Under the pieces are notes generated by a model, which saw only the letters and a list, made by a program, of their open reading frames with translations, had not been told where the DNA came from and did no database searches. Shown piece after piece: positions 1-64,000 of a DNA stretch of 64,000 bases (position 1 is the stretch's first letter; each line of letters starts with the position of its first letter). The DNA is from Gammaproteobacteria bacterium. GTDB taxonomy: Bacteria; Pseudomonadota; Gammaproteobacteria; Steroidobacterales; Steroidobacteraceae. The stretch covers positions 1 through 64,000 of the forward strand of contig VBNH01000043.1 in assembly GCA_005878095.1 (NCBI GenBank), written 5' to 3'. The position numbers were made by a program, and so were the translations under genes.

Positions 1-2064
1 GACCGCTTCAATGCAATCGCCGATGTCATCCCGGCACCTGCGCAGGCACAGCCCGGTCGCGGCGTTTTTGCGCTCCGCACCGGAACAAGGGTGTCAATCC
101 CCCGAGATCCTCAGGCTGCGCAGATTGGGCGCTATTTCGCTGCTCTGCTGTTGCAGACCCGCGGAACTGCGCTCGACGTGGTGGAACGCACGGGCGCGAA
201 CCTGCCCGCGGGTGCGATCGTCTTCGCACTCGTTTCCCGCCGTGCGGAGCCGGACGCGGAAGACGTGAGATCAAGTGCGGAGGGCTACAGAATCGACGTG
301 TCAGCGCGGCGAGTCGTCGTGTCAGCAGGCGATCGGCGTGGCCTGTTCTACGGCGCTGTCACCCTGTGGCAGCTGTGCACCGCGAGTGCGCCCGTGCACG
401 GCACCATCAGGCTGCCCGCGCTGCGCATCGTCGATGCGCCGCGCTTCCGCTGGCGGGGCCTGATGCTGGACTCGGCACGGCATTTTCAGTCACCCGCATT
501 CATCATGCGTTATATCGACTGGATGGCGCTGCACAAGCTCAACGTGCTGGGCTGGCATCTGACCGATGATCAGGGCTGGCGGCTCGAGATCAGGAAGTAT
601 CCACGCCTCACCAGCGTCGGCGCCTGGCGGGTGCCCGCCGGCCGGGCGGCGGCGCGTGACATCGATCCGGCCACGGGACGGCCACGCCTGTACGGCGGCT
701 TCTACACCCAGGAGGACGTGCGCCGCATCGTCGCGCACGCCGCGGCGCGCAATGTCACCATCGTGCCGGAAATCGACATGCCCGGACATGCGACCGCGGC
801 CATCGTCGCCTATCCGCAGCTCGGCGTGACCGGCGATCCGCCGCAGGCGGTGCCGGCCGACTGGGGCATCTACGCGAATCTCTTCAACGTGGAGGAGCCC
901 ACGTTTGACTTCCTCGAGGACGTGCTGGCGGAGCTCATGGAGCTGTTCCCCGGAGAGTATGTCCACGTGGGGGGCGATGAGGCGGTGAAGGATCAATGGC
1001 AGTCATCGGCGCGCGTGCAGGAGCGCATGCGCGAGCTCGGCGTGGCGAATGAAGAGGCGCTGCAGGGATACTTCACGCGCCGCCTGGGCGAGTACCTGCG
1101 CGCGCACGGACGGCGGCTCGTGGGCTGGGACGAGATTCTCGCAGGCGGCGTGCCCGCGGACGCGACAGTCATGTCGTGGCGCGGGGTACAGGGCGCGATC
1201 GCCGCTGCTGCTGCCGGACACGATGCGGTGTTGTCCCCGGACCCGACGCTCTATCTCGACAGCCGCCAGGGCGGCTCGCCCAGTGAGCCGCCCGGCCGCG
1301 GCACCATCGAGACGCTCGCCGACGTGTATCACTTGGACCCGCTGCCCGGACCGCTGGCAACGGACCAGCGCCACGTGCTCGGACTGCAGGCGAACCTGTG
1401 GACCGAGCACGTACGCACCGAGGAGCGAGCGGCGTACATGACCTGGCCGCGAGCCGCGGCGCTCGCCGAGGTCGGCTGGTCGCCCGCGGCGCGGCTCGAC
1501 TGGGCGGATTTCCTCAAGCGGCTGCCCGCCGAGTTCGAGCGCTACCGCGCACTCGGCATTCACTATTCGGATGACGCGCTGGCGCCCGCGCGCAGCGTGG
1601 GACCGTACGAGCGCCACATGAGCCAGGATCTGAAGACCTGCACCGACAAGCTGGTCCTGTCGCTCGAGGATGACGCGCCCATCGAAGGCGCACGCGCCGT
1701 CTTCCTCATCGACATCATGAATCCCTGCTGGATTCTGCCGGCTGCCGATCTGTCACGCGTGTCGCGGCTGACCGCCGCCGTGGGGCAGGTGCCCTTCAAC
1801 TTCCAGATCGGCAAGGACATCGAAGCGATCAGGCTTAACCCGCCGCACACGCCTGCCGGAGAGCTCGAGGTGCGTCTGGATGGTTGTGAAGGCGAGCCAA
1901 TTGCGGTGCTGCCGCTGGCACCGGCAGCCGACAACGACGCGGTGACGGTGCTGCCGGCGGTGCCCCTGTCGGGTGCGCCCGGGCCGCACGAGCTGTGTTT
2001 CAGGTTCACCCAGCGCACGCTCGATCCGCTGTGGGCGATCGACTGGGCGCAGCTCGCGCCATGA
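1..2064 (+). CDS. Beta-N-acetylhexosaminidase (GH20), 5' truncated by window edge
   Basis: Frame is open to base 1 (DRFNAIADVIPAPAQAQPGRGVFALRTGTRVSIP...), so the GTG at 91 is probably not the true start. GH20 motifs: FRWRGLMLDSARHF, WHLTDDQGWRLEI, PEIDMPGHATA, HVGGDEAVKDQW. Confidence 0.93.
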   Translation, partial: DRFNAIADVIPAPAQAQPGRGVFALRTGTRVSIPRDPQAAQIGRYFAALLLQTRGTALDVVERTGANLPAGAIVFALVSRRAEPDAEDVRSSAEGYRIDVSARRVVVSAGDRRGLFYGAVTLWQLCTASAPVHGTIRLPALRIVDAPRFRWRGLMLDSARHFQSPAFIMRYIDWMALHKLNVLGWHLTDDQGWRLEIRKYPRLTSVGAWRVPAGRAAARDIDPATGRPRLYGGFYTQEDVRRIVAHAAARNVTIVPEIDMPGHATAAIVAYPQLGVTGDPPQAVPADWGIYANLFNVEEPTFDFLEDVLAELMELFPGEYVHVGGDEAVKDQWQSSARVQERMRELGVANEEALQGYFTRRLGEYLRAHGRRLVGWDEILAGGVPADATVMSWRGVQGAIAAAAAGHDAVLSPDPTLYLDSRQGGSPSEPPGRGTIETLADVYHLDPLPGPLATDQRHVLGLQANLWTEHVRTEERAAYMTWPRAAALAEVGWSPAARLDWADFLKRLPAEFERYRALGIHYSDDALAPARSVGPYERHMSQDLKTCTDKLVLSLEDDAPIEGARAVFLIDIMNPCWILPAADLSRVSRLTAAVGQVPFNFQIGKDIEAIRLNPPHTPAGELEVRLDGCEGEPIAVLPLAPAADNDAVTVLPAVPLSGAPGPHELCFRFTQRTLDPLWAIDWAQLAP

Positions 2065-2873
2065 CGCCCGTGCGCACCGTGAGGCTGCTCGCGCCGCTCG
2101 CCGGCTGGAGCACGCCCCTTGAGGAAGCACCCGATGAGGTGTTCGCCAGAGGCTTGCTCGGCGACGGACTGGCCATCGATCCGACCTCGGCCACGCTCTG
2201 CGCCCCCTGCGAGGGGGAGCTGATCGTGATCGCCGCCGCGCGACACGCCGTGACGCTCCGCACTCCGCAGGGGTGCGAGGTGCTGCTGCATGTCGGCATC
2301 GATAGCGTGGAACTCGGGGGGCAGGGTTTCGAGCTGCACGCGCAGCAGGGCGCCCGGGTAAGAGCAGGCGAGCCGCTCCTCAGCTTCGATCTGGATCTCC
2401 TCGCGCGGCGCGCCAAGAGCGTCCTCACCCCGGTGATCGTGAGCGCCGACGGCGGCTTTCGGATTGTGCGCCGGAGCTCGGGCTGCGAGCTCGCGGTCGG
2501 GGACTTCCTGATCGAAATCGCCGCGGATGTCACTACCGCCGCGGCGCCCGACGCTGCAGCCGCATCGGCAATATTGGCCGCCGCGTCCGCGCCGGCTGCG
2601 CCAGGCGACGCGACAATCGTGCGCCGCCTCAGGGTCGGCTTTGAGCACGGCATTTACACGCGGCCGGCGGCGCTGCTTGCAGGCTCGGTGAGGAGTCTCG
2701 CCGCGGACGTGCGCATCGCGGCGCACGGACGCGAGGCCAATGCACGCAGCATCGTGGCGCTGATGGCGCTCGGCGTCGAGCGCGGGGAGGAGATCGAGAT
2801 CCGTGCCACCGGGCCGGACGCCACGGTCGCCGTGCAGGCGCTGGCGGCGGTGCTGTCGGGGACGCTGTCGTGA
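2061..2873 (+). CDS. PTS EIIA(Glc-type)-HPr fusion protein with altered HPr active site
   Basis: EIIA motif VLLHVGIDSVELGGQGFELHAQQG; C-terminal HPr-like domain GIYTRPAALLAGSV...NARSIVALMALGVERGEEIEI. ATGA overlap with the upstream CDS. Confidence 0.88.
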   Translation: MTPVRTVRLLAPLAGWSTPLEEAPDEVFARGLLGDGLAIDPTSATLCAPCEGELIVIAAARHAVTLRTPQGCEVLLHVGIDSVELGGQGFELHAQQGARVRAGEPLLSFDLDLLARRAKSVLTPVIVSADGGFRIVRRSSGCELAVGDFLIEIAADVTTAAAPDAAAASAILAAASAPAAPGDATIVRRLRVGFEHGIYTRPAALLAGSVRSLAADVRIAAHGREANARSIVALMALGVERGEEIEIRATGPDATVAVQALAAVLSGTLS

Positions 2874-4633
2874 AGGCGCCGCTCGCCAGCCTGCAGAAGG
2901 TGGGCGGCGCCCTGATGCTGCCCATCGCGGTGCTGCCGATCGCGGGCCTGCTGCTGCGTGTGGGGCAGCCCGACCTGCTCGACTCGGCCTCCGTGGCCGC
3001 GGCGGGCGAGGCCATCTTCTCGAACCTCGGGCTGTTGTTCGCGATCGGCGTCGCGGTGGGACTCGCGCGCGAGAATCACGGCGCGGCGGGGCTCGCGAGC
3101 GTGGTCGCCTATCTGGTGGCGACCAAGGGGGCGGAGGTTCTGATCGCGGTGCCGGCGGCGGCGGTGGCCGATGTCAGCGGCCGCGCGCGCGAGCTGGCGG
3201 TCGCGGCGTACAAGGCGCACGAGCTCGCCAAGCTCAGTGTGCCGGCGGGCATCCTCTCGGGTCTGACCGCCGGAGCGCTCTACAACCGCTTCTACAACAT
3301 CAGTCTGCCGAGTTACCTCGCCTTCTTCGGCGGGCGGCGCTTCGTGCCGATTGCGAGTGGCTTCGCGGGACTGCTGCTGGCGGGCGCGTTCGGCACCCAG
3401 TGGCAGCACCTCGAGCAGGGCATGGATGTGCTCAGTCGCTCGGTGCTGCACGCCGGGGCGCTCGGCCTGTTCGCCTACGGCGTGCTCAACCGCGTGCTGA
3501 TCGTGACGGGGCTCCATCACATCATCAACAACATAGCCTGGTTCCTGCTCGGCGATTACCACGGCGTCACCGGCGATCTCAAGCGCTTCTTCGCCGGCGA
3601 TCCGCGCGCCGGCGCGTTCATGTCGGGCTTCTTTCCGGTGATGATGTTTGGACTGCCGGCCGCCTGTCTCGCCATGTATCACAGCGCGCCCCGCGAGCGG
3701 CGCCGCGCGGTAGGCGGACTGCTCGCTTCCATCGCGCTGACCTCGATCCTCACCGGCGTCACCGAGCCGATCGAGTTCACCTTCATCTTCCTGGCGCCGG
3801 TGCTGTACGCGGTGCACGCGCTGCTCACCGGAGTCGCCTTCATCATCATGAACGCCCTCGGGGTGCGGCTCGGTTTCGGCTTCTCCGCGGGCCTGTTCGA
3901 CTACGTGCTGAACTTCAGCCGCGCCACGCGGCCGTTGTGGCTGCTGCCGGTGGGCGCGCTGTATTTCGCGCTGTACTACGGACTGTTCCGCCTGGTCATC
4001 GTCAGGTTCGATCTGAAGACCCCGGGGCGCGACGCCCTCGAGAGCGGCGCGGCGCCGCCGCCGGCGGCCGAGCGCGCGCGCGCCTGGATCGGCGCGCTCG
4101 GCGGCGCCGCCAACCTCGTGTCGGTGGACGCGTGCACCACGCGCCTGCGGCTGTTGGTCGCGAATCAGGCGGCGGTCGATGAAGGTGCGCTGAAGCGACT
4201 CGGCGTCCGCGGGCTCGTGCGCCCGTCGGCCAACGCGCTGCAGGTGGTGGTCGGTGCCGTCGCCGATCAGATCGCCGGTGAGATCCGCAGCGCGCTGCAC
4301 GCTTCGGCGAGCTCTGCCGCAGTGCCCGCCGTCACCGCCGTTGCGCCGGGCACGCCGGCGCGGGCCGCGCCGGCAGCGGAGACGCCCGCGCTAGCGGCCC
4401 CGGATGCGGGGGCGCTCCTGGCCGCGCTCGGCGGCCGCGCCAACGTGCGCGCGGTGGAGGCCGCGGCGAGTCGGCTGCGCGTGAGCGTGGGCGATGCCGC
4501 GCTCGTCGACCGCGCCGCCATTCGTGGCCTCGGGCTGCGCGGCGTGGCGACACCGGTCGCGGGCTGCGTGCACGTGATCGTGGGTCCCGCCGCGGAGGCA
4601 GCGTGTGCGGGGCTGAAGAGGCTGCTGGGGTAG
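2870..4633 (+). CDS. PTS GlcNAc/glucose-type EIICBB permease
   Basis: EIIC motifs (LMLPIAVLPIAGLLLRVGQ, GVTEPIEFTFIFLAPVLY). First EIIB DACTTRLRL has Cys; second EIIB-like VEAAASRLRVSV lacks it. GTGA overlap with the EIIA-HPr gene. Confidence 0.9.
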   Translation: MKAPLASLQKVGGALMLPIAVLPIAGLLLRVGQPDLLDSASVAAAGEAIFSNLGLLFAIGVAVGLARENHGAAGLASVVAYLVATKGAEVLIAVPAAAVADVSGRARELAVAAYKAHELAKLSVPAGILSGLTAGALYNRFYNISLPSYLAFFGGRRFVPIASGFAGLLLAGAFGTQWQHLEQGMDVLSRSVLHAGALGLFAYGVLNRVLIVTGLHHIINNIAWFLLGDYHGVTGDLKRFFAGDPRAGAFMSGFFPVMMFGLPAACLAMYHSAPRERRRAVGGLLASIALTSILTGVTEPIEFTFIFLAPVLYAVHALLTGVAFIIMNALGVRLGFGFSAGLFDYVLNFSRATRPLWLLPVGALYFALYYGLFRLVIVRFDLKTPGRDALESGAAPPPAAERARAWIGALGGAANLVSVDACTTRLRLLVANQAAVDEGALKRLGVRGLVRPSANALQVVVGAVADQIAGEIRSALHASASSAAVPAVTAVAPGTPARAAPAAETPALAAPDAGALLAALGGRANVRAVEAAASRLRVSVGDAALVDRAAIRGLGLRGVATPVAGCVHVIVGPAAEAACAGLKRLLG

Positions 4634-4809
4634 GGGGCGTATGGCTGGTGGGTCGTATACCTATGGCGCGAACGTTCAAGCCCCCTGCTGCACACGGCCG
4701 GATGTTCTTTGCGCCGGTTTCCGCGTACCCTACCAAAGGATAATAAAAACGTGTCGGGAGCGAACTTCAAGTCGCGGTGGCACACCTAACTATAACGAGG
4801 GATTGGAAG

Positions 4810-5025
4810 ATGCTCATTCTCACACGCCGGGTTGGCGAGACCGTCATGATCGGCGACGACGTGACCATTACGGTTCTGGGGGTCAAGGGGAATCAGGTAC
4901 GGGTCGGCATCAACGCGCCCAAGAGCGTTGCCGTGCACCGGGAAGAGATCTACGAGCGCATCAAGCGCGAGCAGCAGTCGGACCTCTCGGACAAGCCCAA
5001 GGCCGCCGAGTACGTGCCGGTCTGA
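4810..5025 (+). CDS. csrA: Carbon storage regulator CsrA
   Basis: [51 protein letters not shown]; start moved to internal ATG 4810. Confidence 0.97.
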
Positions 5026-5127
5026 ATCGCCGCGAAGGATATGTAAACCGCATCCTTGAGCGGCGCGCACCGGGTGCCGAGTCAGCGCTCGAGGCGCCCT
5101 GGCGGCAGCGGCGCGCCTGAGCCTGTG

Positions 5128-6666
5128 TCAGCGGAAGCTCGGTAGCAGGGGGGCGACGAGTGCCTGCACCTCGGAGCGGCGCACGGTGGCGGCGGCGTCG
5201 GCGACGTCGGGCGCGAGCAGCCGGTCGGTCTGCGCGAACGGCACCTTGAGGCGCAGGGCGCTGTGGGCGTCCTGCAGACGCCGGGAGGTCTTCAGCGGCG
5301 CCCGCAGGTCCACGCCCTGGCAGGCGGCGAGAAACTCGAGCGCGACGATGTTGAGGGCGTTGCCCGCCATGGCGAGGAGGCGCCGCGCGCCGTGCGTCGC
5401 CATGCTCACGTGGTCCTCCTGGTTCGCGGAGGTGGGGATGCTGTCGACACTCGCCGGATGGCACAGCATGCGGTTCTCGGCGACCAGCGCGGCGGCGGTG
5501 ACCTGCGCCAGCATGAAGCCGGAGTTCACGCCGCTGTCGGGGGCGAGGAATGCCGGCAGCCCGCTCATGTTCGGGTCGACGAGCAGCGCCAGGCGCCGTT
5601 CGGCGATCGAGCCCACCTCCGCGCAGGCAAGCGCGAGGATGTCGGCCGCGAACGCTACCGGCTCGGCATGGAAATTCCCGCCCGACAGCACCTCGCCCGT
5701 GTCTGGAAAGATCAGCGGATTGTCGGTGACGGCGTTGGCCTCGATGGTGAGCGTCGCCGCCTGCTGCGTGATCAGGTCGAGGCACGCGCCCATCACCTGC
5801 GGCTGACAGCGCAGCGAGTACGGATCCTGCACCCGCGTGCAGGTGCGGTGCGATTCGCGGATCTCGCTCCCCGAGAGCAGCTCGCGATACACCTGCGCGA
5901 CGCGCGCCTGACCGTCGTGGCCGCGCAGGTGGTGGATGCGCGGATCGAAGGGCGCATCGCTCCCCTGCAGCGCATCGAGCGACAGCGCGCCGCTCACCAC
6001 CGCGCCGGCGAACACCGTTTCGATCTCGAACAGCCCGGCGAGCGCCAGCGCGGTCGACACCTGGGTGCCGTTGAGCAGCGCCAATCCCTCCTTGGGCCCG
6101 AGCGCGAGCGGCGCCAGCGCCTCCTGCGCCAGAGCTTCGGCCGCCGGCAACACCTCGCCGTGGCGGCGGATCTCGCCCAGACCCAGCACCGCCAGCGACA
6201 GGTGCGCCAGCGGCGCGAGATCTCCCGAGGCTCCAACCGATCCCTGCGCCGGCACGCAGGGCATGAGGCCCGCGTTGATGAGCCGCTCGAGAAAGCGCGC
6301 CAGCTCCGGGCTCACCCCGGAGAAGCCCTGCAACAGGCTCGCCAGCTTCAGCACCAGCGTGAGGCGCACGACCGCATCATCGAGCAGCGGCCCGACGCCG
6401 CAGCTGTGCGACAGGATGATGTTCCGCTGCAGCAACGTGCGCTGCGCGGGGGCAATGCGCGTGTTCGCGAGCAGGCCGAAGCCGGTGTTGATGCCGTAAG
6501 CGGGCGCATCGGCCGCGGCCAGCCGCGCAGTGACGACGTGGGCATCGCGCACCGCGCCGAGCGCCGCCGGGTCGATCTGCACGCTGACCGGGCCCTGGTA
6601 CACGCGTCGCAGGTCGGCGAGCCGCAGCGGCCGGGTACCAAGCTTCACAGAATCGGGTTCGGCCAT
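5128..6666 (-). CDS. hutH: Histidine ammonia-lyase
   Basis: MIO motif GSVGASGDLAPLAHLSL; YGINTGFG; 512 aa; last gene of a hutU-hutI-hutH cluster. Confidence 0.97.
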   Translation of the reverse strand: MAEPDSVKLGTRPLRLADLRRVYQGPVSVQIDPAALGAVRDAHVVTARLAAADAPAYGINTGFGLLANTRIAPAQRTLLQRNIILSHSCGVGPLLDDAVVRLTLVLKLASLLQGFSGVSPELARFLERLINAGLMPCVPAQGSVGASGDLAPLAHLSLAVLGLGEIRRHGEVLPAAEALAQEALAPLALGPKEGLALLNGTQVSTALALAGLFEIETVFAGAVVSGALSLDALQGSDAPFDPRIHHLRGHDGQARVAQVYRELLSGSEIRESHRTCTRVQDPYSLRCQPQVMGACLDLITQQAATLTIEANAVTDNPLIFPDTGEVLSGGNFHAEPVAFAADILALACAEVGSIAERRLALLVDPNMSGLPAFLAPDSGVNSGFMLAQVTAAALVAENRMLCHPASVDSIPTSANQEDHVSMATHGARRLLAMAGNALNIVALEFLAACQGVDLRAPLKTSRRLQDAHSALRLKVPFAQTDRLLAPDVADAAATVRRSEVQALVAPLLPSFR

Positions 6667-7868
6667 CGCAGGACCTCTGCCGCGCGCACCACGGTCCGGC
6701 GCGGGTTAAAGCCAATCCAGTAACCGAGCTCCTCGATGGAGCGCAGGTTCCACACCACGAAGTCGGCTACCTGGCCGGCGGCGAGCGCGCCGCGCTCGCC
6801 CTCGAGCCCGAGCGCGCGCGCCGCATGGCGCGTGACGCCCTGCAGCGCTTCATCCGCCGTCAGGCCAAACAGCCGCGTCGCCATGCTCATCGCGGTGAGG
6901 AGCGACGCGCCGGGGGCGGAGCCGGGATTGCAGTCGCTCGCGATGGCAAGCATCGCGTGGTGCGCGCGCAGCGCAGCGACGGGCGGCTGGCGCTCACCGC
7001 CGAGGCAGTAGAACGCCACCGGTAGCAGCACCGCCACGGTGCCGGCGCTTGCGAGCGCCGCCGCCTCCGCCTCGCCCGCGTACTCCAGATGATCGCACGA
7101 CAGCGCGCCCTGGCGGGCCGCCATGAGCGTGCCGCCGAGGTTGCCGAGCTGCTCGGCGTGCATCTTGACCGGGAGCCCGAGCGCGCGCGCCGCCGCGAAC
7201 AGCCGCTCGGCCTGCGCGACGCTGAAGGCGATGTTCTCGCAGAATATGTCCACGGCATCGACCAGACCCTGTGCGCACAGTTGCGGCAGCCACTCGCGCG
7301 CGATGGCCTCGATGTACTCATCGGCGCGGTCGCGGTATTCCGGCGGCACCGTATGGGCGGCGAGGAGCGTCGTGCGCACCGTGACCGGAAACGCCCTTCC
7401 CAAGTGGCGCGCGACGCGCAGCATCTTCGCTTCATCCGCCAGCGTCAGGCCGTAGCCGGATTTGATCTCCACCGTGGTGACGCCCTCGGCGAGCAGCGCC
7501 GCCAGCCTTGGCGCGCTCTCATCGAACAGCTGTTCCTCGCTCGCCGCACGCACCGCACGCACGGTGGCGAGGATGCCGCCGCCGGCGCGCGCGATCTCCT
7601 CGTACGAGCGCCCGCGCAGCCGCTCGGCGTACTCGTTGGCGCGCGTGCCGGCGAACACCAGGTGCGTATGACAGTCGATCAGCCCGGGTGTGACCCAGGC
7701 GCCCGCCAGATCATGTACCTCATCCGCCGCCGCCGGCAGCGCCGCTTCCTCCCCCACCCACTCGATGCGCCCGGCGCGGGTCGTGAGCGCACCGCGCGCG
7801 ATGACGCGCGCCGCGGCGTCGCAGGTCGCGAGCTGCGCGTTGCGCCACAGCTTGAGCGGTTCGGACAT
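6645..7868 (-). CDS. hutI: Imidazolonepropionase
   Basis: MSEPLKLWRNAQLAT...WVTPGLIDCHTHLVFAGTRANEYAERL; HxH metal motif; overlaps hutH start by 22 bp. Confidence 0.96.
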   Translation of the reverse strand: MSEPLKLWRNAQLATCDAAARVIARGALTTRAGRIEWVGEEAALPAAADEVHDLAGAWVTPGLIDCHTHLVFAGTRANEYAERLRGRSYEEIARAGGGILATVRAVRAASEEQLFDESAPRLAALLAEGVTTVEIKSGYGLTLADEAKMLRVARHLGRAFPVTVRTTLLAAHTVPPEYRDRADEYIEAIAREWLPQLCAQGLVDAVDIFCENIAFSVAQAERLFAAARALGLPVKMHAEQLGNLGGTLMAARQGALSCDHLEYAGEAEAAALASAGTVAVLLPVAFYCLGGERQPPVAALRAHHAMLAIASDCNPGSAPGASLLTAMSMATRLFGLTADEALQGVTRHAARALGLEGERGALAAGQVADFVVWNLRSIEELGYWIGFNPRRTVVRAAEVLRWPNPIL

Positions 7869-7881
7869 GCGCTCTTGCCGC

Positions 7882-9549
<1,668 letters not shown>

Positions 9550-9830
9550 GGTGTTACCTCGGCTGGCCTTGGCGGCCAGACGTAGCGGGAACCAGTGATG
9601 ATAAAGGTCGGCGACCGGCACCGGCAGGACCACTTGTTCGATACAGCTCCGGGTCGAGGCGCGCAGCTGGACCGTGGCCACCCGAGCGGGCCGCCGGCTC
9701 GCTGTTCCCTGGCCTTGATTTCCGGTAGAATGCCGGGTCCCCGTGGGCTGCATGCCGCGCGGGGGACGGGTGGCTGGTGTCGCGCGGGCGAAAGTTCGAC
9801 GCGTGGCGCCCCCGAAAGAGGTGTGATCGG

Positions 9831-9852
9831 AAAGCCCCCCGTGGGGCTTTTT
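9831..9852 (+). terminator. Intrinsic terminator/attenuator hairpin 1 in rimP leader
   Basis: AAAGCCCC-CCGT-GGGGCTTTTT. Confidence 0.75.
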
Positions 9853-9861
9853 GCTTTTTGT

Positions 9862-9885
9862 GGGCCTTGGGGCCCATTTTTATTT
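9862..9885 (+). terminator. Intrinsic terminator/attenuator hairpin 2 in rimP leader
   Basis: GGGCC-TTGG-GGCCC followed by ATTTTTATTT. Confidence 0.65.
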
Positions 9886-9917
9886 GGCGCGCGGGCCTGC
9901 GGGTACCGCAAGAGGCG

Positions 9918-10370
9918 GTGACGGTGATTTTGCGCGAGCGGTTGAGCGCACTGATCGAGCCCCTGCTGGGGCGGCTGGGGTTCGAGCTGGTGGAGCTCGA
10001 GTACGCTTCCGGTCACGCGCGCGCGCTGCTGCGCCTCTACATCGATCGGGAAGCGGGCGTGGGCCTTGAGGACTGTGAGCGGGTGAGCCGCGAGGTCGCC
10101 TCGCTCCTCGATGTCGAGGACCCGATCCCGTGCGCCTACACCCTGGAGGTGTCGTCGCCGGGTTTTGACCGGCTGCTGCGCACCCAGGCGCACTTCGGGC
10201 GCTTCGTCGGCTCGCGGGTGTTCGTGGAGTTGCGCGAGCCGCGCGCCGGGCGCCGGCGCTACACCGGCAAGCTCCTGACGGTCGATGACACCGGCATCGC
10301 GCTCGAGGTCGACCGTGAGCGTGTGGCGGTGGCGTTCGCGGAGATCGGCAAGGCTAGGCTGGCGTCTTAA
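9918..10370 (+). CDS. rimP: Ribosome maturation factor RimP
   Basis: LRERLSALIEPLLGRLGFELVELEY...PGFDRLLRTQAHFGRFVG; start GTG at 9918 or 9924 rather than 9777. Confidence 0.93.
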   Translation: MTVILRERLSALIEPLLGRLGFELVELEYASGHARALLRLYIDREAGVGLEDCERVSREVASLLDVEDPIPCAYTLEVSSPGFDRLLRTQAHFGRFVGSRVFVELREPRAGRRRYTGKLLTVDDTGIALEVDRERVAVAFAEIGKARLAS

Positions 10371-10385
10371 GAGGTACGCGGGACA

Positions 10386-11882
10386 GTGAACAAAGAAATT
10401 CTCATGGTGGTCGATGCCGTGTCCAACGAGAAGGGCGTCGACAAGGAAGTGATCTTCGAGGCACTCGAAGCCGCGCTCGCGTCCGCGACCCGCAAGAAGC
10501 ACGGCGAGGAGTGGGACGCGCGCGTGTCGATCGACCGCAAGAGCGGCGACTACGACACCTTCCGGCGCTGGAAGGTGTTCGCCGACGACTCCAAGGAGCT
10601 CGAGGTCCCGGAGCACGAGCTGCGCCTCGAGGATGCTCTGGAGCTCAACCCGCAGGCGCAGGTGGGCGGCTACGTCGAGCAGCCGGTCGAATCGGTGGCC
10701 TTCGGGCGCATCGCGGCCCAGCAGGCCAAGCAGGTGATCGTGCAGAAGGTGCGCGAAGCCGAGCGCGCCCAGGTGGTCGGCGCTTACCGCGACCGCGTGG
10801 GGACGCTGGTGAGCGGGGTGGTGAAGCGCGTCGACCGCAACGGCATCTATATCGATCTGGGCGGCAACGCCGAAGGCTTCGTGCCGCGCACCGACATGAT
10901 CCCGCGCGAGCAGGCCAAGCCCCAGGACCGCATCAAGGCCTTCCTCAAGGAAGTGCGCTCCGAGCCGCGCGGCCCGCAGCTGTTCCTCACCCGCACCGCG
11001 CCCGAGTTCCTCATCGAGCTGTTCAAGCTCGAGGTGCCGGAGGTCGGGCAGGGGCTCATCCAGATCCTGGGTGCGGCGCGCGATCCGGGCGTGCGCGCCA
11101 AGATCGCGGTGAAGAGCAACGACCCGCGCATCGATCCGGTCGGCGCCTGCGTCGGTATGCGCGGCTCGCGCGTGCAGGCGGTCTCCAACGAGATCGCGGG
11201 CGAGCGCGTCGACATCATCCCCCACGTCGACAACCCGGCGCAGTTCGTGATCAACGCCATGTCCCCCGCCGAGGTCATGTCCATCGTGGTGGACGAGGAC
11301 TCGCACAGCATGGACATCGCCGTGTCCGAGGAGAAACTCTCGCAGGCCATCGGCCGCGGCGGCCAGAACATCCGCCTGGCGAGCCAGCTCACGGGGTGGG
11401 ACCTGAACGTGATGACCGAATCCGACGCCGAGGTCAAGAGCGAGACCGAGTCCAAGGAGCTGGTGCAGAACTTCATGAAGCAGCTGGATGTCGATGAGGA
11501 TGTGGCGACCATCCTGGCGCAGGAGGGTTTCTCCACCATCGAGGAGATCGCCTACGTCCCGCAGGCGGAGCTGGCCGCCATACAGGAGTTCGACGTGGAT
11601 ATCGTCAAGGAGCTGCGCAACCGCGCGCGCGACGTGCTGCTCACGCAGGCGATCGCCAGCGAGGAGACCCTCGATCAGTCGATGCCGGCGGACGATCTGC
11701 TGCTGCTGGAGGGCATGAGCCCGGACCTGGCGCTGACCCTGGCGCGCCGCGGGGTGCGTACCCGCGAGGATCTCGCCGAGCAGTCGGTGGATGAGCTGGC
11801 CGACATCGAAGGGCTGGCCGCCGACAAGGCGGCCAAACTCATCATGACGGCGCGCGCGCCGTGGTTCGAGGCGGGTAACTGA
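10386..11882 (+). CDS. nusA: Transcription termination/antitermination factor NusA
   Basis: S1 domain, KH region ([42 protein letters not shown]), C-terminal acidic repeats; GTG start. Confidence 0.98.
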
Positions 11883-11908
11883 CAGAAACGGGACGAGGGT
11901 TCAAGCCT

Positions 11909-14473
11909 ATGGCCGAAGTGAGCGTTTCCCAGTTTGCCGAGGTTCTCAAGGTGCCGGTGGACCGGCTGCTGGTGCAGCTCGACCAGGCGGGCATCAAGGT
12001 GTCCGGTCCGGACGCGCGCATCAGCGACGACGCCAAACTCGAGCTGCTCACGCACCTGCGCCGCAGCCACGGGAGCGACGCCGATAGCGACGGCGCGCCG
12101 CGCAAGATCACCCTCAGGCGCAAGACCCAGAGCGAGCTGAAGCTCGCCAGCGCGCAGGGGCGCGCGCGCACCGTCAATGTCGAGGTGCGCCGCAAACGCA
12201 CCTACATCAAGCGCGACGTGCTCGAGGAGCAGGCGCGCGTCCACCAGGACGAGCTCGACCACCGCCGTCAGGAAGCCGAAGCGGCGGCGCGCGCCGCGAA
12301 TGAGCGCGCCGAAGCCGAGCGGCGCGAGCGCGAGCGGCTCGAGGCGGAGAACCGCCGCCGCGTCGAGGAGGAGGATGCGCGCCGCCGCGCCCAGGAGGAC
12401 GCGCGCCGGGTGGCCGAGCAGCGCAGCCGCGACGACGAGGCGCGGCGCACCCGCGAGCGCGAGGAGCACGAGCGGCACGCCGGCGAGCGTGAGCGGCCAC
12501 AGGCGCTCACCCCGCCGCCAGCGGCGCCGCGCGAGCGCCCGGTCGCCGCCGCCCCCGCCGCGCCGGTGGCGGACGACAAGCAGCACACGCGCTACGGCCG
12601 CCAGGAGCTGCACGTCACCGGAGATGTCAGCTCGCGCTACAAGAAGAAGCGCCGCGCCAAGGCGCGGCCGCTGCCGGCGTCCGCCGAAGGGCGGCATGGA
12701 TTCGAGATGCCGACCGCGCCGCTGGTGCACGAGGTCGGTATCGGTGAGACGGTCACGGTGGCGGAGCTGGCGCAGAAGATGGCCGTCAAGGCCAACGAGG
12801 TCATCAAGGCGCTGATGAACATGGGCGTGATGGCCACCATCAATCAGCCGATCGACCAGGACACCGCGGTGCTGGTAGTCGAGGAGATGGGCCACACTCC
12901 CAAGGTCCTCAAGGAGAACCAGATCGAGCAGGACCTGCAGGGCGCGCAGGCCGAGGCGGAGGTGACGCCGCGCCCGCCGGTGGTCACCGTCATGGGCCAC
13001 GTCGACCACGGCAAGACCTCGCTCCTCGATTACATCCGGCGCACCAAGGTCGCAGCCGGCGAGGCGGGCGGCATCACGCAGCACATCGGCGCCTATCACG
13101 TCGAGACCCCGAAGGGGGGCATCACCTTCCTCGATACCCCCGGGCACGCCGCGTTCACGGCGATGCGTGCGCGCGGCGCCAAGGCCACCGACATCGTGGT
13201 GCTGGTGGTCGCCGCCGACGACGGTGTGATGCCGCAAACCATCGAGGCCATCCAGCACGCGCGTGCGGCCAGCGTGCCGATCGTGGTGGCGGTTAACAAG
13301 GTCGACAAGAGCGACGCGGACCCCGACCGCGTGCGCACCGAGCTGTCCAAGCACGAGGTCATTGCCGAGGAGTGGGGCGGGCAGAACATGTTCGTCAGCG
13401 TATCGGCGCGCACCGGTGCTGGTGTCGACAAGCTGCTCGAAGCGATCCTGCTGCAGGCGGAAGTGCTGGAGCTGAGAGCGCCGCGCAACGGACTCGCCTC
13501 CGGGGTGGTGATCGAGGCGAGCGTGGAGAAGGGGCGCGGTGCGGTGGCGACCGTGCTGGTGAAGAAGGGCACGCTGCGCATGGGGGACCCGATCATCGCC
13601 GGTTCCGAGTACGGGCGCGTGCGCGCGATGTTCGATGAGAACGGCCAGCCGGTAGCGCAAGCCCCGCCGTCCATGCCGGTGGTGGTGCTGGGACTGTCGA
13701 GCGCTCCCAACGCGGGCGATGAGCTGCTGGTGGTGGAGAGCGAGCGCAAGGCGCGCGAAGTGGCGCTCTACCGCCAGGGCAAGTTCCGCGACGTGAAGCT
13801 GGCGCGCCAGAGCGCCCGTCCCGAGGATGCATTCGCGCAGATGGGCGAGGAGAAGGCCGGCCTGGTGTCGGTGCTCATCAAGGCCGACGTGCAGGGGAGC
13901 GCGGAGGCGCTGCGCGATGCGCTCGCCAAGCTGTCCACCGAGGAGGTGCAGGTGAAGGTGATCGCGAGCGGCCTGGGCGGCATCACCGAGTCCGATGTGC
14001 AGCTCGCCGCGGCCTCCAAGGCGCTGGTCATCGGCTTCAACGTGCGCGCCGATGCCGGCGCGCGCGATGCCGTCAAGGAGACCGGCGTCGAGGTGCGCTA
14101 CTACAGCATCATTTACGAAGCCATCGACGACGTGAAGCAGATGATGTCCGGCATGCTGCAGCCAGAGGTCAAGGAGCAGATCGTGGGCGTAGCGCAGGTG
14201 CGCGAGGTGTTCCGCTCGAGCAAGTTCGGCGTAGTGGCCGGCTGCCTGGTGACCGAGGGCCTGGTCCGGCGCAACAATCCGATTCGCGTGCTGCGCGACA
14301 ACGTGGTGATCTTCGAGGGCGCGCTCGAGTCGCTGCGCCGCTTCAAGGACGACGTGGGCGAGGTGCGCGCCGGCACCGAGTGCGGCATCGGCGTGAAGAA
14401 CTACCAGGACGTGCGCGTCGGCGACCAGATCGAGTGCTTTGCGCGCGTCGAGGTCGCGAGAACGCTGCAGTAA
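11909..14473 (+). CDS. infB: Translation initiation factor IF-2
   Basis: G-domain [41 protein letters not shown]. Confidence 0.98.
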
Positions 14474-14895
14474 TGCCGCAGGCCCGCACCCAACGCATCG
14501 AGTCGCAGATCCAGCGTGTGCTCGCGGCGTTGATCGCGCGCGAGGTGAAGGATCCACGGGTGGGCAACGTGACCATCACCGCGGTCAGCGTCGCGGCCGA
14601 CATGGGCACGGCGCGCGTGTTCTTCACCCCGTTCGCCTCGCGCCACCCGCCGCACGAGGTGCGCACCGGACTCAGCCACGCCGCCGGGTTCCTGCGCGGG
14701 GAGCTCGGCCGGCGGCTGTCGCTGCGGCACGCGCCACGGCTGGAATTCGTGTTCGATGACAGCGTCGAGGGCGCGGCCCGCCTGAGCAGCCTCATCGACC
14801 GCGCCGTCGCCGGCGACCGTGCGGGCGCCGCCCCGCCGCCCGCCCCCGAGCCGGGCTCCGGGCCGCCGGCGGGCGCCGACACTTCCCGGCGCTGA
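14473..14895 (+). CDS. rbfA: Ribosome-binding factor A
   Basis: RTQRIESQIQRVLAALIAREVKDPRVGNVTITAV; start ATG overlaps infB TAA by 1 nt. Confidence 0.95.
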   Translation: MPQARTQRIESQIQRVLAALIAREVKDPRVGNVTITAVSVAADMGTARVFFTPFASRHPPHEVRTGLSHAAGFLRGELGRRLSLRHAPRLEFVFDDSVEGAARLSSLIDRAVAGDRAGAAPPPAPEPGSGPPAGADTSRR

Positions 14896-14906
14896 ACGCC
14901 GCGCTC

Positions 14907-15815
14907 ATGCCCAGCGGCATCCTGCTGCTCGACAAGCCGCGCGGCCTGTCCTCGAACGCGGTGTTGCAGCGTGTGCGCACGCTGTTCCTGCGGCAGAAGG
15001 CGGGGCATGTCGGGAGCCTCGACCCGCTCGCCACCGGCATGTTGCCGATCTGCCTGGGCGAGGCTACCAAGATCGCAGGGCAGATCCTCGCCGGCCGCAA
15101 GCGCTACCGTTTCACGGTGGCGCTCGGCAGCGCGACCGCGACCGGCGATGCCGAAGGTGCGGTCACGACCACGGCGCCGGTGCCGCCGTTCGACCGCGCG
15201 GCGCTCGAGGCGCTCCTGGCGCGGTTCCGCGGCCCTCAGACACAGACTCCGCCCATGTACTCGGCCGTGAAGCGCGCCGGACAGCCGCTGTACAAGCTCG
15301 CCCGCGCGGGCGTGACCGTGGCGCGCGCGGCGCGCGCCATCGAGCTGTTCGAGCTTACGCTGCGCGCCCTCGCGCCCGCGAGCCTCGAGCTCGAAGCCTT
15401 GTGCTCCAAGGGTACCTATATCCGGGTATTGGCCGAGGATCTGGCGGCGGCGCTCGGCACCTGCGGGCACGTCACGGCGCTGCGGCGGCTGTACGTGGAG
15501 CCCTTTGAGAAGGAGCCGATGCACACCCTCGAGTCCCTTGCCGAAACACGCGCGCGCGGGGACTGGCCGCGGTTGCTGTCCAGCGACTGGCCGCTCGGGC
15601 ACCTGACTGCGGTGCGCCTCACCGCGAGCGAGGCGCAGCGCATGCTCAGCGGTCAGAGCGTCATGGCGCAGGTGGCCGGTGCAGCCGCGGCGGTGCGCCT
15701 GTACGACGAGGCGGGTACGTTCCTCGGCCTCGGCGAGGCCGACGGACGCGGCGCGGTGCGACCGCGCAGACTCCTCAGCCTGAGCGCTCTGAGCCTCAGT
15801 GCCCGTGCACCGTAA
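14907..15815 (+). CDS. truB: tRNA pseudouridine(55) synthase
   Basis: GILLLDKPRGLSSN...AGHVGSLDPLATGMLPICLGEATK; catalytic Asp intact. Confidence 0.97.
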   Translation: MPSGILLLDKPRGLSSNAVLQRVRTLFLRQKAGHVGSLDPLATGMLPICLGEATKIAGQILAGRKRYRFTVALGSATATGDAEGAVTTTAPVPPFDRAALEALLARFRGPQTQTPPMYSAVKRAGQPLYKLARAGVTVARAARAIELFELTLRALAPASLELEALCSKGTYIRVLAEDLAAALGTCGHVTALRRLYVEPFEKEPMHTLESLAETRARGDWPRLLSSDWPLGHLTAVRLTASEAQRMLSGQSVMAQVAGAAAAVRLYDEAGTFLGLGEADGRGAVRPRRLLSLSALSLSARAP

Positions 15816-16080
15816 GCGCGGGATCGAGCAACCGCAGGGCCTGGCCGGTGTCGGACGCGCCGGTGCGCAGGATCTCCTCCTGGGTATAAGTCCGGCCGAA
15901 GCCCGCGCAGTCTGCCTCCTTCAAGGGAATGCGGGTGGCCGTATCCGGGACGCAGCCCGGGTTGCGCGCGGGCGCGAGCGCGAGCGAAGCGCTCTTCGGC
16001 GCCTCACGCGTCGCGGAGGGGGTCGTGCATGCCGCGAGCGGCAGGACCAGGCAGGCGCCGATGAGGAGTTTCGTCAGCAT
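15796..16080 (-). CDS. Small putative lipoprotein
   Basis: MLTKLLIGACLVLPLAACTTPS: signal peptide with lipobox LPLAAC; convergent 20-bp overlap with truB 3' end. Confidence 0.65.
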   Translation of the reverse strand: MLTKLLIGACLVLPLAACTTPSATREAPKSASLALAPARNPGCVPDTATRIPLKEADCAGFGRTYTQEEILRTGASDTGQALRLLDPALTVHGH

Positions 16081-16192
16081 GCAAGTCACCTCGGCTCGAT
16101 CGTAGTGCCGGGCAGAATGCCGCGCAAGCGGCCCCGCGATTCCAGCGCCGTTCCCCGCCGAAATGCGGCGCCAGGCGGGGCGCCGCGGCTGG

Positions 16193-17941
16193 CTAACTCT
16201 GCCGCCGCCGCGCCGCGTCCGGCGCCGCTTGCGCCGGCTGCAGGAACTGGCGCTCCAATTCCGCCGCCGACAGGGGTCGGGCGAGGAGAAACCCCTGCGC
16301 CTCCTGGCAGCCGCGCGCGCGCAGCCATTCGAGTTGCCCCGAACGCTCGATGCCCTCGGCCGTCACGGTGATGCCCAGACTCTCGCCGAGCGACAGGATG
16401 GCGTTGGCGATGGCGGCATCGCTCGCCGAGCGGTCCACGTCGCGCACGAACGCCTTGTCTATCTTGATGCGATCCGGGGGGAAGCGGGTGATGTATGCCA
16501 GCGCGGAATAGCCGGTGCCGAAGTCATCGAGTGCAATGCGGCAGCCGAGCTCGCGCAGCTTCTTGAGCGCGTTGCGCCCGGCGGCGGAATCCTTCACCAG
16601 CAGCGACTCGGTGATCTCGACCTCGATCAGCGAGGCGGGAACGCCGGCCGCCGCCGCTTCGGTCCGGATCACGCGCGCCGGATCGCCGTGCAGCAGGTCC
16701 TTGCCGGACACGTTGATGGCCACCGGGACGGTGAAACCCCGATCCGTCCACTTGCGCAGCTGCCGGCACACCGCGCGCACCACCCAGCTGCCCAGGTCGA
16801 GGATGAGGCCGCTGTCCTCGGCGATCTCGATGAAGCGCAGCGGCGGGATCTCACCGTGCTCGGCATCGCACCAGCGCAGCAGCGCCTCCACCCCCACGAG
16901 CTGATTGTCGCGCAAGCGGAACTTCGGCTGATACACCAGGTTGAGGCGGTCCTCCGCCACCGCGCGGCGCAGGCGCGCCTCGAGGTCGAGCCAGTTGGCG
17001 AGCCGGCTGCTCATCGCGGGGGTGTAGACGGAGACCGACTCCGCGGCGCCGGTCTTCGCCTGGTACATGGCGGTGTCGGCGTGCTTGAGCAGCGTGGCGA
17101 CATCGGCGCCGTCGTCCGGGTGGACCGCCACGCCGATGCTCGGCGCCGGATAGAACTCGAGGCCGTCGTAGCGAATGGGCTCCTTGAACGCCGTGGCGCA
17201 CGCCTCCGCGATGCGAATGGCGCGCGCGCGCGCGCTCGCATGCCGCACCAGGATGACGAACTCGTCCCCGCCAAAGCGGGCCAGGGCCAGGTGCTGGTCT
17301 TCGGCCTTGAAACCCGCGAGCAGGCCGCTGAGCTTGCCGGCGACGTTGCGCAGCACCGTATCACCCACCGCGTGCCCGAAGGTGTCGTTCACCCGCTTGA
17401 AGCTGTTCAAGTCCAGATAGACGACCGCGACCGACTCCTGCAGTCGCGCCGCATCGCGCACCAGCCGCTCGGCGGTCTCGATGCAGTACTGTCGATTCGG
17501 CAGCCCGGTGAGCGGGTCGAAGTAGGCGAGCCGCTCGATGCGCTCGGCGGCGGCGGCATTGCGCAGAATGTACTCGAGCCGCCGCGGCAGCAGCGCCCAG
17601 TTGACCGGCTTGGAGATGAAGTCGGTCGCCCCCGCGTCGAAGGCGCGGGTGATGGCGGGCGAATCCTCATGGCCGGTCACCATCACGATCGGCACGGTGG
17701 CGAAGCGCGACTCTGCCCGCAGGCGCTGGCACACCGAGTTGCCATCCATGCCGGGCATGTCGACGTCGAGCAGCACGATGGCGACGTCCTGCGACAGGGC
17801 GGCCTCCAGTGCGGCCGTGCCGTTGTCGAAGGCGAGCGGCGTCAGGCCGCCCGCGCGTGCGGCTTCCGCGAGGAGCAGCCGGCCGAGATCCTCATCGTCG
17901 GCGATGATCGCGATTGGCGCCGTGGCGTGCCTGTCGCTCAT
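16193..17941 (-). CDS. Response regulator with REC-GGDEF-EAL domains
   Basis: REC IVLLDVDMPGMDG...SKP; intact GGDEF (ARFGGDEFVIL); intact EAL (VGVEALLRW), DDFGTGYSAL; ATGA overlap with the upstream hybrid kinase. Confidence 0.93.
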   Translation of the reverse strand: MSDRHATAPIAIIADDEDLGRLLLAEAARAGGLTPLAFDNGTAALEAALSQDVAIVLLDVDMPGMDGNSVCQRLRAESRFATVPIVMVTGHEDSPAITRAFDAGATDFISKPVNWALLPRRLEYILRNAAAAERIERLAYFDPLTGLPNRQYCIETAERLVRDAARLQESVAVVYLDLNSFKRVNDTFGHAVGDTVLRNVAGKLSGLLAGFKAEDQHLALARFGGDEFVILVRHASARARAIRIAEACATAFKEPIRYDGLEFYPAPSIGVAVHPDDGADVATLLKHADTAMYQAKTGAAESVSVYTPAMSSRLANWLDLEARLRRAVAEDRLNLVYQPKFRLRDNQLVGVEALLRWCDAEHGEIPPLRFIEIAEDSGLILDLGSWVVRAVCRQLRKWTDRGFTVPVAINVSGKDLLHGDPARVIRTEAAAAGVPASLIEVEITESLLVKDSAAGRNALKKLRELGCRIALDDFGTGYSALAYITRFPPDRIKIDKAFVRDVDRSASDAAIANAILSLGESLGITVTAEGIERSGQLEWLRARGCQEAQGFLLARPLSAAELERQFLQPAQAAPDAARRRQS

Positions 17942-20900
17942 GCGCTCGCTCGCAGGCGCAGCGCCGACAGCTGTTCGATCAGGGCCGGGTACGCCGCCGC
18001 CAGCCGCTCGTACAGCTCGCGGGCGCGTTGCGCCTCGCCGGCGGCGCACAGCCGCTCGAGCTCGCGAACGTCGCGGGCGAAGGCGATCGCGCCGACGTTG
18101 GCGGCGCTGGAGCCGAACTTGTGGCAGATGGCGGCGGCTGCGACGAGGTCGGCCGCCTCCAGCGTGGCGGCGAGCTGCGCCAGCGCCGGGGCGGAGCCGG
18201 CCTGAAACAGCTCGACGAGCTTCGAGTACAGGTCGACGCGTTCATCGCTGCGCAGGCGGCGCAGGGTGGCCACTGCCGCAGCGTCCACGCTCGCCAGTGG
18301 ATCGCTCGGCGCGCGCGTGCTCGCCGCGACGGCGCCGCGCACGCTGAAGCGGCGCACCACCTGCGCGCACTCCTCCAGGGTGTAGGGCTTGTTCAGCATG
18401 TCGTCCATGCCAGCCGTGAGGCACGCGTCCCGATAGTTGGCCGCATCGTGCGCCGTGAGTGCGACGATCGGCACGCGCCCGGGTGCCGCGCCGCGCTGGC
18501 GCATCAGGGCCGTGGTCGCGAAGCCGTCCATGCCGGGCATGCTCAGGTCCATGAGGATCAGGTCGAAGCGCTCGGCGGCATTGCGGGCCACGGCCTCGGC
18601 GCCGTCCTTGACCCACACTGAGGTGCATCCCAGCGCCGTGAGGTAGCCCTGCGCCACCGCCGCATTCACCGGCTCGTCCTCCACCAGCAGCACGTGCGCG
18701 CTCAGGGCCTCGGCGGGCAGCGCAGCCGGCGCAACCGCCACCTGTGGCGCGCGGCCGCGGGCCGCGGCGAGGGCGTCGTAGAGTGCACCGCGCTGCACGG
18801 GTTTGAGCACCACGGCTTGGCTCTCGAAGCCCGCCAGGTCCGGTGAATCGAGCTCGGCGGCGGTGGCGAGCACGATCAGATTCCGCTGCCGCGCCTTGCC
18901 GGCACCGAGGCACGCCTGCAGGTAGTCATGCTGGCTGCTCGCGTCGGCGAGGACCAGGTCCTGGTCGTCGGGCGGGGTGGCATCGTCGGGGAGCACCGTG
19001 AGACCGAGCGCGCGGGCGTGCCGCGCGAGGGATTCGGCCAGCGCGGGTCGGCGGGTCAGAATGCGCACGCGGCGCTGCGGCCACACCGGCGCCGGCGCGG
19101 CCGCCGCCGGCCCGGCCGGAAGCTGCAGCCGCAGATGAAACGTCGAGCCGGCCTGCGGCCGGCTGTCGACGCTGATGCTGCCGCCCATGAGCTGCGCCAG
19201 CTCGCGGCAGATGGCGAGCCCGAGCCCGCTGCCGCCGAAGCGCCGGGTGGTCGACTCGTCCGCCTGGGTGAACGGCTCGAAGATCTTGCCGATCGTGGCC
19301 GCGTCCATGCCGATCCCCGTGTCGCTCACCGAGATATCGAGGCTCGCACCGCCCGGCGCTTCCGGGTGCACGTCCGCCTTGACGATCACCTCGCCCTGGG
19401 CGGTGAACTTGACGGCGTTGCCGATCAGATTCATGAGGATCTGCCGCACGCGCAGCGCATCGCCCCGGAGCGAGCAGTGCTCGCGCGCCGGCGGCCACAC
19501 GATCAGCTCGATGCCCTTGGTCTGGGCCGCGCCCGCGAACAGGCTGGTGCACTCCTCGAGCACCTGGCCGAGATCGAACGGCAGCTCCTCGAGCGCGATC
19601 TTGCCGGCGTTGATCTTCGACAGATCCAGCAGGTCGTTGACGATCTGCAGCAGCACCCGGGCCGAGGAGCGGATGGTGTCGGTGAGGCGCGCCTGGGTCG
19701 AGGACTGCGGGGTGCGCGCGAGGAGCTCGGTCATGCCGACCACGCCGTTCATCGGCGTGCGCAGCTCGTGGCTCATGCGATCGAGGAAGTTGCTCTTGGC
19801 CTGCACGGCGTCGGCGAGCTGGCGGTTGCTCTCGGTGAGCTCCCGGGTGCGCAGCTCCACCTCCGACTCGAGACGCTGCCGGGCGCTGACGACGCGTTGG
19901 AACTTCAGCCGCTGCAGGCGCACGCGGTAGGCGAGCGCGGCGAGAGCCGCGAGCGCGTAGGCGATGCAGGCCCACCACGATTTCCACGGCGCCGGGTCGC
20001 GGTGGATGGTGAGCCTGAGCGGCGTGCCGTTCCAGACCGAATCGGAGTTCGCCGCCCGCACCTCGAGCAGATGATCGCCGGCGTCGAGGTTGGTGAGCGT
20101 GATGCGCCGCTGCGCGCCGAGGTCGAGCCAGCGATCGGTGAGGCCCGTCATGCGGTAGGCGAGACGATTGCGCTTCGGGGAGGCGAAGTCGAGCGCGCCG
20201 AAATCCAGTGACAGGATGTTGGCCCGGTAACCGAGGTCGATGCGCTCGAGCAGCCAGTAGGGCCTCGGGCCCGGCGCCGGCACGCCCAGGACCTCGACCC
20301 TTGTGAGCGCCACGTGCGGAGGCTGGCGGTTCTCGGTGAGCCGCGACGGATCGAAGATGTTGAATCCGCCGGGCCCGCCGAAGCACAGACGCCCGTCGCG
20401 CAGGCGATGATAGGCGCCGAAGTTGAACTCCTCGCCCTGCAGGCCGTGCTCGCGGTGATAGGTCTTGATGCCGCCGCTCTCGGGGTCGTAGCGCACCAGG
20501 CCGGCGTCCGAGCTCAGCCAGATGCGGCCGCCGGCGTCCGCCACCACCCCGTACACGGTGTCGCTCGACAGGCCTTCCTCGCGCGTGAGCACCTTGAAGC
20601 GGATCGCATCCGGCGCCGCCGGGGAGCCTTGCACCAGGGCGAGCCCGCCGCCGTCGGTCGCCACCCACACCCGGTCGCGCGCATCCACCGCAAGCGCGTA
20701 GACCGTGTTCGCGGGCAGCGTCCCCGGGTCGCGCGCGTCGTGGCGGAACACCTTGAGGACGGTGCCCTCGGCGCGCGCCAGGTCGAGCCCACCGCCGTCG
20801 GTCCCCATCCACAGGTTGCCGCGCGAGTCTTGCGCGATCGCCGTGACGTGCGGGGAGCTGAGCGCGCCCGGAACGTTGGAGCCGTAAGGGAGCTGGCGGA

Positions 20901-22404
20901 TGCGGCCGCTCGCGGGGTCGAGCACGTTCGCGCCTCCGCCGTGAGTGCCGACCCAGATCGCGCCGTTGCGCGCCTCGAAGAGGGTCATGATGCCCGCGGC
21001 GCTCAAGGAGCGCGGATCGCCAGGCTTGACCGAGATCGATTCCAGCTGCCCGTTGGGTGAGAGCTTGCGCAGCCCGCTGTCCCGGGTGCCGATCCACAGC
21101 GCGCCGTGACGATCCTGGAGCAGCGACATCACGCGCAGGTCGCCGACGGCGTTGTGCCGGCCGACGATGGTGTCGACGTCGGTGGCCTTGCCGGTGTCAT
21201 CGTCGTAGCGGGTGAGTCCGCCTCCCAGCGAGGCGATCCACACCTTGCTGTCGGGCGCCTCGGCGAACGCCGTCACCAGCTTGTCCCCCAGCCAGGCCGG
21301 GCGGTGCCCGCCGAGCTCCCAGCTGCGCGGATTCCAGCGGCTGACGCCGCCGGCGCGCGTTCCAATCCACACCAGGCCTGTCTCGTCCTGGTACAGCGAC
21401 ATGACGAAGGAGTCGCGCAACGAGTCGGCGTCGCTCGGGTCGTGGCGGTAGTGGGTGAACTGTCCGGTGGCGCGGTTCAGCATATCCAGCCCGGTCGCGG
21501 TTCCGATCCACAAATGACCCGCCTGGTCCTCGAGCAGTGCCCGCACGTCGTCGTTGGCGAGCGAGGCCGCCTGCACCGCATCGTGACGGAAGACCGCCGT
21601 CACCCGGCCATCGCGGTCCATCCGATCAAGACCCGCATCGAAGGTGCCGACCCACAGGGCGCCGCTGTGATCCTCGAGCAGCCGGGAGACCTGGTTGCCG
21701 CTGAGCGAGCGCGGATTGCCGCCCTCGTGACGAAAATGGATGAACGCGCGGTGTTCGGGCTGCCAGCGGTCGAGCCCGACCTCCGTTCCCACCCACAGCG
21801 CCCCTGAACGGTCGAGCGCCAGGGTGAAAATCCGGTCGTCGATCAACGAGCTCGGATCGTTGGGATCATGACGCAGATGCTCGATGCGTCCCGAGGACGG
21901 CTCGAGAATGTCGATGCCCGCGTTGGTTGTTCCCACCCAGACACGATTGGCGCCATCGACCACCACGGCGTGCACGGCGTCGCTGGCGAGCGAGCCGGCA
22001 TTGTTGGGATCGTGGCGGTAGACGGTGAAACTGTCGGTCGCGCGCTGCCAGCGTGCCAGGCCGCCGTCCTTGATGGCGATCCACAGATCGTGGTGCCCGT
22101 CCTCCACGATGGTCCGGATGTAGTTGCCCGGCAGTCCGTCGCGGGAGCTGCGCGAGTAGGCGTAGCGGAACAGCTCATGGCCGTCGTAACGCACCAGGCC
22201 GTCTTCGGTGGCGAGCCACACGAAGCCCTGCGAGTCCTGCAGGGTCGCGAATACCGTTCCCTGCGGCAGGCCGTCGGCGGTCGTCAGGTGCTCGAGAACG
22301 AGCGGCGCGTCCGCGGCGTGTGCGCCGGCACAGCCCCCCAGCAGGCACACCGCTGCGATGATCAGCGTCGCAGACCGGGTGCCGCCATGGGTGTTCGTGC
22401 TCAT
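17938..22404 (-). CDS. Hybrid sensor histidine kinase: two-component propeller / Y_Y_Y / HisKA / HATPase / pseudo-REC / REC / HPt
   Basis: Signal peptide; repeated propeller blades (LWVGT..GLDRW); [25 protein letters not shown]..., [24 protein letters not shown]...[13 protein letters not shown]; HPt [14 protein letters not shown]. Confidence 0.93.
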
Positions 22405-22457
22405 GCGCCTACCATGCACCAGGCCGCCCCTCGCCGCCGGTGCGGTGCGAGGCTCAC

Positions 22458-24089
22458 TCAGGCGCGGGCCGCCGCGCGCACCGGCGTCGCCATGTCAGCC
22501 GCGGCGTCCCGGAACAGGTCGCCGCTGCCGAGCCGGCAACCGAGTGCCAGCAGCGCCTCGCGCTGCTCGGGATCGTCGACGCCGGTGGCGATCGGCGTGA
22601 CTCCCAGCGCGGTGGCCATGCCGATGCCGGCGTGGCACACCTTGCGTGCTACCGCGTCGCTGCGCAGTGCGGTCACCCAGGCGCGATCGAGCTGCAATCC
22701 CCAGATCGGCGCGCGGGCCAGCAGGTCGAGCGAGCCCATCCCGCGGCCGACTTCGTCGACCACCAGCTGCACGCCGAGCTGTCCGAGGCAGCGCAGGTCG
22801 ACCGCCTCGCGCGCAATGAGCACACGCTCCGAGACGCGCAGCTCCAGCCGGTCGGCGGGCACCGCGCCCTCGGAGAGGAGGCGGCCGATGTCGGTGGCGA
22901 AATCCTCGTGCAGCACGTGATGGCGCAGAGCGCCGAAGGACAGACGCACGTCCGCGTCCGCCGCGGCCGTGAGGCGCGCGAAATCCTCCCCGAGGCCGCT
23001 GAGGACGGCTCGCGACAGCGTCGTGGCGAGACCGGTGGTTTCGGCAACTTTCAGGAATTCCGCCGCACGGATCTCCCCGCGCAGCGGGTGCAGCCAGCGC
23101 AGGTATCCCACCCAGGTGACCAGTCGACCGCTCGCGAGGTCGTGACGGCCGACGTAACGCAGACGGATGTCGCGGTTCGCAATGGCGTCACGCAACTCAC
23201 GGGCGATGTCGAGCCGCGCCAGGGAGCGCAGCCGCAGGGTGTCGGTGAAGAAGCACACCGCGGAGGATCCGCAGCGGCGCGCTTCGGTGGCGGCGGCGCG
23301 CGCGTGATCGAGGAGCAGCTTCGGCGAGGAGGCATCCTGGCCCAGCACCGCCACGCCCGCGTAGGGAGTCAGATGGAACTCGGCGCCGAGGGTCGCGACC
23401 GGCTCGCGCAGGCTGGTGCATACGCTGGCGAGGCAGGCATCGATCGCATCCCGATCCGAGCTCTCGAGCACCACCGCCAGGAGACTCTCGCTCAACTGTC
23501 CCAGGTACCACCAGGCTTTCTCACCGCCCGGGTCCTGAGTCGGCAGCCGCAGGATCGCCGCGCTCATGATCTGCTCTGCGACCTTGGCGGCGATGATCTG
23601 TGCGATATCGGCGATGCCATCGACGTGGATGACGGCGACGGCGAGCGGCATCTCGCGCAGCGCAGCCATGGACATCGACTCCTTGAAACGGCGCAGGAAG
23701 CCGCGGCGGTCGAGCTGCGGCCGGGGGCGCTCATCGGTGGCATCCAGCGCATCCTCCGGCGCCGCGGCAGCGACGCGCACGACACAGATCGCGCTGTCCG
23801 GACCGTGGGCGCTGGCGCGCACCTCGTAGGCGCATCCGCCCTCCTCAAAGCGCGCTTCCGCGGTCGCGCGCGAGACGATCGCCCGGCGCGCGAGCTGCCT
23901 GAGCAGGCTCGCCACGTGCCGCGACCACACGGCCTCGAGCCGCTGACCGGCCAGATCCCGGGACGGCCGCAGGTCGGGGACGCCGTGCCCGCCGCCACAC
24001 TGCAGGACGACGCCATCGCGTCGGACGAGCAGCACGAGATCCGGCAGCCCTTCGATCAACGCATCCGGGGTCTTGGAGAGGTCCGTCAT
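22458..24089 (-). CDS. PAS-like / degenerate GGDEF / degenerate EAL domain protein
   Basis: C-terminal fold follows EAL domains (LRLRYVGRHDLASGRLVTWVGYLRW...LELRVSERVLI...LVVDEVGRGMGSL). GGDEF position reads LGQLSESLLAVVLE; EAL position reads WVGYLRW. Confidence 0.78.
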   Translation of the reverse strand: MTDLSKTPDALIEGLPDLVLLVRRDGVVLQCGGGHGVPDLRPSRDLAGQRLEAVWSRHVASLLRQLARRAIVSRATAEARFEEGGCAYEVRASAHGPDSAICVVRVAAAAPEDALDATDERPRPQLDRRGFLRRFKESMSMAALREMPLAVAVIHVDGIADIAQIIAAKVAEQIMSAAILRLPTQDPGGEKAWWYLGQLSESLLAVVLESSDRDAIDACLASVCTSLREPVATLGAEFHLTPYAGVAVLGQDASSPKLLLDHARAAATEARRCGSSAVCFFTDTLRLRSLARLDIARELRDAIANRDIRLRYVGRHDLASGRLVTWVGYLRWLHPLRGEIRAAEFLKVAETTGLATTLSRAVLSGLGEDFARLTAAADADVRLSFGALRHHVLHEDFATDIGRLLSEGAVPADRLELRVSERVLIAREAVDLRCLGQLGVQLVVDEVGRGMGSLDLLARAPIWGLQLDRAWVTALRSDAVARKVCHAGIGMATALGVTPIATGVDDPEQREALLALGCRLGSGDLFRDAAADMATPVRAAARA

Positions 24090-24221
24090 GCTGACAATCC
24101 TAGGGACGCAGACGGGCGCAGTCCTCGACGCACGTCACGGGCGGCGCGACGCGCGGCATTGGTACGTCATTGATTTGCACCGACTTTAGCGGTCCTAAGC
24201 CGGTGAGGGGCGAGCCGCCTG

Positions 24222-25001
24222 CTACAGATCGCGCATCAGCATGAGTTTGAGCACGCAGGGGTCGGAGGAATGAGTGAGTCCGCGGCCGATGCCGAACTCG
24301 ATCCCGCTGCTGCTGCTGCTGTAGTCGAACACTGCGAACAGCGACTGCGACGGCTGGGGACCGAAGTCGGCGTAGTGCTCGAGTGCCAAGGCGAGCTGGT
24401 CGCCGATCCTGTAGGCCACGCGGGTCGCGGGAGCGAAGGCGAGTTTACCGAGGCCGTCGAAGTCGGTATCGAGAATGGGATTGGCGATCAGGTCGAGACG
24501 GCCGAGGTGCACGCCGATGATGGGACGGATCTCGCCCGTAAAGCGCCTCATGTCCCACTGCGGCGCGTTGTAGCTGAACTCGAAGTTGAGGCCGTAGAAC
24601 ACGGTTCGATCGTGCGCATCGGGCACGACCAGCAGAGCGCGAAGCTTGACGCCATCGAACAGCAGACGGCCGTCGGCGGTTCGGGTATAGAGCGGCAGAT
24701 AGGTTCCCGCCTCGAGCCACTCCGTGACGCCATAGGCCCATTCGGGCACCCCGTTGAGCGTGTGGTCGGCAATGACGCCCCCCGGGAAAGCAGCCTGCCG
24801 TCGGCCGGAAGGCGTGAAGTTGTTGTGCCAGGTGAGGTTGAACCGCCCCGGCCCCGTGATCTCGGCGTCGTAGACCTGGATCTCGTCGGTCTGGGCCCGG
24901 GCCGCGCCGGCCCACGCCAACACGCAGGCCAGCAGCGCGGAGCATCTTCCAACAGGGTCCGCACCGCCCGCTGTCCCGACGCGCTTGTGCACCATCATCA
25001 C
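24222..25001 (-). CDS. Hypothetical exported (possibly outer-membrane beta-barrel) protein
   Basis: N-terminal signal peptide ALLACVLAWAGAARAQ; alternating amphipathic segments with aromatic residues; 259 aa. Confidence 0.65.
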   Translation of the reverse strand: MMMVHKRVGTAGGADPVGRCSALLACVLAWAGAARAQTDEIQVYDAEITGPGRFNLTWHNNFTPSGRRQAAFPGGVIADHTLNGVPEWAYGVTEWLEAGTYLPLYTRTADGRLLFDGVKLRALLVVPDAHDRTVFYGLNFEFSYNAPQWDMRRFTGEIRPIIGVHLGRLDLIANPILDTDFDGLGKLAFAPATRVAYRIGDQLALALEHYADFGPQPSQSLFAVFDYSSSSSGIEFGIGRGLTHSSDPCVLKLMLMRDL

Positions 25002-25023
25002 CGCTGCTTCAAGTGTGCCTTAA

Positions 25024-25137
25024 GCGTGACCTTCCATGCTCAGCGTGACCGTCCCTGCTCAGCGTGACCGTCCCTGCTCAGCGTGACCGTCCATGCTCAG
25101 CGCAACCGTCCATGGTCAGCGTAACCGTCCATGCTCA
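25024..25137. repeat. Six tandem copies of a 19-bp unit, consensus GCGTGACCGTCCATGCTCA
   Basis: Units at 25024, 25043, 25062, 25081, 25100, 25119, read directly; up to about 3 differences from consensus. Confidence 0.95.
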
Positions 25138-25193
25138 GCGCGTCTCCGGCGCAAGTCCCGCGCTTTGGCATCGTCTTCGACCGGCTTTCAGGC

Positions 25194-25223
25194 TTGTGGC
25201 AGGACGGCTCGGCCGGGTACAAT
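25194..25223 (+). promoter_or_regulatory. Putative sigma70 promoter of rpsO
   Basis: TTGTGG - 18 bp - TACAAT, about 50 bp upstream of rpsO. Confidence 0.6.
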
Positions 25224-25274
25224 CCCGCGCTTATCAAAAGGGCTCTTAAGACAAGTAGTTAGGATTATCGCGCA

Positions 25275-25544
25275 ATGGCTTTAACCAGCGAGAAAAAGGG
25301 CGGGATTCTCGCGCAGTTCCGCCGCGGACCAGCCGACACCGGCTCCCCGGAAGTACAGGTGGCGCTGCTGTCCGAGCGCATCAACGGCCTCGGCGAGCAC
25401 TTCACCGCGCACAAGCGTGATCACTCCTCGCGGCGCGGGCTCGTCAAGATGGTGAACCAACGCCGCAAGCTCCTCGATTACCTCAGGGCCACGCAACCCC
25501 AGAAGTACCAGGAGCTCGTCGAGCGACTGGGGCTTCGCCGCTGA
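25275..25544 (+). CDS. rpsO: 30S ribosomal protein S15
   Basis: [56 protein letters not shown]. Confidence 0.98.
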
Positions 25545-25553
25545 GAACCCAAG

Positions 25554-25582
25554 GGCCGCCGTTACACGTGCGGCCTTTGTGT
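25554..25582 (+). terminator. Hairpin between rpsO and pnp (terminator / RNA processing site)
   Basis: GGCCGC-cgttacacgt-GCGGCC followed by TTTGTGT. Confidence 0.55.
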
Positions 25583-25618
25583 TTTGTGCCTGAACCTTCC
25601 ACTTTCGAGGATTGAGCC

Positions 25619-27706
<2,088 letters not shown>

Positions 27707-27722
27707 GCGCGCCCGCGCGCCT

Positions 27723-28064
27723 TCAAACCGGCGGCGGTGCGCGTCCGGCGTTCTCGCTGGCGAACAGTTTCAGGCTCTGCTCCAGGTAGCTGCCGACCAT
27801 GCTGCGCATGGCGTCACCGTAAGAGCGGATGACCTGCGAGAGGAAGTCGCGGCTCATGAGCGGCTCGCCGTCGTGTTCCTGCTCGGCGATGACCTGCAGC
27901 AGGATCGAGCGCGTGATGTCCCCTTGGGTCTTCTTGTCGACGACCACGAAGTCGATGCGCTCGATCACCAGGCGGCGGATGTCCGCGAGGGTGATGTACC
28001 GGCTCTCGACCGTGTCGTACAACCGCCTGTTCGGATACTTCTTAATAGTGCGCGGTTCACTCAT
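27723..28064 (-). CDS. phaR: PHA/PHB synthesis repressor PhaR-like (PHB_acc_N) protein
   Basis: MSEPRTIKKYPNRRLYDTVESRYITLADIRRLVIERIDFVVVDKKTQGDITRSILLQVIAEQE. Start at 28064, not the 454-aa ORF. Confidence 0.85.
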   Translation of the reverse strand: MSEPRTIKKYPNRRLYDTVESRYITLADIRRLVIERIDFVVVDKKTQGDITRSILLQVIAEQEHDGEPLMSRDFLSQVIRSYGDAMRSMVGSYLEQSLKLFASENAGRAPPPV

Positions 28065-28174
28065 GGACGGATCCCTCACTATGGGTTGTGCACCTTCCGT
28101 AGTGCTGGGCGTCTGCATATACCATATTACATCGGCACGTCGAACCCAACTCGGAAAGCGAGAAACCTGCAAAC

Positions 28175-29050
28175 TCAGCAACGCCCCGCCGGCGGAGCAC
28201 GCACCTGCCGCACGCCGTGGAACCGGTCCAGATCCCAATGAGCGCAGGCCCACTCGAGCACCGTTCGGGGTGACTCGAGCTTGAGCGTGACTGGTGGGTC
28301 CTGGCCCAGCAGGACGAGGGCCTCGTGGAGCTGGCGCCCTGCTTGGGTCGGATCCAGGGCGACCGAGCGCCTGGATTTGGCGAGCTTTGCGCCGCCGGAC
28401 TCGGTGACGAGCGGCAGGTGCGCATAGCGGGGAGTCGGGAGCCGAAGGGCGCCCTGCAGGGCCAGCTGCCAGGGCGTGCTGTCGAGAAGGTCGGCGCCGC
28501 GCACCACATCGGTCACCCCCTGCAGCGCATCGTCCACCACCACCGCGAGCTGGTAGGCGAACGCGCCGTCGCGGCGCCGGATGATGACATCCCCGCGCTC
28601 CCGCAACTGAAAGCAGCGCACCCCCTGCGCCCGATCCTGGAAGGACACGACCACGTCCTCGACCCTGAAGCGCGTGGCGGTCGGTCCGCGGCGCCTGGGA
28701 CCGTCGCGGCACGTCCCCGGATAACCGCCCTCGGACGTGCGCTCGCGGCGCGAGCAACTGCACTGGAAGGTGAGTCCGAGCGCGGCGAGGGCCTGCTGCG
28801 CGCGCGCGTAGTGCTCGGTGCGGGTGCTCTGGTACTCGACGGCGCCGTCCCAGTGCAGGGCAAAGCCCTCGAGCGTATGCAGCATCTGGTCCGCGCAACC
28901 GGGGATCACCCGCGGCGCATCGAGATCCTCGATCCTGAGGAGCCAGCTCCCGCCGCGGCTGCGGGCGTCGACGAAGCTGCCCACGGCGGCGACCAGGGAG
29001 CCGAGGTGCAGCGATCCGGTCGGGGAGGGTGCGAAGCGCCCGACGTAGCC
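28175..29050 (-). CDS. gluQ: Glutamyl-Q tRNA(Asp) synthetase; 5' end unresolved (no ATG/GTG/TTG in frame before the catalytic motif)
   Basis: In-frame YVGRFAPSPTGSLHLGSLVAAVGSFVDARSRGGSWLLRIEDLDAPRV...; the first in-frame start codon is GTG 28984, inside the motif region. Confidence 0.75.
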   Translation of the reverse strand, partial: GYVGRFAPSPTGSLHLGSLVAAVGSFVDARSRGGSWLLRIEDLDAPRVIPGCADQMLHTLEGFALHWDGAVEYQSTRTEHYARAQQALAALGLTFQCSCSRRERTSEGGYPGTCRDGPRRRGPTATRFRVEDVVVSFQDRAQGVRCFQLRERGDVIIRRRDGAFAYQLAVVVDDALQGVTDVVRGADLLDSTPWQLALQGALRLPTPRYAHLPLVTESGGAKLAKSRRSVALDPTQAGRQLHEALVLLGQDPPVTLKLESPRTVLEWACAHWDLDRFHGVRQVRAPPAGRC

Positions 29051-29099
29051 CGGGCTCGCGGCGGATGGGCGTGCGTTCGGCTCGCAAGCGCTACGAGCG

Positions 29100-29873
29100 C
29101 TAGCGGTAACGGTCGTCGCGATCGCCGTACTGGCGCTCGCGCCGTTCCCGGCGCTCCTGGGCTTCGATGCTGAGGGTGGCCACGGGGCGTGCTTCCAGGC
29201 GCTTGATGCCGATTTCCTCGCCGGTCTCGAGGCAGTAGCCGTAAGAGCCGTCCTCGATGCGCTTCAGCGCGTCGTCGATCTTGCGGATCAGCTTGCGTTC
29301 GCGGTCGCGGGTGCGCAGCTCGAGGCTGAACTCTTCCTCCTGCGTGGCGCGGTCGTTGGGATCGGGGAAGTTCGCCGCCTCGTCCTTCATGTGCGTGACC
29401 GTACGATCCACCTCGACCATGAGGTCGCGCTTCCAGCTGTTGAGAATCAGGCGGAAGTGCTCGAGCTGCTGCTTGCTCATGTACTGTTCGCCGCGCTTGG
29501 CGATGTACGGCTGTACATTGCGCGGACCGGCCAGCAGGCTCCCCGGCTCGATCGTCTCGCTGTCCTCGCCGTCGGCATTCACAGCAGGCGCCGCCGCAGA
29601 GCGGTTCGCCGCGATCATCGTCGCCGTGGCCGGCGGTGGCGTCGCCGCAGCCACACGCACGGGCTTTCTCAGCTCGACAGGCGGGGCGCTCCCGGCGGCG
29701 GGCACGGCGGCGAGGGGCTTTTTCGGCGCCGCCGCGGTCTTGCGGGGGTGCCCGGCCGCTGCCCTGACACGCACCGGCTCGGGCTTGCGGCCGACCGCCT
29801 TTCTGACCGCTGGCCGGCTGGCCGCCTTCCTGCCCTTTGCGGACTTAGGCGCTGGTCTTTTGGCCGGCATCAA
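29100..29873 (-). CDS. dksA: DksA/TraR-family RNA polymerase-binding protein with long basic N-terminal extension
   Basis: DRTVTHMKDEAANFPDPNDRATQEEEFSLELRTRDRERKLIRKIDDALKRIEDGSYGYCLETGEEIGIKRLEARPVATLSIEAQERRERR; about 110-aa Ala/Pro/Lys-rich N-terminus. Confidence 0.92.
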   Translation of the reverse strand: MMPAKRPAPKSAKGRKAASRPAVRKAVGRKPEPVRVRAAAGHPRKTAAAPKKPLAAVPAAGSAPPVELRKPVRVAAATPPPATATMIAANRSAAAPAVNADGEDSETIEPGSLLAGPRNVQPYIAKRGEQYMSKQQLEHFRLILNSWKRDLMVEVDRTVTHMKDEAANFPDPNDRATQEEEFSLELRTRDRERKLIRKIDDALKRIEDGSYGYCLETGEEIGIKRLEARPVATLSIEAQERRERRERQYGDRDDRYR

Positions 29874-29914
29874 TGGCTCCTCAAAACAGCATTCAGCCTC
29901 GTGAAGAACGCGCG

Positions 29915-29942
29915 ATTATACCGGCCGACCCCGGGCTGTACA
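29915..29942 (-). promoter_or_regulatory. Putative sigma70 promoter of dksA
   Basis: On the minus strand: TGTACA - 16 bp - TATAAT, about 40 bp before the dksA start. Confidence 0.6.
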
Positions 29943-30004
29943 GGTAGGTGTTCTGCCGCTTACGGACGCGGCGGTTACGGCAGGGTAACGGCGGGCTGGG
30001 CCCG

Positions 30005-30364
30005 TCAGCCGCTCTGTCGGCGCTCGGCGACAACGGTGGTGTAGATTCCGCCGCGCACGTTGAAGCGCGCAGCGAGCCGCAGGAAGCGTGTCTGCAGCGT
30101 GGCCTGCAGATGATCGGCGATCTCGTTGGTCACGGCCTCGTGGTACGCGCCGCGATCACGAAACGACCAGATGTAGAGCTTCAGGGATTTAAGTTCCACG
30201 CACAGCCGGTCGGGCACGTACTCGAGGTCGAGCGTCGCGAAGTCCGGTTGCCCGGTGCGCGGACACAGGCAGGTGAACTCGGGGATCTGCATGCGGATCG
30301 TGTAGTCACGATCGGCGGCCGGGTTGGCGAAGGTCTCGAGCTCCGCGGTGGGCGTTAGGGGCAT
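30005..30364 (-). CDS. queF: NADPH-dependent 7-cyano-7-deazaguanine reductase (short form)
   Basis: [50 protein letters not shown]. Confidence 0.95.
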
Positions 30365-30419
30365 ATTCCTCTACACTACACCATCTTCGGGGCCGCTCAG
30401 GGGGCGGAAGAAACCTACG

Positions 30420-36849
<6,430 letters not shown>

Positions 36850-36897
36850 GCCGCGCGCGGTGAGCTCCTGACGCGCGCGCGCCGCCGCGGCGCAGCG

Positions 36898-37842
36898 TCA
36901 GCCCTTCGGGGCCGGCGCGGCCGCGGGCGCCGGCGCGACCGCAGGGGCCGCGGCGGGTGCGGCAGTCGTCTCGGCGGCGGGCCTGGGCGCCGCCGCGGGT
37001 GCGCCCGCCGCCTGCCCGGAGGACGGCTTGTCGAGCAGCTTCTCGATCTTGGCGTGGTGCATCAGCTCGTCCGAGTAAGTGCGGAACTTCTTGTTCTCCA
37101 CGATCTTCTGGAGTTGCGCCCGCACCTGGTCGAACGGCGGCGGTGTCAGCTCGCGCGTCTCGAGCAGCTGGATGATGTGCCAGCCATACTGCGTCTGTAT
37201 CGGCTTGCGCGTGTATTGCCCGGGTTTGAGCGCGATCAGCGCGCCGGCGAACTCCGGCACCATGCGGTCGGGGCTGAACCAGCCGAGATCGCCGCCGTTG
37301 CTCTTGGAGGGATCCATCGACTCCTGTTTCGCAAGCACGTCGAACTTCTCGCCCTTGTCCAGACGCGTGACGAGCTTTTCGGCGAACGGCTCGGTGGCCA
37401 CCAGGATGTGCCGCGCGTGGTATTCCTGCCGGGGCGTGGAGGCGACCTGCGTTTCGTACTCCGCGCGCAGCTCCTGCTCGCTGGGCTTGCGGTCCTTCAG
37501 GTAGCGATCCAGCACCGCCTGCTGCAGCACGTTGAGGCGCGACAGCTCGAGCATCCAGGCGGTGTCGCTGCTCTTGTCGAGACCCTCCTTGGCCGCTTCC
37601 TCGGCCACGAGCCGCGCGCGGATCAGGTTGTCGAGCGCCAGCTCGCGCTGCTGCGGGGTGAGCTCGGAGGAGCTCTTGCTCGTGATCCCCTTGATGTAGA
37701 ACTCGTAGAAATCCCGGCTGATGGGGCTGCCGTCCACGGTGGCGACCGGCGGCGAGGCGTCGGCGGTGGTCACCCCGCTCTTGGGCTGGCAGGCGGCGAG
37801 AGCCGCGAGGGCAGCCAGGAAGAGGATGCGCGTGTGGTTCAT
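36898..37842 (-). CDS. PpiC/parvulin-type peptidyl-prolyl isomerase lipoprotein
   Basis: Lipobox LAALAAC; ARHILVATEPFAEKLVTRL...GGDLGWFSPDRMVPEFAGALIALKPGQYT. Confidence 0.92.
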   Translation of the reverse strand: MNHTRILFLAALAALAACQPKSGVTTADASPPVATVDGSPISRDFYEFYIKGITSKSSSELTPQQRELALDNLIRARLVAEEAAKEGLDKSSDTAWMLELSRLNVLQQAVLDRYLKDRKPSEQELRAEYETQVASTPRQEYHARHILVATEPFAEKLVTRLDKGEKFDVLAKQESMDPSKSNGGDLGWFSPDRMVPEFAGALIALKPGQYTRKPIQTQYGWHIIQLLETRELTPPPFDQVRAQLQKIVENKKFRTYSDELMHHAKIEKLLDKPSSGQAAGAPAAAPRPAAETTAAPAAAPAVAPAPAAAPAPKG

Positions 37843-37888
37843 ACTGCGGTTTTCCGATGTGTTGCAGATCATAGCGGTGGGCTCGCGG

Positions 37889-38161
37889 TCAGAGCCCTTC
37901 CTCGGGGGTGCGCGCGATGATGTTCAGCGCATGCACGGCTCCGCTCATCAGGGGCGCGACCGCAGCATAAACCAGCCGGTGACGCTCGAGCTGCGTGCGG
38001 CCGCGGAAGGCCTCCGACACCAGCGTGACACGAAAGTGACCGCCGCCGCGCGCGCCGGGGTGGCCGGCGTGGCGCGCGCTGTCGTCGACTATCTCGAGCG
38101 AGGCGGGTGCGAGGGCGCGCTCGAGCGCGCTGCGCAGCTGCGCCATCACTGACTCATCCAT
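37889..38161 (-). CDS. BolA family protein
   Basis: Short BolA-like domain: LEIVDDSARHAGHPGARGGGHFRVTLVSEAFRGRTQLERHRLVYAAV. Confidence 0.88.
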   Translation of the reverse strand: MDESVMAQLRSALERALAPASLEIVDDSARHAGHPGARGGGHFRVTLVSEAFRGRTQLERHRLVYAAVAPLMSGAVHALNIIARTPEEGL

Positions 38162-38723
38162 GGGGAGTTCCCGGTTCGGCGCGCAGCGTCTGCGGGCGGG
38201 TGCTGAGCCACAGCACCTGCAGTGCGACGAAGACGAAGGTGAGGAGCGTCAGTCCGAACATCTTGAAGTTGACCCAGGCGCGCTCGCTGGCGTAATGCGC
38301 CACCGCGAGGTTGAGCGCGCCGAGCGCGGCATAGAACGCCGCCGACCACAGGTTGAGCCGCCGCCACAGCGGCTCGCCCACCTGCAGCCGTTCCTCGAGC
38401 GCCGCGCCGAGCAGGCGCTGCGTGAGGGTGCGCTCGCCGATCCAGAAGCTCGCGATGAAGGCGCCGCTCACCGCCCAGAAGAGCAGGGTCGGCTTCCACT
38501 GGATGAAGAGGCGATTGTGCAGCAGCAGCGTCGCCGCGCCCAGAATCAGCACCAGCATCGCAGACAGCGCATGCAGCGGCGGGACGCGCCGTTGCCGCAA
38601 CCAGTCGAGGGCGAGCAGCGCCACCATCGCCGCCATGAGCACCGCGGTGGCCACGTACAGGCCGCGCAGACGATAGGTCACGAAGAACGCCACGAGCGGC
38701 GCCAAGCCGGTAAGAGCCTGCAT
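38154..38723 (-). CDS. yciB: Septation protein A / YciB family inner membrane protein
   Basis: Multi-TM; LFIQWKPTLLFWAVSGAFIASFWIGERTLTQRLLG; WVNFKMFGLTLLTFVFV. Confidence 0.9.
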   Translation of the reverse strand: MQALTGLAPLVAFFVTYRLRGLYVATAVLMAAMVALLALDWLRQRRVPPLHALSAMLVLILGAATLLLHNRLFIQWKPTLLFWAVSGAFIASFWIGERTLTQRLLGAALEERLQVGEPLWRRLNLWSAAFYAALGALNLAVAHYASERAWVNFKMFGLTLLTFVFVALQVLWLSTRPQTLRAEPGTPHG

Positions 38724-38780
38724 GGGAGCGGTGCGCGAGGTCCTTGAGTCGAGGGTGTACGCGGCAAACGGCCGCGTATA

Positions 38781-39452
38781 TTGTCACGCGCCGCGCGTAA
38801 CTTCCATTGGCACCGGGTCTTGGCCGAGTACTTGAAGTTGCACCCCGTTGATCCGCAGCTGCGCCTCATCCGCCGCGCGGCGGACCTGGTGCGCGCCGGA
38901 GGCGTCATTGCCTATCCGACCGATTCCTGTTACGCGCTCGGCTGGCACATCGGTGACAAGGGCGCACTGGAACGCGTGCGCCGCATCCGCCAGGCCGACC
39001 GTCATCATCACTTCACGCTGGTGTGCGCGAATCTCGCGGAGGTCGGGCGTTTCGCGCGCCTCGACACCTGGCAGTTCCGCATCCTGCGCGCCTGCCTGCC
39101 CGGCCCGTACACCTTCCTGCTGCGCGCCACGCGCGAGACGCCGCGACGCCTGCAGCACGCGCGACGGCGCACCATCGGCGTGCGCATCCCCGATCACCCG
39201 GTGCCGCGCCTGCTGCTGGCCGAGCTGGGCGAGCCGCTGATGAGCTCGACGCTGCTGCTGGCTTCCGATCCGCAGCCCCTGACCGAAGGACGCGAGATCC
39301 TGGCGCGACTCGAGCACGAGATCGATGCGGTTCTCGATGGCGGTGACTGCGGCATCGAGCCGACGACCGTGGTCGATCTGTCGGTAACGCCGCCGGTGAT
39401 CGTACGCAAGGGCAAGGGCGATCTCGGCCCGATCACGGGGCGTGCGCTATAA
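38781..39452 (+). CDS. yciO: YciO/Sua5 family (threonylcarbamoyl-AMP synthase-like) protein
   Basis: LVRAGGVIAYPTDSCYALGWHIGDKGALERVRRIRQADRHHHFTLVC; upstream of trpS-scpAB. True start may be downstream of 38781. Confidence 0.88.
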   Translation: MSRAARNFHWHRVLAEYLKLHPVDPQLRLIRRAADLVRAGGVIAYPTDSCYALGWHIGDKGALERVRRIRQADRHHHFTLVCANLAEVGRFARLDTWQFRILRACLPGPYTFLLRATRETPRRLQHARRRTIGVRIPDHPVPRLLLAELGEPLMSSTLLLASDPQPLTEGREILARLEHEIDAVLDGGDCGIEPTTVVDLSVTPPVIVRKGKGDLGPITGRAL

Positions 39453-39519
39453 TTCAGCTCGTGAGCCACAGCCGCCGCGCATCCGCTCCCGCACCCGCAG
39501 GCCCGCTGCGGCGAGGCAC

Positions 39520-40734
39520 GTGAGTTCGCCGGCGCCGGCGCGCCGCGTCCTGTCTGGCATGCGGCCGACCGGGCGGCTGCACCTCGGCAACTATCACGGC
39601 GCGCTGCGCAACTGGGTGGAGCTGCAGTATCAGTACGAGTGCTTCTTCTTCGTGGCCGACTGGCACATGCTCACGACCGGCTACGACGAGACCGCGCACC
39701 TGCAGGAGCACGTGCACGACGTGCTCATCGACTGGCTGGCGGCCGGCCTCAATCCCGGGGTCGCGACGCTGTTCATCCAGTCGCACGTGCCCGAGCACGC
39801 GGAGCTGCACCTGCTGCTGTCGATGATCACTCCGCTCGGCTGGCTCGAGCGCGTACCCAGTTACAAGGATCAGCAGGAGCAGCTGAAGGAGAAGGATCTC
39901 GCGACTTACGGCTTCCTCGGCTACCCGCTGCTGCAGAGCGCCGACATCCTGGTGTACCGCGCCGCCTACGTGCCGGTGGGCGAGGACCAGGTGGCGCACG
40001 TGGAGCTCAGCCGCGAAACCGCGCGGCGCTTCAACCACCTCTACGGTCGTGAGCCGGACTTCGAGGCGAAGGCGGAGCGCGCCGTGAAAAGCCTCGGGGG
40101 ACGCAACACCACCGCCTACCGGCAACTGCGCCGCAAGTTCCAGGAGACCGGCGAACGGGAAGCGCTGCAGCGCGCCCAGGCGCTGGTGCAGAGCAACAAC
40201 CGCATCACGGTGGCCGATCGCGAGCGGCTGCTGGGGTTTCTCGAAGGCACCGGAGTGACGATCCTGCCCGAGCCGCAGGCGATGCTCACCGCGGCGCCGA
40301 AGGTCCCGGGGCTCGACGGGCGCAAGATGTCCAAGTCCTACGGCAACACCATCGGGCTGCGCGAGGAGCCCGATCAGGTCGTGCAGAAGCTGCGTGCCAT
40401 GAAGACCGATCCGGCACGCGTGCGGCGCACCGACCCGGGCGACCCGGAAAAGTGTCCGGTGTGGGACCTGCACAAGATCTACTCCGACGAGGCCACGCGC
40501 AAGTGGGTGAACGAGGGTTGCCGCAGCGCCGGCATCGGTTGCCTGGACTGCAAGCAGCCGCTGATCGACAAGATCGTGGAGGAGATCGGCGGCATGCGCC
40601 GGCGCGCCCAGGAGTTCGAGGACAACCCGGAGCTGGTGCGCGGCATCGTCGCCGAGGGCGCCGACAAGGCGCGCGAGGTCGCGCGCCAGACGCTCGACGA
40701 AGTGCGGCGCACCATGCATCTGCGCCCCGACTGA
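39520..40734 (+). CDS. trpS: Tryptophanyl-tRNA synthetase
   Basis: VLSGMRPTGRLHLGNYHGALRNW; KMSKSYGN; GTG start at 39520. Confidence 0.95.
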   Translation: MSSPAPARRVLSGMRPTGRLHLGNYHGALRNWVELQYQYECFFFVADWHMLTTGYDETAHLQEHVHDVLIDWLAAGLNPGVATLFIQSHVPEHAELHLLLSMITPLGWLERVPSYKDQQEQLKEKDLATYGFLGYPLLQSADILVYRAAYVPVGEDQVAHVELSRETARRFNHLYGREPDFEAKAERAVKSLGGRNTTAYRQLRRKFQETGEREALQRAQALVQSNNRITVADRERLLGFLEGTGVTILPEPQAMLTAAPKVPGLDGRKMSKSYGNTIGLREEPDQVVQKLRAMKTDPARVRRTDPGDPEKCPVWDLHKIYSDEATRKWVNEGCRSAGIGCLDCKQPLIDKIVEEIGGMRRRAQEFEDNPELVRGIVAEGADKAREVARQTLDEVRRTMHLRPD

Positions 40735-40756
40735 GGGCGCAGGTGCCGGAACACGC

Positions 40757-41737
40757 ATGAAGCACAAACCGCAACTGAAGATCGTGGTCACCAACGCGCC
40801 GCCGCCTGCCGCGGAGCCGCCGCCGCCTGCCGCGGAGCCGCCGCCGCAGCAGGTGGAGATGCCGTTCGCGGTCGTGAACGGGGAGCCGATCTCGCAGCTG
40901 CCGCGCGACCTGTACATTCCGCCGCAGGCCCTGGAGGTGTTTCTCGAGGCCTTCGAAGGCCCGCTCGATCTGCTGCTGTACCTCATCCGGCGGCAGAACC
41001 TGAACATTCTCGACATCCCGCTGGCGGAGATCACGCGCCAGTACATGCAGTACATCGAACTCATGCAGGGCCTGCAGCTGGAGCTGGCGGGAGAGTATCT
41101 GGTGATGGCGGCGACGCTGGCGGAGATCAAGTCGCGCATGCTGCTGCCGCGGCCCAGGCTCGATGAGGACGCCGAGGAGGACCCGCGCGCGGAGCTGGTG
41201 CGGCGGCTGCAGGAGTACGAGCGCTTCAAACGCGCTGCCGCCGGAATCGACGCGCTGCCGCGCCTGGAGCGCGACGTGTGGCCGACTGGAGCGGAGCTCA
41301 AGGAACGGCAGCTGCTGCACACGCTGCCGCAGATCGCGTTGCAGGAGATGCTGCTCGCCTTCAAGGATGTCGTGCTGCGTGCGCAGATGTTCGCCCACCA
41401 CCACATTCAGCGCGAGCGGTTGTCGGTGGGCGAGCGCATGAGCGAGATCCTGGCGCTGCTCGGTGAGCGCGCGGAGTTCGTGCCGTTCCAGCAGCTGTTC
41501 CGGCCCGAAGAAGGGCGCATGGGTGTCACCGTGACCTTCGCCGCGATTCTCGAGCTCATGCGCGAGGGGCTGATCGAGATCGTGCAGGCGCAGGCCTACG
41601 CGCCGCTGCACGTGCGCACCGCCGGCGCGGGCCGCATGCTGCGCGTGGTGAGCGACAAAACGGCAGCTGCGGCGCCCGCCCTCGAGAGCGCACCCGACAG
41701 CGCTCCGCCCGCACGCACCGATGAGGATCTCGCATGA
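40757..41737 (+). CDS. scpA: Segregation and condensation protein A
   Basis: LEVFLEAFEGPLDLLLYLIRRQNLNILDIPLAEITRQYMQYI. Confidence 0.95.
   Translation: MKHKPQLKIVVTNAPPPAAEPPPPAAEPPPQQVEMPFAVVNGEPISQLPRDLYIPPQALEVFLEAFEGPLDLLLYLIRRQNLNILDIPLAEITRQYMQYIELMQGLQLELAGEYLVMAATLAEIKSRMLLPRPRLDEDAEEDPRAELVRRLQEYERFKRAAAGIDALPRLERDVWPTGAELKERQLLHTLPQIALQEMLLAFKDVVLRAQMFAHHHIQRERLSVGERMSEILALLGERAEFVPFQQLFRPEEGRMGVTVTFAAILELMREGLIEIVQAQAYAPLHVRTAGAGRMLRVVSDKTAAAAPALESAPDSAPPARTDEDLA
40798..40849. repeat. 21-bp in-frame tandem repeat in scpA (PPPAAEP units)
   Basis: GCCGCCGCCTGCCGCGGAGCC at 40798 and 40819 plus a partial third copy. Confidence 0.9.
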
Positions 41738-42405
41738 GTGAGTCATACGTCAGGAACGTCATCGAGGCGGCGCTGCTGGCCGCGGGCACGCCGCTGCCGG
41801 TGGCGGAGCTCACACGGCTGTTCGAGGACAGCGCGCGCCCGAGCGCCCAGCAGGTGCGTGCGGCGCTCGCCGCCCTGGCGGCGGAGTACTCGGGGCGCGG
41901 CATCGAGCTGAAGGAGACGGCGAGCGGCTTTCGCATCCAGGTGCGGCGCGAGCTGGCGGCGGAGATCTCCCGGCTGTGGCCGGAGCGCACGGCGCGTTAC
42001 TCGCGGGCGCTGCTCGAGACCCTGGCGCTGATCGCCTACCGCCAGCCGATCACGCGCGCCGAGATCGAGGCGGTGCGCGGGGTGGCCGTCAACCCCAACA
42101 TCATCAGGACCGTGATCGAACGCAACTGGGTGCGCGTCGTCGGTCACCGCGACGTTCCCGGCCACCCGGAACTGCTGGGCACGACGCGCGAATTCCTCGA
42201 CTATTTCGGCTTGCAGAGCTTGGATGAGCTGCCGCCGCTCGCCGAGATCAAGGCCATGGGCGACTTCAAACCGGACCCGGCCGCGCCGGGCGGCGCGCCT
42301 GCCGAGAGCGCCGACGGCGACGACAGCCCCGAGGACGACGAGCTCTCCGCCGAGGGTGATGGCTCGCGCGAGCTGGTGGCCGGACCGCGCGATCTGGACG
42401 ATTGA
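41734..42405 (+). CDS. scpB: Segregation and condensation protein B
   Basis: VIEAALLAAGTPLPVAELTRLF...SRALLETLALIAYRQPITRAEIEAVRGVAVNPNIIRTVIERNWVRVVGHRDVPGHPELLGTTREFLDYFGL. Confidence 0.96.
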   Translation: MSESYVRNVIEAALLAAGTPLPVAELTRLFEDSARPSAQQVRAALAALAAEYSGRGIELKETASGFRIQVRRELAAEISRLWPERTARYSRALLETLALIAYRQPITRAEIEAVRGVAVNPNIIRTVIERNWVRVVGHRDVPGHPELLGTTREFLDYFGLQSLDELPPLAEIKAMGDFKPDPAAPGGAPAESADGDDSPEDDELSAEGDGSRELVAGPRDLDD

Positions 42406-43271
42406 TGGCGCGCGGCCCGGCGCGCAGCGGCGGCGGGCGTCGTGCCGGTCCTGGCTCGCGCGGCGCTGCGGCGCGGCCGCGAGCCCCGCTCGGGGGGGGC
42501 ACGAGCGCCGAGCGGCTGCAGAAGATGCTGGCCCGTGCCGGGCTCGCCTCACGGCGCGAGGCGGAGGCGTGGATCCGTGCCGGCCGCCTCACCGTCAACG
42601 GACAGGTGGCGGAGCTCGGCGCGCGGGTCGCTCCCCACGACCAAGTGCGTCTCGACGGGCGTCTGGTGCGCGCGCGCGCCGCCGAGGCGGGGGCGCGGGT
42701 ATTCCTGTGCCATCGCTCACCGGGCGAGCCCTTGAAGACGCCGGCATTGCCCGCGGCTGAGTCCGGGGCGCGAGCGCCGCGTGCCGCGCTGCTCGAGCGG
42801 CTGCCGCGCCGCGCCGGGCGGCGCTTCATCGCGGTGAGTCCCATGCCGCGCGCGGACGGGGGCCTCGAGCTCGTCAGCTCGGACGGAGAGCTGGCGATGC
42901 GGTTGCAGCGCGCGGTGCACGCGCTGCGGAGCGAATTCGGGGTGCGGGTGCGCGGCGAACTGAGCGCCGCGCAGCTCGAAGGCATTCGCGCCGGGGCACT
43001 CGACAGCGGCGCACGCCTCACGGTCGAGCGCTGCGAGGCGGCCGGCGGGGAGGCCGCCAACCGCTGGTACACGCTCGGCGTCCATGGCGCGAGCGGCAAG
43101 GAGGTGCGGCAGCTGTTCGAGCGTCAGGGTGCGCTCGTCAGCCGCGTGCTGCGTACACAGCTCGGAGCGGTGAGGCTCGAGCGTTCGCTGGCGCGTGGTC
43201 AGTTCCGCGCGCTCACTCGGGAGGAGCTGCGCGGGCTGCTGCCGGACTACCCGGCGAGCGGCGGGGGTTGA
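42402..43271 (+). CDS. RluB-family pseudouridine synthase homologue lacking the catalytic Asp motif
   Basis: S4 domain SAERLQKMLARAGLASRREAEAWIRAGRLTVNGQVAELG; SSDGELAMRLQ...ANRWYTLGVHGASGKEVRQLFERQGALVSRVLRTQLGAVRL; GRLD position reads SPMP. Confidence 0.85.
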   Translation: MMARGPARSGGGRRAGPGSRGAAARPRAPLGGGTSAERLQKMLARAGLASRREAEAWIRAGRLTVNGQVAELGARVAPHDQVRLDGRLVRARAAEAGARVFLCHRSPGEPLKTPALPAAESGARAPRAALLERLPRRAGRRFIAVSPMPRADGGLELVSSDGELAMRLQRAVHALRSEFGVRVRGELSAAQLEGIRAGALDSGARLTVERCEAAGGEAANRWYTLGVHGASGKEVRQLFERQGALVSRVLRTQLGAVRLERSLARGQFRALTREELRGLLPDYPASGGG

Positions 43272-44023
43272 GCGTCGAAGGATCCACCGCTGACGCCACG
43301 GCTCGCCGGACCCAACAGCGCGATGTATGGACCGGTGAGCGCTGCCGGCAAGGGCAGGGTCTCGATGGCCTCCGCCGGATAGGCCTGGCGGCGCATGGCG
43401 GTGCGCGCGCGCCCGGGGTTCAGTGTGTTCACGCGTACCCGGCTGATGCCTTCCAGCTCCGCCGACAGCACCTGCGACAGCCCTTCGAGGGCGAACTTGG
43501 ACACCGCATACGCGCCCCAGTAAGCGCGCCCATGGCGGCCCACGGTGCTGGCGGTGAATAGCACGGAGGCATCCGCGGATTTCTTCAGTGCCGGCAGCAA
43601 CACCTGCGTCAGCGCAAAGGCGGCGGTCACATTGACGTGCAGCACACGGCACCAGGTGGGCACGTCGTAGTGCTCGATGGGCGAGAGGGTGCCGAGGAGC
43701 GCCGCGTTGTGCAGCAGGCCATCGAGGCGCCCGTAGCGCTCGAGCACCGCATCGGCCACCCGGTCGTAGTCCGCGGCCAGCGCCCGCTCCAGGTCGAGCA
43801 CCGCGATGCTGGCCTCGGGCGCGCCGCTGGCGCCGATCTCGGCGTGCACCGCCTCGAGCTTGCGCTCGTTGCGGCCGATCAGAATGACCGTCGCCTGGTA
43901 CCGGGCGCAGGCGAGCGCGACCGCGCGGCCGATGCCATCGCTCGCGCCGGTGATGGCGATCACGCGGCCCGCCAGCTCGCCGGCGGCGGGGAGGTGCGTG
44001 CGGGGATCGAACGCGGCACTCAC
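43247..44023 (-). CDS. yciK: SDR family oxidoreductase, YciK-like
   Basis: ITGASDGIGRAVALACARYQATVILIGRNERKLEAV; YAVSKFALEGLSQVLSAEL; 25-bp convergent overlap with the rluB-like gene. Confidence 0.88.
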   Translation of the reverse strand: MSAAFDPRTHLPAAGELAGRVIAITGASDGIGRAVALACARYQATVILIGRNERKLEAVHAEIGASGAPEASIAVLDLERALAADYDRVADAVLERYGRLDGLLHNAALLGTLSPIEHYDVPTWCRVLHVNVTAAFALTQVLLPALKKSADASVLFTASTVGRHGRAYWGAYAVSKFALEGLSQVLSAELEGISRVRVNTLNPGRARTAMRRQAYPAEAIETLPLPAALTGPYIALLGPASRGVSGGSFDAQPPPLAG

Positions 44024-44038
44024 GCGACAACGCTCCCT

Positions 44039-44875
44039 TCAGTCCGCGCGCAGCGCGAAGCGGCCGGCATCGGCCCGACGCGCCGCGCGCCACGCGCGCC
44101 AGGCATCGAGGGGCGCGTGATGGTCGCCCGGGATGAGGGCGGCGGGCAAGGCGCGCTGCGCCCGCCGCGAGTGGCCGCAAGCGAGCGCTGCCCAGACCAG
44201 CAGGCCCCGCAGCGCAGCCTGCTCGGCAGGCGCCAGCGCGGCGACGCTCGCGGCCAGCGCGGCGCGCGCCTGCCGATGCCGCTCGCGCACCAGCGCGGCA
44301 AGGTCCGCCGGCCACGGCGGCTGCGCGAGAGTCTCCGGGGAGGCATGCGCGCGCGCGAGCTCATCGAGTGGCAGCCGCAGGCGGCCGGCGCACGCATCGC
44401 GCGCCAGAGCGTTGAGCATCTCGAGCTCGCGCAGCGCCCGGCCGAAGGCGCGGCAGCAGTCGGGGGCGATCCCGGGGAGCGCGAAGCGCATCAGCGGCTC
44501 GATGAGCGCCGCGCTCCAGCGCTCGCAATACGCCGTCAGCTCGCGACGGGTGTCGAAGGTGGCCGCCGCCAGATCCCACAGGGCCGTGTCGATGAGTCCG
44601 GTGAGTCCGGCGAGGGGCGCGAGACCGCCGGAGGCGAAGCCCGCGGTGAGCGCGCGGGTGAGCGGATGCGCCGGCCGCCCCTGCGCGCAGCGCTCGCACT
44701 CATCGCGCCACCAGCCGAGGCGTACGTGCGCGACCTGGTGGTCGAGCCCGGCGCTCAGGCTCGCGGCGATTTCGCTCTCGATGCCGCACAGTGCCGCCAG
44801 CAGCGGGCGCTGCGCCGCCGGGAGGTAGAGCGAGACCAGGACGCGTATCGGCGGCCGCTCAGGCCTTGCGGGCAT
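44039..44875 (-). CDS. Squalene/phytoene synthase family-like protein (atypical)
   Basis: VAHVRLGWWRDECERCAQGRPAHPLTRAL and GRALRELEMLNALARDACAGRLRLPLDELAR resemble this family, but the DxxxD motifs are degenerate. Confidence 0.6.
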   Translation of the reverse strand: MPARPERPPIRVLVSLYLPAAQRPLLAALCGIESEIAASLSAGLDHQVAHVRLGWWRDECERCAQGRPAHPLTRALTAGFASGGLAPLAGLTGLIDTALWDLAAATFDTRRELTAYCERWSAALIEPLMRFALPGIAPDCCRAFGRALRELEMLNALARDACAGRLRLPLDELARAHASPETLAQPPWPADLAALVRERHRQARAALAASVAALAPAEQAALRGLLVWAALACGHSRRAQRALPAALIPGDHHAPLDAWRAWRAARRADAGRFALRAD

Positions 44876-46229
44876 TGCTCGCGCCCGCGGTCCCGGCGGG
44901 CGGCTCGACCGCGGCGGGCCGCTCGGCCGCGGTGGGCGGCTCAGCCGCAGTGGGCGGCTCAGCCGCGGTGGGGGCTCCGGGGTTGCGCGCCAGCTGTCCG
45001 ATCGGCTCGAGCGGCGCGAGCGGCGCGTCTGCGGTCACGCCCAGCTCGCTGAAGCGTCGCGCCTGCGGCAGCACCTGGCGCTCGAGCGAGCCGACGGCCG
45101 CGTTGTAGGCTTCGACCGCGGTGGCGAGCCGCTGCCCCATGCGGCCGAGATGTCCGTTGAAGGTTCCGAGGCGCCGGTACAGCTCCTGGCCGAGGTCGCG
45201 GATCAGCGCCGCGTTGCGCGCCACGGCCGACTGCCGCCACCCGTAGGCCACGGCCTTGAGGAGCGCGATGAGGGTCGAGGGCGTGGCGATGATCACGCTC
45301 TGGCCGAGCGCGGTCTCGAGCAGCTCCGGCCGCTCCGCGAGCGCGGCGGAGAGAAACTGATCGCCGGGCAGGAACAGCACCGCAAACTCCGGGCTGCGCT
45401 CGAACTGGGTCCAGTAACTCTTGGAGGCAAGCTCGCGCACGCGCGTCTCGACCTGCTGGGCGTGTCGCCTGAGCGAGAGCTGGCGCTCCTCGTCCGTCGA
45501 GGCGTCGAGGGAGGCGAGATAGGCGTCGAGCGGCGTCTTGGCGTCGATAACCAGATCGCGCGCATCGGGCATGTGCACGACCAGATCCGGGCGCAGCGCG
45601 CCTTCCTCGCCAACCAGCTGCAGCTGCTCGGTGAAGTCGCAGTGCTCGCTGAGGCCGGCAAGCTCCACCAGGCGGCGCAGCGTGAGCTCGCCCCAGCGAC
45701 CGCGCACCTCCGGGCGGCGCAGCGCGGTGACCAGATTGCGCGTCTCGCGCTGCAGCTGCGCCTGGCCGCCGGCGAGCGTCTCGATCTGGGTGCGCAGGGT
45801 GGCGAAGGCGTCGCGGCGCTCGCGCTCGAGCGCCTGCACCTGCGCCTCGGTGCGCTCGAGCGCGGCGCGCAGCGGCTCCACCAGCTGCGCGATGGCCTGC
45901 TCGCGCTCCTTGAGTGCGCCCTGGGCGAGGACCTGGTCGCGCCCGAGGGCCTCGCGCGCGAGACGCAGGAACAGCTCGCTGTTGGTCCGCAGCGTCTCGC
46001 CGGCGAGCGAATCGAACGCGGCCCGCAGGCGCATTTCGGACTGCTCCAGGAGCTTCAGGCGGTCCGCGTCCTGCAGGGCGCTCGATTCCAGGCGCACCTG
46101 CGCGGCGGCCAGCTCGATGCGCAGCGTCTCGATGCGCCGCACGGCGCGCAGCTGCGTGAACAGCACGCCGAGCACCGCGCCGGTGGCGAGCGCGGCCCCG
46201 GCGACGATGAAAATGACCAGCGTGCTCAT
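44859..46229 (-). CDS. rmuC: RmuC family DNA recombination protein
   Basis: RPEVRGRWGELTLRRLVELAGLSEHCDFTEQ...RPDLVVHMPDARDLVIDAKTPLDAYLA...TPSTLIALLKAVAYGWRQ. Confidence 0.95.
   Translation of the reverse strand: MSTLVIFIVAGAALATGAVLGVLFTQLRAVRRIETLRIELAAAQVRLESSALQDADRLKLLEQSEMRLRAAFDSLAGETLRTNSELFLRLAREALGRDQVLAQGALKEREQAIAQLVEPLRAALERTEAQVQALERERRDAFATLRTQIETLAGGQAQLQRETRNLVTALRRPEVRGRWGELTLRRLVELAGLSEHCDFTEQLQLVGEEGALRPDLVVHMPDARDLVIDAKTPLDAYLASLDASTDEERQLSLRRHAQQVETRVRELASKSYWTQFERSPEFAVLFLPGDQFLSAALAERPELLETALGQSVIIATPSTLIALLKAVAYGWRQSAVARNAALIRDLGQELYRRLGTFNGHLGRMGQRLATAVEAYNAAVGSLERQVLPQARRFSELGVTADAPLAPLEPIGQLARNPGAPTAAEPPTAAEPPTAAERPAAVEPPAGTAGASNARKA
44916..44969. repeat. Three 18-bp in-frame repeats at rmuC 3' end (TAAEPP units)
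   Basis: GGGCCGCTCGGCCGCGGT / GGGCGGCTCAGCCGCAGT / GGGCGGCTCAGCCGCGGT. Confidence 0.9.
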
Positions 46230-46915
46230 CGCTGGAAATGCGCCAGGTAGTTCACGGCGACGTCGCGCGTGAGCGCCACGTGCCCGGTGAAGGGGTTGAG
46301 CTCGATGCCCGCGAGGGTCTCGAGGGTGAGCCCCGCGGCGCGCGCCCAGCGCGCCAGCTCCGAAGGCAGGATGAGCCGCTCATACTCGTGCGTGCCGCGC
46401 GGGATCAAATTGAGGAGGTATTCCGCGCCGACAATCGCCAGCAGGAAGGATCTGAGATTGCGGTTGATGGTCGAGACGAACAGCGCGCCGCCGGGCCGCA
46501 GCGCTCGCGCGAGGGTCGCCGTCATGGCGGCGGGCTGGGGAACGTGCTCGAGCATCTCCATGCAGGTGACCACATCGAAGGCGGCCGGTTCGGCCGCCGC
46601 CACCTCCTCCGCGGCGGCCAGGCGGTAATCCACCGCGAGCGCGGATTCGGCGGCGTGCAGGCGCGCGACCTCGATCATGCCGGGCGCGAGATCGATGGCG
46701 GTGACGCGCGCCCCGGCGCGCGCCAGTGCCTCGGCCAGCAGGCCCCCGCCGCAGCCCACGTCCAGTACACGCCTGCCCGCGAGCGCCGTGCGCTCCGCGA
46801 TGAACTGCGTGCGCAGCGGATTCAACAGGTGCAGGGGACGAAATTCCCCGTGGCTGTCCCAGAACGCCGACGCGCTGGCCTCGAACCTCGCCAGTTCTGC
46901 GCTATCGGCGTTCAC
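46226..46915 (-). CDS. ubiG: Ubiquinone biosynthesis O-methyltransferase
   Basis: EFRPLHLLNPLRTQFI; VLDVGCGGGLLAEALARAGARVTAIDLAPGMIEVA; INRNLRSFLLAIVGAEYLLNLIPRGTHEYERLI; GTG start 46915 overlapping the upstream stop. Confidence 0.95.
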   Translation of the reverse strand: MNADSAELARFEASASAFWDSHGEFRPLHLLNPLRTQFIAERTALAGRRVLDVGCGGGLLAEALARAGARVTAIDLAPGMIEVARLHAAESALAVDYRLAAAEEVAAAEPAAFDVVTCMEMLEHVPQPAAMTATLARALRPGGALFVSTINRNLRSFLLAIVGAEYLLNLIPRGTHEYERLILPSELARWARAAGLTLETLAGIELNPFTGHVALTRDVAVNYLAHFQR

Positions 46916-48303
46916 GCGGCCTCCATCCGTACGCGCTGTGCCCAGCGGGCGGGGAGAGCGGCCAGCTCCTCCTCGTCGAGCGCCACCAGGCGCGCACCGC
47001 TCACGGCGGGACGCCCTGCGGTCCACACATCGCTCACCTGGCTGCGCGTAACGCCAAAGGTAACGGCGTCCGCAATGGCCGCGGCCGGCTGGCCGCCGAG
47101 CGCGCCGAGATCGATGCACATGAGATCGGCGGCCTTGCCAGGCTCGATCGATCCGATCTGTGCCGAGAGTCCCAGCACCGTGGCGCCGCCGAGCGTCGCC
47201 ATGCGCAGCACCTCCCCGGCCGTGAGCCCGGAATGCAGCGCCGCAGCGCGCGCCTCCGCCAGCAGGTCGAGCGCGCCGGCGGCGACCGGGCTGTCGGTGC
47301 CGAGGCCAGTGCGGTTGCCCTCGAGCGCCGCTACCGGCGCGGGTGCCCCGAGGCGCAGATCCGCCTGCGGGCAGGCGATGAGGCTGGCGCCGTGGCGGGC
47401 CAGCAATTCCAGATCCGCGCCGTCGCAGCTACCGGCGCCGATCGCGCTGAATCCCGGGCGCAGCAGGCCGAGCGCGTGGAGCTGGCGCAGCGGCCGCTCA
47501 TAGCGCGGCGCGCGCGCGCTGTCCTGCACGCCGGCGCCGGCGAGCGCGCGGGCGGGGAGCGCCGCGCCGTCCGCGGATTGCGCTGCTTCCGCAAGCTCCG
47601 CCAGGTGCACGGCGATGCGGGCGTCGAGCTCATCCGCCACGCGCCGCACGCGCGTGAGCAGTGCCTCGCTCATGCCGTGCACCGGCAGCGGCGCGAAATA
47701 CAGGCTGATGCGTGAATCGGAAGCGTACTCGTCCCAGAGTCGCTCGGCCCTGGCGAGGTGCGCGGTCGCGCTCTCGGCCCAGGGCGTGGGATTGTCCGCG
47801 ACCGGCAGACCGATGGCCGCGCGCATGTGGGCCGCGGCGGCGGCGCGCGCGGCTTCCTCCGGAAACAGGCTCAGGTCCGCGAAGCAGGTGATCCCGGCAC
47901 GCAGCATCTCGGCCACCCCCAGGCGGGTGCCGTCGCGCACGAAATCCGCGCTCAGGCAGCGCTGCTCCACCGGAGCGAGGATCTCGCTCAGCCAGCGCGA
48001 GCGCGGGCCGCGCACCGGCAAGCCGCGCAGCAGCGTGTGACAGGCGCGCGTGTGGGCATTCACCAGGCCCGGCAGCAGCGCATGCCGCTCGCGTACCACG
48101 CGCTCGCGGCTCTCGAAGCGCTCGCGCAGCTGCGCCGTGGGACCGAAGGCCACGATGCGTCCGGCGGCCACCGCCACCGCGTGATCGGCGCGCGCGGTGT
48201 TGGCGGGCGCGATCGGCAGCAGCCAGCGGGCCTCGATCAGCAGGTCTGCGCGTTCTCTGATGGCTTCGCCCGGGGGCATCGTTTTCGCAGTATATCGGTG
48301 CAT
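46912..48303 (-). CDS. TRZ/ATZ (MtaD-like) amidohydrolase homologue with altered metal site
   Basis: LLPGLVNAHTRACHTLLRGLPVRGPRSRWLSEILAPVE...VHLAELAEAA...GLGTDSPVAAGALDLLAEARAAAL; immediately upstream of ubiG. Confidence 0.82.
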   Translation of the reverse strand: MHRYTAKTMPPGEAIRERADLLIEARWLLPIAPANTARADHAVAVAAGRIVAFGPTAQLRERFESRERVVRERHALLPGLVNAHTRACHTLLRGLPVRGPRSRWLSEILAPVEQRCLSADFVRDGTRLGVAEMLRAGITCFADLSLFPEEAARAAAAAHMRAAIGLPVADNPTPWAESATAHLARAERLWDEYASDSRISLYFAPLPVHGMSEALLTRVRRVADELDARIAVHLAELAEAAQSADGAALPARALAGAGVQDSARAPRYERPLRQLHALGLLRPGFSAIGAGSCDGADLELLARHGASLIACPQADLRLGAPAPVAALEGNRTGLGTDSPVAAGALDLLAEARAAALHSGLTAGEVLRMATLGGATVLGLSAQIGSIEPGKAADLMCIDLGALGGQPAAAIADAVTFGVTRSQVSDVWTAGRPAVSGARLVALDEEELAALPARWAQRVRMEAA

Positions 48304-48356
48304 GCCCGGGCTTAGAATGTGGGTCGCGTGGTTCCACGCAACGCAAGGAGCACACC

Positions 48357-48677
48357 ATGCCCAAGTACCTCATCGAAGCAGCCTATTCGGCCGAAGGCCT
48401 GCGCGGTCTGCAGAAAGACAAGGCGTCCGGTCGCAAGCAGGCAGTCATCAAGGCTGTGGAGAGCCTCGAAGGGAAGGTCGACGCCTTCTACTTCGCGCTG
48501 GGTGAGAAGGATGTCGTCGTCATTGCAGAGCTGCCCGACGCCGTCAGCGCCGCGGCGCTTTCTCTGGCGGTATCGGCTACCGGCCTCGCCAGAACCAGCA
48601 CCACCGCACTCCTCAGCGTCGAGGAGACCGATCGCGCGCTGGCGAAGAGGCTCACTTATCGAGCCCCCGGCGCTTAA
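48357..48677 (+). CDS. GYD domain protein
   Basis: MPKYLIEAAYSAEGLRGLQKDKASGRKQAVIKAVESLEGKVDAFYFALGEKDVVVIAELPD. Confidence 0.85.
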   Translation: MPKYLIEAAYSAEGLRGLQKDKASGRKQAVIKAVESLEGKVDAFYFALGEKDVVVIAELPDAVSAAALSLAVSATGLARTSTTALLSVEETDRALAKRLTYRAPGA

Positions 48678-48688
48678 GTGACGAACGC

Positions 48689-48725
48689 CCGCCGCCTGCG
48701 GGCGCTGCAGCCCCGCAGGCGGCGG
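48689..48725. repeat. 14-bp perfect inverted repeat upstream of gyrA
   Basis: CCGCCGCCTGCGGG - CGCTGCAGC - CCCGCAGGCGGCGG. Confidence 0.85.
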
Positions 48726-48843
48726 TTGCCCTGCTCGAGGCGGTGCCCGCAAGTGCGCCTGCGACGCGGGTCGCAAGGGCGCCCCGTGATAGAATTAGCG
48801 TTTTATTTCGACGCCCGGCCGGCGTTACGGACTGCGCTCTTCC

Positions 48844-51447
<2,604 letters not shown>

Positions 51448-51449
51448 GC

Positions 51450-52532
51450 TTGCGCGTATTCAATTTCGCTGCGGGGCCGGCCACGCTGCCCGTGGAAGTC
51501 CTCGAACAGGTCCGCGAGGAGCTGACCGACTGGCAGCGCTGCGGCATGTCGGTGATGGAAGTGAGCCATCGCAGCAAGGCCTTCATCGCCGTGGCACAGG
51601 AAGCCGAGCAACTGCTGCGCGAGCTGCTGGCGGTTCCCGCGCACTACAGAGTGCTGTTCCTGCAGGGTGGTGCAACCGGCCAGTTCGCCGCCATCCCGAT
51701 GAACATTGCGCGTGCCGACTCCACGGTCGATTACCTGAATACCGGCGCGTGGTCGAAGAAAGCGCTCGCCGAGGCCCGGCGCCTGACGGGCAAGGTCAAC
51801 ATCGCCGCCGATGAGGCGGCCTCGAACTACACCACCGTGCCGGCGGCGGACGCGCTCAGCTTGAGTGCGCAGGCGGCTTACGTGCATTACACGCCCAACG
51901 AGACCATCGGCGGGGTGGAGTTTCCGTACGTCCCCGACACCGCGGGGGTGCCGCTGGTGGCCGACATGTCCTCGACCATTCTGTCGCGACCGCTCGCGGT
52001 CTCGAAGTTTGCCCTCATCTACGCGGGTGCCCAGAAGAACATCGGCCCCGCGGGACTGGTGGTGGTCATCGTGCATCAGGACCTCACGGGCAAGGCGCGC
52101 CCGGGCACGCCGGCGGTGTGGGACTACAAGGCGATGGCCGATGAGGGCTCGATGGTGAACACCCCGCCGACCTTCGCCTGGTATTGCGCGGGGCTGGTGT
52201 TTCGCTGGCTGAAGGCCCAGGGGGGCCTCGCGGCGCTGGCCGAGCGCAACCGTGCCAAGGCGCAACTGCTGTACGGCACGATCGACGCCTCCGGCTTTTA
52301 CGCCAACCCGGTGGCGCTGTCCTGCCGCTCGTGGATGAACGTGCCGTTCACGCTCGCGGCGCCGCAGCTCGAGCGCGCCTTTCTCGGCGCGGCGCACGAG
52401 GCCGGGCTGACCGGCCTCGAAGGTCACCGCTCCGTGGGCGGCATGCGCGCGAGTCTCTACAACGCCATGCCGCTCGCCGGGGTGCAGGCGCTGGTGGCTT
52501 TCATGAAGGAATTCGAGCGCCGCCACGGTTGA
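51450..52532 (+). CDS. serC: Phosphoserine aminotransferase (TTG start)
   Basis: FNFAAGPATLPVEVLEQVREEL; SVMEVSHRSKAF; FALIYAGAQKNIGPAGLVVVIV. Confidence 0.97.
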   Translation: MRVFNFAAGPATLPVEVLEQVREELTDWQRCGMSVMEVSHRSKAFIAVAQEAEQLLRELLAVPAHYRVLFLQGGATGQFAAIPMNIARADSTVDYLNTGAWSKKALAEARRLTGKVNIAADEAASNYTTVPAADALSLSAQAAYVHYTPNETIGGVEFPYVPDTAGVPLVADMSSTILSRPLAVSKFALIYAGAQKNIGPAGLVVVIVHQDLTGKARPGTPAVWDYKAMADEGSMVNTPPTFAWYCAGLVFRWLKAQGGLAALAERNRAKAQLLYGTIDASGFYANPVALSCRSWMNVPFTLAAPQLERAFLGAAHEAGLTGLEGHRSVGGMRASLYNAMPLAGVQALVAFMKEFERRHG

Positions 52533-52538
52533 GCGCGC

Positions 52539-53708
52539 ATGATCTATCGCATTCTCACCCTCAACGACATCAGCCCCCGGGGCCTGGCGCGCCTGCCGCG
52601 CGAGCGCTACGAAGTGGGCGCCGCGGTGACGCGCCCGGACGCCATCCTGGTGCGCTCGGCGGACCTGCACGGCTTCGAGGTTGCACCCGGCGTGCGCGCC
52701 ATCGGCCGCGCCGGAGCGGGTGTCAACAACATCCCGGTCGCGGACATGAGCCGGCGCGGCATTCCGGTGTTCAACACCCCGGGCGCCAACGCCAACGCGG
52801 TCAAGGAGCTGGTGCTGGCGGGACTGCTGCTGGCGGCGCGCAACATCGGGCCGGCGTGGCTGTTCGCCCGCCAACTGGCGGGCGATGACGAGGCCATCGA
52901 GGCGGCGGTCGAGGAGGGCAAGAAGAACTTCGTGGGCTTCGAGCTGCCCGGACGCACGCTCGCAGTCGTGGGCCTGGGCGCCATCGGCGTCGAGGTGGCC
53001 AACTCCGCTCTGGCGCTGGGGATGAGGGTGCTCGGCTACGACCCGCAGCTCACGGTGCAGCGCGCCTGGCAGCTGTCCTCGAGCGTCGAGCAGGCGTTGT
53101 CGCTCGAGGACCTGTTCACGCGCGCGGATGCGATCACGGTGCACGTGCCGCTGAACGAGCACACCCAGGCACTGGTGAACGGTGCGCGTCTTGCGCTCGC
53201 CAAGCCCGACGCCACCCTGCTCAACTTCGCGCGCGCCGCCATCGTCGACACCCCGGCGGTGCTGGCGGCCCTCGATGCCGGCCGTCTGCACGCCTACGTG
53301 TGCGACTTCCCCAGCCGCGCGCTCAAGGATCACCCGCGGGTGGTGGCCCTGCCGCACCTCGGCGCCTCCACCGGCGAGGCCGAGGAGAACTGCGCCGTCA
53401 TGGTCGCGGACCAGGTGCGCGACTTCCTCGAGAACGGCAACATCCGCAACAGCGTCAACTACCCCGAGGCGGTGCTGCCGCGGGTGCCGAACACCACGCG
53501 CCTGAGCGTCGCCAACCGGAACGTGCCCAACATGGTGGGCCAGATTTCCACCTGCCTCGCCGGCCGCGGGATCAACATCGCCGACCTGCTGAACAAGTCG
53601 CGCGGCGAATTCGCCTACACGCTCATCGACGCCGACGGCGCCGTCGGCGAGGACCTGCTGGCGAGCATCCGCGCCATCGGCGGCGTGCTGTCGGCGCGCA
53701 TCGTGTGA
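52539..53708 (+). CDS. serA: D-3-phosphoglycerate dehydrogenase
   Basis: GRAGAGVNNIPV; VVGLGAIGVEVANSALALGM; LPHLGASTGEAEENCAVMVADQV; C-terminal ACT-like region. Confidence 0.95.
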   Translation: MIYRILTLNDISPRGLARLPRERYEVGAAVTRPDAILVRSADLHGFEVAPGVRAIGRAGAGVNNIPVADMSRRGIPVFNTPGANANAVKELVLAGLLLAARNIGPAWLFARQLAGDDEAIEAAVEEGKKNFVGFELPGRTLAVVGLGAIGVEVANSALALGMRVLGYDPQLTVQRAWQLSSSVEQALSLEDLFTRADAITVHVPLNEHTQALVNGARLALAKPDATLLNFARAAIVDTPAVLAALDAGRLHAYVCDFPSRALKDHPRVVALPHLGASTGEAEENCAVMVADQVRDFLENGNIRNSVNYPEAVLPRVPNTTRLSVANRNVPNMVGQISTCLAGRGINIADLLNKSRGEFAYTLIDADGAVGEDLLASIRAIGGVLSARIV

Positions 53709-53735
53709 CGGCAGCAACCTTGGGAACGCCCGTCC

Positions 53736-54920
53736 ATGACCCGTAGGAACGGCAAAGCGGCGCGCGCCGTGGGACGACGTGTCCGCGCGGCGGCCGCGCC
53801 GCGCGCGCCCGCGGGCGCGCCGGCAACGGCGCCGCAGCCGCTGGACCTGGAGCAGGTGCGCGCCCGCATCGACGCGGTCGATGAGCAGATTCACGGGCTG
53901 ATCAACGAACGCGCGCGCCTCGCGCAGCAGGTGGGGATTTCCAAGAGCAGCGACGGCCGCACGGTGGATTTCTATCGCCCGGAGCGCGAGGCGCAGGTGC
54001 TGCGGCTGGCGCGGGCGCGCAACGCGGGACCGTTGCGCGACGCGGAGGTGCTGCGGCTGTTCCGCGAGATCATGTCGGCGTGTCTCGCGCAGCAGGAGCC
54101 GCTCAAAGTGGCGTTCCTCGGTCCCGAAGGCACCTTCACGCAAACCGCGGTGCTCAATCATTTCGGGCACTCGGTGCGCGCCCTGCCGCTCGCCTCGATC
54201 GATGAGGTGTTTCACGAGGTGGAGGCGGCGAGCGCCGATTTCGGGGTCGTGCCCATCGAGAACTCCACCGAAGGCACGGTCAACCACACGCTGGACCGCT
54301 TCCTCACCTCGCCGCTGAAGATCTGCGGCGAGGTGGAGCTGCGCGTGCGCCATCACCTCATGGGCGCCATGAGCGCGCTGGCGCGCATCGAGCGCGTCTG
54401 CTCGCACCCGCAGTCACTCGGCCAGTGCCGGCAATGGCTCGAGGAGCATCTGCCGGGTGTCGAGCAGGTGCCGGTATCGAGCAACGCGGAAGGCGCACGG
54501 CGCGCGCGCGACGAGAAGGGCAGCGCGGCGATCGCCGGCGAGACCGCCGCAGAGGTCTACGGCCTCAGGATCCTGGCCGCGGAGATCGAGGATCGCGCCG
54601 ACAACACCACGCGCTTTCTGGTGCTCGGGCGCAAGCTCTTCGCGCCCAGCGGCGAGGATCGCACCACGCTGCTGGTGTCCGTGAGCCACACCGATGCGCC
54701 CGGGGCGCTGTACCGGCTGCTCGAGCCGCTGGCGCGCCACCGTGTGTCCCTGACGCGCATCGAATCGCGGCCCTCGAGGCGGCGCAAGTGGGATTACGTG
54801 TTCTTCATGGATCTCGAGGGCCACGCCGACGAGCCCCACGTCGAGCGGGCGCTGGCGGCGCTGAAAAAGCGCGCCTCGCTGTTTCGCGTGCTCGGCTCCT
54901 ATCCGCGGGCGGTGCAATGA
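53736..54920 (+). CDS. pheA: Bifunctional chorismate mutase/prephenate dehydratase
   Basis: VRARIDAVDEQIHGLINERARLAQQVG...VAFLGPEGTFTQTAVLNHFG...VVPIENSTEGTVNHTLDRF; ACT motif ESRPSRRRKWDYVFF. Confidence 0.97.
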   Translation: MTRRNGKAARAVGRRVRAAAAPRAPAGAPATAPQPLDLEQVRARIDAVDEQIHGLINERARLAQQVGISKSSDGRTVDFYRPEREAQVLRLARARNAGPLRDAEVLRLFREIMSACLAQQEPLKVAFLGPEGTFTQTAVLNHFGHSVRALPLASIDEVFHEVEAASADFGVVPIENSTEGTVNHTLDRFLTSPLKICGEVELRVRHHLMGAMSALARIERVCSHPQSLGQCRQWLEEHLPGVEQVPVSSNAEGARRARDEKGSAAIAGETAAEVYGLRILAAEIEDRADNTTRFLVLGRKLFAPSGEDRTTLLVSVSHTDAPGALYRLLEPLARHRVSLTRIESRPSRRRKWDYVFFMDLEGHADEPHVERALAALKKRASLFRVLGSYPRAVQ

Positions 54921-56242
54921 GGGAGTCCGGCGGCGCGCGTTATCGCATCCGCCCCGGCGGCAGCCTCAAGGGCACGCTCACGGTGCCGGGCGACAAGTCG
55001 ATCTCGCACCGCGCGCTCATGCTCGGTGCGCTCGCCGAGGGCGACACGCACATCAGTGGCTTTCTGGCCGGCGAGGATTGCCTCGCCACGGCACGGGCGC
55101 TGCAGGGACTGGGAGTGCACATCGAGGGGCCGCGGGACACGCAGGTGCAGGTGCGCGGGGTGGGCGCACACGGCCTCGCGGCGCCGCGCGCGCCGCTCGA
55201 CATGGGCAATGCCGGCACCGCCATGCGCCTGATGATGGGCCTGCTGGCGCCGCAGAGATTCGACTCGACGCTCATCGGCGACGAGTCGCTCATGCGCCGG
55301 CCGATGGAGCGCGTCGCCGTGCCGCTGCAGATGATGGGAGCGCGCATCCATACCCACCAGGGCCGCCCGCCGGTGGAGATCCGCGGCACGCCGCATCTGC
55401 GGGCCATTCACTACCGCCTGCCGGTGGCGAGCGCGCAGGTGAAATCCGCGATCCTGCTGGCCGGTCTCGCGGCGAGCGGGCGCACGCACCTGACCGAGCC
55501 GGCGCCGTCGCGCGATCACACCGAGCGCATGCTCGGCGCCTTCGGGGTGCAGCTGTCGCACGAGGGGCGCGCCATCGCGATGGAAGGCGGGCAGACCCTG
55601 CACGGGACGCGGGTAGCGGTGCCGGCGGACTTCTCCTCGGCGGCGTTTTTCCTGGTGGCGGGGTGCCTCGCGGCCGACCGCCCGCTCACCCTGGTCAACG
55701 TCGGCGTGAACCCCACGCGGACCGGTCTCATCGAGCTGCTGCGGCGCATGGGAGCGGACATCCGCCTGCATCCTCGCGCCGCGCCAGGGGGCCCGCACCT
55801 CGAGCCGGTCGCCGACATCGAGGTTCACCGCAGCGCCCTGCACGGCATCACGGTGCCCGAGGCGCTCATTGCGACCTCGATCGATGAGTTTCCGGTGTTC
55901 TTCATCGCCGCGGCGTGCGCGAGCGGCGAGACCCTGGTTCGCGGGGCACTGGAGCTGCGCGTCAAGGAAAGTGACCGGCTCGCCGCCATGGCCGCGGGGC
56001 TGGACCAGCTCGGCGTCGAGCACCAGCTGCTGCCGGATGGCCTGTGGATCCGCGGCGCGGAGGCGCTCACCGGCGGCACGATCGACAGCTGCGGCGATCA
56101 CCGCATCGCCATGGCGTTCGCAGTGGCGGCGCTGCGGGCGCGCGCGCCCATCGAGATCCGGGACGTCGCCAACGTGGCAACTTCGTTTCCCGGGTTCGTG
56201 GGCACGGCGCGTGCCGCCGGCTTGGACCTCGAAGCGCTCTGA
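54917..56242 (+). CDS. aroA: 3-phosphoshikimate 1-carboxyvinyltransferase
   Basis: LTVPGDKSISHRALMLGALAEGDT; MGNAGTAMRLMMGLLA; start at ATG 54917. Confidence 0.97.
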   Translation: MRESGGARYRIRPGGSLKGTLTVPGDKSISHRALMLGALAEGDTHISGFLAGEDCLATARALQGLGVHIEGPRDTQVQVRGVGAHGLAAPRAPLDMGNAGTAMRLMMGLLAPQRFDSTLIGDESLMRRPMERVAVPLQMMGARIHTHQGRPPVEIRGTPHLRAIHYRLPVASAQVKSAILLAGLAASGRTHLTEPAPSRDHTERMLGAFGVQLSHEGRAIAMEGGQTLHGTRVAVPADFSSAAFFLVAGCLAADRPLTLVNVGVNPTRTGLIELLRRMGADIRLHPRAAPGGPHLEPVADIEVHRSALHGITVPEALIATSIDEFPVFFIAAACASGETLVRGALELRVKESDRLAAMAAGLDQLGVEHQLLPDGLWIRGAEALTGGTIDSCGDHRIAMAFAVAALRARAPIEIRDVANVATSFPGFVGTARAAGLDLEAL

Positions 56243-56257
56243 CGGAAACCGATCCGC

Positions 56258-56950
56258 ATGGCCCGACGCAGCGCCTCTCCCATCGTCACCATCGACGGCC
56301 CGAGTGGCTCGGGCAAGGGCACCATCAGCCGCGCGGTCGCACGGCATGTCGGCTGGCATCTGCTCGACAGCGGCGCGCTCTATCGCCTGGTGGCGCTCGC
56401 CGGGCTTGCCGCGGGTGCGGCGAGCGAGGACCAGCAGCGGCACGCCGAGCTGGCCGCGCGCATGGATGTCAGCTTCGGTTCCGACCCGGGAGGTGGCGAG
56501 CGCGTCTGGCTCGACGGGCGGGACGTGACCGGGGAGATCCGCTCCGAAGCCGCGGGCCAGGGAGCCTCACGGGTGGCCGCCTGGCCTGGGGTGCGCGCCG
56601 CGTTGCTCGAGCGTCAAAGGGCCTTCGCGCGGCCCCCCGGACTGGTGGCCGACGGCCGGGATATGGGCACCGTGGTGTTCCCCGGGGCGGACCTGAAAAT
56701 ATTCCTGACCGCCACCCCCGAGGAGAGGGCCCTGCGCCGCCATAAGCAGTTGAAAGACAAGGGTTCCGATGTTAGCCTTCCCGCCCTTTCGCGCGAGATA
56801 GCCGAGCGGGACTTGAGGGATCAGACCCGTCAGATCGCCCCGTTGCGGCCTGCGCCCGATGCCTGTCTGATCGACTCGACCCGGCTCGAGGTCGGGGCGG
56901 TGGTGGCACGGGTGCTGGAACTGATGGCCGCTCGTCGCTTGTGGCGCTGA
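56258..56950 (+). CDS. cmk: Cytidylate kinase
   Basis: IVTIDGPSGSGKGTISRAVARHVGWHLLDSGALYRLVAL; GLVADGRDMGTVVFPGADLKIFLTA. Confidence 0.96.
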   Translation: MARRSASPIVTIDGPSGSGKGTISRAVARHVGWHLLDSGALYRLVALAGLAAGAASEDQQRHAELAARMDVSFGSDPGGGERVWLDGRDVTGEIRSEAAGQGASRVAAWPGVRAALLERQRAFARPPGLVADGRDMGTVVFPGADLKIFLTATPEERALRRHKQLKDKGSDVSLPALSREIAERDLRDQTRQIAPLRPAPDACLIDSTRLEVGAVVARVLELMAARRLWR

Positions 56951-57084
56951 AGCCGCTCGTCGCGCTACGCACGAAAGGTGATTCAAGGTTGGCACGCGCA
57001 GGATGCGGGTGCCTGGTGGGTTTTTCCTGGGCCGCAGGATGAGGGTCCAAGCAGGCACGCCGTTAGCGCGTGCAAAGTGAAGGT

Positions 57085-58761
57085 ATGACAGAAAGTTTCG
57101 CCCAGCTCTTCGAGCAGAGTCTCGCCAATCAGCGCATCCGCCCGGGGATGATCCTTACCGGGCTCGTCATCGACGTCACCACGGACGTCGTCATCGTCAA
57201 CGTAGGCCTCAAGTCCGAGGCCGTGATTCCCCTCGAGCAGTTCAAGAACGAACGCGGCGAGGTGGAGGTCAAGGCCGGCGACCAAGTCGAGGTCGCGCTC
57301 GATTCGGTCGAGGACGGTACCGGCGAGACGCGCCTGTCGCGCGAGAAGGCCAAGCGCGCACGCACCTGGACCCGCCTCGAGGAGGCATTCAACAAGTCCG
57401 AGATCGTGACCGGCGTCATCACGGGGCGCGTCAAGGGCGGCTTCACGGTTGAGATCGAGAACGTGCGGGCGTTCCTGCCGGGGTCGCTGGTGGACGTGCG
57501 CCCGGTGCGCGACACCTCCTATCTGGAAGGCAAGCCGCTCGAGTTCAAGGTCATCAAGCTCGACCAGAAGCGCAACAACGTCGTGGTGTCGCGCCGCGCC
57601 GTGGTCGAGCAGGAGTTTTCCGCCGAGCGCAGCGCGCTCATGGAGAACCTGCAGGAAGGCGCGGTGGTGCGCGGCACGGTCAAGAACCTCACCGACTACG
57701 GCGCGTTCGTCGATCTGGGCGGGATCGACGGCCTGCTGCACATCACCGACATGGCGTGGAAGCGCGTCAAGCATCCTTCCGAGGTCGTCAAGGTGGGCGA
57801 CGAGGTCGAGGTGCGCATTCTCAAGTTCGACCGCGAGCGCTCGCGCGTGAGCCTGGGGCTCAAGCAGCTGGGCGCGGATCCGTGGCAGAACATCGCGCGC
57901 CGCTACCCGCCGAGTACCCGCGTGTTCGGCAAGGTCACCAACATCGCCGACTACGGCGCGTTCGTGGAAATCGAGGACGGCGTCGAGGGCCTGGTGCACG
58001 TCTCGGAGATGGACTGGACCAACAAGAACGTAAATCCCGCCAAGGTGGTGCACACCGGGCAGGAAGTCGAGGTGATGGTGCTCGACGTGGACGAGGAACG
58101 GCGCCGCATATCGCTCGGTCTCAAGCAGTGCCAGGCCAACCCGTGGAAGGAGTTCGCCGAGAACTACAACAAGGGCGACAAGGTGGCGGGCCAGATCAAG
58201 TCGATCACCGACTTCGGCATCTTCATAGGTCTGCAGGGCAACATCGACGGGCTGGTGCACCTGTCGGATATCTCCTGGGACCAGCCGGGCGAAGAGGCGG
58301 TGCGCAACTACCAGAAGGGCCAGCAGCTCGAGGCCATGGTGCTGTCGATCGACCCGGAGCGCGAGCGCATCTCGCTCGGCATCAAACAGCTGGCGAAGGA
58401 TCCGTTCTCCGCCTATATCGCCGACAACCCCAAGGGCACGATCGTCAAGGGTGTGGTGAAGGAGGTCGACGTCCGCGGCGCGGTCATCGATCTGGGCAAC
58501 GGCGTCGAGGGCCAGCTGCGCGCCTCCGAGCTCGGCCGTGAGCGGGTGGAGGACGCCCGCGCGGTGCTCAAGGTGGGCGATGAGGTCGAGGCGAAGTTCA
58601 CCGGTGTCGACCGCAAGTCGCGCACCATCTCGCTGTCGATCAAGGCCAAGGAGGCTCACGAGGAGGCCGAGGCGGTGCAGAGCTACCGCTCGGAAGCGGC
58701 GCCTTCGGGTACCAGCCTCGGGGACCTGCTGAAGGAGCACATCGGTTCCGGAGAGCGCTGA
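57085..58761 (+). CDS. rpsA: 30S ribosomal protein S1
   Basis: [13 protein letters not shown]; multiple S1 repeats ([39 protein letters not shown]). Confidence 0.98.
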
Positions 58762-58765
58762 GCGC

Positions 58766-59068
58766 ATGACCAAGTCGGAACTCATCGAGATCATTACCGC
58801 CAAGCAGAAGCACCTGCCGGCGAAGGACGTGGAGCTGGCGCTGAAGCAGATTCTGGAGATCATGAGCGATGCGCTCTCGCAGGGGGATCGCATCGAGATC
58901 CGCGGCTTCGGCAGCTTCTCGCTGCATTTCCGGCCGCCACGCCAGGGACGCAACCCCAAGACCGGCGAGGCGGTGGCGCTTTCGGGCAAGCACGTCCCGC
59001 ACTTCAAGCCCGGCAAGGATCTGCGCGAACGGGTGAACGACGGCGCCGACCGGCCGATCCGCGACTGA
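58766..59068 (+). CDS. ihfB: Integration host factor subunit beta
   Basis: [70 protein letters not shown]; downstream of rpsA. Confidence 0.96.
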
Positions 59069-59109
59069 GCGAGGCGCATCCGCGGCGCGGACCTGATATC
59101 GTCAGCCAA

Positions 59110-60249
59110 GTGTTCGAGCTGCCTCCACTGCTGCTGGCGCTGGCCTTCGTCCTCGTCGGTCTCGCGGCGTATTTTCTCGGCCGCCGTAACGGCGCGGCGC
59201 GCACCGTGCGCCTGCCGCGCGACTACTACGTCGGCCTCGACCATCTCATCAACGACCGTTTCGACCACGCCGCGGAGATCTTCGCCCGCATGGCCGAGGC
59301 CGACGGCGATGCCGCCGAGATCCAGTTCGCGCTCGGGAGCCTGTTCCGGCGCCGCGGCGAGGTCGATCGCGCGATCGCCATCCATTCGCGCCTGCGCGAT
59401 CACGGGGGCCCGGGCCTGCGCGACAAGGCGGCGTTCGCCCTGGCGCTGGACTATCAGAGCGCGGGGCTCATGGATCGCGCCGAGCGCGTGCTCGAGGAGC
59501 TTGCGGCCTCGCGCGAATATCGTCACGCCGCACTCGACCACCTGGTAGGCATCTACGAGACCCAGGGCGACTGGGCCAAGGCACTCAAGGTGTTTCACGA
59601 GCTGCCCCCCGCCGTACAGCTCGAGCGCGGGCGGATCGCGGCCCACTACCTGTGTGAGCTTGCCGAGTACGCCCTGGTACAGGGCGACAGCGAGCGCGCG
59701 CGCACGCTGCTGCGCCAGGCGCGCACTCATCAGCCGGCGTTGCCGCGCGCGGACATCCTCGGCGCGCGCATCAGCGAACGGGCGGGCGACGCCGCTGCTG
59801 CGCTGCTCCTGTACCTGCACGCGCTGGAGATGTCGCCGGGCCTGGCGCTCGAGATCATTCCCGCGGTGCTCGCCATCGCCCGCCAGACCGGGCGCGCCGA
59901 TATGTTGACCGAGCTGTGCGCGCGGCTGCGACACAGCGGTCGGGTCACCCCGCGGCAGCTGGCCTGGCTGCTCGCCACGGCGATGCCGCCCGCGGACGTG
60001 GCGCGGCTTCCGGGCATCAGCGCGGAGTTCGGCGTGGGCGTGGAGTCGCCTGCCGAGGCAAGCTCGCTCGGCGCACTGCTCACCCGCATCGGCGATGCCG
60101 GCGGCCGCTACCAGTGCGATGAGTGCGGGCTCAACAGCGTCGGCTGGTACTGGCGCTGCCCGAAATGCCGTTCCTGGGACAGCATGCGTCCGGCCGTCTT
60201 CAAGTGGGCCGAGCGCACCGATCAGACCGCCGCCGCCAGACCTGCGTGA
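59110..60249 (+). CDS. lapB: LPS assembly protein LapB (YciM)
   Basis: N-terminal TM, TPR array, C-terminal rubredoxin-like CDECGLNSVGWYWRCPKCRSW. Confidence 0.95.
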   Translation: MFELPPLLLALAFVLVGLAAYFLGRRNGAARTVRLPRDYYVGLDHLINDRFDHAAEIFARMAEADGDAAEIQFALGSLFRRRGEVDRAIAIHSRLRDHGGPGLRDKAAFALALDYQSAGLMDRAERVLEELAASREYRHAALDHLVGIYETQGDWAKALKVFHELPPAVQLERGRIAAHYLCELAEYALVQGDSERARTLLRQARTHQPALPRADILGARISERAGDAAAALLLYLHALEMSPGLALEIIPAVLAIARQTGRADMLTELCARLRHSGRVTPRQLAWLLATAMPPADVARLPGISAEFGVGVESPAEASSLGALLTRIGDAGGRYQCDECGLNSVGWYWRCPKCRSWDSMRPAVFKWAERTDQTAAARPA

Positions 60250-60320
60250 GGCGCGGCCCTGATGAAGGCGCAATGCGCAGCGGCTAGACTTGCCTGCCTA
60301 AGGCCGCAGGCCTGTGGAGA

Positions 60321-61361
60321 ATGTGGATGAAGAGCAGCTCGAAGTGGGCCATCCGTACCGCCGTGTTTCCGGTTGCCGGGCGCGGCACGCGCTTTCTGCC
60401 CGCGACCAAAGCGAGCCCGAAAGAAATGCTGCCGGTGGTCGACAAGCCACTGATCCAGTACGCGGTAGAGGAAGCCCTCGCCGCGGGCGCACGGCGCCTG
60501 GTGTTCATTACCGGCGCCTCCAAGCGGGCCATCGAGGATCACTTCGACTCTGACCAGGAACTCGAGCTGATGCTCCAGCAGCAGGGCAAGAGCGATCTGC
60601 TCAACCAGCTGCGCAGCGTGCTGCCCTCGTACGCGTCCTGCATCTACATCCGGCAGCCGGCGCCGTTGGGCCTCGGTCATGCGGTGTTATGCGCCCAGCC
60701 GGCGGTGGGCGCCGAGCCCTTCTTCGTGCATCTCGCAGACGATCTGATTCGCAGCGACGTAGCCTGCCTGGCGCAGATGGCGCAGGTCTACGAGGCCAAG
60801 CGCGCCAGCGTCCTCGGGGTGCAGGTGGTGCCTCGCCAGGACACCGAGAAGTACGGCATCGTCGCGCTGGAGGCCGACCGCGCGGTGACCAGCCGCGTGC
60901 GCAGCATCGTCGAGAAGCCCAAGCCCGCCGTGGCGCCCTCGAACCTTGCCGTGGTCGGCCGTTACGTGCTGGCTCCGGCCATCTTCGAGCACCTGGAGAG
61001 GCTGGGCTCCGGCGCCGGTGGCGAGATTCAGCTCACCGACGGCATTGGCGCCCTGATGCGCGAGGAAGCGGTGTACGCCTATCGCTTCACCGGCAAGCGC
61101 TATGACTGTGGCAGCAAGCTCGGCTACCTGCAGGCGACGGTCGAATACGCGCTCGGTCACCCGGAGCTCGGACGCAGCTTTCGCAAATACCTGCAGGGTC
61201 TGGACGTGTCGGCCGGCGGCGCCGCGGCGGGCGCCCGCGGCGCCGCCGGCAACGGTGGTGCCCTCGACGGCGGGGAGGCGAGCGCACGCCGCGCGGCCGC
61301 GGGCGCGCGCGGCAAGCGCGCGAGCCGCAAAACCCAGGCGACGCTGCGCAGGTCCCCGTAG
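60321..61361 (+). CDS. galU: UTP-glucose-1-phosphate uridylyltransferase with Ala/Gly/Arg-rich C-terminal tail
   Basis: [71 protein letters not shown]. Confidence 0.95.
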
Positions 61362-61398
61362 CACGGCGGCGAGTCACTGCGTACGGCAGGAGGTCCGG

Positions 61399-63123
61399 AT
61401 GTCCAGGACACGCACCCGCTTTCCCGACCGGGGCCGCCCTCTTGTCGCGCTCGCGTGCCTGCTGCTGGGCGGCGCCCTGACAGCGCAGGCTCAGGTGGTG
61501 CTGGTGCCGTCCTCACCCCAGGTCGGCTCTTCGAACCCGATCAGCGCCGAGCCCCCGGTCCCCCGCCCGCAGGGGCACGCCTGTGTGGTGCAGCTGTTCC
61601 AGAATCTGCGCTTCGCCGACTTCACTCCCAAGACCTTCGGCTATGCGCCACCGTCGGACTGCCCGGGACCGTGGGCCCGGGTGGTCTTCACGGCAGACTT
61701 CACCGTCACCGCCGGGCGCCAGTTCGACCGTACCGCGGCCTTCTACCTGGGCCACGCCAGCATCTATTACGGAACCACGGCCGAGCCGCGCGCCGCGTTG
61801 AGCCCCTCGTGGCACGTGGAGCGCGACGTCACCGACCTGACACCGATCTTCACGCTCGTGCAGAGCGGTGAAGCCAACATCGGCAACTTCGTCGGCGTCT
61901 CGGGGGGAGTGACCTACAACGGCATCATCTATGCCAGCGCCGCGCTCGAGTTCTATCCCGTTTCGAGTGCGGAGCGCGCGCCGCGCACGCCCGACATGGT
62001 GGTGCCGGTCACCGGCGCGGGCGGCGACGCCGGCACGCTCAACGGCACCGCCAGCCAGATCACGCAGACACTGATTCTTCCCACCAACGTGGAACGCGCC
62101 TATCTGGATGTCATCGCGCAGAGCCAGTCGAACGACGAATTCTGGTACTTCTGCGTGCCGAGCGATCAGGCCATGCACCTGCAGAGCTGCGGCAACACGC
62201 CGTGGCGCGAGACCGAGGTGACGATCGACGGGCAGCCCGCCGGGGTCGCACCGGTATACCCGTGGATCTACACGGGGGGGATCGATCCGTACCTGTGGGA
62301 ACCGATCCCGGGCGTGCAGACGCTCGACTTCAGGCCCTATCGGGTCGACCTCACGCCGTTCGCCGGAGTGTTGTCCGACGGCAATCCCCACGTACTGGGT
62401 ATCAGTGTCTACAACGCCGACAGCTACTTCCTCGCCACGGCCAATCTGCTCCTTTATACGGACCACGGTGCACGGCGCGTCACCGGGGGACTGCTCAGCA
62501 GCACGCTCACCGGCGCGTCCGCACCGGTGGTCGCGGAACACATCCAGGTCAACCCGAGCGGCCCGACCTATACCGGCACGATCTCGGTCTCCTCCGGCCG
62601 TGAGTTCGCCATCAGTGGCTATGTCGACACCTCGCACGGCCGGGTACAGACCACCCTCGAGCAGACCGTGAGCTTCCTCAACCGGCAGGAATTCGACGTC
62701 AGTCCCAGCGCCGACATCCAGAATGTGCAGCAGGCGACCACGGTCGATTCCCGCGTCAGCACGCGCGCGGGCTCCACGGTCAGCACGCGCGAGCAGCGCT
62801 TCAGCTATCCGCTGCGGATCGATTTTTCATTTGTCGTCAATGCCGACGGCAGCCTCACCCAGACGACCACGAGTGACCAGCGCGACGTGGTGCGCGCTTC
62901 CGGCGGCCCCGGGGCGCGCAATGAAGAGAGCAGCCTGGACAACGAGGTGCGGGCGACGGACACCCTCAGCTACGACTCCGGAGGCAACTTCCTGGGTCCC
63001 TCCGGCAGCATGACCACCCAGACCTATCGCGTGCGGGACGCATCCGGGAACTGCTACAGCCGCACCCTGAAAGCGCAGGCGCAAAAGCTGGTGTCGGTCA
63101 GCGACGGCGGCGGCTGCCAGTAG
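61399..63123 (+). CDS. Secreted peptide-N4-(N-acetyl-beta-glucosaminyl)asparagine amidase A (PNGase A) family protein
   Basis: Signal peptide LVALACLLLGGALTAQAQ; GPWARVVFTADFTVTAGRQFDRTAAFYLGHASIYYGTTAEPRAALSPSWHVERDVTDLTPIFT...IGNFV resembles the N-terminal part of PNGase A family proteins. Confidence 0.8.
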   Translation: MSRTRTRFPDRGRPLVALACLLLGGALTAQAQVVLVPSSPQVGSSNPISAEPPVPRPQGHACVVQLFQNLRFADFTPKTFGYAPPSDCPGPWARVVFTADFTVTAGRQFDRTAAFYLGHASIYYGTTAEPRAALSPSWHVERDVTDLTPIFTLVQSGEANIGNFVGVSGGVTYNGIIYASAALEFYPVSSAERAPRTPDMVVPVTGAGGDAGTLNGTASQITQTLILPTNVERAYLDVIAQSQSNDEFWYFCVPSDQAMHLQSCGNTPWRETEVTIDGQPAGVAPVYPWIYTGGIDPYLWEPIPGVQTLDFRPYRVDLTPFAGVLSDGNPHVLGISVYNADSYFLATANLLLYTDHGARRVTGGLLSSTLTGASAPVVAEHIQVNPSGPTYTGTISVSSGREFAISGYVDTSHGRVQTTLEQTVSFLNRQEFDVSPSADIQNVQQATTVDSRVSTRAGSTVSTREQRFSYPLRIDFSFVVNADGSLTQTTTSDQRDVVRASGGPGARNEESSLDNEVRATDTLSYDSGGNFLGPSGSMTTQTYRVRDASGNCYSRTLKAQAQKLVSVSDGGGCQ

Positions 63124-63290
63124 CCCAGGGCAGCCACACCGTAACGAGCGCGCCACCGCCTTGGGCCCTCAAGTGTGCGCCCCGAGCGGCGGGCGAGGCT
63201 CAAGCGCCTGACAAATGGCCGGTGAGCACGGGTGCTTGCGCGCGCGCACCCAGGCGCGCAAAGTGAGCGGCTGTCCCAAAGGAGGTGCCG

Positions 63291-63563
63291 ATGGCCACTC
63301 GTCGTTCGACCGTTGTTTCCGTGAAGAATCCCCCTGCACGCACCAACGCACCGCGCCCGAGCGCGCCCGTACGCCGCTCACCCACCGAGCCCGTGCGGCT
63401 GGCGCTCACCCCTGAAGCGCGCCGCGGAATGATTGCGGAAGGTGCTTATCTGCGCGCCGAGCGGCGCGGCTTTGCGCCCGGTCACGAGACCGAGGACTGG
63501 CTGGCCGCCGAGGCGGAGGTGGACGTGCTGCTCAAGGTGGCACACGGGGGCTCGTCGCAGTAG
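63291..63563 (+). CDS. DUF2934 family small protein
   Basis: RGMIAEGAYLRAERRGFAPGHETEDWLAAEAEVD; Shine-Dalgarno AAAGGAGG upstream. Confidence 0.75.
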   Translation: MATRRSTVVSVKNPPARTNAPRPSAPVRRSPTEPVRLALTPEARRGMIAEGAYLRAERRGFAPGHETEDWLAAEAEVDVLLKVAHGGSSQ

Positions 63564-64000
63564 CGGCAGCCGGCGGCGCGCCCGCCGGTCGCGGCAGCGG
63601 CGGCCGCAGCCCGTTCGAGTACAACACGCGCCCGTCGGGGCACACGAAGACCGCATCGTATTGGGGCATGCGGTTGATGATCTCGAGTGCCTTCTCCGGA
63701 CCGAGCACGAAGGCGGTCTTCGACATGCCGTCGGTCTGCGTGGCCGTGGGAGCGAGGATAGTGGCGCTGCGCACCTTGCCGGCCGAGTGACCCGTGCGCG
63801 GATCGATGATGTGGTGATAGCGCACGCCGTTCTCGTCGAAATACCGTTCGTAGTCCCCCGAGGTCGACATGGCGGTGTCGGACAGCGGGATGCGCGTCAC
63901 CACCTTCTTCGGATCGTCCGGGTGACGGATGGCCACCAGCCACGGCCGTCCCATGTGATCGCCGAGGATGCGACTGTCACCACCGGCGGTCACCACCGCG
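63532..64000 (-). CDS. apbE: FAD:protein FMN transferase (ApbE), C-terminal part, truncated by window edge
   Basis: VVTAGGDSRILGDHMGRPWLVAIRHP...LSDTAMSTSGDYERYFDENGVRYHHIIDPRTGHSAGKVRSATILAPTATQTDGMSKTAFVLG; frame open to base 64000. Confidence 0.92.
   Translation of the reverse strand, partial: AVVTAGGDSRILGDHMGRPWLVAIRHPDDPKKVVTRIPLSDTAMSTSGDYERYFDENGVRYHHIIDPRTGHSAGKVRSATILAPTATQTDGMSKTAFVLGPEKALEIINRMPQYDAVFVCPDGRVLYSNGLRPPLPRPAGAPPAAATATSPRVPP

Follow-up and report, generated by a model that had tools for sequence, protein, structure and literature searches.

It is rather likely that the GlcNAc PTS encoded in the window, the 64,000-nucleotide stretch of DNA analysed here, has lost the EI and HPr relay it once had and that its EIIA is now charged in trans by a glucose-type EIIA-HPr-EI fusion. 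The domain losses, the tyrosine at the phosphorylation site of HPr, the single EI, the single His-bearing HPr and the intact active residues of EIIA and EIIB are directly observed. Taken together, the sequences suggest that uptake of GlcNAc, the chitin sugar, probably depends on phosphate relayed by the glucose-type system in the same cell.

The EIIA-HPr fusion and its tyrosine motif

The fusion gene (2061–2873, forward strand; 270 amino acids) is an open reading frame matching Pfam PTS_EIIA_1 and PTS-HPr, and it is devoid of the EI domain into which its relatives run on. The EIIA domain of the crr/Glc type (residues 8–128; 2082–2444, forward strand; PF00358, EIIA_1, 137 bits) retains both H62 and H77 (LHVGID), near-invariant across the alignment, in agreement with the initial annotation, which had described the EIIA His as intact. 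It is followed by a linker (residues 161–181; 2541–2603, forward strand), probably disordered as judged from the model (pLDDT <50), which alignments show to be shorter in the two nearest orthologues. The HPr-like domain comprises residues 188–265 (2622–2855, forward strand; PF00381, PTS-HPr, 70.4 bits, cut-off 23). In the frame of the ATG at 2061, the codons GGC ATT TAC ACG CGG CCG GCG, starting at 2649, give the motif GIYTRPA. The TAC at 2655–2657 (forward strand) encodes Tyr199 and aligns with His15 of HPr, which confirms the annotated replacement of the phospho-accepting residue, and the following codon, ACG, specifies Thr at a position where relatives carry Ala. The Ser of HPr position 46 is kept as Ser230 (AGC, 2748–2750, forward strand); it is invariant in the alignment, and the initial annotation had described the segment around it as preserved.

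The same motif, GIYTRPA, occurs in the two nearest orthologues (90–92% identity), namely G040 (L039, VBMV01000056) and G046 (L040, MNCZ01000099). Together with G000, the genome of the window, these are separate assemblies of different species within one genus, probably soil-dwelling to judge from sample names that give a depth in cm. Tyr is therefore conserved in the three closest genomes, the point on which the initial annotation had proposed a check, and the Tyr proteins form a single clade in the tree (support 100/100). Across the genus, His occupies the site in 30/30 other nag-type homologues in which it is readable; in the rate alignment, His15 and Ala16 are each found in 24/24 His-bearing nag-type relatives, with Tyr and Thr confined to G000, G040 and G046. 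A search of 369 genomes of the class with a nucleotide pattern for this motif gave 17 matches, of which only the window's own fell in an HPr domain. A sequencing or assembly error at 2655–2657 would need a single transition, CAC to TAC, but the assemblies of two other species show the same codon change and, at the following codon, the same replacement of Ala by Thr; these orthologues rule out a read error, which is reduced to a vanishing probability. Because the His is missing, the domain cannot pass phosphate on in the manner of an ordinary HPr, a consequence that had been correctly anticipated.

Loss of the EI domain and the gene neighbourhood

The initial annotation had overlooked a second and larger loss. 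The His-bearing relatives are long EIIA-HPr-EI triple fusions, except where a contig end or an assembly gap truncates them, and among the nag fusions the EI domain is missing in exactly G000, G040 and G046. In these three the stop codon of HPr (2871–2873 in the window) overlaps the start of the EIICB gene. In the relative G031 the EI stop takes this place, overlapping the EIICB start at the same spacing, and for this reason the arrangement would most simply be explained by deletion of the EI domain from the nag fusion gene. The order GH20, EIIA-HPr-EI, EIICB and hut genes is kept, EI included, in G027, where HPr itself spans an assembly gap. With EI gone, loss of the HPr His would be tolerable.

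In the window, the cluster begins with a GH20 beta-N-acetylhexosaminidase (1–2064, forward strand; PF00728, 384 bits), whose 5' end lies outside the window. The GlcNAc-specific EIICB (2870–4633, forward strand; TIGR01998, 622 bits, cut-off 553), the start of which overlaps the EIIA-HPr stop, has a first EIIB domain, EIIB1, with the motif DACTTRLR and its active residue intact. A second EIIB-like domain (4340–4630) lacks the active Cys and reads AAASRLR for DACTTRLR; the second EIIB copy of the glucose-type EIICB on contig C10 (L008, 9027–10841) is likewise Cys-less. The GlcNAc PTS genes are followed immediately by csrA (4810–5025), and this in turn by the hut genes.

The probable phosphate donor

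Each of the three genomes contains one EI and one additional HPr. Both are domains of a second EIIA-HPr-EI fusion, on contig C10 in G000, whose GLHARPA motif is intact, and these are the only EI and the only His-bearing HPr found per assembly. The neighbouring EIICB is of the glucose type (TIGR02002 and NF008301 above cut-off). HPr profile searches of G000, G040 and G046 found no free HPr. An HPr-like match at 58829–58903 of the window (13.3 bits) is below cut-off and fails the E limit of 0.01, and a PEP-utilizer match on C45, considered as an EI, is a PEP synthase by its sequence, the PF05524 search having matched C10 only. Of the free HPr and EI that were to be sought in the genome, only EI was thus recovered, and only inside the second fusion. 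The earlier proposal that a free HPr charges the EIIA is not borne out; the donor is probably the glucose-type fusion, since the sole His-bearing HPr is one of its domains. The assemblies are 82–95% complete and a free HPr or EI could sit in the missing parts, which is made less likely by the absence of both from all three assemblies.

On this basis a course of events can be proposed, in which the window protein would be a degenerate member of the NagF type. The ancestor would have possessed an EIIA-HPr-EI fusion powering the adjacent GlcNAc EIICB. In a lineage that had a glucose-type fusion as well, the nag fusion would then have lost EI, and its HPr the His (His to Tyr). In the glucose-type fusion, PEP would phosphorylate the EI domain, and the His-bearing HPr domain would pass the phosphate in trans to the EIIA of the window protein, which in turn would charge EIIB of the GlcNAc transporter. 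The tyrosine-bearing HPr would be folded and non-transferring, retained either as an aid to the EIIA in its folding, stability or docking, or because the change is recent. In favour of this course, the EI count is at most one in every relative (ten genomes checked). G015 and G051 have the second fusion type only, and among the genomes searched the possession of both systems coincides with loss of EI from the nag fusion. This coincidence belongs to one clade and perhaps represents, for that reason, a single evolutionary event. A precedent has been published: in Enterobacteriaceae and their relatives, FruB/FPr lost its EI (PMC2405797). On the other side, the two systems share only ~40–43% identity over EIIA-HPr, so that trans-phosphorylation is not assured. 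It might also be that the glucose-type EIIA charges the GlcNAc EIIB and that the EIIA of the window is dispensable, but the conservation of the latter speaks against such a bypass.

Structure, divergence and present role of the HPr domain

An HPr fold is confidently predicted for the tyrosine-bearing domain (AlphaFold pLDDT about 83–97 across the domain), and Foldseek comparison with solved HPr structures gave TMt values up to 0.94 at an rmsd of 1.0. Between G000, G040 and G046, dN/dS is 0.11–0.19 for EIIA, indicating strong purifying selection, 0.23–0.39 for the whole HPr region and 0.07–0.28 for its core (residues 195–263), the value for the whole being higher because changes cluster at the domain edges. 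In the core, 7/10 changes are synonymous (neutral P about 0.01, on small numbers), and residues 210–263 show zero amino-acid changes. Faster decay of HPr on the stem of the clade was not seen, the HPr/EIIA ratio of 1.29 lying mid-range among other branches (0–3.5, topology fixed). Given the confident fold and the purifying selection in the core, these models and rates indicate that the domain is not a plainly decaying relic.

The divergence of the segment has to be considered in this context. Between G000 and G046, dS is about 0.46–0.7 in GH20, EIIC, csrA, hutH and hutI, 0.23 in EIIA and 0.11 in HPr, and synonymous changes are less frequent in HPr than in EIIC (Fisher P 4e-5). For relatives whose fusions are intact, the HPr/EI dS ratio is 0.52–1.99. 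Transfer of the EI-less Tyr allele between these species by homologous recombination is suggested by this pattern; alternatively, the low EIIA-HPr dS could reflect constraint on synonymous sites. On the first reading, the three copies count for less as independent cases than do the genomes that carry them, and the evidence for selection is weakened accordingly. Between G000 and G040, GH20 (window 600–2000) is 79–91% identical per 150 bases, with a gene dS of 0.50, and the genes downstream of it are about 95% identical (dS 0.1), a contrast that marks a possible second recombination boundary. The hutU region (8200–9600) shows ~67% nucleotide identity to G046, against about 84% for hutH and hutI and 81–89% in a sliding window over the region; the ~67% figure may stem from a wrong or misaligned ORF pairing.

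Two readings of the domain's present role are both compatible with the donation of phosphate by the glucose-type fusion and concern that role only. The domain may be inert, its persistence owed to nothing more than the recent origin of the allele, a possibility that falls somewhat short of even chances: loss of EI would have removed the need for the His, and the low dS of the HPr segment (about 0.09–0.12) implies little time for decay, but reading frame, Ser and core are intact in three species and the changes are mostly synonymous. More doubtful is a maintained pseudo-HPr that acts in the way of a non-transferring decoy: it would bind a partner, be it the glucose-type fusion's EI or some other partner of HPr, and recruit it, compete with it or regulate it. 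The intact predicted fold, the purifying selection in the core and the unaccelerated stem branch would all fit it, as would the clade-specific changes, which include HPr positions 15, 16, 47 and 56, on the partner-binding face of HPr. On the other hand, the changes are few and their enrichment on this face is not significant (P 0.11); the selection test loses force because the segment has diverged so little, and the constraint could stem from folding or solubility alone. Its extended form, in which the domain is a selected pseudo-phosphocarrier that ties GlcNAc uptake to the activity of the glucose PTS by binding the glucose-type fusion's EI or another of its partners, and in which the allele spread by interspecies recombination, is unlikely.

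Regulation through the Ser had also been considered in the initial annotation. A Crh-like regulator, phosphorylated on the kept Ser by HPr kinase and controlling carbon use, would agree with the absence of His15 beside a retained Ser46, as in Crh, which is among the solved structural relatives. In G000 no match to HPr kinase scores above the cut-off (best PF07475 match 11.7 bits, cut-off 33.3), which weakens the proposal, and since every His-bearing relative has the Ser as well, its retention is no special feature; such a regulator is very improbable. Support of folding, or persistence as a relic, is ranked as likeliest for the domain, docking to EI as possible and Ser-based regulation as unlikely.

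Significance and comparison with known systems

The gene cluster offers a natural case in which a self-contained sugar uptake system would have been made dependent on the phosphate donor of another by the loss of two relay modules, and hence a test case for the evolution of PTS cross-talk; it also provides a counterpart, in fused form and in a Gram-negative bacterium, to Crh, the HPr paralogue without the His. Full-text searches of open-licence papers yielded nothing relevant on a fused HPr with Tyr or without His. Within the literature so covered, the combination of EI loss and a His-less HPr in an EIIA fusion is undescribed.

Multiphosphoryl transfer proteins of the NagF type, as in the NagF/NagE system of Ralstonia eutropha (PMC3222305), combine EI, HPr and EIIA in a single polypeptide. 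With proteins of this type the window protein shares a Glc-type EIIA fused to HPr beside a GlcNAc EIICB, the EIIA active His and, according to tree and synteny, common descent and neighbourhood. It differs in the absence of EI and the replacement of the HPr His by Tyr, and for these two reasons cannot be self-sufficient. In FPr, the EIIA is of the fructose type and HPr is an active phosphocarrier, unlike the Glc-type EIIA and Tyr-bearing HPr found here. The likeness to FPr (FruB without EI, Enterobacteriaceae) lies in the loss of EI from a fusion (PMC2405797), and FPr too still holds a heavily altered domain. From the HPr phosphocarrier itself the domain retains the fold but not His15, which is Tyr in three genomes. 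With Crh of Bacillus and relatives, which in Parageobacillus has Gln in place of His15 (PMC9631020), the domain shares the HPr fold, the lack of His15 and the kept Ser46 (Y199 and S230 in the window protein); Crh is a free protein working with HPr kinase and CcpA, whereas the domain described here carries Tyr and is fused to EIIA, and no kinase was found. Finally, the EIIA corresponds to EIIA-Glc (Crr) in its fold and both His residues, with 1f3g as the best structural match (40% identity), and is distinguished from it by fusion to a pseudo-HPr.
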